From the NCBI GenBank assembly GCA_009773205.1, contig WPAE01000034.1:1-61915 (forward strand): a stretch of DNA of 61,915 nt, written 5' to 3'. A program made the translations under genes and the position numbers. Below the pieces are notes generated by a model. That model was not told where the DNA came from. It made no database searches and worked only from the letters and a program-made list of their open reading frames with translations. The DNA is from Ignavibacteria bacterium. GTDB lineage: Bacteria; Bacteroidota; Ignavibacteria; Ignavibacteriales; Melioribacteraceae. Positions 1 through 61,915 of this stretch are shown here, piece by piece (position 1 is the first letter of the stretch; each line of letters begins with the position of its first letter).

Positions 1-207
1 ATTTTTTGCCGAAGGCCGAAAGCAAAATGTTATTTCTAAACATTTTACTTTCGGGGTTAACCCCGACAAGCATGGTAAGATTTTAATTGGCTTTATAAAT
101 TAAAAATCTTACATAACTTATTTACTATAAATGACTTAATGCCTGCCCGTAGCAGGCGGGCTTGTCGGCCCGTATGGCAAATTTTCCTAATGGAAAATTT
201 GGGTTAA
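1..207 (+). repeat. Palindromic dispersed element, copy 1 (left end cut by window)
   Basis: This is the first of three copies of a MITE-like element (others at 15198-15366 and, inverted, 54734-54877). Shared blocks are TTTTTTGCCGAAGGCCG near the left end, the palindrome CGGGGTTAACCCCG, and the right-end hairpin AAATTTTCC-taat-GGAAAATTT followed by GGGTT. The left terminus lies outside the window. The interior of this copy carries an extra inverted repeat (GTAAGATTTT ... AAAAATCTTAC) not seen in the other copies, and a 19-bp palindrome CCTGCCCGTAGCAGGCGGG inserted in AATG/CTTGTCGG. No ORF is inside. Confidence 0.8.
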
Positions 208-262
208 TTTTAATCACTTCTGCTTTATCAACAACAAAAAGATGTTTACGAAAGGAATTACT

Positions 263-463
263 ATGATTGAAAAATCAATAGAGATAAAAGGAATGAGCTG
301 TAACCATTGCGTTACGGCGGTTAAGAAAGAATTATCCAAGCTGCAGCTTGAATTAGCTGAAGTAAATATTGGCAGTATAAAAATTATTTATGATGAAACA
401 AAGACAACCGATTTGCAAATTGAATCTGCAATTGCAGAAGCTGGATTTGAAGCAGTAAAATGA
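263..463 (+). CDS. copZ: Heavy-metal-associated (HMA) copper chaperone
   Basis: This is a 66-residue ferredoxin-like HMA domain protein, predicted to carry Cu(I) in the cytoplasm and pass it to the ATPase encoded immediately downstream. The metal site is GMSCNHC (Cys13, Cys16). I place the start at the ATG at 263 because AAAGGAA lies 5-11 bases upstream; the earlier in-frame ATG at 242 lacks a comparable site and would add seven residues ahead of the fold. The stop overlaps the next start (ATGA), so the two genes are translationally coupled. Length and motif fit CopZ-type chaperones. A mercury-binding MerP role is possible from the motif alone, but the CopA neighbour argues for copper. Confidence 0.85.
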
Positions 464-2688
464 GATCTTATACAATACCGGTTGATGGAATGACATGCGC
501 AAGCTGTGTTGGGCGCATTGAAAAAATTATTGGAAGGCAAGAAGGCATTAAGAACGTTGCGGTAAATCTTGCCAAAGAAAATGTAACATTTCAAAGTGAG
601 AAAGAAGCAGACTTAACTGCTATTGCGGCAGCCGTTGAAGAATACGGCTATCAACTGAAACTCGAAAGAATTGAAAAAAGTAGTTCTTCCAAATTTTTTG
701 CTGGTAAAAATGAAAATGAAAAAGATGAATTTTATGAAACACTCAAGAAAGATTTTTTTCTCGCTCTGATTCTAACGCTTCCCGTTTTTCTTATAAGCAT
801 GTTGATGGAATACGAGTTCTTTCTTTACGCATGGCACTTTACATATGATTACACTAACAAGATTCTATTAATACTTACAACACCAGTAATGTTTATTTCC
901 GGCAGAAGATTTTTTGCAGTATTTATAAGAAACATCCGCCGCTTTTCTGTTGAGATGAATTCTCTTGTAGCTATTGGAACTGCTGCTGCTTACGGTTACA
1001 GTGTACTTGCAACCTTGTTCCCTTTTGAGTTTACTTTAGAAGGAAAAATTCCACACGTTTATTTTGAAACTGCCGGAGTGATAATTACACTTATTTTAAT
1101 GGGAAAACTTCTTGAGCACCGCGCTAAAAGAAAAACAAACGATGCAGTTAAAAAACTGATAGAGCTTCAGCCTAAAACGGCACGCATCTTACGTAATGGA
1201 ATTGAAGAAGAAATACTTTTAGAACAACTTGAAAAAGATCAATTAGTTGTAATTCGTCCCGGAGAAAAAATTCCAACTGACGGTGTTTTGGTTTCTGGCT
1301 CATCTTCGGTTGATGAATCAATGATAACCGGAGAAAGTTTACCGGTTGATAAGCAAACGGGCTCTAAAGTTATTGGCGGCACAATTAATAAAATTGGTTC
1401 TTTTAATTTTAGAGTTACGGAAGTTGGCGACAACACAATTCTCTCACAGATTATTCGATTAGTAGAACAAGCACAATCATCCAAGCCGCCAATACAAAAA
1501 TTAGTTGATAAAGTTTCGGAGGTTTTTGTTCCGGCTGTAATTGTTATAGCAGCGCTAACTTTTCTTGGCTGGCTTTTTTTCGGAACGCAAAACAGCTTTA
1601 TTTCTGCTCTTGTTAATTTTGTAGCAGTTTTAATTGTTGCGTGCCCTTGCGCGCTTGGCTTAGCAACTCCAACTGCAATTATTGTTGGAACTGGCTTAGG
1701 GGCTTCAAATGGAATTCTGATTCGCGATGGTGAAAGTTTAGAATCAGCAGAAAAAATTTCTACTGTTGTTTTTGATAAAACCGGAACACTGACTGAAGGA
1801 AAACCGGCAGTTAGCAAAGTTATTTGTTTAGATATTTATGAGAATGATTTAATTCAAATTGCTGCTTCGCTTGAGAAAAAATCAGAACATCCGTTAGCCA
1901 ATGCAGTTGTGGAGTATGCTAAAGATAAGAACATTACTTTATCTGAGCCGGAAAGTTTTCAGAGTGTTACCGGCTTTGGCGTTACAGGAATTGTATGCGG
2001 CAAAGCAGTTCTTCTTGGAAATAGAAAGATAATGGAAGAAAAAGCTATAAAGCTTAATGATGAATCTATTTCTGAATTTGTTTCTTCGGCTCAAGACAAA
2101 ACGGTTATTTACGTTGTGATTGAAGGAAGTCTGAAAGGGCTTCTGTTAATAGAAGATCAGCTAAAGCATACATCAAAGGAAGCAGTGGAAATATTAACGA
2201 AAATGAAAATTAAAACTGTAATGTTAACCGGCGATAATAAACTTATTGCAAAAGCTATTGCAGAGAAAACCGGATTGAGTTATTTTCATGCAGAAGTGCT
2301 TCCTAACGAGAAGGCAGAAATTGTAAAACAGTTACAAGCAAAATCTGAATTTGTAGCTATGGTTGGCGATGGTATAAATGACGCACCTGCGCTCGCACAA
2401 GCTAATTTGGGAATAGCAATTGGAACCGGTGCAGATGTTGCAATCGAAACCGCTCAAATCACTTTAGTAAAAGGTGATCTTCGCAATGTTGCTAAGGCAA
2501 TTAATCTATCTAAAAAAACTCTTTCTGCAATTAAGCAAAATTTGTTTTGGGCTTTCATTTACAATGTAGTTTTAATTCCATTAGCTGCAGCAGGATTATT
2601 AAACCCTATGATTGCAGCTTTGGCTATGTCGTTAAGCTCTGTTTCTGTTGTAACAAATTCACTTAGACTAAAACGAACAAAAATTTAA
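460..2688 (+). CDS. copA: Copper-exporting P1B-type ATPase
   Basis: The 742-residue protein has one N-terminal HMA domain (GMTCASC, Cys13 and Cys16), then the P1B ATPase core. The transmembrane metal motif is CPC at residues 395-397, the phosphorylated aspartate is D439 in DKTGTLTEG, the SEHPLA motif marks the nucleotide domain, and [10 protein letters not shown] the hinge. The last membrane segment carries a [15 protein letters not shown]-type sequence, as in Cu(I) exporters. It should pump Cu(I) out of the cytoplasm at the expense of ATP. It has one HMA domain, with a second one supplied by the separate chaperone gene that overlaps its start by four bases. A cupin gene follows after 7 bases. 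Silver could also be a substrate. Confidence 0.93.
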
Positions 2689-2695
2689 GGCGATT

Positions 2696-3058
2696 ATGAA
2701 AAATTACGAAATTCAAACTCAGCCATTTATTGTACCAACAACTGACGGAAAGTTAATTGAAGAACATTTTGGTTTTGCAAGTATAAACATTGGAGATTAT
2801 AGCTTCGCACGGATGATAGTGCCGGCAGGTTGGAGCGAGCCGCATCAAGTTCCCGAGTTTGATGAAGTTACATTTGTTTTTAGAGGCACAAAAAAAATTG
2901 AAGTTGACGGCGAAGAAATAATTCTAAGTAAGGGACAATCAATCTGTGTTAAAAAAGGAAGCCGTGTTAAATACTCTAATCCTTTCGAGGAACCATGCGA
3001 GTATGTCTCTATTTGTGTTCCTGCCTTTAATATTGACAGAGTAAAGAGAGAGATTTAG
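2696..3058 (+). CDS. Small cupin-domain protein
   Basis: This 120-residue single-domain cupin begins 7 bases after copA, with AAGG overlapping the copA stop. The core reads GWSEPHQVPEFDEVTFVF then GEEIILSKGQSICVKKGS, the two conserved cupin motifs; His and Glu residues of motif 1 could bind a metal. No catalytic domain is attached. Its place as third gene of the copper operon suggests a metal-linked role such as metal binding or sensing, but this is inference from position only. There are no membrane segments or signal peptide, so it is cytoplasmic. The substrate cannot be named. Confidence 0.7.
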   Translation: MKNYEIQTQPFIVPTTDGKLIEEHFGFASINIGDYSFARMIVPAGWSEPHQVPEFDEVTFVFRGTKKIEVDGEEIILSKGQSICVKKGSRVKYSNPFEEPCEYVSICVPAFNIDRVKREI

Positions 3059-3149
3059 CAAATTGTAGCTTTGCAAAATTTATGCGCACACCGGAGAATA
3101 TTCTTCTGCAACAAATTTTATAATACTTTTCCATTTAAATCGTTCTTAG

Positions 3150-3180
3150 TTTGACAATTAATGTACAAAAATTACATTTT
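3150..3180 (+). promoter_or_regulatory. Candidate Bacteroidota-type promoter for the signalling island
   Basis: In the 292-base gap before the anti-sigma-type kinase gene, TTTG (3150-3153) and TACATTTT (3173-3180) are separated by 19 bases. This resembles the Bacteroidota -33/-7 pattern (TTTG, 19 bases, TAnnTTTG) with one mismatch. The rest of the gap shows no other structure. This is only a motif match in AT-rich sequence. Confidence 0.3.
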
Positions 3181-3350
3181 GGCTAAGTAGTTTTAAATAA
3201 TCAGCAGAGTTCCTTTCACAAGATATTAAACTCCAAATCCCTTTTTTGGCTTAAATTGTAAATAATTATGCTGGACATTTGGTATTATTTAATTATCTTA
3301 AATACAAGCTTTTTATCCAAAGCTGAATTAAAAATTAATTGAGAGTGAAC

Positions 3351-3767
3351 ATGGACGAAAACATAAAGCTTGAAATCAAAATTCCTAAAGTACCTGATAT
3401 TGAATTAGTTGCGCTTGAAGGATTGCAGCTTATGGGCGGACACTTTGGAATATCCGGCGATAAAATAGGCGAAGCAAAAATAATTGTTACTGAAGCAATT
3501 ATTAATGGATTAGAGCATTCAGGCAATGAAAATCCGTACGTCAATGTTGAGTTTACAATGACAAAGGAACGTTTAGTAATTCTTGTTACCGATTTCGGTC
3601 GTGGGTTTGAGCCTGAGAAAGTTGAAGAGCCAGAAATCAACGCAAAATTATCCAGCACTAATAAAAGAGGCTGGGGACTCAAACTGATGAAATCTATGTC
3701 CGATGATTTTATTATTGAGTCGGGAGAAGCGGGAACTAAAATTACAATAATTAAAAATTTAGTGTAG
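3351..3767 (+). CDS. Anti-sigma-factor type serine kinase (HATPase_c_2, RsbW-like)
   Basis: The 138-residue protein is a stand-alone GHKL ATPase domain of the RsbW/SpoIIAB kind. The N-box region is [12 protein letters not shown], the G1 box DFGRGFEP and the G2 box [12 protein letters not shown]. Proteins of this family bind a sigma factor or other target and phosphorylate a STAS antagonist on serine. The start is taken at ATG 3351 with GAGAG just upstream, rather than the TTG at 3339. A STAS gene follows after 11 bases and a PP2C phosphatase gene after that, which gives the three classic parts of a partner switch. No sigma factor gene is nearby, so its target is unknown. Confidence 0.82.
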
Positions 3768-3778
3768 GAGTCTCAAAA

Positions 3779-4123
3779 ATGTCAGTTGAATTTAATCTCA
3801 TTACAGAAACAAAAGAAAACTGCGTAGTAATAAATACTACAGGATACATAAACAATATTGGCGGGCAGAAAATTGTAGATGAATTTAATAACCGCTTTGG
3901 AAACGGAATTAATAACGTAATTTTAAATCTTGCTCACTCAAATGTGGTTAACTCAATAGGAATTTCTTTTTTGATTGAGATAATTGAAAAATTAAACCAA
4001 ACAAACGGCAAATTAATTTTTACTAATCTGGATCCTTCGATTGATAAAACTTTTACAATTATGGGATTGTTCCAATTTGCAAAGAAGGCAGAAAATATAG
4101 ATGAAGCGCTAAAACTATTATAA
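3779..4123 (+). CDS. STAS-domain anti-sigma factor antagonist
   Basis: This 114-residue single STAS domain is predicted to be phosphorylated by the neighbouring RsbW-like kinase and dephosphorylated by PP2C phosphatases. The switch region reads NVVNSIGISFLIEI, where the serine after Asn matches the phosphorylation position of SpoIIAA-type proteins, though the usual D(S/T)SG context is altered. Aggag-like bases precede the ATG. It lies between the kinase gene (11-base gap) and the phosphatase gene (46-base gap), all on the plus strand. A second STAS gene (21368-21709) with a canonical NSSGLG motif closes the island. Confidence 0.82.
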   Translation: MSVEFNLITETKENCVVINTTGYINNIGGQKIVDEFNNRFGNGINNVILNLAHSNVVNSIGISFLIEIIEKLNQTNGKLIFTNLDPSIDKTFTIMGLFQFAKKAENIDEALKLL

Positions 4124-4169
4124 AACATGCTTCAAAAAAATATAAGTGAAAGGCTTAAACATCAGGTAA

Positions 4170-5777
4170 ATGAATGTAGTAGAGTACAATCAAATAATTG
4201 ATAAACTTGCCTTGCAAGTGAAATCATTTCAGGAAGGTTTTTCAATATTATCTAAAGCCGCCTCGCTTAAAAATCTTGGAGAGAACTTTTGCCACATTTT
4301 GCGTGCAAATTTTTTAATAAGCGACGTAAATCTTTTCTACAAAATTAGTGAAGAAACAGAATGGGAGAGCATTAGATTAGTGAATAAAAATTGTTATGAA
4401 TGCCTTCCGCTTTTAACAGCTTCATCGGGTGCCACTTTTAAATTTTACACTGATAAAAAGTTTAGCATAATTGCTACTTTACCACAAGTTGATAAATCTT
4501 ACTGGGGATTAATTATTGGAAATAAAATTGATAATACTGAGCTGAGTGAGTTAGATAAAATATCTTTTCAGATGTTTTTTCAATTGTTAGATAATGCATA
4601 CCAATCGTTCCTTAATCAAAACAAAGAGAAGCAATTAAACTTTTCATTGAATCACAGAGTAGTTCAGCTTAACAGCCTGATTGATACAGGAATTGAAATT
4701 TCCAAACTGCACAAGTCTTCCACTTTGTTCGAGCTATCGCTGGAAAGAGCGGCTTCACTTACAAATGCTTCTTATTCAGTACTTAAAATATTATCTGGCA
4801 GTCAAATTATATCTGAAATTATATTCCCCCAAAATTCCGATTTTGAGAAAGCTTTAAACTCCACAAAACGAATTGAGACTTTTGTAGAATTTAATGGACT
4901 AAAATATTTGTTTACACTCTCTGAAAAAGAGAGCCGAAATGGAATAGTTGATTTTGATCAGACTGATGAAATATTACTTGCCGCTTTTGCGCGGCAAGTT
5001 TTAGCAGCAATAGAGAATGAACATCTGCATAATGAAGCTATTGAAAACGAGCGGCTTCACCAAGAGATTGAAACTGCTGCATCAATTCAGAAACGTATTA
5101 TTCCACAGACATTACCAAACATCAAAGGTTATGATTTAGCCGGTATTAACATTCCCTCTTTAGAAATTGGGGGAGATTATTATGATGTAACTAAACTAAA
5201 AGATGGAAAATATTTATTGATAATAGCAGATGTTGCTGGTAAAGGTGTTGCATCAGGGCTATTAGTTAATACGTTAAATGCATCACTAAATGCTTATGTT
5301 GAAAATGAATTTACATTAACTGAAGTAGCCGGCTTTCTCAACAAAATAATTTACAATGCTTCCACTCCCGAAAAATATATTACTTGTTTTATTGCTATAC
5401 TTGAGCCTGATTCCGGCGTTATCGAATATTTGAATGCAGGGCACAATCCCATTTTTTATTCCTCGAAAAGAAAGATTATTAAACTTGATAAAGGCGGTTT
5501 AGCTTTGGGGATGCTTGATTTCGAACTTCCTTACGAAAGCTCTTTTATAAATATTGAACCGGGAGAAAAAATTCTTTTTTACACCGATGGCATTACAGAG
5601 GCTATGAATGAAAATGGAGAAGAGTTTTCTGACGAAAATCTTGAATCGTTTTTCTTAAACGAAAATTATAACTGCGCCGAGAGTTTTATCAAAAACATAA
5701 TTGAGAATGTAAAAAAACACACGGGAGATACTCCACAAAGCGACGATATAACTGCGCTTTACATTTGTAGAAGATAA
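4170..5777 (+). CDS. Cytosolic PP2C (SpoIIE-type) phosphatase with GAF-like sensor region
   Basis: The protein has 535 residues. Its N-terminal 290 residues hold one or two GAF-like regions, followed by a short coiled coil and the start of a SpoIIE/RsbU phosphatase domain (IQKRIIPQTLP). Metal-binding motifs are IGGDYYD, DVAGKGVASG and YTDGITEA, and the domain ends with SDDITALYI. There is no membrane segment, so it senses in the cytoplasm. It should dephosphorylate a phospho-STAS protein, most simply the one encoded just upstream. Its catalytic domain is more divergent (DVAGKG) than those of the other phosphatases in the island (DATGHG), so it is probably the older, core member of the switch. 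Confidence 0.85.
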   Translation: MNVVEYNQIIDKLALQVKSFQEGFSILSKAASLKNLGENFCHILRANFLISDVNLFYKISEETEWESIRLVNKNCYECLPLLTASSGATFKFYTDKKFSIIATLPQVDKSYWGLIIGNKIDNTELSELDKISFQMFFQLLDNAYQSFLNQNKEKQLNFSLNHRVVQLNSLIDTGIEISKLHKSSTLFELSLERAASLTNASYSVLKILSGSQIISEIIFPQNSDFEKALNSTKRIETFVEFNGLKYLFTLSEKESRNGIVDFDQTDEILLAAFARQVLAAIENEHLHNEAIENERLHQEIETAASIQKRIIPQTLPNIKGYDLAGINIPSLEIGGDYYDVTKLKDGKYLLIIADVAGKGVASGLLVNTLNASLNAYVENEFTLTEVAGFLNKIIYNASTPEKYITCFIAILEPDSGVIEYLNAGHNPIFYSSKRKIIKLDKGGLALGMLDFELPYESSFINIEPGEKILFYTDGITEAMNENGEEFSDENLESFFLNENYNCAESFIKNIIENVKKHTGDTPQSDDITALYICRR

Positions 5778-5932
5778 AAAATTTTTATTCCGTAATCGGA
5801 CTTCGTGTCTGCGAAAAGATTTGTTGCACTAATTTGAAAACTATTCTACACATTCGTAAAACAATTGATTTTATAAAAACTTTTGTGAAAGGACTAATCA
5901 GAGTGGATTTAATTTTAGTAACTAAGGGAAAA

Positions 5933-8900
5933 ATGTTTGCGTTAGTATTAATTCTGCTTTTAACAACCTTTCTTTCGGCTCAGCAAAAACTAAAAACACA
6001 TGCTAATTCAGATTTGGTATTGTACACAAACAAAGAAGGCTTGCCTTCAACCAATTATGAAAAGATTATACAAACTAAAGATGGATACATTTGGGTTTCC
6101 GGTATTGAGGGCACTTACAGGTTTAATGGGTACGATTTTGAAGAAGTTGGTAAAGAAATAGATCTGCCTAAAATGCAAAATTTGCACTATGATTCTCTAA
6201 AGAATGTACTTTACTTTGCCTCGCCAAGTAAGTTTATAACTTTCGATGGGAAAGTATTTAAGACATATACTGAGAAAGATGGTTACAAATTAAATGGCTT
6301 GCCAGGAAGAGTTATAAGTTTTGTAAATGCTGATAGCAAAGGAAGAGTCTGGATTGGCTCCGAAACACCATACATTGATAAAAAATATAACGGCGGGTTA
6401 ACGCAGTTTTATAATGGAAAATTTTCTGTTTATGATTCAACAAATTTTCCTTTAGACAATGCAGAAAATTTTATAGAAACTCCGAATGGCGATTTAATAT
6501 TTTCCTCTTCCGGAAGGAATACTCAAACAGGTGAAGATTCTTACGTCGCTCTATTTAAAAACAATGTGTTTCGGAGAATTGATGAATCTGTTGGAATTAC
6601 ACTTCAAAGAGCAGTGTTACCACGCAAAAGTCTCTCCGGTTCAATTGATCAAAATGGAAACACATGGATAGCATTTCGAAGCAATTCGCTCAGCTTAAGT
6701 TTTAGTAAAAATACTATAGGCGTTATGATGTATGATGGAAATAAGTTCCATCAGTTTACAGATTTTGTTAAAGAATTAGATAATTATCAGTTTCCACTAC
6801 TTGTTTTTTATAGTAAGCAGTTTAAAAAATTATTTCTTACAACCGGTTCGGTTATGCCTGCTATTTTATCTCTTAATAGCAAGTACATTTTTGAGTATAA
6901 AAATGGGAAATGGATTCCATCTGAGATTATGGAAAGCATTAGAAAAGTTATAGATACAGGTTCAGGAAAAGCTATTAGTAATTTTCAATTTGCAAATGCC
7001 GGATTTACTAAAGCAGATAAGTATTTCCCGGAATTATTAATACTTCAAACAACTGCTGAAAATCAAACTCAAAGCTCAAATATTCCAAATCAAATGTTCG
7101 CATATAAAAACGGGAGTTGGATAAAGTATGATGCTTTTCCCGCCATTCCTTATGAAGCAGTGAATGATGGGTCTCTAATTTACAGCAAGAAAGGCTTTGG
7201 TTTTTATTATCCAAATTTTTCAAAGATTATAACTGAGAAGGATGGGCTGATTAGAAAAAAAGTTGGTCTTAATCACTTAACCACAGATAGAAAAGGTAAT
7301 GTATGGATTACTTATTCTTTTGCATCGTTACCAGTTTACGCGCAAACATTCAGCACCGGGTTAAATATTTGGGATGGGAAAAAAATAAGAAGTTATAAAG
7401 AAAAAGATGGGTTAAAAAGTGATATAATTTTTAAAGTGTTTCCGGATAAAAAAATGAATGTCTGGATACCAACTTCCAAAGGGATAACGTTATCAAAAGC
7501 AGACTTCGATAAAAATGGTGAGTCAAGTTTCAAGTTTAAAAATATTGATACAGATAAACGTAAAAATTATAATTCTTCCATGGTATTAGAAACCAGCAAA
7601 GGAGATATTTATGCATGGCAGGATTATGTTAGACCTCAATCGGAAGAATTAATAGAGGCAGATTTTTTCTTGGGAAAATATAATGGCGAAAAGTTTGTTG
7701 AAATAAACTCTCCATTCAGTAAAGAATTTAATAAGAAAAAATATCAACTCCTTGATCTGCGCGAAGATAACGAAGGAAGGCTATGGTTAATTGGGCATTT
7801 TTCTAACAACGTAAACGAAATTAGCTCGACCAATACAGTAATAATGATTTATGATGGAAATAAATGGAGTTATCCGCCTTCAAATTGGAACGTACCAAAT
7901 GAAGAGCTTCACTACGTGGGTAACTTAAAAAATGGAATGTACTTCCTTTCTTCCAGCGGTTTTTTTGTTTTTAACGGAAAAAAGTTTGTAAATCTTAGTG
8001 ATAGTGTAAACGCGAATGCAGATTTCAGAATACTAAAAAGAGCAAGCGTTGCCGGTACAAAAACCGATATTCAAGGAAGTGACAGACTGTATATAAGATT
8101 AAGAGGGCAAGGGCTAGTAATTTTTGACGGTACAAATCTAAAGTTTTATACTCGGAAAGATGGACTACCATCCTCAACAATTGCAAACCCTATTATTGAT
8201 TACAAGGGAAATGTTTTCTTTGGGTTTCCTTATGGTACATTGCAAGTTAAAGGAGATAAATTTCAAGCTTACTACGATGATGAAAGCTTGGTCTCCGGCG
8301 GCTCTCAAGGTGCAACACTTGATGGGAGTGGTAATTTAGTAGCATTTTACAGCGGGGTAGGGCTTTTTATCAATAAAGTTGAAGTGAATAGTTATCCCTT
8401 AAAAATAACTTCCGTTTCAGTAGATTCCTTATCATTCCATTATAATTATCCACAAACTTTCACTCATAATCAAAACTCATTTATGTTCAGCTATGCTGCG
8501 TTCAATTTTAGAGACCCACGCCAAACTACTTATGAGTACATATTAGAAGGATTCGATAAAGATTGGTCTCGCTCCTCAACTTTGCCATTTGTAGAATATC
8601 AAAACCTTCCGCCTGGGAAATACCGCTTCAGAGTAAAAGGAATTACATCAAACGGTGTTAAAACGAATGAAGATAGCTACTCTTTCAGTATCAGTCCTCC
8701 TTGGTGGCTAACTTGGTGGGCTTACGGAGTATATTTCTTTGCTTTTGTTAGTTTGCTTGGCGGTATTAGAAAGTATGAATTAGAAAGAAGAAAAGAAGTA
8801 GAAAAGAAAAGACTGCTTCAAGCAGAACATGAAAGAAAAACTAAAGAACTTAATGATGCACGCCAGCTTCAATACTCTATGCTGCCAAAAGAACTGCCGA

Positions 8901-9553
8901 CATTGCCGCATCTTGATATTGCAGTTTACATGAAAACAGCAACAGAAGTCGGCGGCGATTATTATGATTTTCATGTTCACCCTGATGGAACATTAACCGT
9001 AATTCTTGGCGATGCAACCGGGCACGGTATGATGTCTGGAATGATGGTTTCAATTATGAAATCACTATTTATGTCTGATAGATCAAATAAAGAACTAAAA
9101 CCTTTTTTTGAAAATGCCAGCGCTGCAATAAAAGATATGCAGTTAGGCAGATTGATGATGGCTTTAACTTGTGTTCAAATTAAAGCTGATAGAATTATAA
9201 CAACAAATGCAGGTATGCCGCCGCTTTACTTATATCGAAGCAGCACCAAGTCGGTTGAAGAAGTAGTAATTAATAATATGCCGTTAGGTGCAATTAAGGG
9301 AATCTGCTACGAAGAAAAAGAATTAAAGATTGATAAGGGAGACACCCTGTTGTTGATGAGTGATGGTTTCGCGGAGTTGAAAAACAACTCTCAAGAATTG
9401 TACAGCTATAAAAGAGCAAAACAGAGTTTTGAGAATGTAGGAATGAAAGAGCCGGAAGAAATTGTAAATCACTTAAAAGAAGAGGGTCGCCGCTGGACAA
9501 ATGATGCAGATCCCGATGATGATGTAACTTTTGTAGTGATTAAAGTAAAGTGA
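5933..9553 (+). CDS. Secreted-propeller sensor fused to PP2C phosphatase (paralogue 1)
   Basis: Starting at ATG 5933 (AAGGGAA upstream; the TTG at 5834 would bury the signal sequence), the 1206-residue protein begins with a signal peptide ending FLSAQQ. It continues with two-component-regulator propeller repeats (GYIWVSG, GRVWIGS, GNVWITY, MNVWIPT), then a Y_Y_Y domain (YEYILEGFDKDWSR) and a membrane segment near residue 925. After a charged coiled coil comes a cytoplasmic PP2C domain with GGDYYDF, GDATGHGM, MSDGFAE and DDDVTFVVIKVK at the end. An extracytoplasmic signal would thus control a Ser phosphatase acting on a STAS protein, rather than a kinase as in classical hybrid two-component systems. 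The 3' end is copied seven times downstream. Confidence 0.88.
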   Translation: MFALVLILLLTTFLSAQQKLKTHANSDLVLYTNKEGLPSTNYEKIIQTKDGYIWVSGIEGTYRFNGYDFEEVGKEIDLPKMQNLHYDSLKNVLYFASPSKFITFDGKVFKTYTEKDGYKLNGLPGRVISFVNADSKGRVWIGSETPYIDKKYNGGLTQFYNGKFSVYDSTNFPLDNAENFIETPNGDLIFSSSGRNTQTGEDSYVALFKNNVFRRIDESVGITLQRAVLPRKSLSGSIDQNGNTWIAFRSNSLSLSFSKNTIGVMMYDGNKFHQFTDFVKELDNYQFPLLVFYSKQFKKLFLTTGSVMPAILSLNSKYIFEYKNGKWIPSEIMESIRKVIDTGSGKAISNFQFANAGFTKADKYFPELLILQTTAENQTQSSNIPNQMFAYKNGSWIKYDAFPAIPYEAVNDGSLIYSKKGFGFYYPNFSKIITEKDGLIRKKVGLNHLTTDRKGNVWITYSFASLPVYAQTFSTGLNIWDGKKIRSYKEKDGLKSDIIFKVFPDKKMNVWIPTSKGITLSKADFDKNGESSFKFKNIDTDKRKNYNSSMVLETSKGDIYAWQDYVRPQSEELIEADFFLGKYNGEKFVEINSPFSKEFNKKKYQLLDLREDNEGRLWLIGHFSNNVNEISSTNTVIMIYDGNKWSYPPSNWNVPNEELHYVGNLKNGMYFLSSSGFFVFNGKKFVNLSDSVNANADFRILKRASVAGTKTDIQGSDRLYIRLRGQGLVIFDGTNLKFYTRKDGLPSSTIANPIIDYKGNVFFGFPYGTLQVKGDKFQAYYDDESLVSGGSQGATLDGSGNLVAFYSGVGLFINKVEVNSYPLKITSVSVDSLSFHYNYPQTFTHNQNSFMFSYAAFNFRDPRQTTYEYILEGFDKDWSRSSTLPFVEYQNLPPGKYRFRVKGITSNGVKTNEDSYSFSISPPWWLTWWAYGVYFFAFVSLLGGIRKYELERRKEVEKKRLLQAEHERKTKELNDARQLQYSMLPKELPTLPHLDIAVYMKTATEVGGDYYDFHVHPDGTLTVILGDATGHGMMSGMMVSIMKSLFMSDRSNKELKPFFENASAAIKDMQLGRLMMALTCVQIKADRIITTNAGMPPLYLYRSSTKSVEEVVINNMPLGAIKGICYEEKELKIDKGDTLLLMSDGFAELKNNSQELYSYKRAKQSFENVGMKEPEEIVNHLKEEGRRWTNDADPDDDVTFVVIKVK

Positions 9554-9554
9554 A

Positions 9555-9946
9555 GCCTGTCCGCCATAGGCGGAATGATGTAACTTTTGTGGCGATTAAA
9601 GTAAAGTGATGCCTGTCCGCCATAAGCGGAATGATGTAACTTTTGTAGTGATTAAAGTAAAGTGTGGCCTGTCCGCCATAGGCGGAATGATGTAACATTT
9701 GTAGTGATTAAAGTAAAGTGATGCCTGTCCGCCATAGGCGGAATGATGTAACATTTGTAGTGATTAAAGTAAAGTGATGCCTGTCCGCCATAAGCGGAAT
9801 GATGTAACATTTGTAGTGATTAAAGTAAAGTGATGCCTGTCCGCAATAGGCGGAATGATGTAACTTTTGTAGTGATTAAAGTAAAGTGAAGCCTGTCCGC
9901 CATAGGCGGAATGATGTAACTTTTGTAGTTGTGAAAGTAAAATAAA
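9555..9946 (+). repeat. Tandem array, 7 x 56 bp, of palindrome plus phosphatase gene 3' end
   Basis: Unit starts are at 9555, 9611, 9667, 9723, 9779, 9835 and 9891, an exact 56-base period. Each unit is a roughly 20-base palindrome (GCCTGTCCGCCATAGGCGGA) followed by about 36 bases nearly identical to the end of the upstream coding sequence (encoding NDVTFVVIKVK-stop). Substitutions among units are few, and the last unit is the most diverged. This fills the 435-base gap between the two propeller phosphatase genes; the remaining 42 bases before the next start show no clear promoter. Confidence 0.95.
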
Positions 9947-9988
9947 TGGAATTCCTTATTGTGAATTGAGTACTTAAACAAAAGTATT

Positions 9989-12900
9989 ATGATCAATAAA
10001 ATTGAAAAATGTTTTATGCAAAAGAACTTTAGAGAATTACTAACAAAATATTGGCTGTTAATCATTTGTATGTTCTGTTATAGCCATGCTGAAGTATTTT
10101 CTCAAATAATTACTGCTGAAAAAATTTCGACCACAGAAGGATTGTCTTCACCAAACACTAGACAGGTGTTTCAGGATAGCTATGGTTTAATCTGGGTATG
10201 TACTCCTGATGGGTTGAATATGTATAACGGTTATAAAATGAAAATATATAAAAACGACCCTGATGACTCTTCAAGCATACTTAGCAATAATATTTGGCGG
10301 CTTGTTGAAGACAAAGAGCGAAATCTTTGGATCGCTACCGAAGATGGCGTTTCAAAATATTTACGTAAAGAAAACAAATTCATTAATTATAAAACTTCTT
10401 CTATTGTTAAGCATGCTATGGTTCAATCGCGTATTAATTATATATACGTTGATTCTAAAGATAATGTTTGGGCTACCTTAACCGAAACAAAAATCTGGAA
10501 GTTTAATCGTGGGATGAATAAGTGGGAAATAATGAAGTTTGATTCTGAGGATAATGCTCTTGTAAATGCTGCTGCAAAAGTAACTTACCCTATTACCGAA
10601 GATAAAAATGGAGTTGTATGGGTTGGCTCGTTAAATCATCCTCTTTCATTTTACGATGTAAAAGAGAATGTTTTTAAGAAGGCTGAGATAAAGAATAGTT
10701 TAACTGCTCCTATCTTTTCTGCATTGGGGAATGAGACAACAAATCTCTACTTTGATCGTAAAAATATTTTGTGGATAACAACAAGGAGAGGCATTTACAA
10801 GTATAATCCACTAAGCAGAGTTATCAAAACTATTGAGGAATACTCAACAGGTCAGCTTACCTTTTCGGCATATTATAACTCTATAACAGAAGATGAAAAA
10901 GGGAATCTATGGATTGCAAATAATTTTCGAGGGCTGCTAAAATTTGATGGAATATCAAACAAATACACAAGAGTTAAGTTGAAAGTTGAACAAAGTTTTC
11001 CAGATGTTAAAAAAAATCTTGTTGTTACAAATGTCTATGAAGATAATTCTGGGATGATATGGATATCAACTTTAACTCAAGGTATTTTGAAGTATAATCC
11101 CGATGTTCAACCGTTTAATTTATATCTGCACGATGAGCAAAACAAAGAAACGATAAGCAGCAGTTCTGTTTTAAGTATTCTTGAATCTCATAAGTATTCT
11201 GGCAAAATCTATGTCGGCACTGCTTTTGGCGGATTGAATGTATTTAATTCCACATCAAAAACGTTTTCTCAAATTCCATATAAAGTAATTAATGACATAA
11301 ATAAAGGTTCTGTAAGCTCCCTTTTTGAAGAATCAGATGGATCATTATGGGTTGGAACTTTTGCCGATGGACTTTTGAAAATGAATTCCTCTTATAATGT
11401 AACAGAACGGTACTTGAAGGATCCTAATAATAATGCAAGTCTATCGGGGGATTTGATTAAGGTTATTAAAAAAGACCGATTCGGGAATTTATGGGTTGGA
11501 ACAACCTCTGGACTTAACTTAATTGATGGAAAAAGCAAAAAGGTAACAAGAATTAGCGATGGCACTTCTTCTGTTTATCCGAGTGCGTTAATATCAATAT
11601 TGAGCAAGAAGAACATAAACAACAATGTTGTTTCAGAAATAAAAAATGTTGGTAACAGACAGAAACTTTCAAAAAAATTTTCAATTACAACTCCTGGCGA
11701 ATATCTTGTTGTATCAGTTGGTGAAGGCGCTCTTCAAGATTCAATAATGGTTGATTATGGGTGGATTGAAAATAGCACTTCAAAAATAATTTGGACTTCT
11801 TCTGGTCTTCAGAATTCATATCATATTGGCGGGCATATTAAAAATAGAATTATAGTAGATATTATAAATCTTACTCCCGGAGAGTATTCTTTGAAATATG
11901 TCTCAGATCAGAGTCACTCTTACAATAATTGGAATATGGAACCTCCGATTGAAAAAGAACTCTGGGGTATTAAACTAATGAAGATTGATGATAAGAAAAA
12001 ACTTAGTGCAATTAATGAATTAGTAAAAGAAGCTTCAGAAACAAGACTTGTACAAGGTAAAAATATTAATTCAATACATTTCAGCAGCAATGATATTATG
12101 TGGATTGGAAGTGAAGAGAGCGGCTTAGATAAAGTTAATCTAAGAACAAAAGAGTCAAAAAACTATACCTATAAATTCAACGACCCAAATTCTCTTAATA
12201 ATAAATCTGTTAAATATATTTATGAAGATGCTAATGGCGTTCTATGGATTGCTACAAATGGAGGAATAAATAAATTCAACCCCATTACTGAGAAGTTTGA
12301 ATTTTTTACTGAAACTGACGGACTTCCCTCAAATTATATTTCGGCCATATTGCCAGGCAATAAAGGTGAACTCTGGCTTTCAACGCAAGCTGGAATTTCA
12401 AGAATGTCTGTTAATAAATCCAACGAAAAAGCGAACTTTGTTAATTATGATTTAGGAGATGGATTGGGAGGATTAAATTTTCTTTCTACTATTGCATTGA
12501 AATCGCACGAAGGAAAATTTTACTTTGGTGGAGAACATGGACTGAATGAATTTTCACCATTTGTTTTGAATAAGGTGGTACCTGCTCTTGTTTTTACCGA
12601 TTTGAAAATATCCAATAAATCAATAGCCGTAATGGATAAAGAATTCCTGCTAAATGCTTCAATTATAGACTTAAAGGAAATAACTCTTCCCTATACTCAA
12701 AACGATATCAGTTTCGAATTCTCTGCATTGCACTTTGCCAAACCTTCGAAAAACCAATACGCACACAAATTAATTGGTTACGATGATGAGTGGATTTATG
12801 ATAATAACAGATTCGCTACATATACAAATTTAGATCCTGGCGAATATGTTTTTGTTTTCAAGGGTTCAAATAAAGATGGAGTCTGGAATGAAAACGGAAA

Positions 12901-13870
12901 ATCAATCAAGATTACAATTACACCACCTTGGTGGTTAACATATTGGGCTTACTTTGGTTACAGTTTAATATTTATCGGCTCTGTATTTATTGTGGATAGA
13001 GTTCAAAGAAAAAGACTTCTATCCAAAGAAAAAGAAAAACAAAAACGTCTTGATATTGAACATAAAATTGAGGCAGCAGAGCTAAAAGCAAAAGCTATTG
13101 ATGCAGAAAATAAACTCTTGCAAGTTGAATATGAAAGCAAAAAAAAGGAACTTGAAGAAGCGCGCCAGCTTCAATTATCTATGCTTCCTAAAGAAGTTCC
13201 TAACTTGCCGCATCTTGAGATTGCGGTTTATATGAAAACTGCAACGGAAGTTGGCGGCGATTATTATGATTTTAATGTCGGTTCTGATGGAACTCTTACG
13301 GTTGTAGTAGGAGATGCAACCGGTCATGGAATGAAGGCAGGTATTATTGTTACAGCCACGAAAAGTTTATTCAGCTCACATTCGGAGAATCCAGAAATTC
13401 TTTCAACCTTTGGTGCAATTTCACGCTGCATTAGACAAATGAATATGAAAAGACTTTCAATGTGTTTAAGCATGCTTAAAATCAAAGAATATTCAATACA
13501 AATTTCTTCTGCTGGAATGCCTCCAGTTTTATTGTTTAGAAATAGTACGAGGAAAGTTGAAGAAATATTTATTAAAGGAATGCCGCTTGGTTCTTTTCAT
13601 AAATATCCTTATGAACTACAGAAGATTGATATTAAAGCTGGCGATACACTGCTGATGATGAGTGATGGATATCCAGAAATGTTTAATAAAGATGAATTAA
13701 TGTTAGGGTATGATAAAACCATCGAAATTTTTGAAAAGATTGCTCATCTGGCACCGAAAGAAATTATAAATAGCCTCAATATAAAAGGTGCAGAATGGCT
13801 TAATGGGTTTGCTCAGAGTGATGATATTACATTTGTTGTAATTAAAGCTAAACAAGATGCTGTTGATTAA
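9989..13870 (+). CDS. Secreted-propeller sensor fused to PP2C phosphatase (paralogue 2, extra inserted domain)
   Basis: The 1293-residue protein has an N-terminal hydrophobic signal (WLLIICMFCYSH...VFSQ) and two-component-regulator propeller repeats (LIWVCTPDG, NLWIATEDG, SLWVGTF, NLWVGTTSG). A foreign-looking segment lies at about residues 555-665, after which the propeller resumes. A Y_Y_Y domain (KLIGYDDEWIYD), a membrane segment near residue 985, a long coiled coil and a PP2C domain follow (GGDYYDF, GDATGHGMKAG, MSDGYPE, SDDITFVVIK). It is a close paralogue of the preceding protein in the phosphatase part, where long stretches such as AVYMKTATEVGGDYYDF are identical. The inserted segment looks like a beta-sandwich (GEYLVVSVGEG, DYGWIEN, LTPGEYSLKY). 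Ligands are unknown. Confidence 0.87.
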   Translation: MINKIEKCFMQKNFRELLTKYWLLIICMFCYSHAEVFSQIITAEKISTTEGLSSPNTRQVFQDSYGLIWVCTPDGLNMYNGYKMKIYKNDPDDSSSILSNNIWRLVEDKERNLWIATEDGVSKYLRKENKFINYKTSSIVKHAMVQSRINYIYVDSKDNVWATLTETKIWKFNRGMNKWEIMKFDSEDNALVNAAAKVTYPITEDKNGVVWVGSLNHPLSFYDVKENVFKKAEIKNSLTAPIFSALGNETTNLYFDRKNILWITTRRGIYKYNPLSRVIKTIEEYSTGQLTFSAYYNSITEDEKGNLWIANNFRGLLKFDGISNKYTRVKLKVEQSFPDVKKNLVVTNVYEDNSGMIWISTLTQGILKYNPDVQPFNLYLHDEQNKETISSSSVLSILESHKYSGKIYVGTAFGGLNVFNSTSKTFSQIPYKVINDINKGSVSSLFEESDGSLWVGTFADGLLKMNSSYNVTERYLKDPNNNASLSGDLIKVIKKDRFGNLWVGTTSGLNLIDGKSKKVTRISDGTSSVYPSALISILSKKNINNNVVSEIKNVGNRQKLSKKFSITTPGEYLVVSVGEGALQDSIMVDYGWIENSTSKIIWTSSGLQNSYHIGGHIKNRIIVDIINLTPGEYSLKYVSDQSHSYNNWNMEPPIEKELWGIKLMKIDDKKKLSAINELVKEASETRLVQGKNINSIHFSSNDIMWIGSEESGLDKVNLRTKESKNYTYKFNDPNSLNNKSVKYIYEDANGVLWIATNGGINKFNPITEKFEFFTETDGLPSNYISAILPGNKGELWLSTQAGISRMSVNKSNEKANFVNYDLGDGLGGLNFLSTIALKSHEGKFYFGGEHGLNEFSPFVLNKVVPALVFTDLKISNKSIAVMDKEFLLNASIIDLKEITLPYTQNDISFEFSALHFAKPSKNQYAHKLIGYDDEWIYDNNRFATYTNLDPGEYVFVFKGSNKDGVWNENGKSIKITITPPWWLTYWAYFGYSLIFIGSVFIVDRVQRKRLLSKEKEKQKRLDIEHKIEAAELKAKAIDAENKLLQVEYESKKKELEEARQLQLSMLPKEVPNLPHLEIAVYMKTATEVGGDYYDFNVGSDGTLTVVVGDATGHGMKAGIIVTATKSLFSSHSENPEILSTFGAISRCIRQMNMKRLSMCLSMLKIKEYSIQISSAGMPPVLLFRNSTRKVEEIFIKGMPLGSFHKYPYELQKIDIKAGDTLLMMSDGYPEMFNKDELMLGYDKTIEIFEKIAHLAPKEIINSLNIKGAEWLNGFAQSDDITFVVIKAKQDAVD

Positions 13871-13894
13871 TTTAACAATATGAAAAGATGAATC

Positions 13895-14512
13895 ATGAAA
13901 TTCAATAATATACTTGCCCTTTCACCACATACAGACGATGTTGAAATTGGCTGCGGCGCAACCTTAGTTAAATTAAAAAGAGAAGGAGCTAAGATTTTCG
14001 TTTTAAATTTTTCATTATCAAAAAATGAGGAAGGCAATAACACGGCTCCGAACGTCGAAAATGAATTCATAAAATCTATGACGCTCTTAGGTGCCGAATA
14101 TAAAATGCTAAATTTTGAATGCAGGAAACTACAAGATAAACGACAGGAAATTCTAGATTACCTTATTAAACTATCAAAAGAATATGAGTTCGATACTGTC
14201 TTTTGTCCTTCTTCGTTCGATTCCCACCAAGATCATCAGACTGTAAGAAATGAAGCTTTTCGAGCCTTTAAATCGAATACTATTTTAGGATTTGAACTGC
14301 CATGGAATTGCGTTCAATTCAGGACTGATCTGTTTGTAAATTTATCAGATGAAGATCTGGCTGCTAAAGTTGATATGATTAATTGTTATGTGTCTCAGCA
14401 GCACAGAGCTTACATGTATAAGCAGTATATATATGATAATGCTAGAACTCGCGCTCTATCAATCAATTCTAAATACGCAGAGTGTTTCGAGCTTATCAGA
14501 GGAGTGATATAA
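13895..14512 (+). CDS. PIG-L/LmbE family deacetylase
   Basis: This 205-residue protein carries the family's zinc motif, SPHTDDVEIGCGA, close to the N-terminus and the second zinc-ligand region FDSHQDHQTVRNEAF. These enzymes remove an N-acetyl group from an amino sugar or a related small molecule. No signal peptide is present. It starts 24 bases after the propeller phosphatase gene and is followed after 53 bases by a WbqC-like gene. Such pairs occur in polysaccharide or glycolipid gene clusters, so a role in making a modified sugar is plausible. Why the pair is embedded among signalling genes is not clear. Confidence 0.8.
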   Translation: MKFNNILALSPHTDDVEIGCGATLVKLKREGAKIFVLNFSLSKNEEGNNTAPNVENEFIKSMTLLGAEYKMLNFECRKLQDKRQEILDYLIKLSKEYEFDTVFCPSSFDSHQDHQTVRNEAFRAFKSNTILGFELPWNCVQFRTDLFVNLSDEDLAAKVDMINCYVSQQHRAYMYKQYIYDNARTRALSINSKYAECFELIRGVI

Positions 14513-14565
14513 CTAACTTTCATTTGAAATGATATTGCAGAACACAATAACTAAACTATAAAAAA

Positions 14566-15144
14566 ATGATTGTCACGATTCATCAGCCAAATTTTATGCC
14601 TTGGTTTCCATTTTTCCAAAAGATGGAATGTGCTGATATATTTATTGTTCTACGATACTGCCAGTTCAGAAAGAATAATTTTCAGAACAGGTTTAATCTT
14701 AACAATAAATGGCATACAATGAGCATACAACAAGGTTTGGATTTAATTATTAATAAAAAATATGTAACCCCTATTAAGGATTGGAACAATATCAAAAAAT
14801 CGCTGGCCGCTTATGAAAGCATCTTGAATGAATTTGATAACTGTATTTCAGAATCACATTCGGAAACAAACACAGCTATCATTAATAAAATAGCCTCGAT
14901 ACTGAAGATAAAAACTAAAATTGTGCTCGATTATGAAACGCATTTGACAGCAACAGAACGATTAATAAAACTATGCATAGATAATGGTGCAAATACTTAC
15001 TTAGCTGGACTCAGCGGTAGAAAATATCTGGATCTTACTTTATTTGAGCGAGAGAATATTAAGGTAGTATTCCAAGATGAATCGTTAATCAAAAGGACTC
15101 CAATTTTAGAGGTGTTGAAAAAACATTATAGCGAACAATATTAA
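14566..15144 (+). CDS. WbqC-like family protein
   Basis: The 192-residue protein opens with the family signature IHQPNFMPWFPFFQKM, then CADIFIVL and FRKNNFQNR, as in WbqC-like proteins found in O-antigen and other glycan clusters. Its biochemical role is not established; links to amino-sugar acyl or aminoacyl modification have been suggested by genomic context. It is shorter than the usual 220-240 residues, ending ILEVLKKHYSEQY, which aligns with the family's typical C-terminal helix, so it may be complete. The downstream flank is a palindromic element starting 53 bases later. Partner of the PIG-L deacetylase upstream by position. Confidence 0.75.
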   Translation: MIVTIHQPNFMPWFPFFQKMECADIFIVLRYCQFRKNNFQNRFNLNNKWHTMSIQQGLDLIINKKYVTPIKDWNNIKKSLAAYESILNEFDNCISESHSETNTAIINKIASILKIKTKIVLDYETHLTATERLIKLCIDNGANTYLAGLSGRKYLDLTLFERENIKVVFQDESLIKRTPILEVLKKHYSEQY

Positions 15145-15197
15145 GTTCACTACTTTGGAATTGAAATGCTGATGAGTTTTTATTGTTCTTTAGAGTT

Positions 15198-15366
15198 AAA
15201 CCCAAAAAATTCATTAGAAACTGAATTTTTTGCCGAAGGCCGAAAGTAAAATGTTATTTCTAAACATTTTACTTTCGGGGTTAACCCCGACAAGTTAATG
15301 CCTGCCCGTAGCAGGCGGGCTTGTCGGCCCGTATGGCAAATTTTCCTAATGGAAAATTTGGGTTAA
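15198..15366 (+). repeat. Palindromic dispersed element, copy 2
   Basis: This 169-base copy shows both ends: left AAACCCAAAAAATTCATTAG and right CTAATGGAAAATTTGGGTT, which form imperfect terminal inverted repeats. Inside are GCCGAAGGC, CGGGGTTAACCCCG and the 19-bp palindrome CCTGCCCGTAGCAGGCGGG. Compared with copy 1 it lacks about 65 interior bases between CCGACAAG and TTAATG. It sits between the WbqC-like gene and an orphaned phosphatase 3' end. Confidence 0.85.
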
Positions 15367-15372
15367 ATTTAA

Positions 15373-15453
15373 AATGGATCCTGTAATAACAAACTTAAAG
15401 ATGAAATAACATTCATCATAGTTAAACTTAAACAAGAATTAAACTGTTATTAA
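15373..15453 (+). pseudogene. Orphan C-terminal fragment of a PP2C phosphatase
   Basis: In frame with a TAA stop at 15451, this stretch reads NGSC..., then DEITFIIVKLKQELN. It matches the last residues of the island's phosphatases (NG...SDDITFVVIKAK). An in-frame stop lies immediately upstream at 15370-15372, at the border of the palindromic element, and no start codon or catalytic motif precedes it. The simplest reading is that a further SpoIIE-type phosphatase gene was lost, or its tail was copied, next to the element. Nothing suggests that it is translated. Confidence 0.72.
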
Positions 15454-15472
15454 AGCAAAGAAAGGGTTTAGA

Positions 15473-15838
15473 ATGAAGATAATGGTTGTAGATGACGAAC
15501 ACGATATGAAGCTGCTGTTTGAACAGCGGTTCAGAAAGGAAATTAAATCGGGGCAATTAGCTTTTCTGTTTGCATTTTCTGGAGAAGAAGCCCGAGATTA
15601 TCTATCCTCTAATGGTGCAACCGAAGTAAACCAAATTCTTTCTGATATAAATATGCCCGGTATGAACGGATTAGAACTGCTTAAATGGATAAAAACTAAC
15701 TTCCCGGAATTGCGTGTTGCAATGATTACTGCTTACGGTGATGAAAACAATTATAGGCAGGCAAAAGAATATGGCTGTGATGATTATATGACAAAACCAA
15801 TTGATTTTACTGAGCTAAAAGAAAAGGTTTTGCTTTAG
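15473..15838 (+). CDS. Single-domain response regulator (receiver only)
   Basis: This 121-residue CheY-like receiver has acidic residues VVDDEHD near the N-terminus, phospho-acceptor D58 in LSDINMPGMNG, the conserved Thr/Ser in MITAYG and Lys in MTKPIDF. No output domain is attached, so it probably acts as a phosphate shuttle or by protein contact. It precedes the six-GAF histidine kinase gene by 110 bases and is most likely one of its partners. The receiver in the RR-PP2C fusion downstream has similar flanking sequence (FRKEIK...), which suggests a common ancestor. The TAG stop overlaps the first base of an inserted repeat, so the original C-terminus may have been slightly different. Confidence 0.87.
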   Translation: MKIMVVDDEHDMKLLFEQRFRKEIKSGQLAFLFAFSGEEARDYLSSNGATEVNQILSDINMPGMNGLELLKWIKTNFPELRVAMITAYGDENNYRQAKEYGCDDYMTKPIDFTELKEKVLL

Positions 15839-15918
15839 GGCGCCTCTAAAAATATCAATTTCCTTTGTCCCGCTTTGCGGGATGAAATATTTTAAAACAA
15901 AAGTTTTTAGAGGTGCCC
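15838..15918. repeat. Short inverted-repeat element B, copy 1
   Basis: An 81-base element with near-perfect terminal inverted repeats (GGGCGCCTCTAAAAA ... TTTTTAGAGGTGCCC) and an internal hairpin TCCCGC-ttt-GCGGGA. A second copy is at 59889-59966 (78 bases), with the same ends and middle. It is too short to encode anything and looks like a non-autonomous transposable element or a structured intergenic repeat. It separates the receiver gene from the GAF kinase gene by the length of the element plus 30 bases. Confidence 0.85.
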
Positions 15919-15948
15919 TGTAATTACTCAAAAAATTAAGGACATTCA

Positions 15949-18900
15949 ATGATGGCAGTAAGAATAAAAAATAATCCTTTAGAATCAGAAAATGAATTAT
16001 TGAAAAAACAGTTAGCACAGAGAGAGGCTGAACTTACAATTGTAAACAGTGTTGGCGAAGCTATGTCAAAACAACTGGATGTTTTGACTGTTACAAAAAT
16101 AGTAGGTGATAAAGTTCGCGAAATCTTTCATACAGAGGTTACAGAAATTTTATTATTAGATCATGAAACCAGAATAATTGAAATTCCCTTTTCTTATTAC
16201 AATGGATACAGAAACTACGAGCCCTTTCGTTTAGGTGAAGGATTAACCTCAAAGGTAATCAGTTCAAGAAAACCATTGTTGTTCCATACTTTAGCTCAGC
16301 AGATAGAAAATGGTGCGCTAATTCAGACTGATGAGGATAAAACCGAATCATACATTGGCGTTCCAATATTATTCGAAGATAAAGTGCTTGGCGTAGTTAG
16401 CATTCAGAGTTACACTCCAAACGTGTTTGATGAAAATAATGTTCGACTTCTTTTAACATTATCTGCAAGCATGGGTGTTGCCCTTCAGAATGCAAAGCTT
16501 TTTGAGAAATCAGACCGGCTTCTAAAAGAAACCGAACAGCATTCTGCCGAACTTGCAATTATAAACAGTGTAGGCGAGGCAATGTCTAAACAGCTGGATA
16601 TTTCTACCGTAACAAAAATTGTCGGTGATAAGGTAAAAGAAATATTTCATTCTGAAGTTACTGAAATTTTATTGTTGGATGAACCCGCTAATATGATTCA
16701 AGTCCCTTATTCTTTTTACAATGGTTATCAGAATGTAGAACCATTTGAACTTGGTGCAGGATTGACTACTAAGGTTATTAATTCTCGTAAACCACTCATG
16801 TTCTCAAATTTAGTTGAACAAAACCAAGCGGGGGCAATTACAGATATAAATGTTGGTGAGGCAGATGAAACTGAATCTTATTTGGGAGTTCCCATTTTAT
16901 TTAACGATAAAATTCTCGGAGTAGTAAGCATTCAGAGTTATCAAAAAGATGCTTATTGCGAAAATGATATGCGCCTTCTCTCAACGCTTTCTACAAACAT
17001 GGGAGTTACTTTACAAAACGCGAAACTGTTTGATGAAACAAAAAGGTTGCTTAATGAAACAGAACAGCGTACAGCAGAACTTGCAGTAATTAATAGTGTT
17101 CAAGAAGGATTAGCTAAAGAGCTTGATATACAAGGCATTTATGAATTGGTTGGAGAAAAGATTAGAGAAATTTTTAATGCGCAGGTAATAGACATAGTAA
17201 CATATGATAAACAAAATGATCTTATAGAAGATAAGTACGCATTCGAAAAAGGCGATAGAACATTACTGGCACCAAGAGTGCCACATGGATTTAGAAAACA
17301 CTTAATTGAGACGAAACAGATCCTTCTTATCAATGAAGATGTAGAGAGAATGGGTGCTGAATTTAATAACCCCACTCAGATTGGTGATACTCCCAAATCA
17401 GCGGTTTTTGTTCCGATGCTTGTTGGGGATGATGTTAAAGGAATAATTAGTTTACAGAATCTGGATATTGAAAATGCTTTCACTCAATCCGATGTAAGGT
17501 TACTTACAACATTGAGCAATAGCATGAGTGTTGCACTAGAGAATGCAAGACTTTTTGATGAAACAAATAAACTATTAGATAAGACAAAGCAACAGGCTAT
17601 AGAATTAGGAATAATAAACAGCGTTGGGGAAGGGTTAGCTAAACAGTTAGATTTCCAATCCATAATTGATCTTGTTGGAGATCAGATTCGCGAGGTTTTC
17701 AAAGCTCAAGTTGTATCAATCTCAACGTATGATTCTACCGATGAGACAATTCATCATTGTTATGTGATTGAAAAGAACAAGCGGTATTACCACGATAAAT
17801 CAATCGAAATTGATCCAGATAGAAAAGAAATAATCCAAACACAAGCGCCGTTAATATTTGGCTCGAGCGAAGAGATTATTAAACACAGTGGAGATCAAGT
17901 ACTTGATGGAGAAATGCCCGAATCATTTTTAGGTGTTCCTATAATTCATAACGAAAGAACAACCGGCGTAATTACAATTCAAGATTTAGACCAGCAGAAT
18001 CTCTATACAGAAAATGATGGAGTTCTTCTAATGACGCTTGCATCTAACATGGGTGTCGCTCTCGAAAATGCAAGACTATTTGAAGAAACCAAAAGACTCC
18101 TTAACGAAACACAGCAGCGTAATGTAGAACTTTCTATTCTGAACACAATCCAAGAAGGATTAGTAATGGAAATGGATTTCAATTCTATTATTACTCTTGT
18201 TGGAGATAAATTTAGAGAGGCTCTTAACTTTCAAGACCTTGGTATTAGAATTTATGACAAGGAAAAGAATATTCTTCACTTCCCTTACGAATATGAACAT
18301 GGGCAAAGATTGTTTATAGATTCTGGCGAACCAACGCCATTTTCAAAGTATGTACTCAATACTGGCAAGCTGCTTATGATGAAAAGAAATACAGAAGAAG
18401 AAGCAGAAAAGATTGGAATAACCGGACAAACAACAATACCCGGAACAGATAAAAGTAAATCTCTAGTTATGGTTCCAATTATGCTTGGCAGCGAAGCAAG
18501 AGGTTTAATTCTCATAGAAAATTATGAAAAGGAAGATGCGTTCAGTGAATCGGATGTACGCTTATTAACTACCGTTGCTAATAGTATGAGCGTAGCTTTA
18601 GAAAATGCAAGATTGTTCAACGAAACTTTGCGGCTTCTTGATGAGAGTAAAAAACGTGCTGCTGAAATGAGTACTGTAAATAGTATTAGTCATGCAATAG
18701 TAGGTCATCTTGAAATTAACAGATTGATAAACTTAGTAGGAGACAAAGTTAAGTCTCTCTTTAATGCAAACATTGTTTATCTGGCACTTTTAGATAAAGA
18801 AAAGAATATGATTGAGTTTCCATACGGTTATGGCGAAGAATTTCCTCCGTTAAAATTTGGTGATGGATTAACATCTAAAATAATTTTAACAAAAGAACCA

Positions 18901-19974
18901 TTGCTTTTAAATACCGAAGTTGAGAAAAAAACAGAAGAACTTGGTGTTAAAAGAATTGGAGTGCCTTCGGCTTCATACCTTGGTGTTCCAATTCCGGTTG
19001 GAGATGAGATTATTGGTGTACTTAGTGTGCAAAGTACCGCGCATGAAAATGTTTTCACTAAAGATGATATGCGTCTTCTGGGCACAATTGCTGCTCACGT
19101 GGGCATTGCAATTAACAACGCAAACGCATACAAAGAGTTAAATAAAACTCTTGTGGATCTACAAGCAACTCAAAATCAACTTATTGCACAAGAGAAACTT
19201 GCTTCGCTTGGACAGCTAACCGCCGGTATAGCACACGAGATTAAAAATCCGCTAAACTTTGTTAATAATTTTTCTGAGCTTTCTGTTGGCTTGGTTGAAG
19301 AATTAAAAGGAGAACTAAAGAAACTTTCTTCGGAGATTGGGAAAGATGACTTAGAAGAAATTAACGATCTACTCGATGCGCTTAAACAGAACTCTGAAAA
19401 AACAAAAGAACATGGAAAAAGAGCCGACAGCATAGTTCACAGCATGCTTCAGCATTCAAGAGGTAAAACAGGAGAAAAACAATTAACAGATATTAATGCA
19501 ATGTTGGATGAAGATCTAAATTTGGTTTTTCATGGAATGCGCGCTCAAGATGGTACGTTTAACATAAAGATTGAACGGGAGTATGATAAACGATTAAGCA
19601 AAATTGATGTTATCCCTCAAGACATGAGCAGAGTGTTCTTAAATATTCTTACAAATGGATGTTACGAAGCTCATCGAAAGAAAATTGAATTGAACGGCGA
19701 TGAACCCGCAAAAATATTAGTGAAAACATCCGAAACTGATTTGCACACCGAAATACGAATTAGAGATAACGGACATGGAATTCCAGAAAAAATTAGAGGA
19801 AGTTTATTTACGCCATTTTTTACTACTAAACCAACAGGAAAAGGTACTGGGCTTGGCCTTTCAATAAGTTACGATATTGTAGTAGCTGAACACAAAGGAG
19901 AGCTCTTATTCGAAACTGAAGAAGGAAATTTTACAGAATTTTTAATTAGACTTCCCAAAAATCAAAAGAAGTAA
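15949..19974 (+). CDS. Cytosolic histidine kinase with six tandem GAF domains
   Basis: The 1341-residue protein has no membrane segment. Six GAF units of about 175 residues repeat, each starting with a helix such as AIINSVGEAMSKQLD or AVINSVQEGLAKELD, near residues 25, 200, 378, 552, 726 and 906. Units 1 and 2 are the closest pair, implying recent duplication. The kinase core follows: LGQLTAGIAHEIKNPLNF with the phospho-accepting His near residue 1096, and an ATPase domain with DNGHGIPE, FTPFFTTKP and GTGLGLSIS. It is flanked by a stand-alone receiver (upstream) and an RR-PP2C fusion (2 bases downstream), so it should feed both. GAF ligands cannot be named. Alternative start ATG at 15952. Confidence 0.9.
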   Translation: MMAVRIKNNPLESENELLKKQLAQREAELTIVNSVGEAMSKQLDVLTVTKIVGDKVREIFHTEVTEILLLDHETRIIEIPFSYYNGYRNYEPFRLGEGLTSKVISSRKPLLFHTLAQQIENGALIQTDEDKTESYIGVPILFEDKVLGVVSIQSYTPNVFDENNVRLLLTLSASMGVALQNAKLFEKSDRLLKETEQHSAELAIINSVGEAMSKQLDISTVTKIVGDKVKEIFHSEVTEILLLDEPANMIQVPYSFYNGYQNVEPFELGAGLTTKVINSRKPLMFSNLVEQNQAGAITDINVGEADETESYLGVPILFNDKILGVVSIQSYQKDAYCENDMRLLSTLSTNMGVTLQNAKLFDETKRLLNETEQRTAELAVINSVQEGLAKELDIQGIYELVGEKIREIFNAQVIDIVTYDKQNDLIEDKYAFEKGDRTLLAPRVPHGFRKHLIETKQILLINEDVERMGAEFNNPTQIGDTPKSAVFVPMLVGDDVKGIISLQNLDIENAFTQSDVRLLTTLSNSMSVALENARLFDETNKLLDKTKQQAIELGIINSVGEGLAKQLDFQSIIDLVGDQIREVFKAQVVSISTYDSTDETIHHCYVIEKNKRYYHDKSIEIDPDRKEIIQTQAPLIFGSSEEIIKHSGDQVLDGEMPESFLGVPIIHNERTTGVITIQDLDQQNLYTENDGVLLMTLASNMGVALENARLFEETKRLLNETQQRNVELSILNTIQEGLVMEMDFNSIITLVGDKFREALNFQDLGIRIYDKEKNILHFPYEYEHGQRLFIDSGEPTPFSKYVLNTGKLLMMKRNTEEEAEKIGITGQTTIPGTDKSKSLVMVPIMLGSEARGLILIENYEKEDAFSESDVRLLTTVANSMSVALENARLFNETLRLLDESKKRAAEMSTVNSISHAIVGHLEINRLINLVGDKVKSLFNANIVYLALLDKEKNMIEFPYGYGEEFPPLKFGDGLTSKIILTKEPLLLNTEVEKKTEELGVKRIGVPSASYLGVPIPVGDEIIGVLSVQSTAHENVFTKDDMRLLGTIAAHVGIAINNANAYKELNKTLVDLQATQNQLIAQEKLASLGQLTAGIAHEIKNPLNFVNNFSELSVGLVEELKGELKKLSSEIGKDDLEEINDLLDALKQNSEKTKEHGKRADSIVHSMLQHSRGKTGEKQLTDINAMLDEDLNLVFHGMRAQDGTFNIKIEREYDKRLSKIDVIPQDMSRVFLNILTNGCYEAHRKKIELNGDEPAKILVKTSETDLHTEIRIRDNGHGIPEKIRGSLFTPFFTTKPTGKGTGLGLSISYDIVVAEHKGELLFETEEGNFTEFLIRLPKNQKK

Positions 19975-19976
19975 AA

Positions 19977-21143
19977 ATGAGCAAAGTTATTCCAAGAATA
20001 TTAGTGGTAGATGATGAACCAGATTTAGAACTTCTAATAAATCAAAAATTCAGAAAAGAGATAAAACAAGAAGTTTACTGTTTTGTTTTCGCTGGCAATG
20101 GTGTTGAGGCATTGGACAGGCTTAATGCAGATAAAGATATAGAACTAGTGTTAACAGATATCAATATGCCGGAGATGGATGGATTGACTTTGCTTTCCAA
20201 AATAAAAGAACTTAACAATCCAATTCTTCATTCTGTAATAGTTTCTGCGTATGGTGATATACTGAATATACGCACCGCGATGAATGGCGGCGCATTCGAT
20301 TTCATTGTAAAACCAATTGACCTTACAGACCTTGAAATTACAATTAAAAAATCTTTGGATAATCTCTCTGCCCTAAAAAAATCTTTAAAGGCTAGAGATG
20401 AATTAATTTCGGTGCGTAATGAATTAGAAGAAGCCCGCGCATTACAACTCTCAATGCTGCCAAAGTTTATCCCGAAATTTATCGGATTGGAAATATCTGC
20501 CTATTTGAGTACAGCCAGCGAAGTTGGTGGTGATTACTATGATTTTTCTATTAATGAGGATAGTTCTGTAAATATTGCTATTGGAGATGCAACTGGTCAT
20601 GGAATGAGAGCAGGAATAATGGTTGCAATAATGAAAACTCTTTTCATAACTAATTCCACACATCATGATTTAGAAGAATTTTTTAAGCTGGCAAATAAAG
20701 CAATTAAATCATTGAACCTTGGCAGAATAATGATGGCTTTCGCAATGATGAACATTAAAGGAAATCAAGTTAGGTTTATAAACGCAGGGATGCCCCCAAT
20801 TTTTCTTTATAAGAAATCAAAGCGCACTATAATTGAACATGAGGTACACGCAATGCCATTGGGCGCAATTTCAGATCAGAACTTTGCTGTAAATTCCTTT
20901 ACTATTGATTACGGAGATGTTATTTTAATTTTAAGCGACGGATTGCCAGAACTTTTTAATATCAAGAAAGAATATTTTAGTTATGAAAAAGTAAAGTCGG
21001 AATTTTTATCAATGGCAGATGAATCATCTGATAGAATAATAGAACACTTAAAAAATAAATCGGTTGATTGGTCTAGTGGAACTGATCCAGTTGATGACCT
21101 CACTTTTATAGCAATCAGAATAAATAATATACTAAACCAGTAG
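19977..21143 (+). CDS. Response regulator fused to PP2C (SpoIIE/RsbU-type) phosphatase
   Basis: The 388-residue protein begins with a receiver domain (VVDDEPD, phospho-acceptor D61 in LTDINMPEMDG, Lys in VKPIDL). A helical linker (LEEARALQLSMLPK) leads to a PP2C domain with GGDYYDF, GDATGHGMRAG, LSDGLPE and VDDLTFIAI. It starts 2 bases after the GAF kinase stop, so the kinase is almost certainly its cognate partner. Phosphorylation of the receiver would switch the phosphatase, which would act on phospho-STAS. This links the two-component layer to the partner switch. The linker and catalytic core are close to those of the two propeller-PP2C proteins, pointing to recent domain shuffling within the island. 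Confidence 0.9.
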   Translation: MSKVIPRILVVDDEPDLELLINQKFRKEIKQEVYCFVFAGNGVEALDRLNADKDIELVLTDINMPEMDGLTLLSKIKELNNPILHSVIVSAYGDILNIRTAMNGGAFDFIVKPIDLTDLEITIKKSLDNLSALKKSLKARDELISVRNELEEARALQLSMLPKFIPKFIGLEISAYLSTASEVGGDYYDFSINEDSSVNIAIGDATGHGMRAGIMVAIMKTLFITNSTHHDLEEFFKLANKAIKSLNLGRIMMAFAMMNIKGNQVRFINAGMPPIFLYKKSKRTIIEHEVHAMPLGAISDQNFAVNSFTIDYGDVILILSDGLPELFNIKKEYFSYEKVKSEFLSMADESSDRIIEHLKNKSVDWSSGTDPVDDLTFIAIRINNILNQ

Positions 21144-21212
21144 TGTAAATTAGATTAGAAAATTGAAGAAGAAAGTAAAAAGCAATTATCCTAAAATTTA
21201 TCAGTAAAAATC

Positions 21213-21260
21213 ACCCCGAATGCTCGGGGTCATAAAAATCTGCGCCTGCCAGCCGCAGGC
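21213..21260. repeat. Two short hairpins between RR-PP2C and STAS genes
   Basis: ACCCCGA-atgc-TCGGGGT (21213-21230) and GCCTGC-cagcc-GCAGGC (21244-21260) form perfect 6-7 bp stems. The second belongs to the GCCTGC...GCAGGC palindrome type seen elsewhere in the window. No T-run follows, so neither is a convincing terminator. The rest of this 224-base gap shows only AGAGGT upstream of the STAS start. Confidence 0.6.
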
Positions 21261-21367
21261 ATGTTCCATTTTTTGAATAAATAAATGCTTTTGACTTCAG
21301 AAAAATTAACTAGCACAAAGTGCTTAGTAAATGTATAATTATCAACAAATAACATATAGAGGTAAAA

Positions 21368-21709
21368 ATGAAAATTAACATAGTTGAGAAGTACACAGCA
21401 GTAGTAATTGAGCTTAAAGGCGACATTATGGGTGGCACAAAAGACGCCGAGTTCGGTGATTCGCTTCGCAAACTTCTTTCTGAAGGAAAGAAAAACATTA
21501 TCATTGATTTAAAAGAAACCGGCTTTGTAAACAGCTCTGGCTTGGGAATGCTGATTAGCGGATATACTACTGTTAAAAACGGCGGTGGTGAATTAAAGAT
21601 TGCCAATGTTACAGAGAAAATTGAAAGTTTACTGGTAATCACAAAACTGACTTCGGTGTTTACCAACTACAAATCTATAGATGAGGCTGTAAATAGTTTT
21701 GCAAGTTAA
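21368..21709 (+). CDS. STAS-domain anti-sigma factor antagonist (canonical)
   Basis: This 113-residue STAS protein is of the RsbV/SpoIIAA kind. The phosphorylation site region reads ETGFVNSSGLGMLISGY, with the conserved serine before SGLG. It has a ribosome binding site (AGAGG) eight bases before ATG 21368. It is the last gene of the signalling island, 224 bases after the RR-PP2C fusion, and is followed by a hairpin. Its unphosphorylated form would bind the RsbW-like kinase encoded at 3351-3767, freeing that kinase's target. Compared with the first STAS protein of the window it has the standard switch motif, so it may be the main substrate of the DATGHG-type phosphatases. Confidence 0.88.
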   Translation: MKINIVEKYTAVVIELKGDIMGGTKDAEFGDSLRKLLSEGKKNIIIDLKETGFVNSSGLGMLISGYTTVKNGGGELKIANVTEKIESLLVITKLTSVFTNYKSIDEAVNSFAS

Positions 21710-21723
21710 TCATCATTCTTCAT

Positions 21724-21752
21724 CCCCAAAAATCATTCAATGATTTTTGGGG
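21724..21752. terminator. Hairpin between convergent genes
   Basis: CCCCAAAAATCATT-c-AATGATTTTTGGGG is a perfect 14-bp stem placed between the ends of the STAS gene (+) and the IMPDH/GMP reductase gene (-). There is no long T-run after either arm, so it could stop both transcripts weakly or protect the ends. Confidence 0.6.
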
Positions 21753-21853
21753 GTTAAATAGTACAACTTGTCACTATCAAAAACTTCCGCTTGAAATGGC
21801 TTCTTGTTGAACAACTTCACATACTTTAGTTTTAAGTTTATGCCAAAAGCATT

Positions 21854-22870
21854 TTATTTCTTCGGCAGTCTTTCCAAATAACTGCTTGTACTTAGCAGTG
21901 CAAAACTGTCTTTGTTTCTTAGTTCATCAATTGATTCGCAATTCATATAACTCATAGAACTCTTTAATCCATCGGAAATTGCATTGACAACATTTTTAAC
22001 CGGACCTTTGTAAGGAACCATTGTTTCTTCCCCTTCAATAAATTCGCTTTTCATCTTAACGCCAAAAGATGCAGAGCCTCTATATTTTTTCCAGAGTTGA
22101 TCGTTGTATTTAATTACTTCGCCAGGTGTTTCTTTTGTGCCAGCTAACATTCTGCCAAGCATAACAACATCTGCACCTGCAGCAATTGCTTTTGATACAT
22201 CACCTGGAGATTTAATTCCGCCATCGGCAACTAAAGCAATGTTTAATTTTTGTTCTTTACGTGTATGATAAACATCTAACAAAGAAGATACTTGTCCTAT
22301 TCCAATTCCAGTTTGAATAGAAGTTGTACACATACTTCCTCCTCCAATTCCAATTCTAACAGCATCGGCGCCTGCATCAACAAGGCTATTTAAAGTTGTT
22401 CCTCCGGCTACATTGCCAAGAATCACTTTTACATTGTAGCGCTTTTTAATTTCTTCGCATTTACGAAGTACGTGCGCGTTGTTTGCATTAGCTGTATCAA
22501 TACACACAAGCATATTTTTTTCGGCAACTTTTTCCATTAATTCATCTTCAGCCGTTAGGCTGACAGAAACAGCTTGTATTCCAACGCAAGAAGTTTCATC
22601 CATAAATAATTCTTTTAATGAGGAATCGAATCTATTTACAATGCCTATGCAGCCAAGAGAATTTAATTCGCGAGCCATTTCAATTCCGCAGACAGAATCC
22701 ATTGGGCTTGCTACTACAGGAACAGCTAATTCTTGCCCAAGAAAAGTTGATTTTATGTTTACTTCGGTTCTGCTTTTAACCCGCGAAATTTCTGTTGGTA
22801 TTAAACTTAAATCGTCATAAGTAAGCGAAAGTAAATAATTATTTAGATCGCTTTTAGAATATATTTTCAT
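21854..22870 (-). CDS. IMP dehydrogenase / GMP reductase family enzyme without CBS domains
   Basis: This 338-residue TIM-barrel protein contains [32 protein letters not shown] and [15 protein letters not shown], the catalytic loop with Cys181, then [23 protein letters not shown] and a flap region ending [10 protein letters not shown]. It has no CBS insertion, so it is closer in size to GMP reductase (guaC, GMP to IMP) than to IMP dehydrogenase (guaB). The Arg that usually follows CTT in both enzymes is Ser here, and the sequence after it is also unusual, so substrate preference cannot be assigned. The gene is single, on the minus strand, and divergent from the transporter gene. Confidence 0.75.
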
Positions 22871-23007
22871 TTTTAGCCTTTGGATGATTATTTCGGTTTG
22901 GAAATTAGTTTAACAAAAGTTCTGCTTCAAATGATGCAGAACTTTATTCTTTGGAAATGGTACCCTTTTTTTTATTTTTAAGTTTTAGAAGAAAACTAGG
23001 AATAAGC

Positions 23008-24363
23008 ATGGACAAAAGTACTGAACGAAAAACTACTTTGCCTACAGGCTGGAAGTTTCCAAAAGAGTTTTGGCTCGCAAACTTTATGGAACTCTGCGAG
23101 CGCGCTGCTTACTATGGATTTTTTATAGTGCTTACTCTATACTTAACGGATGTAGTGGGATTTACAGATAAAGAGACAGGTGTAGTAGCAGGTGTGTTTT
23201 TTGCTCTTTTATACCTGTTGCCCCCATTTGCAGGCGCTATCGCCGATAAAATTGGTTTTAAGAATGGATTGATTTTAGCTTTTGCTTTATTGTCTATTGG
23301 GTATGCTTTGTTGGGTATGTTTCACGATAAAATGCTTGTCATATTTTTTCTATTCGTAGCACTTGTTGGCGGATCTTTTATAAAGCCATTAATTACAGGA
23401 ACTGTTGCCAAATTAACTAATGAAGATAACCGTGCACGTGGTTTTGCATTGTTTTATTGGGTTGTAAATATTGGTGCATTCAGCGGTAAAACTTTTGTAC
23501 CATTTATCAGACAAGACATGGGGCTTGAGTATGTAAATTTTTTTTCGGCAGGAATGTCGTTCCTCGCAATGCTTTTCGCCATTTTCTTTTTCAAACCAAT
23601 AGATAAATCACACCAAACAAAAGTGCTAAGCGATGTTTTGCTCTCTCTCAAACGAATTTTTTCACAGCCGCGCTTAATTACGCTTATACTTATTGTTACT
23701 GGTTTTTGGATTATTCAACAGCAGATGTACGCAACAATGCCAAAGTACGTTATTCGTCTTCTTGGCGATAGTGCTAAACCTGAATGGCTTGCTAATGTGA
23801 ATCCGGCAGTGGTTGTTATATTTGTAATGGTTGTTACAAACGCAATGAAGAAGAAAAAGGCAGTAACCTCGATGTTGGTTGGGATGCTTTTAATGCCGCT
23901 ATCTGCTCTCGCTATGGCTAGCAGCCAAGTGTTATTTAATTTGACCGGAGATTCAGTTTCTGTTTTTGGATGGTTTACGCTGCACCCTTTAACTGTGATG
24001 ATGATAATTGGAATCGCAATTCAAGGATTGGCAGAATGTTTTATCTCACCAAGATTTTTAGAGTATTTCTCATTTCAAGCACCAAAAGGAGAAGAAGGCG
24101 TTTATCTTGGTTTCAGCCATCTTCATTCTTTCTTATCGGCTTTGTTCGGGTTTATAATGTCTGGGTTCTTGCTTGATAATTACTGTCCGGACCCTAAAAC
24201 ACTTCCGAAAGGTATTTCAGACGTACAAAAAGCTGTTTATTATGAAGACGCTCATTTCATCTGGTATTATTTTTTAGCAATTGGTATAGTTGCAGCAATT
24301 GCTCTATTCATTTTCAAATATTTAACCGAGAGAATTGATAAAGAAAAAACAACTTCAGACTAA
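23008..24363 (+). CDS. POT/PTR-family MFS transporter (probable peptide symporter)
   Basis: The 451-residue membrane protein has about 12 hydrophobic segments. Near the N-terminus it carries MELCERAAYYGFFIVLTLYL, matching the ExxERxxYYG signature of proton-coupled oligopeptide transporters, and later GFALFYWVVNIGAFSG, the family's second signature region. It should take up di- or tripeptides with protons, though some members move other nitrogen compounds. I take the ATG at 23008, with GGAATAA upstream, over the TTG at 22951, which would add 19 residues rich in Phe and Arg that do not fit the family start. It is convergent with the amidase gene, overlapping by four bases. Confidence 0.82.
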   Translation: MDKSTERKTTLPTGWKFPKEFWLANFMELCERAAYYGFFIVLTLYLTDVVGFTDKETGVVAGVFFALLYLLPPFAGAIADKIGFKNGLILAFALLSIGYALLGMFHDKMLVIFFLFVALVGGSFIKPLITGTVAKLTNEDNRARGFALFYWVVNIGAFSGKTFVPFIRQDMGLEYVNFFSAGMSFLAMLFAIFFFKPIDKSHQTKVLSDVLLSLKRIFSQPRLITLILIVTGFWIIQQQMYATMPKYVIRLLGDSAKPEWLANVNPAVVVIFVMVVTNAMKKKKAVTSMLVGMLLMPLSALAMASSQVLFNLTGDSVSVFGWFTLHPLTVMMIIGIAIQGLAECFISPRFLEYFSFQAPKGEEGVYLGFSHLHSFLSALFGFIMSGFLLDNYCPDPKTLPKGISDVQKAVYYEDAHFIWYYFLAIGIVAAIALFIFKYLTERIDKEKTTSD

Positions 24364-25409
24364 TCCCGAACTTCTACACGAGCATTATTAGTAATAACGA
24401 TGCGTTTATGATAAGGAAATGCGTGGTTGCCATTCTTATTCGCGCATATTATTCTAATCGGGTATTCCCCTTCTGCTACTTCTTCCAACTTCACAGAAAG
24501 CACTTTTGTGTTTTTGTTAAAACTGTAATCAACTTCCATTTTATTGAAATACACTGCTACAGTTTTGTGATTAATTTCGTTTTTATCGCTAAGCAAAAAC
24601 GACAATGATAATTTCTTGGATTCGTACTTTGTACTGTCTGTCAATAGAGCAATAGTTGGAATTCCTGCTCTAAAATATTTACTAAGCCCTCTAAAAATTC
24701 CCCAAGCTTGTATCCGGTTAAAAGATTCGTTGTTCAATCTCAGCTCTTCAATTCGACTGGTATGAAAAGCACCTTCAATTAACACAGCAGGAATTTTCGT
24801 TTTACGCAGTACAGAAAACCCTTGGCCGGGATAAATATTGTAATCCGAGTAAGTACCGTCGAAGGAACCAAGTCCGCCTGGATTTCCCATCACATAAGAA
24901 AGATCCCGCTGGATATATCTCGCTATATCTTGATCGAAAGGTTCATATTCATAATCACCATCTTTAGCGTGGTAGTAAACCGAAGTATAATTAGTGTAAT
25001 CATTTTCTGTCTTACCCGGCGCATTATGATGAATACTTATAAATATATCTGCGCCGCTGTTGTTCGCTAATACTGATCTATAACCTAACTCAACTGTTGT
25101 ATCTTTATCACGAGAAATAAAAACTGTTGCTCCAGCTTTCTCTAAATATTCTTTAAGAGCTAATGCGACGCGCAGGTTTACATCTGCCTCAACTACTACA
25201 CCGTTTCTGCTTTTATTTCTTCTATCCTCGCCGCCATGTCCTGGATCAAGGAATATTTTTTTGCCTGATATATAATTTGAGTAATCGGAAATTGTTTTGG
25301 AACGTACATCTGCGTCTTTCCAATCCAAAGGATACTCGAAAAGCGGAAAGTTTCTTGATGATGAACAACCTATTTGAAGAAATAAAAGTAAAACTGCAAA
25401 TGTTTTCAT
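24360..25409 (-). CDS. N-acetylmuramoyl-L-alanine amidase lipoprotein
   Basis: This 349-residue protein starts with a short lipoprotein signal (LLFLQIGC, lipidated Cys at about residue 15) and then an Amidase_3 domain. KIFLDPGHGGED holds the first zinc His, VVVEADVNLRVA the Glu, and IFISIHHNAP the second His; the catalytic Glu lies in AVLIEGAFHTSRIEE. It should cut the amide bond between MurNAc and the stem peptide in the periplasm, likely during division or wall turnover. The C-terminal 100 residues form an extra beta-rich region of unknown role. The start overlaps the helicase gene by four bases (ATGA), so they are cotranscribed. Confidence 0.87.
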   Translation of the reverse strand: MKTFAVLLLFLQIGCSSSRNFPLFEYPLDWKDADVRSKTISDYSNYISGKKIFLDPGHGGEDRRNKSRNGVVVEADVNLRVALALKEYLEKAGATVFISRDKDTTVELGYRSVLANNSGADIFISIHHNAPGKTENDYTNYTSVYYHAKDGDYEYEPFDQDIARYIQRDLSYVMGNPGGLGSFDGTYSDYNIYPGQGFSVLRKTKIPAVLIEGAFHTSRIEELRLNNESFNRIQAWGIFRGLSKYFRAGIPTIALLTDSTKYESKKLSLSFLLSDKNEINHKTVAVYFNKMEVDYSFNKNTKVLSVKLEEVAEGEYPIRIICANKNGNHAFPYHKRIVITNNARVEVRD

Positions 25410-28400
25410 AACTGATTAAGTTTTACACACTTGTCTCCTTCAAGAGCATATTGGCAATATTTGCAATGCTCTAAGTTTGGTATAAAATTAAAAGTGTGGA
25501 TATTTTTTATTGCTTCGCGTACAATTGTACCGTATTGAGCAACTTGCTCTTTCGATAGTGTTTGAGCGATTAGTTCATCGGGATGTTTTAAAAAGACTAG
25601 ACGAAGTTCATAATTAGCAGCAGATGGAAATAGTTTGCTCAAAATGTATGCGTAATATTTTAGCTGTGTAAAATAATTTTCTGCACGCGTTTTCAGTTTT
25701 TCAATTTCAATTGAATCAGTCTTGTAATCAACAACAATCAACTTTTCATTTTCAATTATCAGTTTATCAACTATACCATATAAATAAAACTCGCCTTCTT
25801 TACAATAAACTTCAAACTCATTACTATAATTTTCAAAGTTGCTAAGATCGTGATATGTGCTTGATTTATAAAAAATGGCAATATCATTCACTATTGAAGA
25901 AGTCAGCTTCGGTAATTCTGGAACTGATTCGGCTGTTAAAAGATTTGCTACCAGTTCGGTTAGTTTATAATTTTCAACATTTTGGCTTAAACATTTATGA
26001 ATGATTTTTCCGCGTAACTGAGCGTGCTGCTTTAAACTAATCTCCTCCTCATCTAACTGAAACTCAAACTCCCGTTCTTCTTTCTTTATTATGTTAAGAA
26101 GCGGCAGATAGCCGATATCATAAGTCAATTCGTATTTAACAGGACATTGAGAGTACATCGAAATTTTTGTAGCAGATATAATTTCATGTTTTGGGAATGA
26201 TTCGATTAATCCGTGCTTTAGTTTCTTTTGATTGATAATTATTTCACTTTCATCTTTTATCATCAAATCAGTTTCAACTTCTTTTTCAATTCCAATCTCC
26301 AATTCAACTTTTTTTAGCTGATCAACAAAATCATTCTTATCCCAACGCATAAATGCAGTATCCGCGGCGAGATAAATTTTCTCTCCTTCAAATGTGTTTT
26401 TTAGTCCAACGCAAAGTAGTTCGTAGAACGAATCTTTTACAGGTTTATAATCTTTGTGGCTTGCAGAAATGTACAAGTACTGTACAGCTCTTGTAACAGC
26501 TACATAAAATAGTCTTTTCAGTTCTGCGTAATTTTTTCTCTTTATTTTGTAATTGTGAAATGCGGCAATAGGTGCAACGGAATAATTTGTAAAATATTTT
26601 TTGTCAATTGGCACTTTTGTAAGAAGCCCATATTCTTTACTAATGCTTAATTCTTTTGCTTTAACATTATCCTCTTGCCCTTTCGAATTGGTACCATAAA
26701 TAAATACTGCCTTAAACTCCAGTCCTTTGGATTGATGAATAGTCATCAGCTTAATTGAGTTTTTGCTTTCTGCAACTTGCGCTTGCCCTTCGTCTTCGTA
26801 ACCTATAATAAACTCTTTGAGTGAAACGGTAAAATCGTAAAGATTCTTAAATCCCTTACCTGAGAACTCTCTAGCAATAGCAAGCAGCTTTTCTACGTTG
26901 GCAATTTTTTGATCAGAGTTTTTCTCTGAAGAAAGAACCGACCAATAGCCAGATTCATTTAACAATTTTCTAATTAACAGATAAGGTTCTAAACTAGCAA
27001 CCGATTTCAAATTATTGTTAATCTCATCCAAGATGCTTTTTATTGTTTTATCAACTTGAAGATACTTTTTAAGATTTTCGTAGAATGACTTTTCATTTAA
27101 CATTGAGATTCTAAACAGCTTTGCATCGGAAATATTAAAAAAAGGTGACCGTAAAGTACCAACAAGAGCCTGGTCATCTTTCGGATTTATTAGAAAAGTC
27201 ATATAGTTATAAATATCATAAATAGTTTGCCTTTGATAGAATCCTTTGCCACCTAAAATCAAGTAGGGCAAATTATATTTTACAAACGAGGTCTCTAATT
27301 CAGAAAAAGATTTTCTTTTGCGGCAAAGTATTGCAATATCGCCTAAGGTAATTGTTTCATCGCTCTTAAGAAGATTAAGAACTTTCTTTGCAACAAGCTC
27401 GCTCTCTTCAACACCTGCATTTGTATCTGCAAGCAGAATGCCAACACTGCCAACTTCATTATCGCTTTTAGTACAGATCAAATCGCTTGGGGCAACTTCG
27501 TTAAATTCTTTTTGTGGATTTGCAAACAAATTACAAAAGAGTTTATTTGTAAAAAGAACAAGTTGAGGAAACATTCTAAAACTGTGAGGCAGATGTAAAC
27601 TGCCTCCAAGTTCGGCGCTTTTTACAATTTCACGTTTTGTTTTATCAAACACTTCCAAATCTGCGTCTCTAAACATATAGATGCTCTGTTTTTCATCACC
27701 AACAACAAAAAGATTTCCGGCACGAAGATGGTCAAGTATTGGCATAAATATTTCGTACTGAATTTCATTGGTATCTTGATATTCATCAATCATTATGTAC
27801 TTAAACTTATCGCGAAGGAACAACTGTACAGCGGGTTTCTTTATTATTTCATTTGTGTAAAGCAAGATATCTTCAAAATCCAAATAGCTTCTTATTTTCT
27901 TTTTATTCTCGTAACTAACTAATGCCTTCTTGAACAACTTTACAAAATTTTTTCCAAACTCTGCAAGTTCTAATTCAGATTTTCCGCTAATGTCAATTTC
28001 AGATAAGGACGAAATTTGTTCGTACAATTTTTCGATGTTTTCAATTTCGGTAAAATACTCGCTTCTATTTTTGTTTAAGTAGCTAATTTTTCTTACAGAA
28101 TTTTCTGTTGAAGTAATTAGATCTTTTTTGATTCGGAACAACCGCGATAACTGAATTGACATTGGCTGAGATGCAATATCAGAAAGACAAGCGGCAATTG
28201 GTAGTGCGTATTTATTGACAGAATCACTTTTAAGTAACGGGTTGTTAATTCGTTCAATGGCTTCTATTCCCAAATCCATTACATTTTTTAAAACAGCAGA
28301 AGCATCTTTTTCAAAACGCTCCTTAAATTCTTCTGCAATTTCTTCTTTTGAGTTCGAATAAAGATTATCAGCAAGCGAAGAAACATTACGCTTCTGGTGA

Positions 28401-28933
28401 ATTGCTGCTTGCAAAGATGATTTTAAAAACGTCTTTGAACCCAGTATTCGAACTAAATACATAAATTCTAGTGCAAATGATTCATCTCGAATTGCAGCTT
28501 GAAAAGTTTCTTCAATTGAAAGATCAATCAACTCCTCAGAGAGTAGTTTGTCAATCGGAGAAAAATTTGCATCAATGCCGGCTTCGGGAGCAAACTCTTT
28601 AAGAATGTTAATACAGAACGAATGAATAGTAGAAATGTTTGCCGAAACAAGTTCTCTGCGAAGTTTCTCAAGTCTTTTTTTTGTTTTTGAGTCTTCTTCT
28701 TTCTTGAGCTGCTCTTCTACTTCATCGGCAATTTTTCTGTTTAACTCACCCGCTGCTTTATCGGTAAAAGTAATAGCAACAATTGTGTCGAGATCAACTT
28801 CTTCTTTTTTGAAAATCTCAACAAACCTCTTTGAAAGCACAAAGGTTTTTCCTGAGCCGGCATTTGCTACAAGTGATATATGCTTCTTATAATCTAAAGC
28901 CGCATTTTGATGTGTTGTTAGCTTTTTTGTCAT
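25406..28933 (-). CDS. AddA-like UvrD-family helicase with Fe-S PD-(D/E)XK nuclease
   Basis: The 1175-residue protein has the Q motif (LTTHQNAAL), Walker A VANAGSGKT (to residue 30), Walker B/motif II MIDEYQDTNE near residue 382, and motif IV-V IHQSKGLEF near residue 729. The C-terminal nuclease domain shows LYGIVDKL and VVDYKTD near residue 1066. Cysteines in YSQCPVKY (about 931) and HCKYCQYALEGDKC (about 1156) are placed as in the iron-sulfur staple of AddB/Cas4-like nucleases. It should process double-strand breaks for recombination. No AddB or Chi-reading partner gene is adjacent. Start and stop both overlap neighbours by four bases, an unexpected operon with a sensor kinase and a cell wall amidase. 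Confidence 0.85.
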   Translation of the reverse strand: MTKKLTTHQNAALDYKKHISLVANAGSGKTFVLSKRFVEIFKKEEVDLDTIVAITFTDKAAGELNRKIADEVEEQLKKEEDSKTKKRLEKLRRELVSANISTIHSFCINILKEFAPEAGIDANFSPIDKLLSEELIDLSIEETFQAAIRDESFALEFMYLVRILGSKTFLKSSLQAAIHQKRNVSSLADNLYSNSKEEIAEEFKERFEKDASAVLKNVMDLGIEAIERINNPLLKSDSVNKYALPIAACLSDIASQPMSIQLSRLFRIKKDLITSTENSVRKISYLNKNRSEYFTEIENIEKLYEQISSLSEIDISGKSELELAEFGKNFVKLFKKALVSYENKKKIRSYLDFEDILLYTNEIIKKPAVQLFLRDKFKYIMIDEYQDTNEIQYEIFMPILDHLRAGNLFVVGDEKQSIYMFRDADLEVFDKTKREIVKSAELGGSLHLPHSFRMFPQLVLFTNKLFCNLFANPQKEFNEVAPSDLICTKSDNEVGSVGILLADTNAGVEESELVAKKVLNLLKSDETITLGDIAILCRKRKSFSELETSFVKYNLPYLILGGKGFYQRQTIYDIYNYMTFLINPKDDQALVGTLRSPFFNISDAKLFRISMLNEKSFYENLKKYLQVDKTIKSILDEINNNLKSVASLEPYLLIRKLLNESGYWSVLSSEKNSDQKIANVEKLLAIAREFSGKGFKNLYDFTVSLKEFIIGYEDEGQAQVAESKNSIKLMTIHQSKGLEFKAVFIYGTNSKGQEDNVKAKELSISKEYGLLTKVPIDKKYFTNYSVAPIAAFHNYKIKRKNYAELKRLFYVAVTRAVQYLYISASHKDYKPVKDSFYELLCVGLKNTFEGEKIYLAADTAFMRWDKNDFVDQLKKVELEIGIEKEVETDLMIKDESEIIINQKKLKHGLIESFPKHEIISATKISMYSQCPVKYELTYDIGYLPLLNIIKKEEREFEFQLDEEEISLKQHAQLRGKIIHKCLSQNVENYKLTELVANLLTAESVPELPKLTSSIVNDIAIFYKSSTYHDLSNFENYSNEFEVYCKEGEFYLYGIVDKLIIENEKLIVVDYKTDSIEIEKLKTRAENYFTQLKYYAYILSKLFPSAANYELRLVFLKHPDELIAQTLSKEQVAQYGTIVREAIKNIHTFNFIPNLEHCKYCQYALEGDKCVKLNQL

Positions 28934-31900
28934 TGTGCTAAAGGAATTATTATAGCAAATGTAGAGCCGCTTGTATCTGTTTTCTCTACTATTATTTTGC
29001 CGTTGATGCTTTCTATATATTTTTTTGCCATACTTAAGCCAAGCCCCATTCCTGTAATTTTTGTGGTGAAGTTATTTTCAAAAATATTCGGCAGTATGTC
29101 TTGCGAAATGCCTATTCCATTATCAGCAATTTTAATTACACAAAACATATTTTCCTTAATTATTGCCACGTTAATCTTATCCGCCTTAGCCTGAAAAGCG
29201 TTTCTAATTACGTTTACCAAAGTTCTTTTTAAGTGGTCTGCATCTGCTACTACATAAATTTCTTTCGATTCAAAATAGCAGCTTATGCGCGTTTCCTGTT
29301 CTGTATAAAGACCAATTATTTCAGAAACTACTTCTGCTGCATTTAGCTTTCCTAAACTTGCTCGTGGCATTCTAGCAAAGCTCGAAAACTCTGAAGCAAT
29401 ATTTTTTAAGGTTTCTATCTGAGATATTATTGTTGAAGTAACCTTTTCGAATATTGAATTAAACTTCGGTGATTTGTCGCTATGAGCAGCAACTAATTGT
29501 TGAACAGAAAGTTTCATTGGTGTAAGCGGGTTTTTTATTTCGTGCGCTACTTGTTTAGCCATTTCGCGCCATGCTTCTTCGCGTTCAAACTGTGCAATTT
29601 CAACTTGATTTTGTTTTATTTTTTGAACCATCATATTAAAACCGCTTGCTAGTTCGCCAAGCTCGCCTTTAGATGCAACGGATACTTCTACACTTAAGTC
29701 TCCGTTAGAAACCGCTCTTGTTGCATTGGTTAATTTTTTTATCGGCGAAGATATTTGACCCGCTAGAATTGTGCTTATGATTATTATTACAATCATAGCA
29801 AATGCAAAAACACCAAACAAGAATACATCTAATTCTGTTTCCGAAAGCGGAAGAAAAGTTTTGTTAAGTAAGTCATTCACTTCAATGATAAGAATTAGAC
29901 TTGACGTTTCTAACACACCAAATGCCGAGTTTACTTTTACCCCTAGAACTTCTTTTGTTACAACATAAAAACTGTTTTTGTTAAGTACTAAGTTTTGATA
30001 AGCTTCCGGATTAAGATTACTTCCAAATAAACCTGCTTTATACAACGAAGGGCTGCTGCTGTAAATTATTCTGTTCAATTCGTATACCGAAAAATTTTTA
30101 TTCAACTCTTTAGCTGCCTTTTCAAATATTATATTTCTGTCTATATCACTTTCTAACATATATGGTTCTAAGTAGTTATTTAATTGACTTACGTTATCGA
30201 ACATAATTTTAGAAAGTGCGGCGTAATTTCTTTCTTCGGTAAGATTTCTGATATAGGCTGCAATCATAAAAAGTGGAATGATAGAAATTAACAGAAATGC
30301 AGTAATAAGTTTACTTCTAAAAGAAAAGAAACCACATTTTTCTTTTTTCAGCATTCCAAATAAATAGAAAATAGATACTAAAGAGATTACTACAGCGTGT
30401 ATGAAAAATATTTTGAAGAAATCAGAAAGATTCCAAGTAAAATTTTTGTTCTCGCGTGTTACGGCTAAAGTCTTTTCTCCCGTGCTTAATTTCATCTTAA
30501 CAAGAAATACTAGATGTTTTTCTCCAGCCATTTCCATCTCAATCCAAGCTTCATTAAAGGAATCGTACGAAGCAGAAAAAATTTTGTCACTGTTATACTC
30601 ACTCAGCTTATCTCCTTGTGAAGAACGAACAAGCTCTTTGTTAAGAAATTCATATACATTAAGATTTTCATAATCAACAGCCGAAAGAATGCCAACTCTT
30701 TCCGGCGCTAAAATTTTTATTAAAGATTCATGGCTAAATTTGCTCGAATTCACTAAAGCAGAAATTGTTAAATAACCAAGTACCTTGCCATTGAATTTAA
30801 TAGTTACAAAGCCATCAATCTGCTTTACTTCGCCAAATACAGAGCCTTGTGGTATTAATTTAATATCAGTATTGGGATTCAGGAAAGATTCATCCAATTC
30901 AAGTCTTTCTTCATTAGCTGAAGAAAAACTTCCTAGCCGCTCACCTTCAGAACTGAAAATTGAAACTGCAGCAGTTATCCCTGCACGATAAATTAAACTC
31001 TTCATCCATATCGAAAATGCTGTTGTAGAACAATCTCTATTTTCTTTCAAATCGTTAATAAGCTCAGAATTATCTTTTGCTTCTAACAAAGTTTGATAAA
31101 GTACAAACTGAACTTGTTCATCGTTAACACGAACTAAATCGTAAGCTGAATTTTTAAGCGATTCTTTTTCCAACTGAGAGTTATAGTATGCTAAAAGAGA
31201 AACCGAAATTATTGAGGAGGCAAGAGCATAAAAAAAATACCTATACACTATCTCTTTGTTACGAACTGTAAGAAAGTAAAGGATAATGAAAGATAAAGTA
31301 AAAAAGGCAGCTCTTATTAGGTCGGTGCCTTGCGGCTCAGCTTGAATTCTGTCGAATGCAAATCCAAGAATTTGCACTGATGCAAAGAAAAAGATAATCC
31401 GCGTTCTACTTTTCACATCAAACAGATTAGATAATTTCTGGTTTGCAAAAACAAGTAACGCCAGCGAGCTTAAGAATATTGTAAACCCAAGAATTAAAAT
31501 GTTTAGACACATTAAAAAAACTGCTTCAGAAGGTACAAGCGCAAATTCTTTGAAGTAACGAATTGTGGAATCAAAAATTACGCTTCTTATTACTGCTCCA
31601 AACCCACGCCAAAGAAGCAAATAGAGAAAAACGGAAAACAATACTAATCCAATTTCAAAAAATCTGTTTCTTCTTTTTACATTTTGTTTTCCTTCGTAAA
31701 CATTAATTATCTGCATATAACCAATCAATGCTATAGATAAAACGGTTACTACAGATATAAAAAATTCTAAAGGAGAACGTACCATTCCACCGGCAAATCT
31801 AGAAGAAAAGTTTGAAGAATCTGTCAAACTATTACTAAACCATCCCGAAGGAATATCTAACAAAAACAATAGAACACGATTGCCTAATATTACTGCAGTT

Positions 31901-32754
31901 AGAATTGCAAACTTTAAGAGATTAGATTTTATTTTTCTCGTTTTACTAATCAGTCCAGCTGAAATAAACGTGACAAACAGTAACAGCAGTATGCTCTGTA
32001 TTGCGTGAACAATCTTTTTTTGGTTTTCTAAATACTGATTTAGAGATGGGTTTGGAAATGATGCAATAGCAATCTTGTTCTTGTAGTTATTCAGAATTGG
32101 CGAAGAGTAAAATCTGCCATCTTGTTTAGCTTTAGAATCAAAACCATAAATAAAATTTAGGTCAGTGTTAAGTTCAATTCTCAATGAATCTATTAATAAT
32201 CGTTTGTCAATATTCTTTTTTGTAGGAAGAGACAATTCGCTTATTGGTAAAGCAGTAAGAATCCACAAAGTTTGTTTTACATTTTTATAAGAAGTTAATA
32301 ACGCCAAATAATTCTTGAGCTTGTTTGTGATAAATAAAGTCTGCCCTTCATAAGCAATCAATGTTTTTAAATTCTCGTTCTTTGCCGGCGTTTCATTACT
32401 CCAAGCAACTAAATCGAATGTTTCATTATTGATTTGAACCGAATAAAAAGAAAATTCCTTTTTAGTTATTAACGCAAATAATTGAGCTGGAGTAAGATTC
32501 TTTGCTTCATCTAATTGGGTTAAATTATCTTTGAGTTTTTGGGCAACAGAAACAAGCCGAGTAGATTTATCATCAATGGCATCTTGGATTAATTGGGACT
32601 GTTTGAAAGCAATTTCTTTTGATTTGTTTCCCCAATTTTCTTTAGCTCTATTTACTATTAAAGGTTCAATTAAAGCAGAGGCAGTGAAAAGAATAACCAT
32701 TATGGCTAGCACGATCATTCTAATTTTATTTGGGTCAACCTTAGCAATCTGCAT
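28930..32754 (-). CDS. Multi-pass membrane histidine kinase with HAMP domain (NtrY-like)
   Basis: The 1274-residue protein begins with a membrane segment and an extracytoplasmic region. A block of about eight membrane helices follows (for example IQSILLLLFVTFISAGLI, FFISVVTVLSIALIGYM), then a second extracytoplasmic region, two more helices, a third extracytoplasmic region, and a final helix into HAMP (SSPIKKLTNATRAVSNGDLS). The kinase core has AKQVAHEIKNPLTPMKLS (His near 1071), N-box LVNVIRNAFQA, ADNGIGIS and GMGLGLSMA, closest to NtrY-type kinases. No response regulator gene is adjacent. It overlaps the helicase gene by four bases and sits one base after the DUF4783-like gene. The signal is unknown. 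Confidence 0.85.
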   Translation of the reverse strand: MQIAKVDPNKIRMIVLAIMVILFTASALIEPLIVNRAKENWGNKSKEIAFKQSQLIQDAIDDKSTRLVSVAQKLKDNLTQLDEAKNLTPAQLFALITKKEFSFYSVQINNETFDLVAWSNETPAKNENLKTLIAYEGQTLFITNKLKNYLALLTSYKNVKQTLWILTALPISELSLPTKKNIDKRLLIDSLRIELNTDLNFIYGFDSKAKQDGRFYSSPILNNYKNKIAIASFPNPSLNQYLENQKKIVHAIQSILLLLFVTFISAGLISKTRKIKSNLLKFAILTAVILGNRVLLFLLDIPSGWFSNSLTDSSNFSSRFAGGMVRSPLEFFISVVTVLSIALIGYMQIINVYEGKQNVKRRNRFFEIGLVLFSVFLYLLLWRGFGAVIRSVIFDSTIRYFKEFALVPSEAVFLMCLNILILGFTIFLSSLALLVFANQKLSNLFDVKSRTRIIFFFASVQILGFAFDRIQAEPQGTDLIRAAFFTLSFIILYFLTVRNKEIVYRYFFYALASSIISVSLLAYYNSQLEKESLKNSAYDLVRVNDEQVQFVLYQTLLEAKDNSELINDLKENRDCSTTAFSIWMKSLIYRAGITAAVSIFSSEGERLGSFSSANEERLELDESFLNPNTDIKLIPQGSVFGEVKQIDGFVTIKFNGKVLGYLTISALVNSSKFSHESLIKILAPERVGILSAVDYENLNVYEFLNKELVRSSQGDKLSEYNSDKIFSASYDSFNEAWIEMEMAGEKHLVFLVKMKLSTGEKTLAVTRENKNFTWNLSDFFKIFFIHAVVISLVSIFYLFGMLKKEKCGFFSFRSKLITAFLLISIIPLFMIAAYIRNLTEERNYAALSKIMFDNVSQLNNYLEPYMLESDIDRNIIFEKAAKELNKNFSVYELNRIIYSSSPSLYKAGLFGSNLNPEAYQNLVLNKNSFYVVTKEVLGVKVNSAFGVLETSSLILIIEVNDLLNKTFLPLSETELDVFLFGVFAFAMIVIIIISTILAGQISSPIKKLTNATRAVSNGDLSVEVSVASKGELGELASGFNMMVQKIKQNQVEIAQFEREEAWREMAKQVAHEIKNPLTPMKLSVQQLVAAHSDKSPKFNSIFEKVTSTIISQIETLKNIASEFSSFARMPRASLGKLNAAEVVSEIIGLYTEQETRISCYFESKEIYVVADADHLKRTLVNVIRNAFQAKADKINVAIIKENMFCVIKIADNGIGISQDILPNIFENNFTTKITGMGLGLSMAKKYIESINGKIIVEKTDTSGSTFAIIIPLAQ

Positions 32755-32755
32755 T

Positions 32756-33184
32756 CTAATTTATCGTGATCTGAGAAATTCTCCATTGATTATCAATCAT
32801 CTGGAGTGAAATAAAAACCGTGGCTGCGGTTCTAATGCCATTAGAAATATATTTTAATGTTCCAGCCGCAAAAGGAGTTGCGGTCTCTGTAACCATATTC
32901 GTAATCTTGAAAGAAATTGGCCGATTGACACTTAAAAAATCTTTTATAACATAATAAGATTGATTTGCGCTGTAATAGCCGGCCGCACCATTTGTAAAAC
33001 TTAGATAATTTCTTTGAGAAAAATAGTTCGAGAATTTATCTACAGAACCTGTACCAATTCCATCTTCAATCTTGATGAATAACTTTACAGCATCTTTCGA
33101 CTTTGCTTCTTGTGCAATAATGCCCGCAGCAAATGAAAGCATTAATACTGCAAGAATTATATTCTGCTTAAAGATTGTATTCAT
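32756..33184 (-). CDS. Secreted DUF4783-like (NTF2-fold type) protein
   Basis: The 142-residue protein has a signal peptide (LAVLMLSFAAGIIAQ) and a small domain of the size and pattern of DUF4783 proteins in Bacteroidota: KDAVKLFIKIEDGIGTGS at the start, FSQRNYLSF in the middle and VFISLQMIDNQWRISQITI at the end. These look like NTF2-type folds, and no activity is known. It is the first gene of a tightly packed operon with the membrane kinase, helicase-nuclease and amidase, so it may deliver a signal in the periplasm to the kinase; that is a guess from position. There is a good TTTAA-rich upstream region but no clear promoter. Confidence 0.65.
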   Translation of the reverse strand: MNTIFKQNIILAVLMLSFAAGIIAQEAKSKDAVKLFIKIEDGIGTGSVDKFSNYFSQRNYLSFTNGAAGYYSANQSYYVIKDFLSVNRPISFKITNMVTETATPFAAGTLKYISNGIRTAATVFISLQMIDNQWRISQITIN

Positions 33185-33230
33185 TTCTCGTTTTTACTTT
33201 TTAACACAAACCAAAATAGTTAAAAGATAC

Positions 33231-33259
33231 AAAAAAGCATACCGTAAGGGTATGCTTCT
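33231..33259 (-). terminator. Intrinsic terminator after the fibronectin lipoprotein gene
   Basis: On the minus strand AAGCATACCC-ttac-GGTATGCTT forms a 9-bp stem with a T6 run right after it, 25 bases past the stop at 33284. It insulates the downstream DUF4783-kinase-helicase-amidase operon. Confidence 0.85.
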
Positions 33260-33283
33260 TTGAGGAGTAGTATGCAGGGAATA

Positions 33284-34114
33284 TTATAAATTTCTCTTCG
33301 CTTTTGCGGGCAAAGTTTTTCTTTCTTCTGGTACATATCTTTTAAGCTGACGGTTTCCTTCTACCAACTGATAAGCCCAATCAAATACTAATCTATCTCC
33401 ACTTATGCTTTTAACCCTTATTTTTGCGTAATGGTTGTCCCAAGTCCAAATTACGTATGTACGTCCCGGAATAGCTTCAACATATTTGATGTTTTCGCCT
33501 TGTTTTAATTGTACCCAACCGCTTTGTGGTGCAAAACTAACATCCCAAATGTCTTTTGTAGCTCCCATATCTTGAACATCCGAGTCTTCCCAAACGTTGA
33601 TATAATTCACTCCATTAAATTTCTCAAAAAAGAAATCCGCGGCTTTGTCGTTATATGGCACAACCAAATATCTGCTAAAATCATATCCGGAGTTATTTGG
33701 CGAACGTTTATAATCAAAAACTGCTTGGTTGAATCCTTCAGGTCTTGGTGTATCGTAAACTACGTCATCACTTAATTCACTTTCGTTTCCATCAAAATCA
33801 TAAGCAGTAACAGCATAATAATATGTTTCTCCATTCTTAGCGCCATAATCAATATAATATGTTGATTCTGTGCTGCCTATTAACTTGTACTTCCCATCAT
33901 AAGAAAAAGAAAAGTAAACATTATAACCAGCAACATCCCGTTCTCTGTTTTCATCCCAATAAATATCAACGCGGTTATCACCGGTTACTGTACGAATGTT
34001 TTTAGGCGGAGATGGTGGTGTATTATCTCGATGGTGATCAAATTCATCGCAAGAATTTAATATAAAAGCCGCGGCAATAAAAACAACAATGTAAATTTTT
34101 CTTAAGTTTTTCAT
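33284..34114 (-). CDS. Lipoprotein with fibronectin type III domain
   Basis: The 276-residue protein has an SPII signal (VVFIAAAFILNSC, lipidated Cys near residue 22). A fibronectin type III domain follows at about residues 33-118 (PPSPPKNIRTVTGDNRVDIYW ... YYYAVTAYDFDGNES). The C-terminal 150 residues are beta-rich with many aromatic residues (SGYDFSRYLVVPYNDK, YVIWTWDNHYAKIRV) and are not assigned to a family. It is likely anchored to a membrane facing the periplasm or the surface. It stands alone between a terminator and the pyr operon end. Function unknown. Confidence 0.75.
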   Translation of the reverse strand: MKNLRKIYIVVFIAAAFILNSCDEFDHHRDNTPPSPPKNIRTVTGDNRVDIYWDENRERDVAGYNVYFSFSYDGKYKLIGSTESTYYIDYGAKNGETYYYAVTAYDFDGNESELSDDVVYDTPRPEGFNQAVFDYKRSPNNSGYDFSRYLVVPYNDKAADFFFEKFNGVNYINVWEDSDVQDMGATKDIWDVSFAPQSGWVQLKQGENIKYVEAIPGRTYVIWTWDNHYAKIRVKSISGDRLVFDWAYQLVEGNRQLKRYVPEERKTLPAKAKRNL

Positions 34115-34245
34115 ATCTAACTCCTAAGAGATTCTGGAACTATGTTTCTCAATCTATATGCCAACTGTTTGTAGTAGAATAAGACGAAAAACGGCTCGAA
34201 ATGTTTGCCTTTATAAAGTTGAGATGTGGAGTTAGTGCTAATATG

Positions 34246-34279
34246 TACAAAGCTGTATGTTTAATTATACAGCTTTGTA
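34246..34279 (-). terminator. Hairpin after pyrC
   Basis: TACAAAGCTGTAT ... ATACAGCTTTGTA is a perfect 13-bp stem with an 8-base loop, 9 bases after the pyrC stop on the minus strand. No T-run follows, so termination would rely on the stem or another factor. The remaining bases up to 34114 show only an AGGAG site for the lipoprotein gene. Confidence 0.55.
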
Positions 34280-34287
34280 ATGTAGTT

Positions 34288-35549
34288 TTAGATTTCCATC
34301 ATTTTATCATCAACAAACATTTTCTTTTTATTGATAACTGCAACCGCTTTTCCTGTCAACAGGCGTTTATCATAAGGAGCGTTTTTAGATTTTGATTTGA
34401 ATTTTGCCGCTTCAACTGTCCAAATCAATTCCGGATCGAATATTGTAAAATTTGCATGCTCGCCAACTTGTATTTTAGGAACAGGTAACTTTAAAATTCT
34501 TCTTGGATTGACTGCAAATTTCTCAACCAATTGTTCGAGTGTTAAGTGTTTCTTTTTAACGAGTTCTGAGATTGCTAATCCAATTTGAGTTTCCAAACCT
34601 AAAATTCCATTCGGCGCATAGATAAATTCCATTTCCTTTTCTTCAATCGAATGAGGCGCGTGATCGCTCGCGATGCAGTCAATCGTTCCATCTTTCAATC
34701 CTTCAATCATTGCGTCAACATCATCTCGTGTTCTTAATGGCGGATTCATCTTATAATTTGTATCAAAAGTTTTAAGCATATCATCGGTTAAAGTAAAGTG
34801 ATGCGGAGCGACCTCTGCCGTAACTTTAATTCCTTTCTTCTTCGCTTGTCTAACTAAATCAACAGCATTCTTAGAACTAATGTGTGCTATGTGAACTCTT
34901 CCGTCGGTAAACTCTGCCATCATAATATCGCGTATAACAATTAAATCTTCTGCAACATTTGGTATTCCAGGCAATCCAAGAATAGTAGATGTAAAGCTTT
35001 CATTCATAGCTCCGCCCGCTAAAGATTCATCTTCGCAATGCTCAATTACAGGCGCATCAATCATTTTAGAATATTCCAATACGTTTCTGAGAATGCCTGC
35101 GCTTTTAATTGCAACACCGTCATCGCTAAAACCTACAGCTCCGGCTTCATATAACTCAAGCATAGGAGAAATTGCTTCCCCTTTTCTTGCTAAAGTTGCA
35201 GCAGCAACCGGATAAACATCTACCAAATGTTTAGCCGCTTTCTCTTTGATAAACCGAACTACTTCCGCCGAATCAATATCGGGGTTTGTATTAGGCATGC
35301 ATGCTACGCCTGTAAAACCGCCGGCAGCAGCGGCGTTGCAGCCTGTTTCAACTGTTTCTTCATCTTCTCTTCCCGGCTCGCGTAGGTGAACGTGCATATC
35401 AAAAAATCAAATACTTTAGATTCTTTTAATTCAGATTCTGTAATTCCGCCTATTTTTTTGATAATTCCATCTTCAATCAGCAAATCATTTTTTTCATTTA
35501 GTTTTTGTTCTGGGTTCAACAGATTGATTTCTTTCAAAATTATTTTCAT
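34288..35549 (-). pseudogene. pyrC: Dihydroorotase, frameshifted near the N-terminus
   Basis: A strong ribosome binding site (AGGAAGGTGAG) and ATG at 35549 begin MKIILKEINLLNPEQ..., the expected dihydroorotase N-terminus, but this frame leaves the family after SKVFDF. The rest of the enzyme resumes in another frame at ATG 35397 with MHVHLREPG and runs 369 residues to 34288. It contains the metal ligands and active site (HVHLREPG, AHISS, APHHFTL, ASDHAPHS). The family's linker GKxxxPGF before DMHVH is missing at the junction, in a run of six T, as if about 25 bases were deleted. The enzyme closes carbamoyl aspartate to dihydroorotate. Internal initiation at 35397 could give a shortened protein, though no ribosome site is visible there. 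Sequencing error is an alternative. Confidence 0.82.
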
Positions 35550-35563
35550 TTCTCACCTTCCTA

Positions 35564-36484
35564 TTAATGCATTGTGCCAAGCAGATAGAGAACAGCCATT
35601 CTAACTGCTACGCCATTTGTTACTTGTTCTAAAATTACTTGATAAGGTCCATCGGCGGCTTCCGAAGATAATTCCACGCCGCGGTTAATCGGTCCGGGAT
35701 GAAGAATTAATATATCCTTATTATACTTTTCAATACGTTCGGTTGTAACTCCAAAATAGTTATGGTACTCGCGAACAGATGGAATTCTTTTTCCTGCATC
35801 CCGTTCAAGTTGAATTCTGAGAACATTTAGAACGTCATTTTCTCTAAGCGCATCTTCAATTTTATGATAGACTTTTACGCCGAGAGATTCTATCCCAACT
35901 GGAATCATAGTTGAAGGTCCGCAAACAGAAACTTTAGCTCCCATTGTTTTCAGCCCATATATATTTGAAAGTGCAACGCGGCTGTGGGCAACATCTCCAA
36001 CAATACAAACCTTTAATCCATCAAGTTTGCCAATACGTTCGTTAATAGAATACATATCTAACAATCCTTGCGTTGGATGTTCGTGTACTCCATCTCCTGC
36101 ATTTATAATATTCGCTCTGCTAATTTTTGTTAGATATTGAGGAACACCTGCAGATTTATGCCTCACTACAATCATATCAACTTTCATTGCTTCTATATTT
36201 CTTACTGTATCCTTAAAAGTTTCTCCCTTTTTAACGCTGCTTGTAGAAGTAGAAAAATTAATTGTGTCTGCAGAAAGTCTTTTTTGTGCTAACTCAAACG
36301 AAATTCTTGTTCTTGTGGAATCTTCGTAAAACAAATTAACTATTGTTTTTCCTTGTAGAGTAGGAACCTTCTTGATAGGTCTTTCCAACACTTCGCGGAA
36401 AGTTCTTGCTGTATCAAGAATAAGCTGGAGGTCTTCTCTCGGAACTCCATTTAAGCCTAATAAGTGTCTTGTTGATAGCGGCAT
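35564..36484 (-). CDS. pyrB: Aspartate carbamoyltransferase catalytic subunit
   Basis: The 306-residue protein shows the carbamoyl phosphate motif EDSTRTRISFE, KKGETFKDT, the active-site HPTQGLLDMYSI, VGDVAHSRVA and the late loop HPGPINRGVE. It makes carbamoyl aspartate from carbamoyl phosphate and aspartate, the first committed step of pyrimidine synthesis. Length is normal. It lies 11 bases after pyrR and 14 bases before pyrC, with GAGAG before the ATG. No regulatory pyrI gene is seen, so control is likely through PyrR and the leader. Confidence 0.95.
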   Translation of the reverse strand: MPLSTRHLLGLNGVPREDLQLILDTARTFREVLERPIKKVPTLQGKTIVNLFYEDSTRTRISFELAQKRLSADTINFSTSTSSVKKGETFKDTVRNIEAMKVDMIVVRHKSAGVPQYLTKISRANIINAGDGVHEHPTQGLLDMYSINERIGKLDGLKVCIVGDVAHSRVALSNIYGLKTMGAKVSVCGPSTMIPVGIESLGVKVYHKIEDALRENDVLNVLRIQLERDAGKRIPSVREYHNYFGVTTERIEKYNKDILILHPGPINRGVELSSEAADGPYQVILEQVTNGVAVRMAVLYLLGTMH

Positions 36485-36495
36485 ATATTTTCTCT

Positions 36496-37044
36496 CTAAT
36501 TTTTACTTGGAGCGTTTACTAAATAAATAGCGTCTTCGCCATCTGTTTCTTTAATTCTTACCCTTACTTCTTCGTTAATAGAAGTAGGAAAGTTTTTGCC
36601 GACAAAATCTGCTTTGATTGGAAGCTCTCGATGCCCTCTATCAACCATTACGCAAAGCTGAATTGTGTTCGGTCTTCCTAAATCCATCAGTGCATCTAAA
36701 GCTGCTCGCACAGTTCTGCCTGTGTAAAGAACGTCATCAATAAGAATTACATTCTTTTCGTTGATATCAAATGTAATGTTGGTAACTCCAATTTGCGGCT
36801 GCTTCAGCCGTGTGCGAAAATCATCTCTGTAAAGTGTTACATCAAGAACGCCGAAATCAGGAGTTGAATTATCAATTTCTTTTATCTTCTCAAAAATTCT
36901 CGAGCCGATAAACTCTCCGCGTGTTCTCATTCCAACAAGAGCAATATTTTTTGCGCCCTTGTTTCTTTCCAATATTTCGTGTGCAAGACGGGTTAACGTC
37001 CTATTGAATCCCTCTTCGTCAATAAGTTTTGCTTTAATATCCAT
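36496..37044 (-). CDS. pyrR: PyrR, pyrimidine operon regulator / uracil phosphoribosyltransferase
   Basis: Starting at ATG 37044 (AAAAAGGC 7 bases upstream) the protein has 182 residues, normal for PyrR. The PRPP loop is VILIDDVLYTGRTVRAALD, and VMVDRGHRELPIKADFVGK is the family signature. PyrR binds pyrimidine operon leader RNA with UMP to favour termination, and often has weak uracil phosphoribosyltransferase activity. The ATG at 37083 would place the start inside a terminator-like hairpin, so I prefer 37044. First gene of pyrR-pyrB-pyrC. Confidence 0.93.
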   Translation of the reverse strand: MDIKAKLIDEEGFNRTLTRLAHEILERNKGAKNIALVGMRTRGEFIGSRIFEKIKEIDNSTPDFGVLDVTLYRDDFRTRLKQPQIGVTNITFDINEKNVILIDDVLYTGRTVRAALDALMDLGRPNTIQLCVMVDRGHRELPIKADFVGKNFPTSINEEVRVRIKETDGEDAIYLVNAPSKN

Positions 37045-37061
37045 TTTTTTGCCTTTTTGAT

Positions 37062-37094
37062 AAAAAAAATCCCCGATAGGCATCGCCTTCGAGG
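37062..37094 (-). promoter_or_regulatory. Terminator-like leader hairpin of the pyr operon (probable attenuator)
   Basis: On the minus strand CCTCGAAGGC-gat-GCCTATCGGGG forms a 10-bp stem with one bulge, followed at once by a T8 run, ending 18 bases before the pyrR start. An intrinsic terminator inside a leader directly ahead of pyrR is the layout of PyrR-controlled attenuation. I could not define the antiterminator or a clear PyrR-binding loop. Confidence 0.65.
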
Positions 37095-37216
37095 TTTCTC
37101 ATTTTTGCTGATATGTAATTAATCTTTTTCAATCCTTGCTTATCTCACGGGATAAATGTTAAAGGAGAATTTCTTGATGCAATTTACGTGATTCTAATTT
37201 CCTTTCAAATAGCTGA

Positions 37217-37248
37217 TCAAAGAAAAGGTCACTTATTCAGTGACCTTT
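37217..37248 (-). terminator. Intrinsic terminator after the OmpA-family gene
   Basis: AAAGGTCACT-gaata-AGTGACCTTTTCTTT on the minus strand is a 10-bp stem with a T-rich tail, starting 11 bases past the stop at 37259. Confidence 0.85.
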
Positions 37249-37258
37249 CTTATAAGAA

Positions 37259-38353
37259 CTACTGAACTTTGAATTCAATTCTTCTATTCATCGCTCTGCC
37301 ATCTGCAGTTGCGTTATCTGCAACCGGATTGCTCTCGCCTTTGCCTAAAACAGTTAATCTACTTTCAGCAACACCTTTACTTACCAAGTATTTCTTAACA
37401 GCTTCAGCTCTTCTTTCAGAAAGTTTTTGATTGTAAGATTCAGAACCAATATTGTCAGTATATCCTTCAATTTCAACTTTCATATCCGGATTCTTCAACA
37501 ATGTCTTTACCGCATCAAAAAGTAATGGATATGATTCAGCAGTAAGCTTAGAACTGTTGTTATCAAAATTAACACCAACTAAAACCCATTTTTCTACAAA
37601 TGCCTTTGCAGGTTTTTCAACAACAATTTCTTTCGTAATTTCTTTTGGAATGTGAGCTTTTATCATTTCTTCAATTTTGGCATAATCTGTTAAGTCCTTT
37701 TGCCCTTGAGTAATTCCAGTGTAAAGCTGGCAATATTTAGAAGGAGTACCTTTATCAATAAAATATTGAAGACCAAGACTTAAGCCAATGTAAGAATCGT
37801 TTCCACTGGCTTCTGCTGCCATTACTGCTCCATCTAAACTAGAATTACTTGTTTGATGGAATGCAAATTCTGTAACTAATTTCCAGTCTTCATCTAAACA
37901 CCATTCAATACCAGCACCAGCATTAAATTGCATTATAAAGGCATTTTCTTCTAAAGTGGGAGTTAAATAATCTGATAGCATTCTATAGTTTCCTCCAACT
38001 CCTCCAAATAAGTATGGAGAAACCGGTTCACATGGGGCTAAATAGTAGAGAAAATCCAGATCTCCGGTAATGATATTTGTTGTGGCAGTTACTTCTCCTA
38101 ATCCAGAGAAGTAAGAACTTTCCATATGTCCGTAACCTGCTTTGAATCTTGCTCCTATATGCTCAGAGAAATTTCTCTGAAGGGAAATATAGCCTCCATA
38201 ATTGCCGTTTAAAGCTGTTGTGTTAACACTCAAAAATCTTGGATACTTAAAACCAAAACCGAGAGACCAACTGTCTTTGGCAAGCTGAGCTTTTGAAACT
38301 TCAGCAAGACCAACTATTAATATTATTGTTGCAAGTGTTAAGAGTTTTTTCAT
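37259..38353 (-). CDS. OmpA-family outer membrane protein
   Basis: The 364-residue protein has a signal peptide (ILIVGLAEVSKAQ) and an N-terminal 8-strand-type beta-barrel region of about 190 residues (WSLGFGFKYPRFLS ... YIGLSLGLQYFI). A linker follows, and then an OmpA peptidoglycan-binding domain from about residue 250 (VNFDNNSSKLTAESYPLL, IEGYTDNIGS, NQKLSERRAEAVKKYLV, GRAMNRRIEF). It should tie the outer membrane to peptidoglycan. A single gene with an AGGAGG-like site (AGGAGGTTT) before the ATG and its own terminator. Confidence 0.9.
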   Translation of the reverse strand: MKKLLTLATIILIVGLAEVSKAQLAKDSWSLGFGFKYPRFLSVNTTALNGNYGGYISLQRNFSEHIGARFKAGYGHMESSYFSGLGEVTATTNIITGDLDFLYYLAPCEPVSPYLFGGVGGNYRMLSDYLTPTLEENAFIMQFNAGAGIEWCLDEDWKLVTEFAFHQTSNSSLDGAVMAAEASGNDSYIGLSLGLQYFIDKGTPSKYCQLYTGITQGQKDLTDYAKIEEMIKAHIPKEITKEIVVEKPAKAFVEKWVLVGVNFDNNSSKLTAESYPLLFDAVKTLLKNPDMKVEIEGYTDNIGSESYNQKLSERRAEAVKKYLVSKGVAESRLTVLGKGESNPVADNATADGRAMNRRIEFKVQ

Positions 38354-38430
38354 AAAACCTCCTTAGTGAGGAATTTTTTTCAATTATTTTTTCATCTAAA
38401 AAAACTTTCTATTTTTGTCCGGGTCTTTTT

Positions 38431-38505
38431 CGGGGTGTAGCGCAGCCCGGTTAGCGCGCTTCGTTCGGGACGAAGAGGTCGGGAGTTCGAATCTCTCCAC
38501 CCCGA
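38431..38505 (+). tRNA. tRNA-Pro (anticodon CGG)
   Basis: The 75-base sequence folds as a cloverleaf: acceptor CGGGGTG/CACCCCG, D arm GCGC/GCGC, anticodon arm CTTCG-TTCGGGA-CGAAG giving anticodon CGG, T arm GGGAG-TTCGAAT-CTCTC, discriminator A. CCA is not encoded. It reads the proline codon CCG and lies on the plus strand between two minus-strand genes. Confidence 0.95.
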
Positions 38506-38539
38506 CGAAAATTTCCCTACTAGAATTTCCCTTTTAATA

Positions 38540-39823
38540 TTAATTTCCACCACCTTGGTTATGTGCTACCCATACCCAAGAAGATGTACCAACCAAAATT
38601 TTCTCTTCTGTTAGTGAACCATTAGCACTCCAATTATTTGGTGCAGTACCGCCTGAAGCAGACCAAGTTCTTACGTTAGTAGTTTTTATAACATTCCATT
38701 GGTACACCCAGTTACCGGCTTGACCAGGATTTGCTGGATTAAATTGAACGCCATCTTTCAAGTTTTCTGCCGGTAATGCAGGTACTGCAAAAGTAAGCTG
38801 CTGAGAGAAAGTACCAGGTGTAATATTTCCTTGTACACCAGCAATTTGATCATCTAACCAAGAACCACTAACAGTACCGGTTACAGTTTTAGTGAGATTG
38901 TTAGTATAAGCATAGTTCTTAGATGCACTTCCAGAAGCTAAAGAATAAGACTCAACATTAGCCGAAGTAGCCGTTGGAGTTCCTACGGTAAAAGTCATTG
39001 GAGCATCCAAAGCATTAAAAGAAAAACTTGATAATCTTGCTGTAGCCGCTGTTCCGCTGGCATCAACAGTAGCAACTACCCCTGAATTTGCCCAAACATT
39101 AGTAACAGCATTTAATTTCATAACAGGAAAAGTTGTACCCACCGCGTATCTTGCCGCTAAAGGAAAAGAGACGGTAACTGGTGTTGTAAAGACTGTTCCC
39201 GATGGTCCCAAATATGCAGCAGAAATAATAGCATTGGTTGCAGTTGGTGGTTTTGGTAATTGTGCGGCGGGAACAGGTGAAACAGTTAAAGTAATGTTAG
39301 AAGGAACGGCATTAGGTGGAACTGTAACAGTAAGTGGTGTTGTTGCAACTGTTTGCGGGTTCGATTGTGAGGCCGTACCGCCGGCAACAGGTGTAACAGG
39401 TGCACTGGCTAATTGTAACTTAGCTAATAAAATGTCCGCTACTATTGCAATGTTATTAGCTTTTCTAATTTCCGCAACTTTGCCGCTAATACCATAACCT
39501 TCTTTAGAAGCATTAATGTTTAGTGTAACATCTGTTAAATTAGTTACATCAAACGAATATTTGCCGGTATTATCGGTTGTTAGTGTTGTTAAAGCCGAAT
39601 TATCCGCTTTGGTAATTTTAACAGTTGCACCTGCAATTGCAGAAGAATTAGATAAGTCCTTAACAAATCCATTAAGAACAATTGGTTGAGCAACAGGAGC
39701 CGGCGGGTTTGGGCGTGGTACTTCCGGTGCCACTCTGGATGTTTCGCAGCCAGAGAACACCATTGCACCTGCCAATAAAACTAAAAACGAAAAAACAACA
39801 AGAAAGTTTTTCATTTTATTCAT
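38540..39823 (-). CDS. Lipoprotein with carboxypeptidase-regulatory-like domain
   Basis: This 427-residue protein has an SPII signal ending LAGAMVFSGC (Cys near residue 26) and a proline-rich linker (PEVPRPNPPAPVAQP). A carboxypeptidase-regulatory-like beta-sandwich follows at about residues 50-130 (GFVKDLSNSSAIAGATVKI ... GKYSFDV), and a ZU5-like stretch (VPPNAVPSNITLTVSP). The C-terminal 150 residues are Thr/Ser/Asn-rich with repeated beta patterns. It is likely surface- or periplasm-exposed. An internal ATG three codons later is equally close to the ribosome site (AGAGGTG). No catalytic motif is seen, and function is unknown. Confidence 0.7.
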   Translation of the reverse strand: MNKMKNFLVVFSFLVLLAGAMVFSGCETSRVAPEVPRPNPPAPVAQPIVLNGFVKDLSNSSAIAGATVKITKADNSALTTLTTDNTGKYSFDVTNLTDVTLNINASKEGYGISGKVAEIRKANNIAIVADILLAKLQLASAPVTPVAGGTASQSNPQTVATTPLTVTVPPNAVPSNITLTVSPVPAAQLPKPPTATNAIISAAYLGPSGTVFTTPVTVSFPLAARYAVGTTFPVMKLNAVTNVWANSGVVATVDASGTAATARLSSFSFNALDAPMTFTVGTPTATSANVESYSLASGSASKNYAYTNNLTKTVTGTVSGSWLDDQIAGVQGNITPGTFSQQLTFAVPALPAENLKDGVQFNPANPGQAGNWVYQWNVIKTTNVRTWSASGGTAPNNWSANGSLTEEKILVGTSSWVWVAHNQGGGN

Positions 39824-39874
39824 CTTTCACCTCTTAATATAATGATTGAGAAACCTCTGAATAATTAATCTATT

Positions 39875-40016
39875 GTAACACCTGCTTGCTACAGGCAAGC
39901 TGAGCAAGTCGCCCGCCTGATGAGCCGACGGGAGGCAGCAAGTGTGACAATTTCGTTTGCAGTGTCATTGTTCGACAAGACCTCGGCACAAGCAATGTCG
40001 AACGCTCACCATGACT
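39875..40016. repeat. Cluster of nested palindromes
   Basis: Two outer inverted repeats lie side by side: GTAACACCTGCTTGCT ... AGCAAGTGTGAC (39875-39948) and GTCATTGTTCGAC ... GTCGAACGCTCACCATGAC (39963-40016). Inside are smaller palindromes of the CCTGC/GCAGG and CCCGCC/GACGGGAGG kind and a CTGAGCAAG sequence related to the TCGACAAGCTCAG repeat at 54580. It occupies most of the gap between the lipoprotein and YjbH-like genes, with no ORF. Confidence 0.75.
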
Positions 40017-40038
40017 TAGCCTAAATATTTCATAGGTT

Positions 40039-41295
40039 TCAGTTAGTTATTTTGTTAAATCTATTTTTTATAAAGCTAGGATTTAGTTTTTCTATAAAAG
40101 TGTTTATTCTATTGCCTGTATTATAGCGCATTCCAATTAAATCATAAGTGTTACTTTTAACAGTGTAACTCCAAGAATAATTTTCAGCAGTTCTTAAACG
40201 AACAAAATTTGGATTCCAGTATTTGGATGGGAATAGAGGTACAGTCAATGTGAAACCTCCGTTAGTAACATTTTCAAAAGCGCGAATAGCAAAAAAGCCA
40301 ATTTCAATTTCTCCAAATTCCCTATTAATATCAAACCTTATACTGTTATCTTTCTGTAAATAATGGCCAGCGCTTGCGCCTATTGTTAAATCGAATTTCT
40401 CAATTCTAAACTCGGCGCCGATAGAACCTGTAATTAAAAATTGATCCGAATAAAGAATTCTTGTAGTTCCAGAAAAATCTATGAAACTAGTAACGCCAAA
40501 ATTTCCAGTCAAACTAAAATTCCCTTCTCCAAAATACTTTCGTGTTTCTAAATCAACTCCATATCGGTTATTTGAAAAAACCCCCATAGTTGCTGATATA
40601 AATAACGCATTTGGCAGACGAAAAGTTTGATTTAAAGTAACCATTCCCGTTCTTACAGAATCTCCACGTGTTCCAAATTCGTTATATAACGGAATTATTT
40701 GTTCATAACTAAGTCTCATTCCTTTCCAAAAACCGGTTCTAATATCTGGCGCTAAATTAATTTGTGCTATAATAGGATTAGAATAAGGACCAAATTCAAA
40801 TTTAAGCTGTGGTTTAAGAACAATATCAAACTTGAAATTAGAGGAATTGTTTTCTTTTTCGTCGAGTAATAATTTATACTCCTTATCAGCATTAATTCTA
40901 ATGTCAGTATCTTCAACAAATTTTTTTGCATCAATCTTATTTTCTAAATAGTCTCGGCAATTCTTTAAAGATGAAACAAATTTTACAATTGGAATTTTTC
41001 TGTTTAGAGGAATTAATACTAACTCCTCTCGATCATCAATTAAAGGAACAACAATTTTTAGCACTTCAGTTAATGCTTCAACCTCAAATCTGTAAACTCG
41101 GTTTTCGTAAGCTATAAGAATTCGGCTGTCATCCAATTTAATTCTAATATTTTCAAAACCGTTTTCAACAAGTTTAGAGATAATTACATTTTTTTCTATT
41201 GCAAGAGTGTTGTTACAAAGAACAAAAAATAAAACTACAATAATTCCAAACTTTATATACGTTTTTGCTTTCACTAATAGTGATTTTTCATACAT
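40039..41295 (-). CDS. YjbH-like outer membrane / exopolysaccharide-associated protein
   Basis: The 418-residue protein has an N-terminal hydrophobic signal (FGIIVVLFFVLCNNTLA). It then shows GFENIRIKLDDSRILIAYENRVYRF in two pieces typical of YjbH: 'GFENIRI' and 'YENRVYR'. The second half is a beta-barrel-like region with many aromatic residues (RGDSVRTGMVTLNQTF, SNNRYGVDLETRKYFGEG). YjbH proteins are linked to exopolysaccharide production, with an outer-membrane role. It is shorter than enterobacterial YjbH (about 700 residues), as is common in Bacteroidota. Single gene flanked by repeats on one side and an IS remnant on the other. Confidence 0.65.
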   Translation of the reverse strand: MYEKSLLVKAKTYIKFGIIVVLFFVLCNNTLAIEKNVIISKLVENGFENIRIKLDDSRILIAYENRVYRFEVEALTEVLKIVVPLIDDREELVLIPLNRKIPIVKFVSSLKNCRDYLENKIDAKKFVEDTDIRINADKEYKLLLDEKENNSSNFKFDIVLKPQLKFEFGPYSNPIIAQINLAPDIRTGFWKGMRLSYEQIIPLYNEFGTRGDSVRTGMVTLNQTFRLPNALFISATMGVFSNNRYGVDLETRKYFGEGNFSLTGNFGVTSFIDFSGTTRILYSDQFLITGSIGAEFRIEKFDLTIGASAGHYLQKDNSIRFDINREFGEIEIGFFAIRAFENVTNGGFTLTVPLFPSKYWNPNFVRLRTAENYSWSYTVKSNTYDLIGMRYNTGNRINTFIEKLNPSFIKNRFNKITN

Positions 41296-41493
41296 AGATA
41301 AGGTTGGCTTCCCTCTGTAATGGTAGTGTTCATTGGCGGAACTTTCTTAAATTACGATTGAATATATAAATTCAATTAATTAATTCAAATATTATTTATA
41401 AATTTCATTGGTAAGTGTGATTTACTGCAAGGTGTTAATTTGCACTAAAGGTCAATCATGCGTTACGAGCGTGTATGCGTGAGACACCTTAAT

Positions 41494-41686
41494 TGTTTTT
41501 TCCGTTTGAAAATTGACCACATTTCTGCCGAAAACTGACCACATAAAGAGATAGCAAAAAATAACTTTCTTCATCACATTCAGTGAGACATTTAATCAAG
41601 AAGAAGGAAAAATAGTGATCAGTATGGAAGATTGGTTTGTGATCAAAAATCTAAAAGTAAAAAATCATTATTATGGGCATCTCTAA
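41494..41686 (+). mobile_element. IS21-family remnant: end repeats plus the start of istA
   Basis: TGACCACAT occurs twice 19 bases apart (about 41512-41545), as in the repeated ends of IS21 elements. After AAGAAGGAAAAATA, a GTG at 41615 starts VISMEDWFVIKNLKVKN, matching the start of IstA transposases (MISMEDW...IRNLK). The frame then diverges and stops at 41684. No other istA or istB sequence is present, so only the left end survived. The rest of the 546-base gap holds the short repeat at 41692-41725. Confidence 0.7.
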
Positions 41687-41691
41687 TAACT

Positions 41692-41725
41692 GTCATTCTG
41701 AATCCGCTTTAGCCGATGAAGAATC
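41692..41725 (+). repeat. Short dispersed repeat C, copy 1
   Basis: GTCATTCTGAATC, then about 10 bases, then GATGAAGAATC. The inverted second copy is at 59844-59876 with different middle bases. It directly follows the IS21 remnant. Origin unknown. Confidence 0.6.
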
Positions 41726-41841
41726 TTCGTTTAGCTTTTAGAAAGAAAAACAGAGATTCTTTGTCGCTCCGATGATGACCACAAAATATTAAGAACATCT
41801 TCTTCTTCAAGTTCACCGCACCAGCAAATGGGCAAAGAAAA

Positions 41842-43299
41842 TTATGCGGCATTTTCTTCAACTGCTAGCTCGCTTAAAAACTTATGCACTGCTTCGGCGC
41901 ATTTTCTTCCTTCGGCAATTGCCCAAACAATTAAAGACTGCCCGCGTCTCATATCTCCGCATGCAAAAACTTTTGACAATGAAGTTTGATGCGCAAATTC
42001 GGTATCGCCAAAATCTGCTTTAACATTTCCACGAGCGTCTAACTGCAATCCAAGTTCAACAAGCTCTGTAATTAATCCACTTGGCTCTGGCTGAAGAAAG
42101 CCGGCAGCAATAAGAACTAAATCGGCATCCAAAGTAAATTCTGTTCCGGATAAGTTCTCAAACTTTCCGTTACAGTTTTTTACTTCAACACAATTAAGTT
42201 TTATTACTACGCCATTTTCATTTCCGCTGAAAGAAGTTGTGTTGATACTCCACAATCTTTCAACGCCTTCATCTTGACTGGTAGAAGTGCGCAGAATCAT
42301 AGGATAGTAAGGCCAGGGAGAACTTTCTTGTCGTTCAACGGGCGGTTTTGGCATTACTTCAATTTGAATTACACTTTTAGCGCCTTGTCTATTTGCAGTT
42401 CCAACGCAATCCGAACCGGTATCGCCGCCGCCAAGCACTACAACGTTCTTTTCTTTGGCGGAAATTGTTTGCTCGATTTTATCACCGGCGATAATTTTAT
42501 TTTGTTGAGATAAATATTCCATTGCAAAGTGAATTCCTTTTAGCTCTCTTCCTGGTATAGAAATATCTCTTGGTTTTTCAGAACCGCCGGCAAGAATCAC
42601 TGCATCGTAAGTTTCAAATAATTCTTTAGCAGAAATGTCTTTTCCAACATAGACACTAGTTCGAAATGTTACACCTTCAACTTTCATTTGCCTAATTCTT
42701 CTATCAATAATATTTTTTTCCAACTTGAAATCTGGAATGCCGTAGCGAAGAAGTCCGCCAACTCTATCATTCTTTTCGTAAACAGTAACTGTGTGTCCAG
42801 AACGACAGAGCTGCTGAGCCGCTGCAAGTCCGCTTGGACCAGAACCAACAATAGCAATAGTTTTTTTTGAAAGGACGTGAGGAAGCCGCGGTTTAATCCA
42901 TCCTTCTTCAAATCCTTTATCAATAATAGTTCTTTCAATAGCTTTTATAGAAACCGGCACTTTGTTGATTTCTAGCGTGCAAGCTGTTTCACAAGGCGCC
43001 GGGCATAATCTTCCGGTAAACTCGGGAAAGTTATTTGTTGAATGAAGATTTTCAAGCGCTTCTTTAAAGTGTCCTTTGTAAACAAGATCATTCCACTCCG
43101 GAATATAATTTTGAACAGGGCAGCCTGTATCTCCGTGACAAAATGGAATGCCGCAATCCATACAACGTGCTGCTTGCGTTTTTGCTTTTTCAGAACTGAA
43201 GCGTTTTTCAAATTCTTTATTGTGAGCTATTCTTTCATCTGGCGGATCTTTTCTTAAATACGCTCTATCAAATTCCATAAATCCGGTTGGCTTACCCAT
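41842..43299 (-). CDS. gltD: Glutamate synthase small subunit
   Basis: The 485-residue protein has the N-terminal iron-sulfur cysteines CMDCGIPFCHGDTGC (residues about 43-57), further cysteines in LCPAPCETAC, the FAD site AIVGSGPSGLAAAQQL near residue 150 and a second dinucleotide site VVVLGGGDTGSDCVG. It passes electrons from NADPH (or NADH) to the large subunit, which makes glutamate from glutamine and 2-oxoglutarate. It overlaps gltB by eight bases. Full length. Archetypal gltBD order, gltB first. Confidence 0.96.
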   Translation of the reverse strand: MGKPTGFMEFDRAYLRKDPPDERIAHNKEFEKRFSSEKAKTQAARCMDCGIPFCHGDTGCPVQNYIPEWNDLVYKGHFKEALENLHSTNNFPEFTGRLCPAPCETACTLEINKVPVSIKAIERTIIDKGFEEGWIKPRLPHVLSKKTIAIVGSGPSGLAAAQQLCRSGHTVTVYEKNDRVGGLLRYGIPDFKLEKNIIDRRIRQMKVEGVTFRTSVYVGKDISAKELFETYDAVILAGGSEKPRDISIPGRELKGIHFAMEYLSQQNKIIAGDKIEQTISAKEKNVVVLGGGDTGSDCVGTANRQGAKSVIQIEVMPKPPVERQESSPWPYYPMILRTSTSQDEGVERLWSINTTSFSGNENGVVIKLNCVEVKNCNGKFENLSGTEFTLDADLVLIAAGFLQPEPSGLITELVELGLQLDARGNVKADFGDTEFAHQTSLSKVFACGDMRRGQSLIVWAIAEGRKCAEAVHKFLSELAVEENAA

Positions 43300-46200
43300 T
43301 TACAATCTCCTTCTCAGCTTCAAGTTTTTCTGCTGCATTTACAATTTTTGCCAAAGCTTTTTTGTATTCACCTGGAATGACTTTCCAGAAATTCTCTTTT
43401 TCACTTTCCCAATTTTCTAAAATGTAGAGTGCGCGTTTTGATCCGGTATGTTCAAAATGTTTTTTCACCATTTCATAAACTTCGTTTTTATCTTCGTCAT
43501 AAATCAAATACTCAACATCAACCATTCCATGATTTACTTTTTTATCTGCATCACGATGCGGATCCCAGATGTAAGCAATACCGCCGCTCATACCAGCAGC
43601 AAAATTTCTTCCAATTTTACCGAGTACAGCAGCACGTCCGCCAGTCATGTATTCACAGCCATGATCGCCAACGCCTTCAATAACAGCAAGCGCGCCGGAG
43701 TTACGCACGGCAAATCTTTCTCCGGCAACACCATTTATAAACGCTTCACCGCTCGTTGCGCCGTAAAGACAAGTGTTTCCAACAATAATATTTTTAGCTG
43801 CTTCAAAAGTTACTTCGGGCGGAATTTTTACAATCAATCTTCCGCCGCTTAAACCTTTGCCAAAGTAATCATTGCTTTCGCCGGTGAGTTTCAGTTCAAT
43901 CCCTTTTGTTAGAAATGCGCCAAAACTTTGCCCGGCGGTACCTCGCAATTCAATTTTAATTGTTCCATCGGGCAAACCTTCTTCGCCATATTTTTTGGCA
44001 ACTACACTTGAGAGCATTGTACCAACGCAGCGATTAATGTTTCTAACCCGCTTGTTAAGCGTAATTGGAGTTTTGTTTTCAACTGCTTCTTTAGTTTCAG
44101 CAATCAATTCATAATCAAATTGATTTTCCAAACCATGATTTTGCGGGCGTGTTCTAAATAAGTTTGTATGGTAAAGAGGAGTTGGTTTGAAAAGCGGTTT
44201 GCTCAAATCTATTCCGCGTGCTTTCCAATGATCGTGCTGACGAATCTGAATAATTTTTTCTGTCTGACCAATCATTTCGTTTAATGTTCTAAATCCAAGT
44301 TTAGCCATATACTCACGAACTTCTTCTGCAACAAAGAACATGAAATTAATTACATACTCAGGCTTTCCGGTAAATTTCTTTCGTAGTTCTGGATCTTGTG
44401 TTGCAACGCCAACGGGACAAGTATTAAGATGACACTTGCGCATCATAATACATCCTTGCGTAACAAGCGGTGCAGTTGCAAAACCAAATTCTTCTGCACC
44501 AAGTAAAGCGGCAATTACAACATCGCGTCCGGTTTTTAACTGACCATCTGCAGCAAGATAAACTCTATCGCGCAAGCCGTTTAGTATCAATGTTTGATGC
44601 GCTTCTGATAGACCAAGCTCCCAAGGCGTTCCAGCATATTGAATTGATGAAATTGGACTAGCGCCGGTGCCTCCATCGTGCCCGCTGATTAAAATATGAT
44701 CTGCATGAGCTTTTGCTACGCCGGCAGCAATTGTTCCAACACCAATTTCGGAAACTAGTTTTACGCTTATGCGCGCTGTTGGATTTATATTTTTCAAATC
44801 GAAAATCAACTGCTTCAAATCTTCAATAGAATAAATATCGTGGTGAGGCGGCGGCGAAATTAATGTAACTCCCGGAGTGCTGTAACGTACTTTTGCAATT
44901 ATAGCATCAACTTTATGCCCTGGCAGCTGTCCGCCTTCACCAGGTTTAGCGCCTTGCGCCATTTTAATTTGAAGCTCATCTGCATTAACAAGATAATTAG
45001 CAGTAACACCAAAACGGGCAGAAGCAACTTGCTTAATTGAAGAACGAAGACTTTCGCCATTGGGCAGTGTTACAAATCTTTCTGTTTCTTCACCACCTTC
45101 ACCAGTGTTGGATTTGCCGCCAATCTTGTTCATTGCTATTGCAAGGTTAGTATGCACTTCTCGCGATATTGAGCCAAAACTCATCGCACCGGTTGCAAAT
45201 CGTTTTACAATTTCTGAAGACGGCTCAACTTTTTCAATTGGTATCGGCATTCCGCTAAAATCAAGATCGTACAAACTTCTTAATGTAACTCTATGGTTTT
45301 CTTGATTGTTAATGTAGTCTGCGTACTCTTTATATGTTTTAAAATCATTTCGTTGAGTGCTAAGCTGTAACTTTGATATTGTAAGAGGATTCCACAAGTG
45401 ATGCTCGCCATCGCGCCTGTAATGATAAAGCCCGCCAACATCTAAAGTGCTTTGATCAACTTGAGGATCGAGCGCGTGAAGATGTCTTCTCTTTGTTTCT
45501 TCCTCAAGCATTTCAAGGGAAAGACCTTCTATGCGTGTTGGCGTTCCGGTAAAATAGTTTTCTATAATTTCACTATCGAGACCAACTGCTTCAAAAATCT
45601 GCGCTCCGCAATAAGATTGAAGCGTGCTGATTCCCATCTTGCTGCAAATTTTATACAATCCTTTGCTTACAGCTTTAACAAAATTTTTCTTCACCGCAGA
45701 GTAGTCGAGAGCCAGCGGTAAAAATCCTTTTTCGGCAAAGTATGCAAGTGTTTCGTAAGCTAAATAAGGATTGATAGCATTTGCGCCATATCCACACAAC
45801 AAAGCAAAGTGATGAACTTCTCTTGCCTCTCCGGTTTCAACTATAATTCCGGTTTTAGTTCTTAAACCGGCGCGTAACAAAGTATGATGAATTGCAGATG
45901 TTGCCAGCAAACTTGGAATTGCAGCATGTTCTCTGTTTACACCTTTATCTGATAGCACTAAAAGAGAAATGCCCGACTTAACTGCCTCAACAGCTTCAGT
46001 ACAAATTTCTTCCAACCGGTTTCGCATATCGCGATGTTTAAAAGGATTGAAGAGAAGCGGAACTGTTTGCGATTTGAATAATCCGCGTGCAATGTGACGA
46101 ATTTTTTCCATCTGAGAATTTGAAAGCAGTGGATGCTCTAACTCCAAACGGTTTGCATGCTTTGGGGTTTCATCAAGAAGATTTTGCTCGGGACCAACAT

Positions 46201-47878
46201 AAGTTGTCAGCTCCATTACAAGTTCTTCGCGTATAGCATCTATTGGCGGATTAGTAACTTGAGCAAAACACTGTTTGAAATATCGAAACAACATTTGCGG
46301 TTTATCCGAAAGTATAGCAAGCGCAGCATCTGTTCCCATAGAGCCAACCGCTTCTTCACCACGCTCTGCCATTGGCAGTATTACTTTATCCAAATCTTCT
46401 TTTGTGTATCCAAAAATTCTTTGCCGCATATGAATTGTTTTAAAATCAGCATTATAAATTGTATCCGGACTAGGCAGGTGGCTCATTTTAATCATGTTTT
46501 CGTTCACCCATTTTCGGTACGGCTTTTGTGTAACAATCTCTTTTTTGATTTCTTCATCTTCAATTATTCTACCTTGTTTGAGATCGAGAATGAACATTCT
46601 CCCAGGCTGAAGCTTTCCTTTGACAGCAACATTTTCTGCATCAACGCTCCAAGTACCAGCTTCAGATGTAAGCACAACCAAATCATCTTTAGTAATTACA
46701 TAACGGGAAGGACGCAAACCATTCCTATCTAAAGTAGCGCCAATTATATTTCCATCCGTAAACACAACAGCCGCGGGGCCATCCCAAGGCTCCATCATTG
46801 TAGCGTGATATTCATAGAATGCTTTTCTATCTGGATCCATAAAATCGTTTTTCGACCATGCTTCCGGAATCATCATCATCATAGAGTGGGGTAAACTTCT
46901 TCCGCCCATAACCAAAAGTTCTAACACAGAATCGAACGTTGCAGAATCGCTCTGCCCATCCATAATAATTGGAAGCATTCTTCTTAAATCTTTTCCGTAA
47001 TAAGGAGATTCCATAACGTGCTGGCGCGCCGCCATCCAGTTTTTATTACCGCGCAGAGTATTAATCTCGCCATTGTGTGCAATCATTCTAAAAGGATGAG
47101 CTAAATCCCAAGTTGGAAAAGTGTTTGTAGAAAAACGCATATGAAGCATCGTCATTCCGCTTTTCAAATCTTGATCTGAAAGGTCTTTGTAATAATCAAT
47201 CAACTGCTGTGAGAGAAGCATTCCTTTGTAAACTAATGTTCTGCTTGAGAAAGATGGAACATAATATTTGCTTCTATCAAGTTTAAGTTCAGCGCGCACG
47301 CGGTGATCAATAATTCTTCTTATTAAATAGAGTTTACGTTCTAACTCATCCTGGTTTTGAATTTTTTTGTTAGCGCCTATAAAACATTGGCGGATAAACG
47401 GCTGAGTTGCCTGAGCGCCATTTCCAGGAATTTTTGGATCCACAGGAACATCGCGCCAGCCAAGAAATTTCTGATTCTCATCGAGTACAATTTTTTCTAT
47501 TAGATTCTCAATAGACTTTCTGATAATAGGATTGTGAGGAAGAAATATTACGCCAACTCCATACTTTCCTTCTTCGGGTAGTTTAATCTTTGTTCCAGAA
47601 GTAACTTTGCGAAAAAAATCATCAGGCATTTGAATAAGTATTCCAGCGCCATCGCCAGTGTTGGGGTCGGCGCCAACTGCGCCGCGGTGTTCAAGATTTT
47701 TTAAAATATCCAACCCTTTATCTATAATCGTCCGGGATTTTCTTCCTTTAACATCAGCCACAAATCCCATCCCGCAAGCGTCATGTTCAAACGAGGGCGA
47801 GTACATTCCTATACATGAATTAGCAGAGTTAGCAGAATTTAGTAACTCATCTAAAACACTTTTATTTAAATCAGGCAT
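43292..47878 (-). CDS. gltB: Glutamate synthase large subunit
   Basis: The 1528-residue protein has an N-terminal propeptide of 34 residues ahead of the catalytic Cys35 in HDACGMGFVADVKG, which must be exposed by cleavage to form the type II glutamine amidotransferase. The central domain follows. The FMN synthase domain starts near residue 830 (SFGSISREVH, GEGGEETERF, ISGHDGGTGASPISS), the 3Fe-4S cysteines are CIMMRKCHLNTCPVG near 1140, and the C-terminal GXGXG domain includes GATSGEAFINGVAGERFAVR. Ammonia released from glutamine is channelled to 2-oxoglutarate. AGAAGGAG precedes the start. Confidence 0.96.
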   Translation of the reverse strand: MPDLNKSVLDELLNSANSANSCIGMYSPSFEHDACGMGFVADVKGRKSRTIIDKGLDILKNLEHRGAVGADPNTGDGAGILIQMPDDFFRKVTSGTKIKLPEEGKYGVGVIFLPHNPIIRKSIENLIEKIVLDENQKFLGWRDVPVDPKIPGNGAQATQPFIRQCFIGANKKIQNQDELERKLYLIRRIIDHRVRAELKLDRSKYYVPSFSSRTLVYKGMLLSQQLIDYYKDLSDQDLKSGMTMLHMRFSTNTFPTWDLAHPFRMIAHNGEINTLRGNKNWMAARQHVMESPYYGKDLRRMLPIIMDGQSDSATFDSVLELLVMGGRSLPHSMMMMIPEAWSKNDFMDPDRKAFYEYHATMMEPWDGPAAVVFTDGNIIGATLDRNGLRPSRYVITKDDLVVLTSEAGTWSVDAENVAVKGKLQPGRMFILDLKQGRIIEDEEIKKEIVTQKPYRKWVNENMIKMSHLPSPDTIYNADFKTIHMRQRIFGYTKEDLDKVILPMAERGEEAVGSMGTDAALAILSDKPQMLFRYFKQCFAQVTNPPIDAIREELVMELTTYVGPEQNLLDETPKHANRLELEHPLLSNSQMEKIRHIARGLFKSQTVPLLFNPFKHRDMRNRLEEICTEAVEAVKSGISLLVLSDKGVNREHAAIPSLLATSAIHHTLLRAGLRTKTGIIVETGEAREVHHFALLCGYGANAINPYLAYETLAYFAEKGFLPLALDYSAVKKNFVKAVSKGLYKICSKMGISTLQSYCGAQIFEAVGLDSEIIENYFTGTPTRIEGLSLEMLEEETKRRHLHALDPQVDQSTLDVGGLYHYRRDGEHHLWNPLTISKLQLSTQRNDFKTYKEYADYINNQENHRVTLRSLYDLDFSGMPIPIEKVEPSSEIVKRFATGAMSFGSISREVHTNLAIAMNKIGGKSNTGEGGEETERFVTLPNGESLRSSIKQVASARFGVTANYLVNADELQIKMAQGAKPGEGGQLPGHKVDAIIAKVRYSTPGVTLISPPPHHDIYSIEDLKQLIFDLKNINPTARISVKLVSEIGVGTIAAGVAKAHADHILISGHDGGTGASPISSIQYAGTPWELGLSEAHQTLILNGLRDRVYLAADGQLKTGRDVVIAALLGAEEFGFATAPLVTQGCIMMRKCHLNTCPVGVATQDPELRKKFTGKPEYVINFMFFVAEEVREYMAKLGFRTLNEMIGQTEKIIQIRQHDHWKARGIDLSKPLFKPTPLYHTNLFRTRPQNHGLENQFDYELIAETKEAVENKTPITLNKRVRNINRCVGTMLSSVVAKKYGEEGLPDGTIKIELRGTAGQSFGAFLTKGIELKLTGESNDYFGKGLSGGRLIVKIPPEVTFEAAKNIIVGNTCLYGATSGEAFINGVAGERFAVRNSGALAVIEGVGDHGCEYMTGGRAAVLGKIGRNFAAGMSGGIAYIWDPHRDADKKVNHGMVDVEYLIYDEDKNEVYEMVKKHFEHTGSKRALYILENWESEKENFWKVIPGEYKKALAKIVNAAEKLEAEKEIVNG

Positions 47879-48198
47879 ATGGATACTCCTTCTGTAAATA
47901 ATTATACAAAGCCCGGGATACTATTACATATTCCACTTCCTTCCCACTTCTTAATGGGCTGTTAGGAAGTGAGAATTCGATTTAAGAACTAGATTAGGTT
48001 AATTAGAATTGAATGGCGCGTATTGCTAAGCCCGGCAATATCTTTTGCCTTAGCATAAGAAACGAGAATTGCGATATTTAAGCACTTGTTGATAATCATT
48101 TGCCAACGCCATAAATCTGACCCGAAATATAAAAATGATTATGACTGATGCAAGTTTTTTTGCAAATATATTCATAATAACGCATAATTATGCAGCGC
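47879..48198. other. Intergenic region upstream of gltB
   Basis: This 320-base stretch between gltB and the M28 peptidase gene holds the gltB ribosome binding site (AGAAGGAG). It also has an 8-bp inverted repeat, CACTTCCT ... AGGAAGTG (47932-47972), that could fold in the gltB leader. No ORF, RNA gene or strong terminator was seen. Confidence 0.5.
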
Positions 48199-49551
48199 CT
48201 AACGAAGCGGAAATGGAAAGACTGGAAGGCTTTCATGTCCTTGTTCACTTACAGACTGCACGGCAAAAAAGTAATTGTCTTTTGAATATGGCAAAGTAAT
48301 TTCTGTTTTTGTTGTAAAAATTTTCTTTTCCCAGAAAGGCATATAAGTTTCGCGCAACAAAACATAATATCCTTTTGCAGTACTATTTTTTTGCGCTTCC
48401 CATTGCAGCGTTGTGTTGTTTGTAACTTCTTTTGTAATAATGCCTACGTTCCGAGGTTGCGCAGGCGCTAAAGCAAGATTTGCAAGAACGGCAAGGTTTA
48501 CACATGTTATTTTGCGGGCATATTCGTAATCAACATATTCAGGCAGATCGCCATATTGAACACCATTTACTTCTTTAACGTCTTGATGCTGATAATCATA
48601 GTTTTCATTCATTTCGCAAAAACGAACGGCGGTAAAACCAAGTCTGTTAAACGGTGTGTGATCGCCTCCGCGTAAAAACCGGTCGCTGCGGTAAATAAGT
48701 TTAACTTCAATTTGATCTACATAACGCTCGCCAACTTCCTTAATGTATCTTGCCAATTGACGTGATTTTGAATCATTCTCAGCATTAGTTGATTGGCGTA
48801 AACTCTTCATCTCATCTGTTTCAAACAAAGGAACTCCTTCGCTAAAAACTCTTACTTGCATATTGTCTTTTAGCAAAGTCTGGTTTGAAAAACTATTGCC
48901 GATCATGTCGTTGTTCAACATTGCAACTAAATTCCACTTTTCATCCTTAGCTTTCTTAGCTAAGAAAGATGCGCCGTGCAAACCTTGTTCTTCACCAGAA
49001 AAAGCAGCAAAAACAATTGTTGCTGGCAATTTTTGCTTAGACATAATTCTAGCAATCTCCAAAACTGCTGCTACGCCGGAAGCATCATCATTTGCGCCAG
49101 GCGATAACGAAGTAGAATCATTTGGGTTTCCATTGCGTGAATCTATATGCCCGGCAACAATAAATACGCGGTTATCATCTTTATCAGTTCCTTTAAGAAT
49201 TGCTGTAGGATTAGTCATAAGAATTCTTCTTGGTATCCTTTTTCCGTCCGGCTCAACATAAAAAGAATCGAGTTTAACAATCATTCTCCCTTCAGAATCT
49301 TTTGCAATTGTTTCAAATTGATTTTTCAACCACTCGTATGCAGCGCCAATGCCCTGTTCCTTTGAGCTGCGAGAGCTAAATGAATGTCGTGTTCCAAAAC
49401 TCACTAATTTTCTAACAGTGCTTTCAATATTGGCTGCAGAAATATTTTCGATCATCGAAGAGATTTTTGGATCGCGGTTAACAATAGTAGTTTGTGAGAA
49501 AACCGTTGAAAAAAATAAACACAATACAAAGCCGGCTATAGCAAGTTTCAT
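48199..49551 (-). CDS. Secreted M28-family zinc aminopeptidase
   Basis: The 450-residue protein has a signal peptide (GFVLCLFFSTVFSQ). The M28 catalytic domain has two-zinc ligands in VAGHIDSRNGN, GANDDASGVAAV, FSGEEQGLHG, NNDMIGNS and GGDHTPFNRLG. The C-terminal 85 residues form a fibronectin-type module (NTTLQWEAQKNSTAKGYYV). It should remove N-terminal residues from peptides outside the cytoplasm; some family members act on pyroglutamyl or other substrates. No T9SS tail is present. A GGAGC site precedes the ATG. Single gene with long flanks. Confidence 0.88.
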   Translation of the reverse strand: MKLAIAGFVLCLFFSTVFSQTTIVNRDPKISSMIENISAANIESTVRKLVSFGTRHSFSSRSSKEQGIGAAYEWLKNQFETIAKDSEGRMIVKLDSFYVEPDGKRIPRRILMTNPTAILKGTDKDDNRVFIVAGHIDSRNGNPNDSTSLSPGANDDASGVAAVLEIARIMSKQKLPATIVFAAFSGEEQGLHGASFLAKKAKDEKWNLVAMLNNDMIGNSFSNQTLLKDNMQVRVFSEGVPLFETDEMKSLRQSTNAENDSKSRQLARYIKEVGERYVDQIEVKLIYRSDRFLRGGDHTPFNRLGFTAVRFCEMNENYDYQHQDVKEVNGVQYGDLPEYVDYEYARKITCVNLAVLANLALAPAQPRNVGIITKEVTNNTTLQWEAQKNSTAKGYYVLLRETYMPFWEKKIFTTKTEITLPYSKDNYFFAVQSVSEQGHESLPVFPFPLR

Positions 49552-49903
49552 TTTAGCTCCTCAATTTGTATGTCAATAGAATTAAACGAAAGATAGAAGA
49601 TTTTTCTATCTAATAAAAAGCTGGGGTTTATTCTGAAACTTGCCTCTTCAAGTTTTTACAATTTTTATTCTATAGTAATGATGTCTGGTGCGCTTCACTT
49701 TTTTCTATTCTTCCCTGCTTCGCTGCCGTGACCGTGCTGCAAAAAAGACAATGTTTATTTTTCTTTTTCGTAAAGGGTAAAAACTTACTGCCATAAATTT
49801 TCAAACTGACAGCTATCTTTTCATTCATTAAAAGAAAAGTAGTACGAACTCAACTTGCAAAATTTTGCACTTGCTTTGTGCAAAAGTGGGAGGACAAATG
49901 TCC
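49552..49903. other. Intergenic region between M28 and glucoamylase-like genes
   Basis: This 352-base gap contains a 7-bp hairpin AGATAGA ... TCTATCT (49590-49612) close to the M28 promoter side and TTGCAAAATTTTGCA (49855-49869), a perfect palindrome, near the end of the glucoamylase-like gene. There is no ORF or RNA gene. Confidence 0.45.
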
Positions 49904-51835
49904 TTATTTTAGCAAAATCATTTTACGCACAGCAGTATAATCACCAGCACTAATTCTGTAAAAATAAATCCCGCTTGGTATGCTTCGGCTCAGCTCAGCA
50001 TGGCGTGTATCAAATGTTGCTTTATACGTCCCGGCCAGTTTGTATTCATCAACTAATGTTGCAACATCCCTTCCAAGTACATCATAAACTTTTAATGTTA
50101 CCTTTGCCGTTTCACCTTTCACGCCTGCCTTGTCGGCAGACAGGTTTGACGGAATTGTATATTTAATCGTCGTTTCCGAATTAAACGGATTAGGATAATT
50201 TTGTTCTAACTTAAATTCATTTGGAATTGTTTCTTCTTCTTCAACTTTTGTATCCGGAAAAAACAAACCTTTACCGCTCGAAAAATCTAAAAGTGGAGCA
50301 ATTTCGGGTGCGCTCATAAAAGATTTCCACAGAATTTCGGATCGGTAGTTTTCGATCATACCTACAATCGGTCCTTGATCAATTGCTAAATAACCATCAC
50401 TGTACCAATTTCGTGTAACATTAAAAGCATCTTTAAAACCGAAATCGCCCCAAAGATTAACGCCGTAAGTTCTATAGAAGTGTTTCAATGCTGCTAAAGA
50501 TTCTTTAGGTGTGTATGGCATAGAAGAAAGCGCTGCAGTTGGTGCAATTGTTCCATTATCATTTTCTGGAGCGTGTGCAGAATATCCAACACCTGGTATC
50601 GAATAGCTTGCCGTCAATCCCCAACAATCTTCTCCATATCCTGCAAACTTTTTAGGATTATCTATGCAATAAGCTCTATTAACAAGAGATTGATTTTTGT
50701 TATGCACAAAATAGTTTGTGTATAAATCTCTCTTGTTACGCGGATCGAAACCTAAATAAGAATAGTGAGTAAAGAACAAAGGTCCGCCATAACTTGAACC
50801 TACATACAATGGTATGTCGTATCTAACTCTATAGTTTGTAATTTTTGAGTTGTTCCCCCAGCCGCTTCTGTAAAAATTTTGCATGTTGATGTTAGGCGCT
50901 TTTGTTGGCGAGGCAACAGCAAGTAAATATGCAATTTGAGTTTCGTTCCAGCCATGAAAAACAAAAGTATCATTAAAATTGAAACCCATAGTTGGAGACC
51001 AATTCCAATACAATCCAGAGGTACCGTTTCTATAAAAATTCCAATCAACTTCATGCCAAATTTGATTTATATAATTGCGCGATTGAACTTCTTCCAAAGT
51101 ATTGTTATCAAAATACTGCCGCGCTGCAAGTAAGCCTTGAATTAAGAAAGCTGTTTCAACTATATCGCCGCCGTTTTGCTGGCCAAAGTTTACAACTTTT
51201 CCTGTAGTTCCATTTAGCCAGTGCGAAAAAGCGCCATGAAAGCGGTCTGCCTTAGTTGCAAGAAAAGTTGTAATCTTCAACAATCGCTGCGCACCTTGTT
51301 CTCTTGAAATAAATTGACGGTGAACGCCGGCAATGATAGCCATAATACCAAAGCCGCTTCCACCAATTGTATTTGTAACATCACCCTCGTTAGGATGCCA
51401 ACGCTCGCGTGCTAATCCGCTTGTTGGATCGCCCCAATCCCAAAAGTATCTGAAAGCTGCAAGTTGTGTCATATCTAAAAATTCTTCATCGTTCATTATA
51501 TGTGTTGCAGCTGTAACTTCCTCGCTCAAAGGAGATTCGTTGCCAGTGTTATCATAAGCAGAAACTTTGTAGCGGACTGTTGTGCCTGGAGCGCCTATCC
51601 ACTCCCAACTAAAGGATCTATTCTTTTTCACTGTTTTTGAAAGTACAAATGAAGAGCCGTTGAATTTATAAACTTTGTAACCTGCTAAATCAGGTTCTAA
51701 ATTATATTGCCAAATTACATCGGAGTGTAATTCATAACCAATAGCTTTTACACCGGATGGAGTTGCGGGCGGTGTTATATCCTGCGAAAGAATTGCAGCA
51801 CTCATAAAGAACAAAGCGTATAGAATTTTTTTCAT
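49904..51835 (-). CDS. Secreted glucoamylase-like (GH144-like) protein with T9SS sorting tail
   Basis: The 643-residue protein has a signal peptide (YALFFMSAAILSQ) and a fibronectin type III domain (residues about 22-110). A glycoamylase-type (alpha/alpha) domain runs from about 118 to 530 (FRYFWDWGDPTSGLARER, TAFLIQGLLAARQYF, NDNGTIAPTAALSSMPY, DQGPIVGMIENYRSEILW). The C-terminal tail NYPNPFNSETTIKYTIP to SGIYFYRISAGDY is the type IX secretion sorting domain. Such proteins include endo-beta-1,2-glucanases (GH144). Two in-frame inserts interrupt the tail: LSADKAGVKGETA and TRHAELSRSIP, each encoded by repeat-like DNA. Confidence 0.85.
   Translation of the reverse strand: MKKILYALFFMSAAILSQDITPPATPSGVKAIGYELHSDVIWQYNLEPDLAGYKVYKFNGSSFVLSKTVKKNRSFSWEWIGAPGTTVRYKVSAYDNTGNESPLSEEVTAATHIMNDEEFLDMTQLAAFRYFWDWGDPTSGLARERWHPNEGDVTNTIGGSGFGIMAIIAGVHRQFISREQGAQRLLKITTFLATKADRFHGAFSHWLNGTTGKVVNFGQQNGGDIVETAFLIQGLLAARQYFDNNTLEEVQSRNYINQIWHEVDWNFYRNGTSGLYWNWSPTMGFNFNDTFVFHGWNETQIAYLLAVASPTKAPNINMQNFYRSGWGNNSKITNYRVRYDIPLYVGSSYGGPLFFTHYSYLGFDPRNKRDLYTNYFVHNKNQSLVNRAYCIDNPKKFAGYGEDCWGLTASYSIPGVGYSAHAPENDNGTIAPTAALSSMPYTPKESLAALKHFYRTYGVNLWGDFGFKDAFNVTRNWYSDGYLAIDQGPIVGMIENYRSEILWKSFMSAPEIAPLLDFSSGKGLFFPDTKVEEEETIPNEFKLEQNYPNPFNSETTIKYTIPSNLSADKAGVKGETAKVTLKVYDVLGRDVATLVDEYKLAGTYKATFDTRHAELSRSIPSGIYFYRISAGDYTAVRKMILLK
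49982..50008. repeat. Repeat-like sequence inside the T9SS tail (1)
   Basis: GCTTCGGCTCAGCTCAGCATGGCGTG matches the form of the intergenic repeat TTCGACAAGCTCAGTGTGAC seen at 54578-54598. Here it encodes TRHAELSRSIP between FD and SGIYFYR, where T9SS tails normally have two to four residues. Confidence 0.6.
50123..50144. repeat. Palindrome inside the T9SS tail (2)
   Basis: GCCTGCC-ttgtc-GGCAGaCAGG is a near-perfect palindrome of the GCCTGC/GCAGG type found in the intergenic elements. It encodes part of LSADKAGVK in the first beta-strand linker of the sorting domain. Confidence 0.65.
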
Positions 51836-51988
51836 ATAGTACCTTAGAATTAATAATCAACTTTAGTTTCTGCAGTAAAAGATTTTATAGTTATCGCGTT
51901 GTTCAAATAGCTTTTTATTTCATCTCCGTTTGCTGTATCCTTCTTATGTCCTTTTTTACCGTTCAAATTTTTCAGAGAACTATGAGAA

Positions 51989-53377
51989 TTATTTTTTTGT
52001 GTACTCAAATCCTAAAATCCTTAAACCTTTTTTAACGATTTCATCTTTCATAAAATATTTCCAAACAAAACCGTTGTAATAGTTTTCTATCATTAAAATT
52101 ATTGGTCCTTGGTCAAGTCCAAGATACTCTTTATCAAACCAGTTTATGGTTGGATTAAAAGCATCTACAAAACCATACTTACCCCAAAGACCTGCGGTGC
52201 CATATTTATCTTTCATATTCATTAAAGTAGGAATGCAAATTTCTGGCGCAAATGGTATTGAACCGCCTGCAGCAGTTGGAGCAATGGTGCCGTCATCAAA
52301 CTCAGTTGAATCTAAGCCCGAAGAACCGCGCGGTGCATAATCATAAAAAACTTTTCCATCGTGATTGTATTTAGAGCCCGGTCCATCGCAAGCCGTAAAT
52401 CCCCAAGTAAGGGAATCGTAACCAGCCCACTTCTTTGGATTTACAATTGCATATTCTCTGTTCACATAAGTAGCACGGCGCGAATTTTCCGCGTAATCAA
52501 TTCCCTTTTTCTTCATGTAAGAATCTACAAGCCCGTTTGGTTCTAACCACAAAAAAGAATATTGATGGGCAAACAGTGCCGGAAAAACTATATGACCAAA
52601 ATCTTTAGCGTAAGGTTCTCGCCACCGATAAGTACTTTGGAAAGAAGCAAAAGCAGTTTCTGGATTTGGTAAATTCATTCCGGCAGCAATTACGTAAAGG
52701 AACAAAGCCTCTGTATAACCGAACCAGCCGAGCGGTTGAAACCCATCTTCTACCCAGCCCATATTAATTTGATGAGGCATTGTTTGATCTGCAGTACGAA
52801 CCCAAAAACCCCAATCGGCGCGAGCAAGCAGTTTGCTCGATAAGTCTCTAATCTGTTTTTCTGCTTCATTATTTTCATCAAAATAATTTCGCGCAAAAAT
52901 CATTCCGCTAAAAAGTAACCCTGTGTCAATTGAAGACAACTCGCAATTCCAGAAACGCTGTCCGGTTTTCATATGAAGAAAGTGATAATAAAATCCTTTG
53001 TAGCCGGCAGCTAATTTTGCATCACTTTGTTCGCTGTTCCAAAAAAAGTTTAACATGTTAAGAGTAAGATTAGCGGCGTGTTCTCTTGTAATCCATCCTT
53101 TTTCTGAGCCGATTGCCCAAACAGGAACAGCAAAACCAACCGCAGCAATAGTTGCCGGAGAGGTATCTGTTGAACGGTCTTTCACCAAACCATTCGCCGG
53201 ATTAATTTCTTCTAAGAAATACTTAAAAGTTCGGTATTGAAGTGTATCTAAAAAAGATTTTTCTTCTGCGCTAAGAGTATAATTATTTTTTTCAAGTGGC
53301 TGATATTTCATTTCTCTTGTTTGGCAGAAAACTTTTAATACCAACCCGAATAAAATAATTAATAATACTTTTTTCAT
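51989..53377 (-). CDS. Secreted glucoamylase-like (GH144-like) protein
   Basis: From ATG 53377 (AGAGAGGAAG upstream, a much better site than the upstream alternative at 53401) the protein has 462 residues with a signal peptide (VLLIILFGLVLKVFCQ). The glycoamylase domain shows FLDTLQYRTFKYFLEEIN, NGLVKDRS, SSIDTGLLFSGMIFARNY, FDDGTIAPTAAGGSIPFAPE and DQGPIILMIENYYNGFVW. It lacks the FnIII domain and the T9SS tail of its neighbour, so it is likely periplasmic and would act on oligosaccharides produced outside. The two genes are 153 bases apart on the same strand. Substrate is probably a beta-1,2-glucan, but this is inferred from family members only. Confidence 0.8.
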   Translation of the reverse strand: MKKVLLIILFGLVLKVFCQTREMKYQPLEKNNYTLSAEEKSFLDTLQYRTFKYFLEEINPANGLVKDRSTDTSPATIAAVGFAVPVWAIGSEKGWITREHAANLTLNMLNFFWNSEQSDAKLAAGYKGFYYHFLHMKTGQRFWNCELSSIDTGLLFSGMIFARNYFDENNEAEKQIRDLSSKLLARADWGFWVRTADQTMPHQINMGWVEDGFQPLGWFGYTEALFLYVIAAGMNLPNPETAFASFQSTYRWREPYAKDFGHIVFPALFAHQYSFLWLEPNGLVDSYMKKKGIDYAENSRRATYVNREYAIVNPKKWAGYDSLTWGFTACDGPGSKYNHDGKVFYDYAPRGSSGLDSTEFDDGTIAPTAAGGSIPFAPEICIPTLMNMKDKYGTAGLWGKYGFVDAFNPTINWFDKEYLGLDQGPIILMIENYYNGFVWKYFMKDEIVKKGLRILGFEYTKK

Positions 53378-53404
53378 TTCTTCCTCTCTTAATACTTGCA
53401 AACA

Positions 53405-53460
53405 AATTTACGCCTTACGTTTTGCGTCTTACGTTTTACATTTCACTTCTCATTTTTCAC
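53405..53460 (-). repeat. Eight degenerate heptamers upstream of the GH144-like gene
   Basis: Read on the minus strand, 56 bases divide into eight successive 7-mers of the form GTRARAC (for example GTAAAAC, GTAAGAC, GCAAAAC, GTAAGGC). The array ends 27 bases before the ATG at 53377. It could be a degenerate microsatellite or a phased protein-binding region. Confidence 0.65.
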
Positions 53461-54005
53461 CCGCAAACTCCACAAACCTATAGCTGCATTTACTCCACCA
53501 AAACTCATACCAGCAATTATAATACTTCAGTTAATCTTTACGCTAACAATTCAATCTCTTTCACACCAAAAAGAAAACCTGTTCGGGTTATCAACTTTTA
53601 TATTATGAAAAATATTCCTAACAATCTTCTTAAAGTATAATTTTACCATTCATTCGGAGGGCAAAGCATCAATTAGCAAACCGTTTTCCGTTGAACAAAC
53701 ACATAAATCTATTCAATAAATTCTTTTTTCGTTCATCATAAAAATGCTTACTTTTTAGTAAGTTTACAGTATGGGAGCATAAGTGTAAATATACGGACTA
53801 AAGAAAAGAATTTAAGATGCAGCAACTGTAAGAGTAAAAAAGCAATAGAGAACTGTTATACAGAACGTATGTTTCGGACAACGCCAAGAGGATTAACGCC
53901 AGTTTACTTGATAGAATAAATACAACGCTTGGGGTCTAAGGAATGTGCAGCAATTCAGGCTGGCACAACACTAGTTTTAAGAAAAATAAAATAGAGAGGA
54001 GTCTT
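53461..54005. other. Divergent intergenic region
   Basis: About 545 bases between the minus-strand GH144-like gene and the plus-strand YajQ gene. AAATGCTTACTTTTTAGTAAG (53742-53762) contains a short inverted repeat, CTTAC/GTAAG, and GAGAGGAG (53994-54001) is the YajQ ribosome site. Promoters for both genes must lie here but cannot be placed with confidence. No ORF or RNA gene was seen. Confidence 0.4.
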
Positions 54006-54503
54006 ATGGCTACAAACCATTCATTTGATATTGTTTCCGAGATTGATTTTCAAGAAGTTGATAATGCAATGAACCAAGCGATTAAAGAAATTCATCAGCG
54101 GTATGATCTTAAAGATTCTAACACGGAATTGCAGCTTAACAAAAAGGATAAGCAAATTTCTATCAACACAAAAGACGATTATTCGCGCAAGCAATCTATT
54201 GACATATTACAGACAAAATTTATTAAACGCGGCATTTCTATAAAAGCGCTTAAATACAAAGAGCCGGAACCTGCAGCTTCTGGAAGACTAAAACAAATTA
54301 TTGAGTTACAAAGCGGCATCTCTAAAGAGAATGCCAAACTTGTTACAAAAATGATTAAAGACAGTAAACTAAAAGTAAATGCGCAAATACAAGATGAGCA
54401 GGTTAGAGTTACAGGACCAAAAATTGATGACTTGCAAGCAATAATGAAATTGGTAAGAGAAGCGGATATTGATTTTCCTACTCAGTTTACAAATTTGAAA
54501 TAA
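54006..54503 (+). CDS. YajQ family nucleotide-binding protein
   Basis: The 165-residue protein begins MATNHSFDIVSEIDFQEVDN and contains NQAIKEIHQRYDLKDS, KQISINTKDDYSRKQSID and VRVTGPKIDDLQAIM, the family's ordered motifs. Two ferredoxin-like halves are expected. Some YajQ proteins bind cyclic di-GMP and act as transcription co-regulators; others bind RNA or GTP-type nucleotides. The start at 54006 follows GAGAGGAG and gives the typical length; the ATG at 53943 would add 21 unrelated residues. Single gene on the plus strand. Confidence 0.93.
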   Translation: MATNHSFDIVSEIDFQEVDNAMNQAIKEIHQRYDLKDSNTELQLNKKDKQISINTKDDYSRKQSIDILQTKFIKRGISIKALKYKEPEPAASGRLKQIIELQSGISKENAKLVTKMIKDSKLKVNAQIQDEQVRVTGPKIDDLQAIMKLVREADIDFPTQFTNLK

Positions 54504-54571
54504 CCAATGCTTTTCTTATGGGAATCATTCTATAAGATTTAACAGGGTTTTGCTAATTATTACTTGTAAAG

Positions 54572-54722
54572 GTCACACTTCGACAAGCTCAGTGTGACAC
54601 TAATTCTTCTAAGTCTTGATGAGCGGGCGACAAGCACTGATTGCCTGCTGCAAGCAGGTGTGACACTAATTCTTCTAAGTCTTGGTGATCATTCGGCAAG
54701 CTCATGACAGGGTTTGTCGAAC
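54572..54722. repeat. Repeat cluster after yajQ
   Basis: GTCACACTTCGACAAGCTCAG plus GTGTGAC form a hairpin at 54572-54598. Its right end begins a direct repeat TGTGACACTAATTCTTCTAA + GTCTTG at 54593, present again at 54659. Between them is GCCTGCTGCAAGCAGG. A further TTCGGCAAGCTCATGAC lies at 54693. These are layers of short repeats, without coding sequence. Confidence 0.75.
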
Positions 54723-54733
54723 CAGACTTATGT

Positions 54734-54877
54734 TTAACCCAAATTTTCCGTTAGGAAAATTTGCCCTTTGGGCCGACAAGCATTAAGTCCTTTAGGGTAA
54801 ATAGGTTATGTCGAAACTCTCAATTTTCAACGGCCTTCGGCAAAAAATTCAGTTTCTAATGAATTTTTTGGGTTTAA
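54734..54877 (-). repeat. Palindromic dispersed element, copy 3 (inverted)
   Basis: Both ends are present (TTAACCCAAATTTTCC at the plus-strand left, GAATTTTTTGGGTTTAA at the right). Read on the minus strand, it has GGACTTAATG joined directly to CTTGTCGGCCC. The 19-bp palindrome found at that point in copies 1 and 2 is absent. The CGGGGTTAACCCCG block is also missing. Confidence 0.82.
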
Positions 54878-54880
54878 AAC

Positions 54881-54909
54881 AAAAAAGTCCCGCTTTTGCG
54901 GGACTTTTT
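54881..54909 (-). terminator. Intrinsic terminator after the TonB receptor gene
   Basis: AAAAAGTCCCGC-aaaa-GCGGGACTTTTTT on the minus strand is a GC-rich stem with a T-run, 16 bases past the stop at 54925. The mirrored A/T runs would also let it stop plus-strand transcripts from yajQ. Confidence 0.92.
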
Positions 54910-54924
54910 GTTTGCAGACTTATA

Positions 54925-57900
54925 TTAATTGAAGATGTATCTGAAAGACAATTGAATCTTATAAACGTCTGCTAAAGATACTGTTTGTTGTGTCGAATTG
55001 TTAAATAACACACCACCGGAATTATTCATGCGGTACAACACTTTATTATCAGCGCCTCTAGGACGAGAAATAAGCGGATTAAATGTTGTAATAGTTTGAG
55101 CAACACCCCAATCCTTATTCAACAAGTTTGTAAAGTTTACAATATCAAGTCTAAATTGTAATGTATTACGTTTCTCAAATAGATTTGTGAAAATATCTTG
55201 AGCGAAACCAAGATCTAATCTCCAAACCATCGGTAACAAGAAACCATTACGTTCAGCATATTTGCCTCTATTGTTTTTGAGGTAATCATTGCTGTTAATG
55301 AACGCTTCGAAAGCATCCTGTTGTTGAGCAACCGTAAATACATTTGTTCCAGAAGTATATTGTTCAAAGTTCATTTCAGCTTTGTCTTTAGGAATGTAAA
55401 TCAAGTCGTTATTGGCTCCGTCACCGTTAAGATCGCCGCTGAATGTAAAGCTAACTGTACCTGTATTAAAACCTTCTAAGAAAAATGAAATTGTAGTTTT
55501 TCCAAAATCAAAATACTCTAAGCTGTAAGATGCAGCAGCAATTACTCTGTTTCCAGGGAATGCAGAAGAATAGCTTAGACCTGGGCTATTTGGATTTCCA
55601 GACATAAAGTTTCCAGTCCAAGAACCTTGTGCAATAGAGCCTGGATCGAACATATTCTTAGAAACGCCATAGTTGTATGCAACTTTAGCCCACCAGCTAT
55701 CGCTGTATGGTTTTTCTAATGCTGCGGTTATGTTATAAGAGTAACCTTCATCCTGGTTTCCTAAAACAAAAGCACCTGTAACTTTAGAGTTAACTCTATT
55801 TGCATTGGCTGTTGATGTCCAGAAAGGGCGTTTATCAACACCGGCAAAGTTACCAGTTGATTTTGCTAAGTTAGCGTTTGTATAGTACATACCGTTTACA
55901 TCGCGGCTGTAAAGAAATTCAGCAGTTGCTACTAAATCAAATGGCAGTCTTTGGTCTATTGCTATGTTGTTTCTCCAAAGCTGTGGAAACTTGAAATCTT
56001 GCTCTGTAAAGTTAAGTACGTAACTTGCAGCAGGGGCGCCTGTAACAGTTGCTGGTTTATAACGGTTTATATCTGGGTGGAATGGGCGGGCAAAAGTATT
56101 TGTTTCAGAAATTGCGCCTAACAAAATACCATTGTTGCCAATCTGGTTAGAAATCCAAACATAAGCCGGTTTGCCTGTAAAGATACCTGTACCACCACGT
56201 AATTGAGTGGTTTTATCTCCAAATACATCCCAGTTAAAACCAAAACGAGGTGACCAAAGAATTTTAGAATCAGGTAATTTTTGAGTAGTGTATTTAACAG
56301 GATTGCCGTCTCTGTCTAAGAAAGTCATAGCATTTGCTTCTGTATTTGTATAAGCATTTTCATCATTAAATACTGGCAGGTCCAAACGTAAGCCAAGTGT
56401 TAGCTTAATGTCATCCGTAACGCGCCATTCATCCTGCCCATAAACACCATAAAAATAAACATCAAGCGGCTGAACAGGTTTTTCCATTCCGGGTATGTTC
56501 ATAAAACCTAATTGATATCTGTTTAGTCTTACAGGAGATGTTGTTCTTCCTGGATTAGCTAAATAATCATCGGCATCTCTATAGAAATCTGCTAAAGAGT
56601 TATAAACATAAACGCCCTGCGCGCCTTGATAGAATACGTTTTCTGATCTATACTTTTCTGCACTAAAACCAAAAGTTAAAGTATGGTCTTCGCCAAAAAT
56701 TGTGAAGTTGTTTTGCAATTGGTAACTGCTGTAACGTAATTCGTTATTTGGAGTAAATGGTTCAAAACCAAAAGAAGTATAAGTTGTTCCACCATTCAAA
56801 ATATCAACTAGAGGAAACATTGTGCCTCTTGAAGCACGGCTTTCATCGTTATATGTATAACCAAGGATAAGGTTATTAGACATATTTGTTCCGATGTTAG
56901 AGTTCCATTCTATTACTGTAGAACGTATGTTCTCCATAATTTGATAGTTTGAGTTTTGGAAGTTTAGAGCGTTGTTATTTGTTCTTCTGTTTCCATTACC
57001 TAAAGATGATGAATTAGATAATAATATATCGGCAAAAGAATCTAAGTGAGTATAACGAATGCTAATTTTATTGTTATCATCTAAGTTGAAATCTAACTTA
57101 GCTAAAAATCTTGTAGAAGGTGTTTCGTTATCATATCCAGAGTATGGTCCGGTTTCGTAATTGAATTTGTTCTTCAAATATGTACTCAAAGTATTAAGAT
57201 CGCTGGCTAAAACTCTGGTCATATTTCCAGTAGCTGGTACTCCGCCTGGATTAGCTAAGAATGTAGTACCTGGCTGAGTTAAATTATCATCTTCGTAATT
57301 GAAGAAGAAGAATAATTTATCTTGAATGATTGGTCCGCCTAATTGGAAACCCATATTACGGAACTTGAAATTGCCTGGGTCAAAAGTTCTTTCTTTAGCT
57401 TGATCGCCAACCATGCTTTTCTGTCTAAAGTTGTAGTAAGCAGATCCGGAAAACTCGTTTGTACCGCTTTTTGTAACAGTATTAACAGCCGCGCCAACAA
57501 AGCTTCCTTGACGCACATCGTAAGGCGCTATGTTAACTTGAATTTGTTCAACAGCATCTACAGAAATAGGAGAAACACCGGTTCTTTCGCCAGGGCTGCT
57601 TCCTAAGCCGAAAGAGTTGTTGAAATAAGAGCCGTCAACCATAATGTTGTTCATTCGTGAATCTACTCCGGCAAAAGAATTACCCTTTGCTTGAGGAGTT
57701 AAACGGTAGAAATCTTCCAATCTTCTTGTTATGGTAGGCAATGCTTGCAATGCTTCAACATTAATAGAAGTAGAAGCGCCAGTTCTATCAGAACTAAAAA
57801 CAGCATCGCGCTGTGCTCTTACAGTAACTTCACCAACTTCAATTTTGCCTTCATGCATTTCAAATTTTAAGTCTGTTGTAACGCCAAGTGTTAAGTAAAT

Positions 57901-58188
57901 ATTATCTAATACTTGCGCGTCGTATCCAACATAAGTAGCGGTTACTTTGTATGGACCGCCAATTCTCATAGCCGGAATGTAGAATCTTCCATCGTTTCTG
58001 GTGATTCCACCATATTTTGTTCCGGAAGGAACATGCACTGCTATTACAGTAGCTCCTGGAAGCACTTCTCCGTTTTGGTCTGCAACTGTACCGTTAATTG
58101 AGGCAGTTGTAACCTGAGAGTAAACGCCCTGGAAGCTAAATAACAACATTAGCATGAACAGAGAGAAAACAAGTTTAACTTTACTCAT
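54925..58188 (-). CDS. TonB-dependent outer membrane receptor with carboxypeptidase-regulatory domain
   Basis: The 1087-residue protein has a signal peptide (LVFSLFMLMLLFSFQGVYSQ). The carboxypeptidase-regulatory-like domain covers residues about 28-110 (TASINGTVADQNGEVLPGA ... GRFYIPAM), followed by a plug domain (ALQALPTITRRLEDFYRL, MNNIMVDGSYFNNSFG) and a long beta-barrel ending LSFRYIFN. It is of the Oar/SusC-like kind common in Bacteroidota, moving a large ligand with TonB energy. No SusD-like gene is adjacent. AGGAG precedes the start. Ligand unknown; peptides or proteins are as likely as glycans. Confidence 0.87.
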   Translation of the reverse strand: MSKVKLVFSLFMLMLLFSFQGVYSQVTTASINGTVADQNGEVLPGATVIAVHVPSGTKYGGITRNDGRFYIPAMRIGGPYKVTATYVGYDAQVLDNIYLTLGVTTDLKFEMHEGKIEVGEVTVRAQRDAVFSSDRTGASTSINVEALQALPTITRRLEDFYRLTPQAKGNSFAGVDSRMNNIMVDGSYFNNSFGLGSSPGERTGVSPISVDAVEQIQVNIAPYDVRQGSFVGAAVNTVTKSGTNEFSGSAYYNFRQKSMVGDQAKERTFDPGNFKFRNMGFQLGGPIIQDKLFFFFNYEDDNLTQPGTTFLANPGGVPATGNMTRVLASDLNTLSTYLKNKFNYETGPYSGYDNETPSTRFLAKLDFNLDDNNKISIRYTHLDSFADILLSNSSSLGNGNRRTNNNALNFQNSNYQIMENIRSTVIEWNSNIGTNMSNNLILGYTYNDESRASRGTMFPLVDILNGGTTYTSFGFEPFTPNNELRYSSYQLQNNFTIFGEDHTLTFGFSAEKYRSENVFYQGAQGVYVYNSLADFYRDADDYLANPGRTTSPVRLNRYQLGFMNIPGMEKPVQPLDVYFYGVYGQDEWRVTDDIKLTLGLRLDLPVFNDENAYTNTEANAMTFLDRDGNPVKYTTQKLPDSKILWSPRFGFNWDVFGDKTTQLRGGTGIFTGKPAYVWISNQIGNNGILLGAISETNTFARPFHPDINRYKPATVTGAPAASYVLNFTEQDFKFPQLWRNNIAIDQRLPFDLVATAEFLYSRDVNGMYYTNANLAKSTGNFAGVDKRPFWTSTANANRVNSKVTGAFVLGNQDEGYSYNITAALEKPYSDSWWAKVAYNYGVSKNMFDPGSIAQGSWTGNFMSGNPNSPGLSYSSAFPGNRVIAAASYSLEYFDFGKTTISFFLEGFNTGTVSFTFSGDLNGDGANNDLIYIPKDKAEMNFEQYTSGTNVFTVAQQQDAFEAFINSNDYLKNNRGKYAERNGFLLPMVWRLDLGFAQDIFTNLFEKRNTLQFRLDIVNFTNLLNKDWGVAQTITTFNPLISRPRGADNKVLYRMNNSGGVLFNNSTQQTVSLADVYKIQLSFRYIFN

Positions 58189-58498
58189 ACATTACTCCTA
58201 ATAATGGGTTATAGTATAATTGATTAGTGAAAATTTTTGGATTTTATAGGTAGTTTGCTGCATCTCGATGAAACAAGCTGCATACTTTTTCCGAAATGTG
58301 TTACTGCTAAATAAACTCACGATGCCTTTTTGTTTTTGAAAGGAGATTATTTTTTGCACTTGGAAGATATGAAAATGAGAATTATCTCAAAAGCAATTAA
58401 CGATTATTTAATGTAAAAAAACTTTTAAAATTTTGTTGTCAATTCCCTCTTTATGGTATATCTTCAGCACCATTTTAGAATAAGAAAAGTGTATCTTA
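58189..58498. other. Divergent promoter region
   Basis: This 310-base gap lies between the TonB receptor gene (-) and the phosphodiesterase gene (+). TTAGGAGTA precedes the receptor start. TTGTCA (58436-58441) and TATATC (58457-58462), 15 bases apart, could be part of the plus-strand promoter. No ORF or RNA gene was seen. Confidence 0.4.
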
Positions 58499-59710
58499 AT
58501 GAAAAAACTACTTTTAACAATTCTATTTATTTTGGTTTATGTTTCTCTTACGGCGCAGTCTAAACCTTATGTTTTACTTGTTTCTTTTGATGGCTTCCGC
58601 TGGGATTACTTAAACCGTGGAATTACTCCAAATTTAGAAAAAATTAAAACCGAAGGCGTTTCAGCTTTGTCTTTTAGACCTTCATTTCCATCTAAGACTT
58701 TTCCAAATCATCAATCAATAATTACCGGTATGTACCCGGCTCATCATGGAATTTTCGCCAACTATTTTTTCGATCCATTTTCTAATGAAATTTACCGGCT
58801 TGGAGATACAGCAGCAGTTACAAACCCAAGATGGTACTTGGGCGAAGCCTTTTGGGAAACTGCCGAAAGACAAGGAATTACAACCGCCAGCTATTTTTGG
58901 CCCGGCAGCGAACTTAAGCTAAATTACAGAAGACCCACATATTTCGAAACTTATACTCATCAAAGACCATATATAGAGAGAGTTGAAGGTGTAATTAATT
59001 GGCTAAAACTTCCTCAGGAAAAGAGACCACGGTTTATTACTCTTTATTTTCACGAAACAGATGACAAAGGGCATAAGTTTGGTCCAAACTCTAAAGAATG
59101 CAACGAAGCAATAAAACTTCTTGATGAACTTGCCGGTATGCTGATGCACAAGCTAGATGAAATTAAAATGAAAGACAGCGTTAATGTTATTTTCTTATCA
59201 GATCATGGAATGACAGAAGTATCTCCCGAACGTGTAATTAATGTTGAAAAAATTCTGGAAGGTTATAATTGCGAATTTTTAGATGAAAGCTCTTTGATGA
59301 CTATTGAGCCGCCAAAAGATAAACTCAAAGAAGTTTATGATATCTTGAAGAAAAATGAGAACCATTACAAAGTTTATTTCCGCCACCAAGTGCCAGAGCA
59401 TTTTCATTTTCAAAATAATCCGTTGATTCCAACAATTGTTGTTATCCCAGAAATTGGCTGGAATGTACTTACCAACAAAGGGATGAAAAGATTTAGCGGC
59501 GATCATTCTGTTGGCAATCATGGATTTGATAATCATCATCTTGATATGCACGGAATTTTTTTGGCAGCAGGACCAAGTTTTAAGAAAAGTTACAAAACCG
59601 GCACTTTGTGGAATGTTGATATTTATCCATTGCTCTGTAAAATTTTTGGAGTTATGCCGCGTGCAAACATTGACGGCAAACTTGAGCGCATTGAATTTAT
59701 CTTAAAGTAA
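58499..59710 (+). CDS. Secreted ectonucleotide pyrophosphatase/phosphodiesterase-like enzyme
   Basis: The 403-residue protein has a signal peptide (TILFILVYVSLTAQ) and an alkaline phosphatase superfamily fold of the NPP type. SFDGFRWDY gives the first metal Asp, FPSKTFPNHQSI the nucleophile Thr, HETDDKGHKFGP and LSDHGM further ligands, and GNHGFDNHHLDMHG the last His. NPP enzymes cleave phosphodiester or pyrophosphate bonds of nucleotides or lipids; the substrate cannot be told from motifs. No membrane anchor beyond the signal peptide. It is followed by a hairpin repeat and the M16 pair. Confidence 0.88.
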   Translation: MKKLLLTILFILVYVSLTAQSKPYVLLVSFDGFRWDYLNRGITPNLEKIKTEGVSALSFRPSFPSKTFPNHQSIITGMYPAHHGIFANYFFDPFSNEIYRLGDTAAVTNPRWYLGEAFWETAERQGITTASYFWPGSELKLNYRRPTYFETYTHQRPYIERVEGVINWLKLPQEKRPRFITLYFHETDDKGHKFGPNSKECNEAIKLLDELAGMLMHKLDEIKMKDSVNVIFLSDHGMTEVSPERVINVEKILEGYNCEFLDESSLMTIEPPKDKLKEVYDILKKNENHYKVYFRHQVPEHFHFQNNPLIPTIVVIPEIGWNVLTNKGMKRFSGDHSVGNHGFDNHHLDMHGIFLAAGPSFKKSYKTGTLWNVDIYPLLCKIFGVMPRANIDGKLERIEFILK

Positions 59711-59728
59711 AGTTGTTAACAATTTTAA

Positions 59729-59777
59729 CTTAGCGTCTCTGCGAGAGAAAAAAGAGGTTTCTCGCTAAGACGCAAAG
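59729..59777. repeat. Inverted repeat after the phosphodiesterase gene
   Basis: CTTAGCGTCTCTGCGAGAG and TTTCTCGCTAAGACGCAAAG form an imperfect inverted pair around AAAAAAGAGG, 19 bases after the stop. It may act as a factor-independent stop or simply be a dispersed repeat. Confidence 0.6.
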
Positions 59778-59843
59778 CCTCAGAAATGTGTTTAAGACGT
59801 TAAATTTTTCTTGCATAAGGTGAGTTGTTTTATCAAAAATTAC

Positions 59844-59876
59844 ATTCTTCATCTTCATTAACTGATTCAGAATGAC
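59844..59876 (-). repeat. Short dispersed repeat C, copy 2 (inverted)
   Basis: Read on the minus strand: GTCATTCTGAATC, nine bases, then GATGAAGAAT, as in the copy at 41692-41725. Confidence 0.6.
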
Positions 59877-59888
59877 AAAAATAATATA

Positions 59889-59966
59889 GGCACCTCTAAA
59901 AATATCAATATCCTTTGTCCCGCTTTGCGGGATTAAAATTTTTGAAATACTAATTTTTAGGTGTCC
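59889..59966. repeat. Short inverted-repeat element B, copy 2
   Basis: A 78-base copy of the element at 15838-15918: GGCACCTCTAAAAATATCAA at the left, TCCCGC-ttt-GCGGGA inside, and a decayed right end TTTTTAGGTGTCC. It lies 47 bases upstream of the M16 peptidase start, so it may carry or displace promoter sequence. Confidence 0.85.
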
Positions 59967-60013
59967 ATATTTCAAAAGTTTGTAATAGCAAAAGTGAATA
60001 TAAAAGTGAGCAC

Positions 60014-61297
60014 ATGACAAAAAAATCTGTTCTTGACCTAAAATATGAAAAGTACAAACTTGGTAATGGATTAGAAGTAATTCTATACCAGGATAATTCT
60101 CTTCCATCGGTTGCGGTAAATATTTGGTACCGTGTTGGCTCGGCAAACGAAGTTACCGGCAAAACCGGTTTTGCTCATCTCTTTGAGCACATGATGTTTC
60201 AAGGCTCGGAGAATATACCTAAAGAGGGACATTTCCGTTACATTCAAGAAGCCGGCGGAACTTTGAACGGCTCTACCAGCGTTGATAGAACAAATTATTA
60301 CGAAACGCTTCCATCAAATTATTTGGAGTTAGCGCTTTGGTTAGAATCTGACCGAATGGGATTTATGCTTCCAGGTTTAACACAAGAAAAACTTGATAAT
60401 CAAAAAGATGTTGTTATGAATGAACGCCGGCAGCGGTACGAAAATCAGCCTTACGGACTTTCGTGGGAAATTCTTTTTTCAAATCTTTTTTCTGAGGGAC
60501 ATCCATATTCTTGGCCAACAATAGGCTGGATGAAAGACATAGAAAAGTTTGAGCTTGAAGATGTTCGCGGTTTCTTCAAAACTTATTACGCGCCTAACAA
60601 TGCAGCGCTTATCATTGGCGGCAACTTCGATATTCCAACAGCAAAAGAACTTGTAGAAAAATATTTTGGAGCAATTTCTTCAGGTAGTTCGATAGCCGAT
60701 ATAGCTGCAGAGAAACAAGAGCTAAAAGAAACAAAGAAAATTATTCATAAGGATAACATTCAGCTTCCGAGAATTTATTTGGCTTGGCATACTGATAAAG
60801 CATTTGGAGCTGATGATGCAGCGCTGGATGTTCTTTCAGAGATTTTATCTTCCGGTAAAAGTTCCCGATTATTCAAATCGCTTGTCTTTGATAAACAAAT
60901 TGCTCAAGATGTTTCTTCGTTTCAATACTCGGCTAAATATGCTGGTTCATTTATAGTTGCTTCAACTGTAAAACCGGGAATTGAATTAGACGAAATCAAA
61001 AAAGAAATTTTTGAACGAATTAATGAGTTGATTGATAATGGCGTAAGTGAAGATGAACTTCTGAGAGCTAAGAATGGTATAATATCTTCTTTCGTTTTTT
61101 CGCTCCAAAAACTTAATACTATTGTTGACCATATGAATCATTATAATTTTTATCTCGGAGAGCCAAATTCTTTTACCGAAGATTTAGTAAGGTACGAAAA
61201 TGTATCTGCCGAAGCAGTTGTTGCATCGGCAAAAAAATATTTACTTAATCCATTTGTAGAATTACACATAATCCCAAACGAAGATAAATATGTTTGA
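60014..61297 (+). CDS. M16-family zinc peptidase, catalytic member
   Basis: The 427-residue protein has the inverted zinc motif HLFEH (His55, Glu58, His59) in FAHLFEHMMFQGSENIP and the downstream Glu in VVMNERRQRY. A second M16 domain half follows (IYLAWHTDKAFGADDAALDV). No signal peptide is visible, so it may be cytoplasmic or exported by an unseen route. It overlaps the next M16-like gene by eight bases. Catalytic/non-catalytic M16 pairs commonly form heterodimers that cut peptides in an enclosed chamber. Confidence 0.9.
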   Translation: MTKKSVLDLKYEKYKLGNGLEVILYQDNSLPSVAVNIWYRVGSANEVTGKTGFAHLFEHMMFQGSENIPKEGHFRYIQEAGGTLNGSTSVDRTNYYETLPSNYLELALWLESDRMGFMLPGLTQEKLDNQKDVVMNERRQRYENQPYGLSWEILFSNLFSEGHPYSWPTIGWMKDIEKFELEDVRGFFKTYYAPNNAALIIGGNFDIPTAKELVEKYFGAISSGSSIADIAAEKQELKETKKIIHKDNIQLPRIYLAWHTDKAFGADDAALDVLSEILSSGKSSRLFKSLVFDKQIAQDVSSFQYSAKYAGSFIVASTVKPGIELDEIKKEIFERINELIDNGVSEDELLRAKNGIISSFVFSLQKLNTIVDHMNHYNFYLGEPNSFTEDLVRYENVSAEAVVASAKKYLLNPFVELHIIPNEDKYV

Positions 61298-61915
61298 TAG
61301 ATCTCAAGCGCCGATAGAGGCAGCGAAAATTCAGTTTCAACTTCCACAAATTGAAAACTTTACTCTTGCTAATGGAATTGAAGTTTATTTCGTGCAAAAG
61401 AAAAACTTGCCGATTGTGTATTTAACTTCTTTCGGTTCTGCCGGAAGCAGATTTGATAAGACCGATAAACTTGGCACAGCTTATTTAACTTCTCTTTTAA
61501 TTGATGAAGGAGCCGGAGAGTTTAACGCACTTCAATTAAATGATGAATTTGAAAAGCTTGGCACAAACTTTAGCGTTTCTGTTAATCCGGATACCATCGG
61601 TTTTTCAATGCTCTCCATTTCGGAAAACTTTTCTAATTCTCTTAGCCTTTTTTGTAAAGTACTTACAAGTCCACGCTTCGAGCAGCCCGATTTTGAAAGA
61701 GAGAAGAAAAAAGTTTTAGATAGAATTCTTCAGTTAAAAGATGAAGCCGGTTACATTGCTTCTTCGGTATTTGAAAAACTGCTGTTCAAAAACAGTTTTT
61801 ATGAATTTCCGGAAATTGGTTACAACGAAACCGTTAAAAACATTACAAACGATGACATAAAATACTTTTACCAAAACCGGTTTGGCACAAACGATGTTAA
61901 GTTTTTTATTGTTGG
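61290..61915 (+). CDS. M16-family peptidase, non-catalytic partner (partial, runs off the window)
   Basis: The ATG at 61290 overlaps the end of the previous gene by eight bases. The visible 208 residues start MFDRSQAPIEAAKIQFQLP and show an M16 fold (FTLANGIEVYFVQKKNLPIV, GAGEFNALQLNDEFEKLG). At the place of HxxEH the sequence is LGTAYLTSLLIDEG, without zinc ligands, as in the non-catalytic subunit of M16 heterodimers. The 3' end lies outside the window. Confidence 0.87.
   Translation, partial: MFDRSQAPIEAAKIQFQLPQIENFTLANGIEVYFVQKKNLPIVYLTSFGSAGSRFDKTDKLGTAYLTSLLIDEGAGEFNALQLNDEFEKLGTNFSVSVNPDTIGFSMLSISENFSNSLSLFCKVLTSPRFEQPDFEREKKKVLDRILQLKDEAGYIASSVFEKLLFKNSFYEFPEIGYNETVKNITNDDIKYFYQNRFGTNDVKFFIV

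Follow-up and report, generated by a model that had tools for sequence, protein, structure and literature searches.

A tandem array joining a phosphatase gene end to a 19-nt REP-like hairpin element in an Ignavibacteria bacterium

Introduction

How does the end of a protein-coding gene, stop codon included, come to be repeated in tandem together with a short palindrome? The question is raised by a locus of an Ignavibacteria bacterium (assembly GCA_009773205.1, contig WPAE01000034.1), of which a stretch of 61,915 nt, here called the window, was analysed. The initial annotation of this DNA reported seven units in which a palindrome is joined to the 3' end of the preceding phosphatase gene. It proposed that the array could give the transcript a multi-hairpin 3' region, create sites for recombination with other phosphatase paralogues, or record how the palindrome spreads. 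PMC3733652 describes clusters of REP elements that were amplified together with flanking DNA. In this study, we investigated the layout of the array, the distribution of its hairpin in related genomes, and the origin of the repeated gene end.

Results

The array lies between two related genes on the forward strand. Gene B (5834-9553; ORF list, Pfam) encodes a Reg_prop propeller, a Y_Y_Y domain and a SpoIIE-type PP2C phosphatase domain, with Pfam matches of 9.4e-09, 3.8e-15 and 1.2e-29, respectively. Gene C (9989-13870; ORF list, Pfam, cluster comparison) is a second Reg_prop / Y_Y_Y / SpoIIE paralogue and is the next gene after the array. At gathering scores, Rfam yielded only a tRNA at 38431-38505 in the window.

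Tandem Repeats Finder (TRF) at default score detected a single array in the 61.9-kb window, at 9519-9941, with a period of 56, 7.6 copies, 94% matches, 0% indels and a score of 741. Comparison of the units resolved 9519-9945 into eight 35-nt tails and seven intervening hairpins, in a strict 56-nt period with no indels. Each of the seven 56-nt units (9519-9910, forward strand) consists of a tail (ATGATGTAACTTTTGTAGTGATTAAAGTAAAGTGA), two bases and a 19-nt element. The tails start at 9519, 9575, 9631, 9687, 9743, 9799, 9855 and 9911. The hairpin, GCCTGTCCGCC-ATA-GGCGGA, is found at each of the seven tail-tail junctions, starting at 9555, 9611, 9667, 9723, 9779, 9835 and 9891. The first copy of the 19-nt element, CCTGTCCGCC-ATA-GGCGGA, was located by sequence match at 9556-9574 on the forward strand, and its extent was taken from filled and empty sites elsewhere; copies 2-7 start at 9612, 9668, 9724, 9780, 9836 and 9892. 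Thus the amplification of the gene's own tail with a short palindrome, at a 56-nt period and with the stop codon included, was borne out by both TRF and the unit layout. The count of seven units also held for the 56-nt unit, but the array begins at 9519, within the coding sequence of gene B, and ends in an eighth tail that carries no hairpin. The palindrome is likewise shorter than first described: a hairpin is present, but only TCCGCC-ATA-GGCGGA is paired, with a 6-bp stem and a 3-nt loop, and the adjacent GCCTG is an unpaired one-sided tag.

The units are similar but not uniform. Units 1 and 7 are identical, any other two of the seven are separated by 1-5 differences, and units 4-6 have one change in common. 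Four of the seven hairpins are exact and three carry one stem substitution. The period of 56 nt is not divisible by 3; each tail except tail 3 is closed by a stop when read in its own frame. Within 9401-10060 the longest exact repeat is 72 nt, so that k-mers of at least 73 in a de Bruijn graph resolve every unit. These results confirm that the tandem array is real and regular.

Tail copy 1 (9519-9553, forward strand) is the final 35 nt of gene B with its TGA, and encodes DDVTFVVIKVK followed by the stop; the tail of a same-genus orthologue (L099) is identical at 31/35 positions. The closest orthologues of gene B fit copy 1 better than copy 8 (31 v 29 in G002, 31 v 28 in G070). Judged by such alignment, copy 1 is shown to be the orthologous end of gene B, and the better fit of the orthologues to copy 1 holds equally whether copy 8 is a paralogue end or a decayed duplicate.

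Simple tandem copying of tail plus hairpin predicts unique sequence after the last hairpin; however, another tail was found there, copy 8 (9911-9945, forward strand). It differs from copy 1 at 5/35 positions: three third-codon positions, one first-codon position, and the stop, which is changed from TGA to TAA and so is kept. The first-codon change, combined with one of the third-position changes, replaces Ile with Val, and the tail reads VVVKVK plus stop. Among random tails with five substitutions, 0.2% were as conservative as copy 8, in a test made after the differences had been seen. The DNA of copy 8 matched SpoIIE gene ends in other genomes, in G064 and G009 at positions that agree with SpoIIE matches and in G025 by its DDVTF end. 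It is identical to the tails of L127 and L309 at 31/35 positions, compared with 30/35 for copy 1, and L127 is a remote gene with about 29% identity over the domain. When 32 other distinct tails were compared, 19 were nearer to copy 8, 8 were nearer to copy 1 and 5 were tied, mostly by one base and with remote genes included. The likeness of a 35-nt tail is therefore a weak guide to the origin of copy 8. In G070, the locus (L211) is a run of SpoIIE genes with a relative of gene B, and a C-terminal SpoIIE fragment was found at 16563-16787. With modest confidence, we regard copy 8 as a possible remnant of a lost paralogue between genes B and C. The proposed link to phosphatase paralogues may hold to this extent, that tail 8 may be the end of another SpoIIE gene, but the palindrome has no special tie to phosphatase genes, as described below.

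We examined where else the hairpin occurs. The 19-nt element, with the consensus C(C/T)TGTCCGCC-NNN-GGCGGA, is dispersed at low copy in the order to which the window belongs and is enriched there. With up to 1 mismatch, the 20-mer was found at 8 places in its own genome; seven belong to the array, and the eighth, at C149:25156, lies in a tRNA-Asp fragment. This last place is also the only site outside the array of the tagged form GCCTGTCCGCC-NNN-GGCGGA, and the CTTG form of the element has one further site, at C459:68476. With the same tolerance, the 20-mer was present in 19 of 97 genomes, its own included, and a reversed control pattern in 0/97. In a phylum sample of 395 genomes the exact 19-mer was found in 19: 12/40 in the order (own genome included), 5/58 in the rest of the class and 2/297 outside the class, the last being chance level, as the control pattern itself matched in 4 genomes there.

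In relatives, the element lies in CRISPR-like repeats, tRNA fragments and minisatellites. Specificity for SpoIIE gene ends was rejected. A search behind other SpoIIE genes, suggested by the initial annotation, found the exact core in only 2/33 loci (31 distinct regions, as two pairs overlap), one being the window's own; in the other, L112, an untagged core palindrome lies about 160 nt past the SpoIIE match and there is no array. The same annotation named a 56-nt unit unrelated to phosphatase ends as the observation that would count against it. As worded, no such unit was found, the 56-nt unit having no second occurrence in its own genome, but its palindrome half lies in unrelated contexts in relatives.

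A separate, longer repeat is also dispersed in the window's own genome. It is roughly 110-135 nt long, contains several GC hairpins and ends in CCCTCGTCCGCCTCTGGCGGATTAAA; in L005-L033 it extends over about 140 nt and ends at the central hairpin, and 27 copies of the repeat were aligned. The GTCCGCCTCTGGCGGA sites with a TCT core, present at 39 exact places in this genome, are part of this longer dispersed repeat and were left out of the element context counts.

The loop of the hairpin sets the array apart. The sequence ATA was found in 7/7 array hairpins and in 0/104 other exact elements, whose loops are TTT, CGT, TCT, TGC and others; the ATA form was absent from the other 96 relatives. The seven hairpins thus most simply descend from one, and the array would contain the product of one insertion that was amplified afterwards.

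The size of the element was determined where filled and empty sites adjoin, in CRISPR-like repeats and in tRNA copies. Two stretches of G045 contain 6 filled and 20 empty 30-nt CRISPR-like repeats (GTCTCAATTCTAATATAGTCCGATTAGTAC), 3 filled and 6 empty in L210 and 3 filled and 14 empty in L170. The filled repeats are at 1629, 3169 and 3458 (forward strand) of L210 and at 1, 487 and 640 on the reverse complement of L170. All carry the hairpin at one constant internal position, one of them with an extra substitution, and three loops (GTA, CGT and GGA) are represented. The distance to the next repeat is longer by about 19 in filled repeats, and two filled repeats lie within a perfectly duplicated 115-nt block. 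Filled minus empty repeat is exactly 19 nt; the joined 28-nt flanks match with 0-1 mismatches, and there is a one-base A ambiguity at the insertion ends. In the window's own genome (G000), the hairpin at C149:25156 splits a partial tRNA-Asp copy within its D-arm, and this copy lies directly upstream of an intact tRNA-Asp. This case likewise gives a 19-nt element, and no target duplication was seen. No empty counterpart of the joined flanks of the array element was found at its own locus, where the closest match had 9-10 mismatches of 28.

Five genera have an intact tRNA preceded by degenerate 5' tRNA gene fragments, whose D-arm holds or adjoins the hairpin. These hairpins are at L015 1498-1516 (tRNA-Asp), L079 1501-1519 and 1614-1632 (Asp), L083 1502-1520 (Arg), L168 502-520 (Met) and L155 1501-1519 (Arg). 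In L083 the tRNA resemblance is on one side of the hairpin only, and the hairpin of L168 has one substitution.

Local repeats around the element were compared with control positions in 39 contexts. Mismatched elements and those whose flanks contain N or fall short of 25 nt were excluded from this set, 3/7 window copies being among those excluded. In 7/39 contexts, the window being one of the 7, a 14-nt flank recurred on the other side of the element, no more than 150 nt away and with 0-1 mismatches, versus 2.8% of 3,120 local control positions (p ~1e-4); at random positions the same recurrence was 1.9% of 2,144. A near-empty site, defined by up to 4 mismatches in 28, was observed in 5/39 contexts, the window not among them, versus 0.06% of local controls. 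The p-values for these contexts are indicative only, because the genomes are few and some of the repeats are neighbouring copies of the element. A TRF survey of the 177 loci, out of 213, in which the core palindrome is present with up to 1 substitution found further arrays whose unit includes the palindrome, in G089 (29-43 nt), G025 (27 nt), G399 (19 nt plus longer blocks) and G062 (15 nt). The window array holds 7 hairpins, and the others at most 3.

Two further pairs of sites were observed. In G076 (L070, reverse complement 905 and 1502), hairpins about 600 nt apart with partly similar flanks lie in putative coding sequence. Nearly the same flanks occur on both sides of the hairpin in L039 of the window's own genome (reverse complement 1502) and at 1501 of L137, from a different genus; the common flanks may be either an old vertical copy or a composite repeat.

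Three candidate explanations for the movement or targeting of the element were rejected. A Y1/RAYT transposase showed no linkage: TCCGCC-N3/4-GGCGGA was found in 0/30 Y1_Tnp loci, each of 1.7-3.3 kb and taken from 78 matches in 18 genomes, and G045, which bears the element in its CRISPR-like repeats, had no Y1 match. Phage carriage was judged rare or due to chance, with 63 stretches among 2.9 million viral contigs and one match in each. Targeting of a hairpin into another hairpin does not hold as a general rule, since a perfect inverted repeat of at least 6 flanking the element after its removal was found in 2/39 contexts versus 2.1% of 3,763 controls, and junction-spanning base pairs in the folded flanks had a mean of 6.1 versus 6.5 in controls. 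In G069, G036 and G085, a hairpin centred within another palindrome (CTTCTCTT / AAGAGAAG or CTCTCCTT / AAGGAGAG) was observed in L133, L149, L171, L176, L177, L076 and L092.

Discussion

A hairpin between two similar tails is the kind of sequence at which slippage or unequal exchange classically occurs. The account we favour, and hold to be somewhat better than an even bet, is that a 19-nt REP-like element was inserted after the stop of gene B, between two similar tails, and was then amplified. A single element would have been placed just after the stop, between the tail of gene B and the similar tail copy 8; precise insertion is shown by the filled and empty pairs elsewhere, and we infer it for the array locus. 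Copy 8 may be a paralogue's end, left behind when the rest of that gene disappeared from what is a run of SpoIIE genes, and this is the weakest and least secure step of the account. Judging from the units, slippage or unequal exchange at the two 35-nt direct repeats flanking the hairpin would then have produced seven units. Point changes that arose afterwards, together with more duplication inside the array, could explain the likeness of units 4-6.

Almost all units restore the C-terminus and the stop, so that gain or loss of units need not alter the protein, which is probably why the array is tolerated. No array follows the orthologue from the same genus (G002), whose downstream sequence is different, or the G070 orthologue; its absence from both suggests that the array is young. 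No orthologous locus representing the state before or after the event was found. The likely effect would be that the 3' region of the transcript carries a series of hairpins of variable length, and a selected role is not needed.

The strongest alternative is a plain minisatellite formed by slippage, in which the tail was duplicated first, the hairpin is incidental and copy 8 is the oldest and most diverged repeat. The array resembles minisatellites (VNTRs) in its head-to-tail 56-nt units (>10 nt) of variable likeness. Hairpin arrays with quite different unit lengths occur in several relatives, the identity of units 1 and 7 points to ordinary repeat turnover, and tail likeness fails to assign copy 8 firmly to one gene. 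However, the unit of the window array combines a gene end with a dispersed hairpin element, the hairpin is at 7/7 junctions, and the changes in copy 8 keep the stop and the amino-acid character to a degree seen in so few random tails, unlike those of a decaying spacer. We consider this alternative rather unlikely.

It is improbable, in our estimate, that the array is a selected 3' untranslated structure whose seven hairpins stabilise the transcript or regulate the next SpoIIE gene. The array RNA folds better than shuffled sequences (z -3.99, with 0/100 shuffles as good), and REPs are reported in PMC3733652 to lie predominantly downstream of coding regions. A repeated palindrome, however, folds strongly anyway, the array is absent behind the G002 and G070 orthologues and the other SpoIIE genes examined, and no terminator-like site was found in 9300-10200. 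The multi-hairpin 3' region envisaged initially is thus consistent with the fold score, but neither a terminator-like site nor anything else points to a function. An artefact of the fragmented, probably metagenome-derived assembly, with the genome in 476 contigs, is very hard to credit, because the units differ, the longest exact repeat is so short and the array lies in the interior of a 62-kb contig.

The element was compared with known repeats. According to PMC3733652, REP elements of the GTAG and CGTC super-families are short palindromes tagged on one side that lie after genes, some families inside other palindromes, and in these respects the element is alike. The window array also resembles REP-type clusters in that palindromes are reiterated in tandem with flanking DNA, but its flanking DNA includes a coding end and a stop. 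The tag of the element is CCTG or CTTG, and not an unpaired GTAG at the foot of the palindrome; GTAG REPs have a RAYT gene flanked by the repeat, whereas the element was linked to 0/30 Y1 loci (of 78 matches). CGTC REPs are described in the same text with a stem of 8-9 bp, a loop of 4-5 nt and a tail that is mostly CCA (PMC3733652), whereas the window copies have a 6-bp stem, a 3-nt loop and no CCA tail, in an element of 19 nt. The CGTC tag is often TGTC or CCTC; TGTC is present but overlaps the stem, and the larger dispersed repeat of the window's own genome reads CTCGTCCGCC. Because the GTAG tag and the CGTC stem and loop sizes do not fit and none of the 30 Y1 loci examined is linked, we file the element under neither super-family. 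How CGTC REPs spread without a dedicated transposase is stated as an open question in that text (PMC3733652).

Our search of titles and abstract openings, with subscription journals mostly outside its reach, returned no description of the 19-nt element in Ignavibacteria. Repeats of similar behaviour are the small dispersed repeats (SDR) of Nostoc, in another phylum. They were reportedly described by Elhai et al. in 2008 as structured, apparently mobile repeats of 21-27 nt that are non-coding and often lie within tandem or other repeats.

The array is best read as a scar of genome instability caused by a very small repeated element, and not as a working part of a gene. In line with the initial annotation, it is informative about the behaviour of the palindrome. 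We put forward as speculative, and more doubtful than not, the wider proposal that this 19-nt hairpin, which is below the 20-40 bp of REPs, is mobile DNA that inserts as a precise unit in Ignavibacteria. Such a unit would enter CRISPR-like repeats and tRNA copies with a target duplication of at most 1 base and, between short homologies, would drive tandem duplication, here of a self-regenerating gene end. Were it mobile, the element would be unusually small for mobile DNA. The array shows how coding sequence can be drawn into a tandem duplication centred on a hairpin while the gene stays unharmed.
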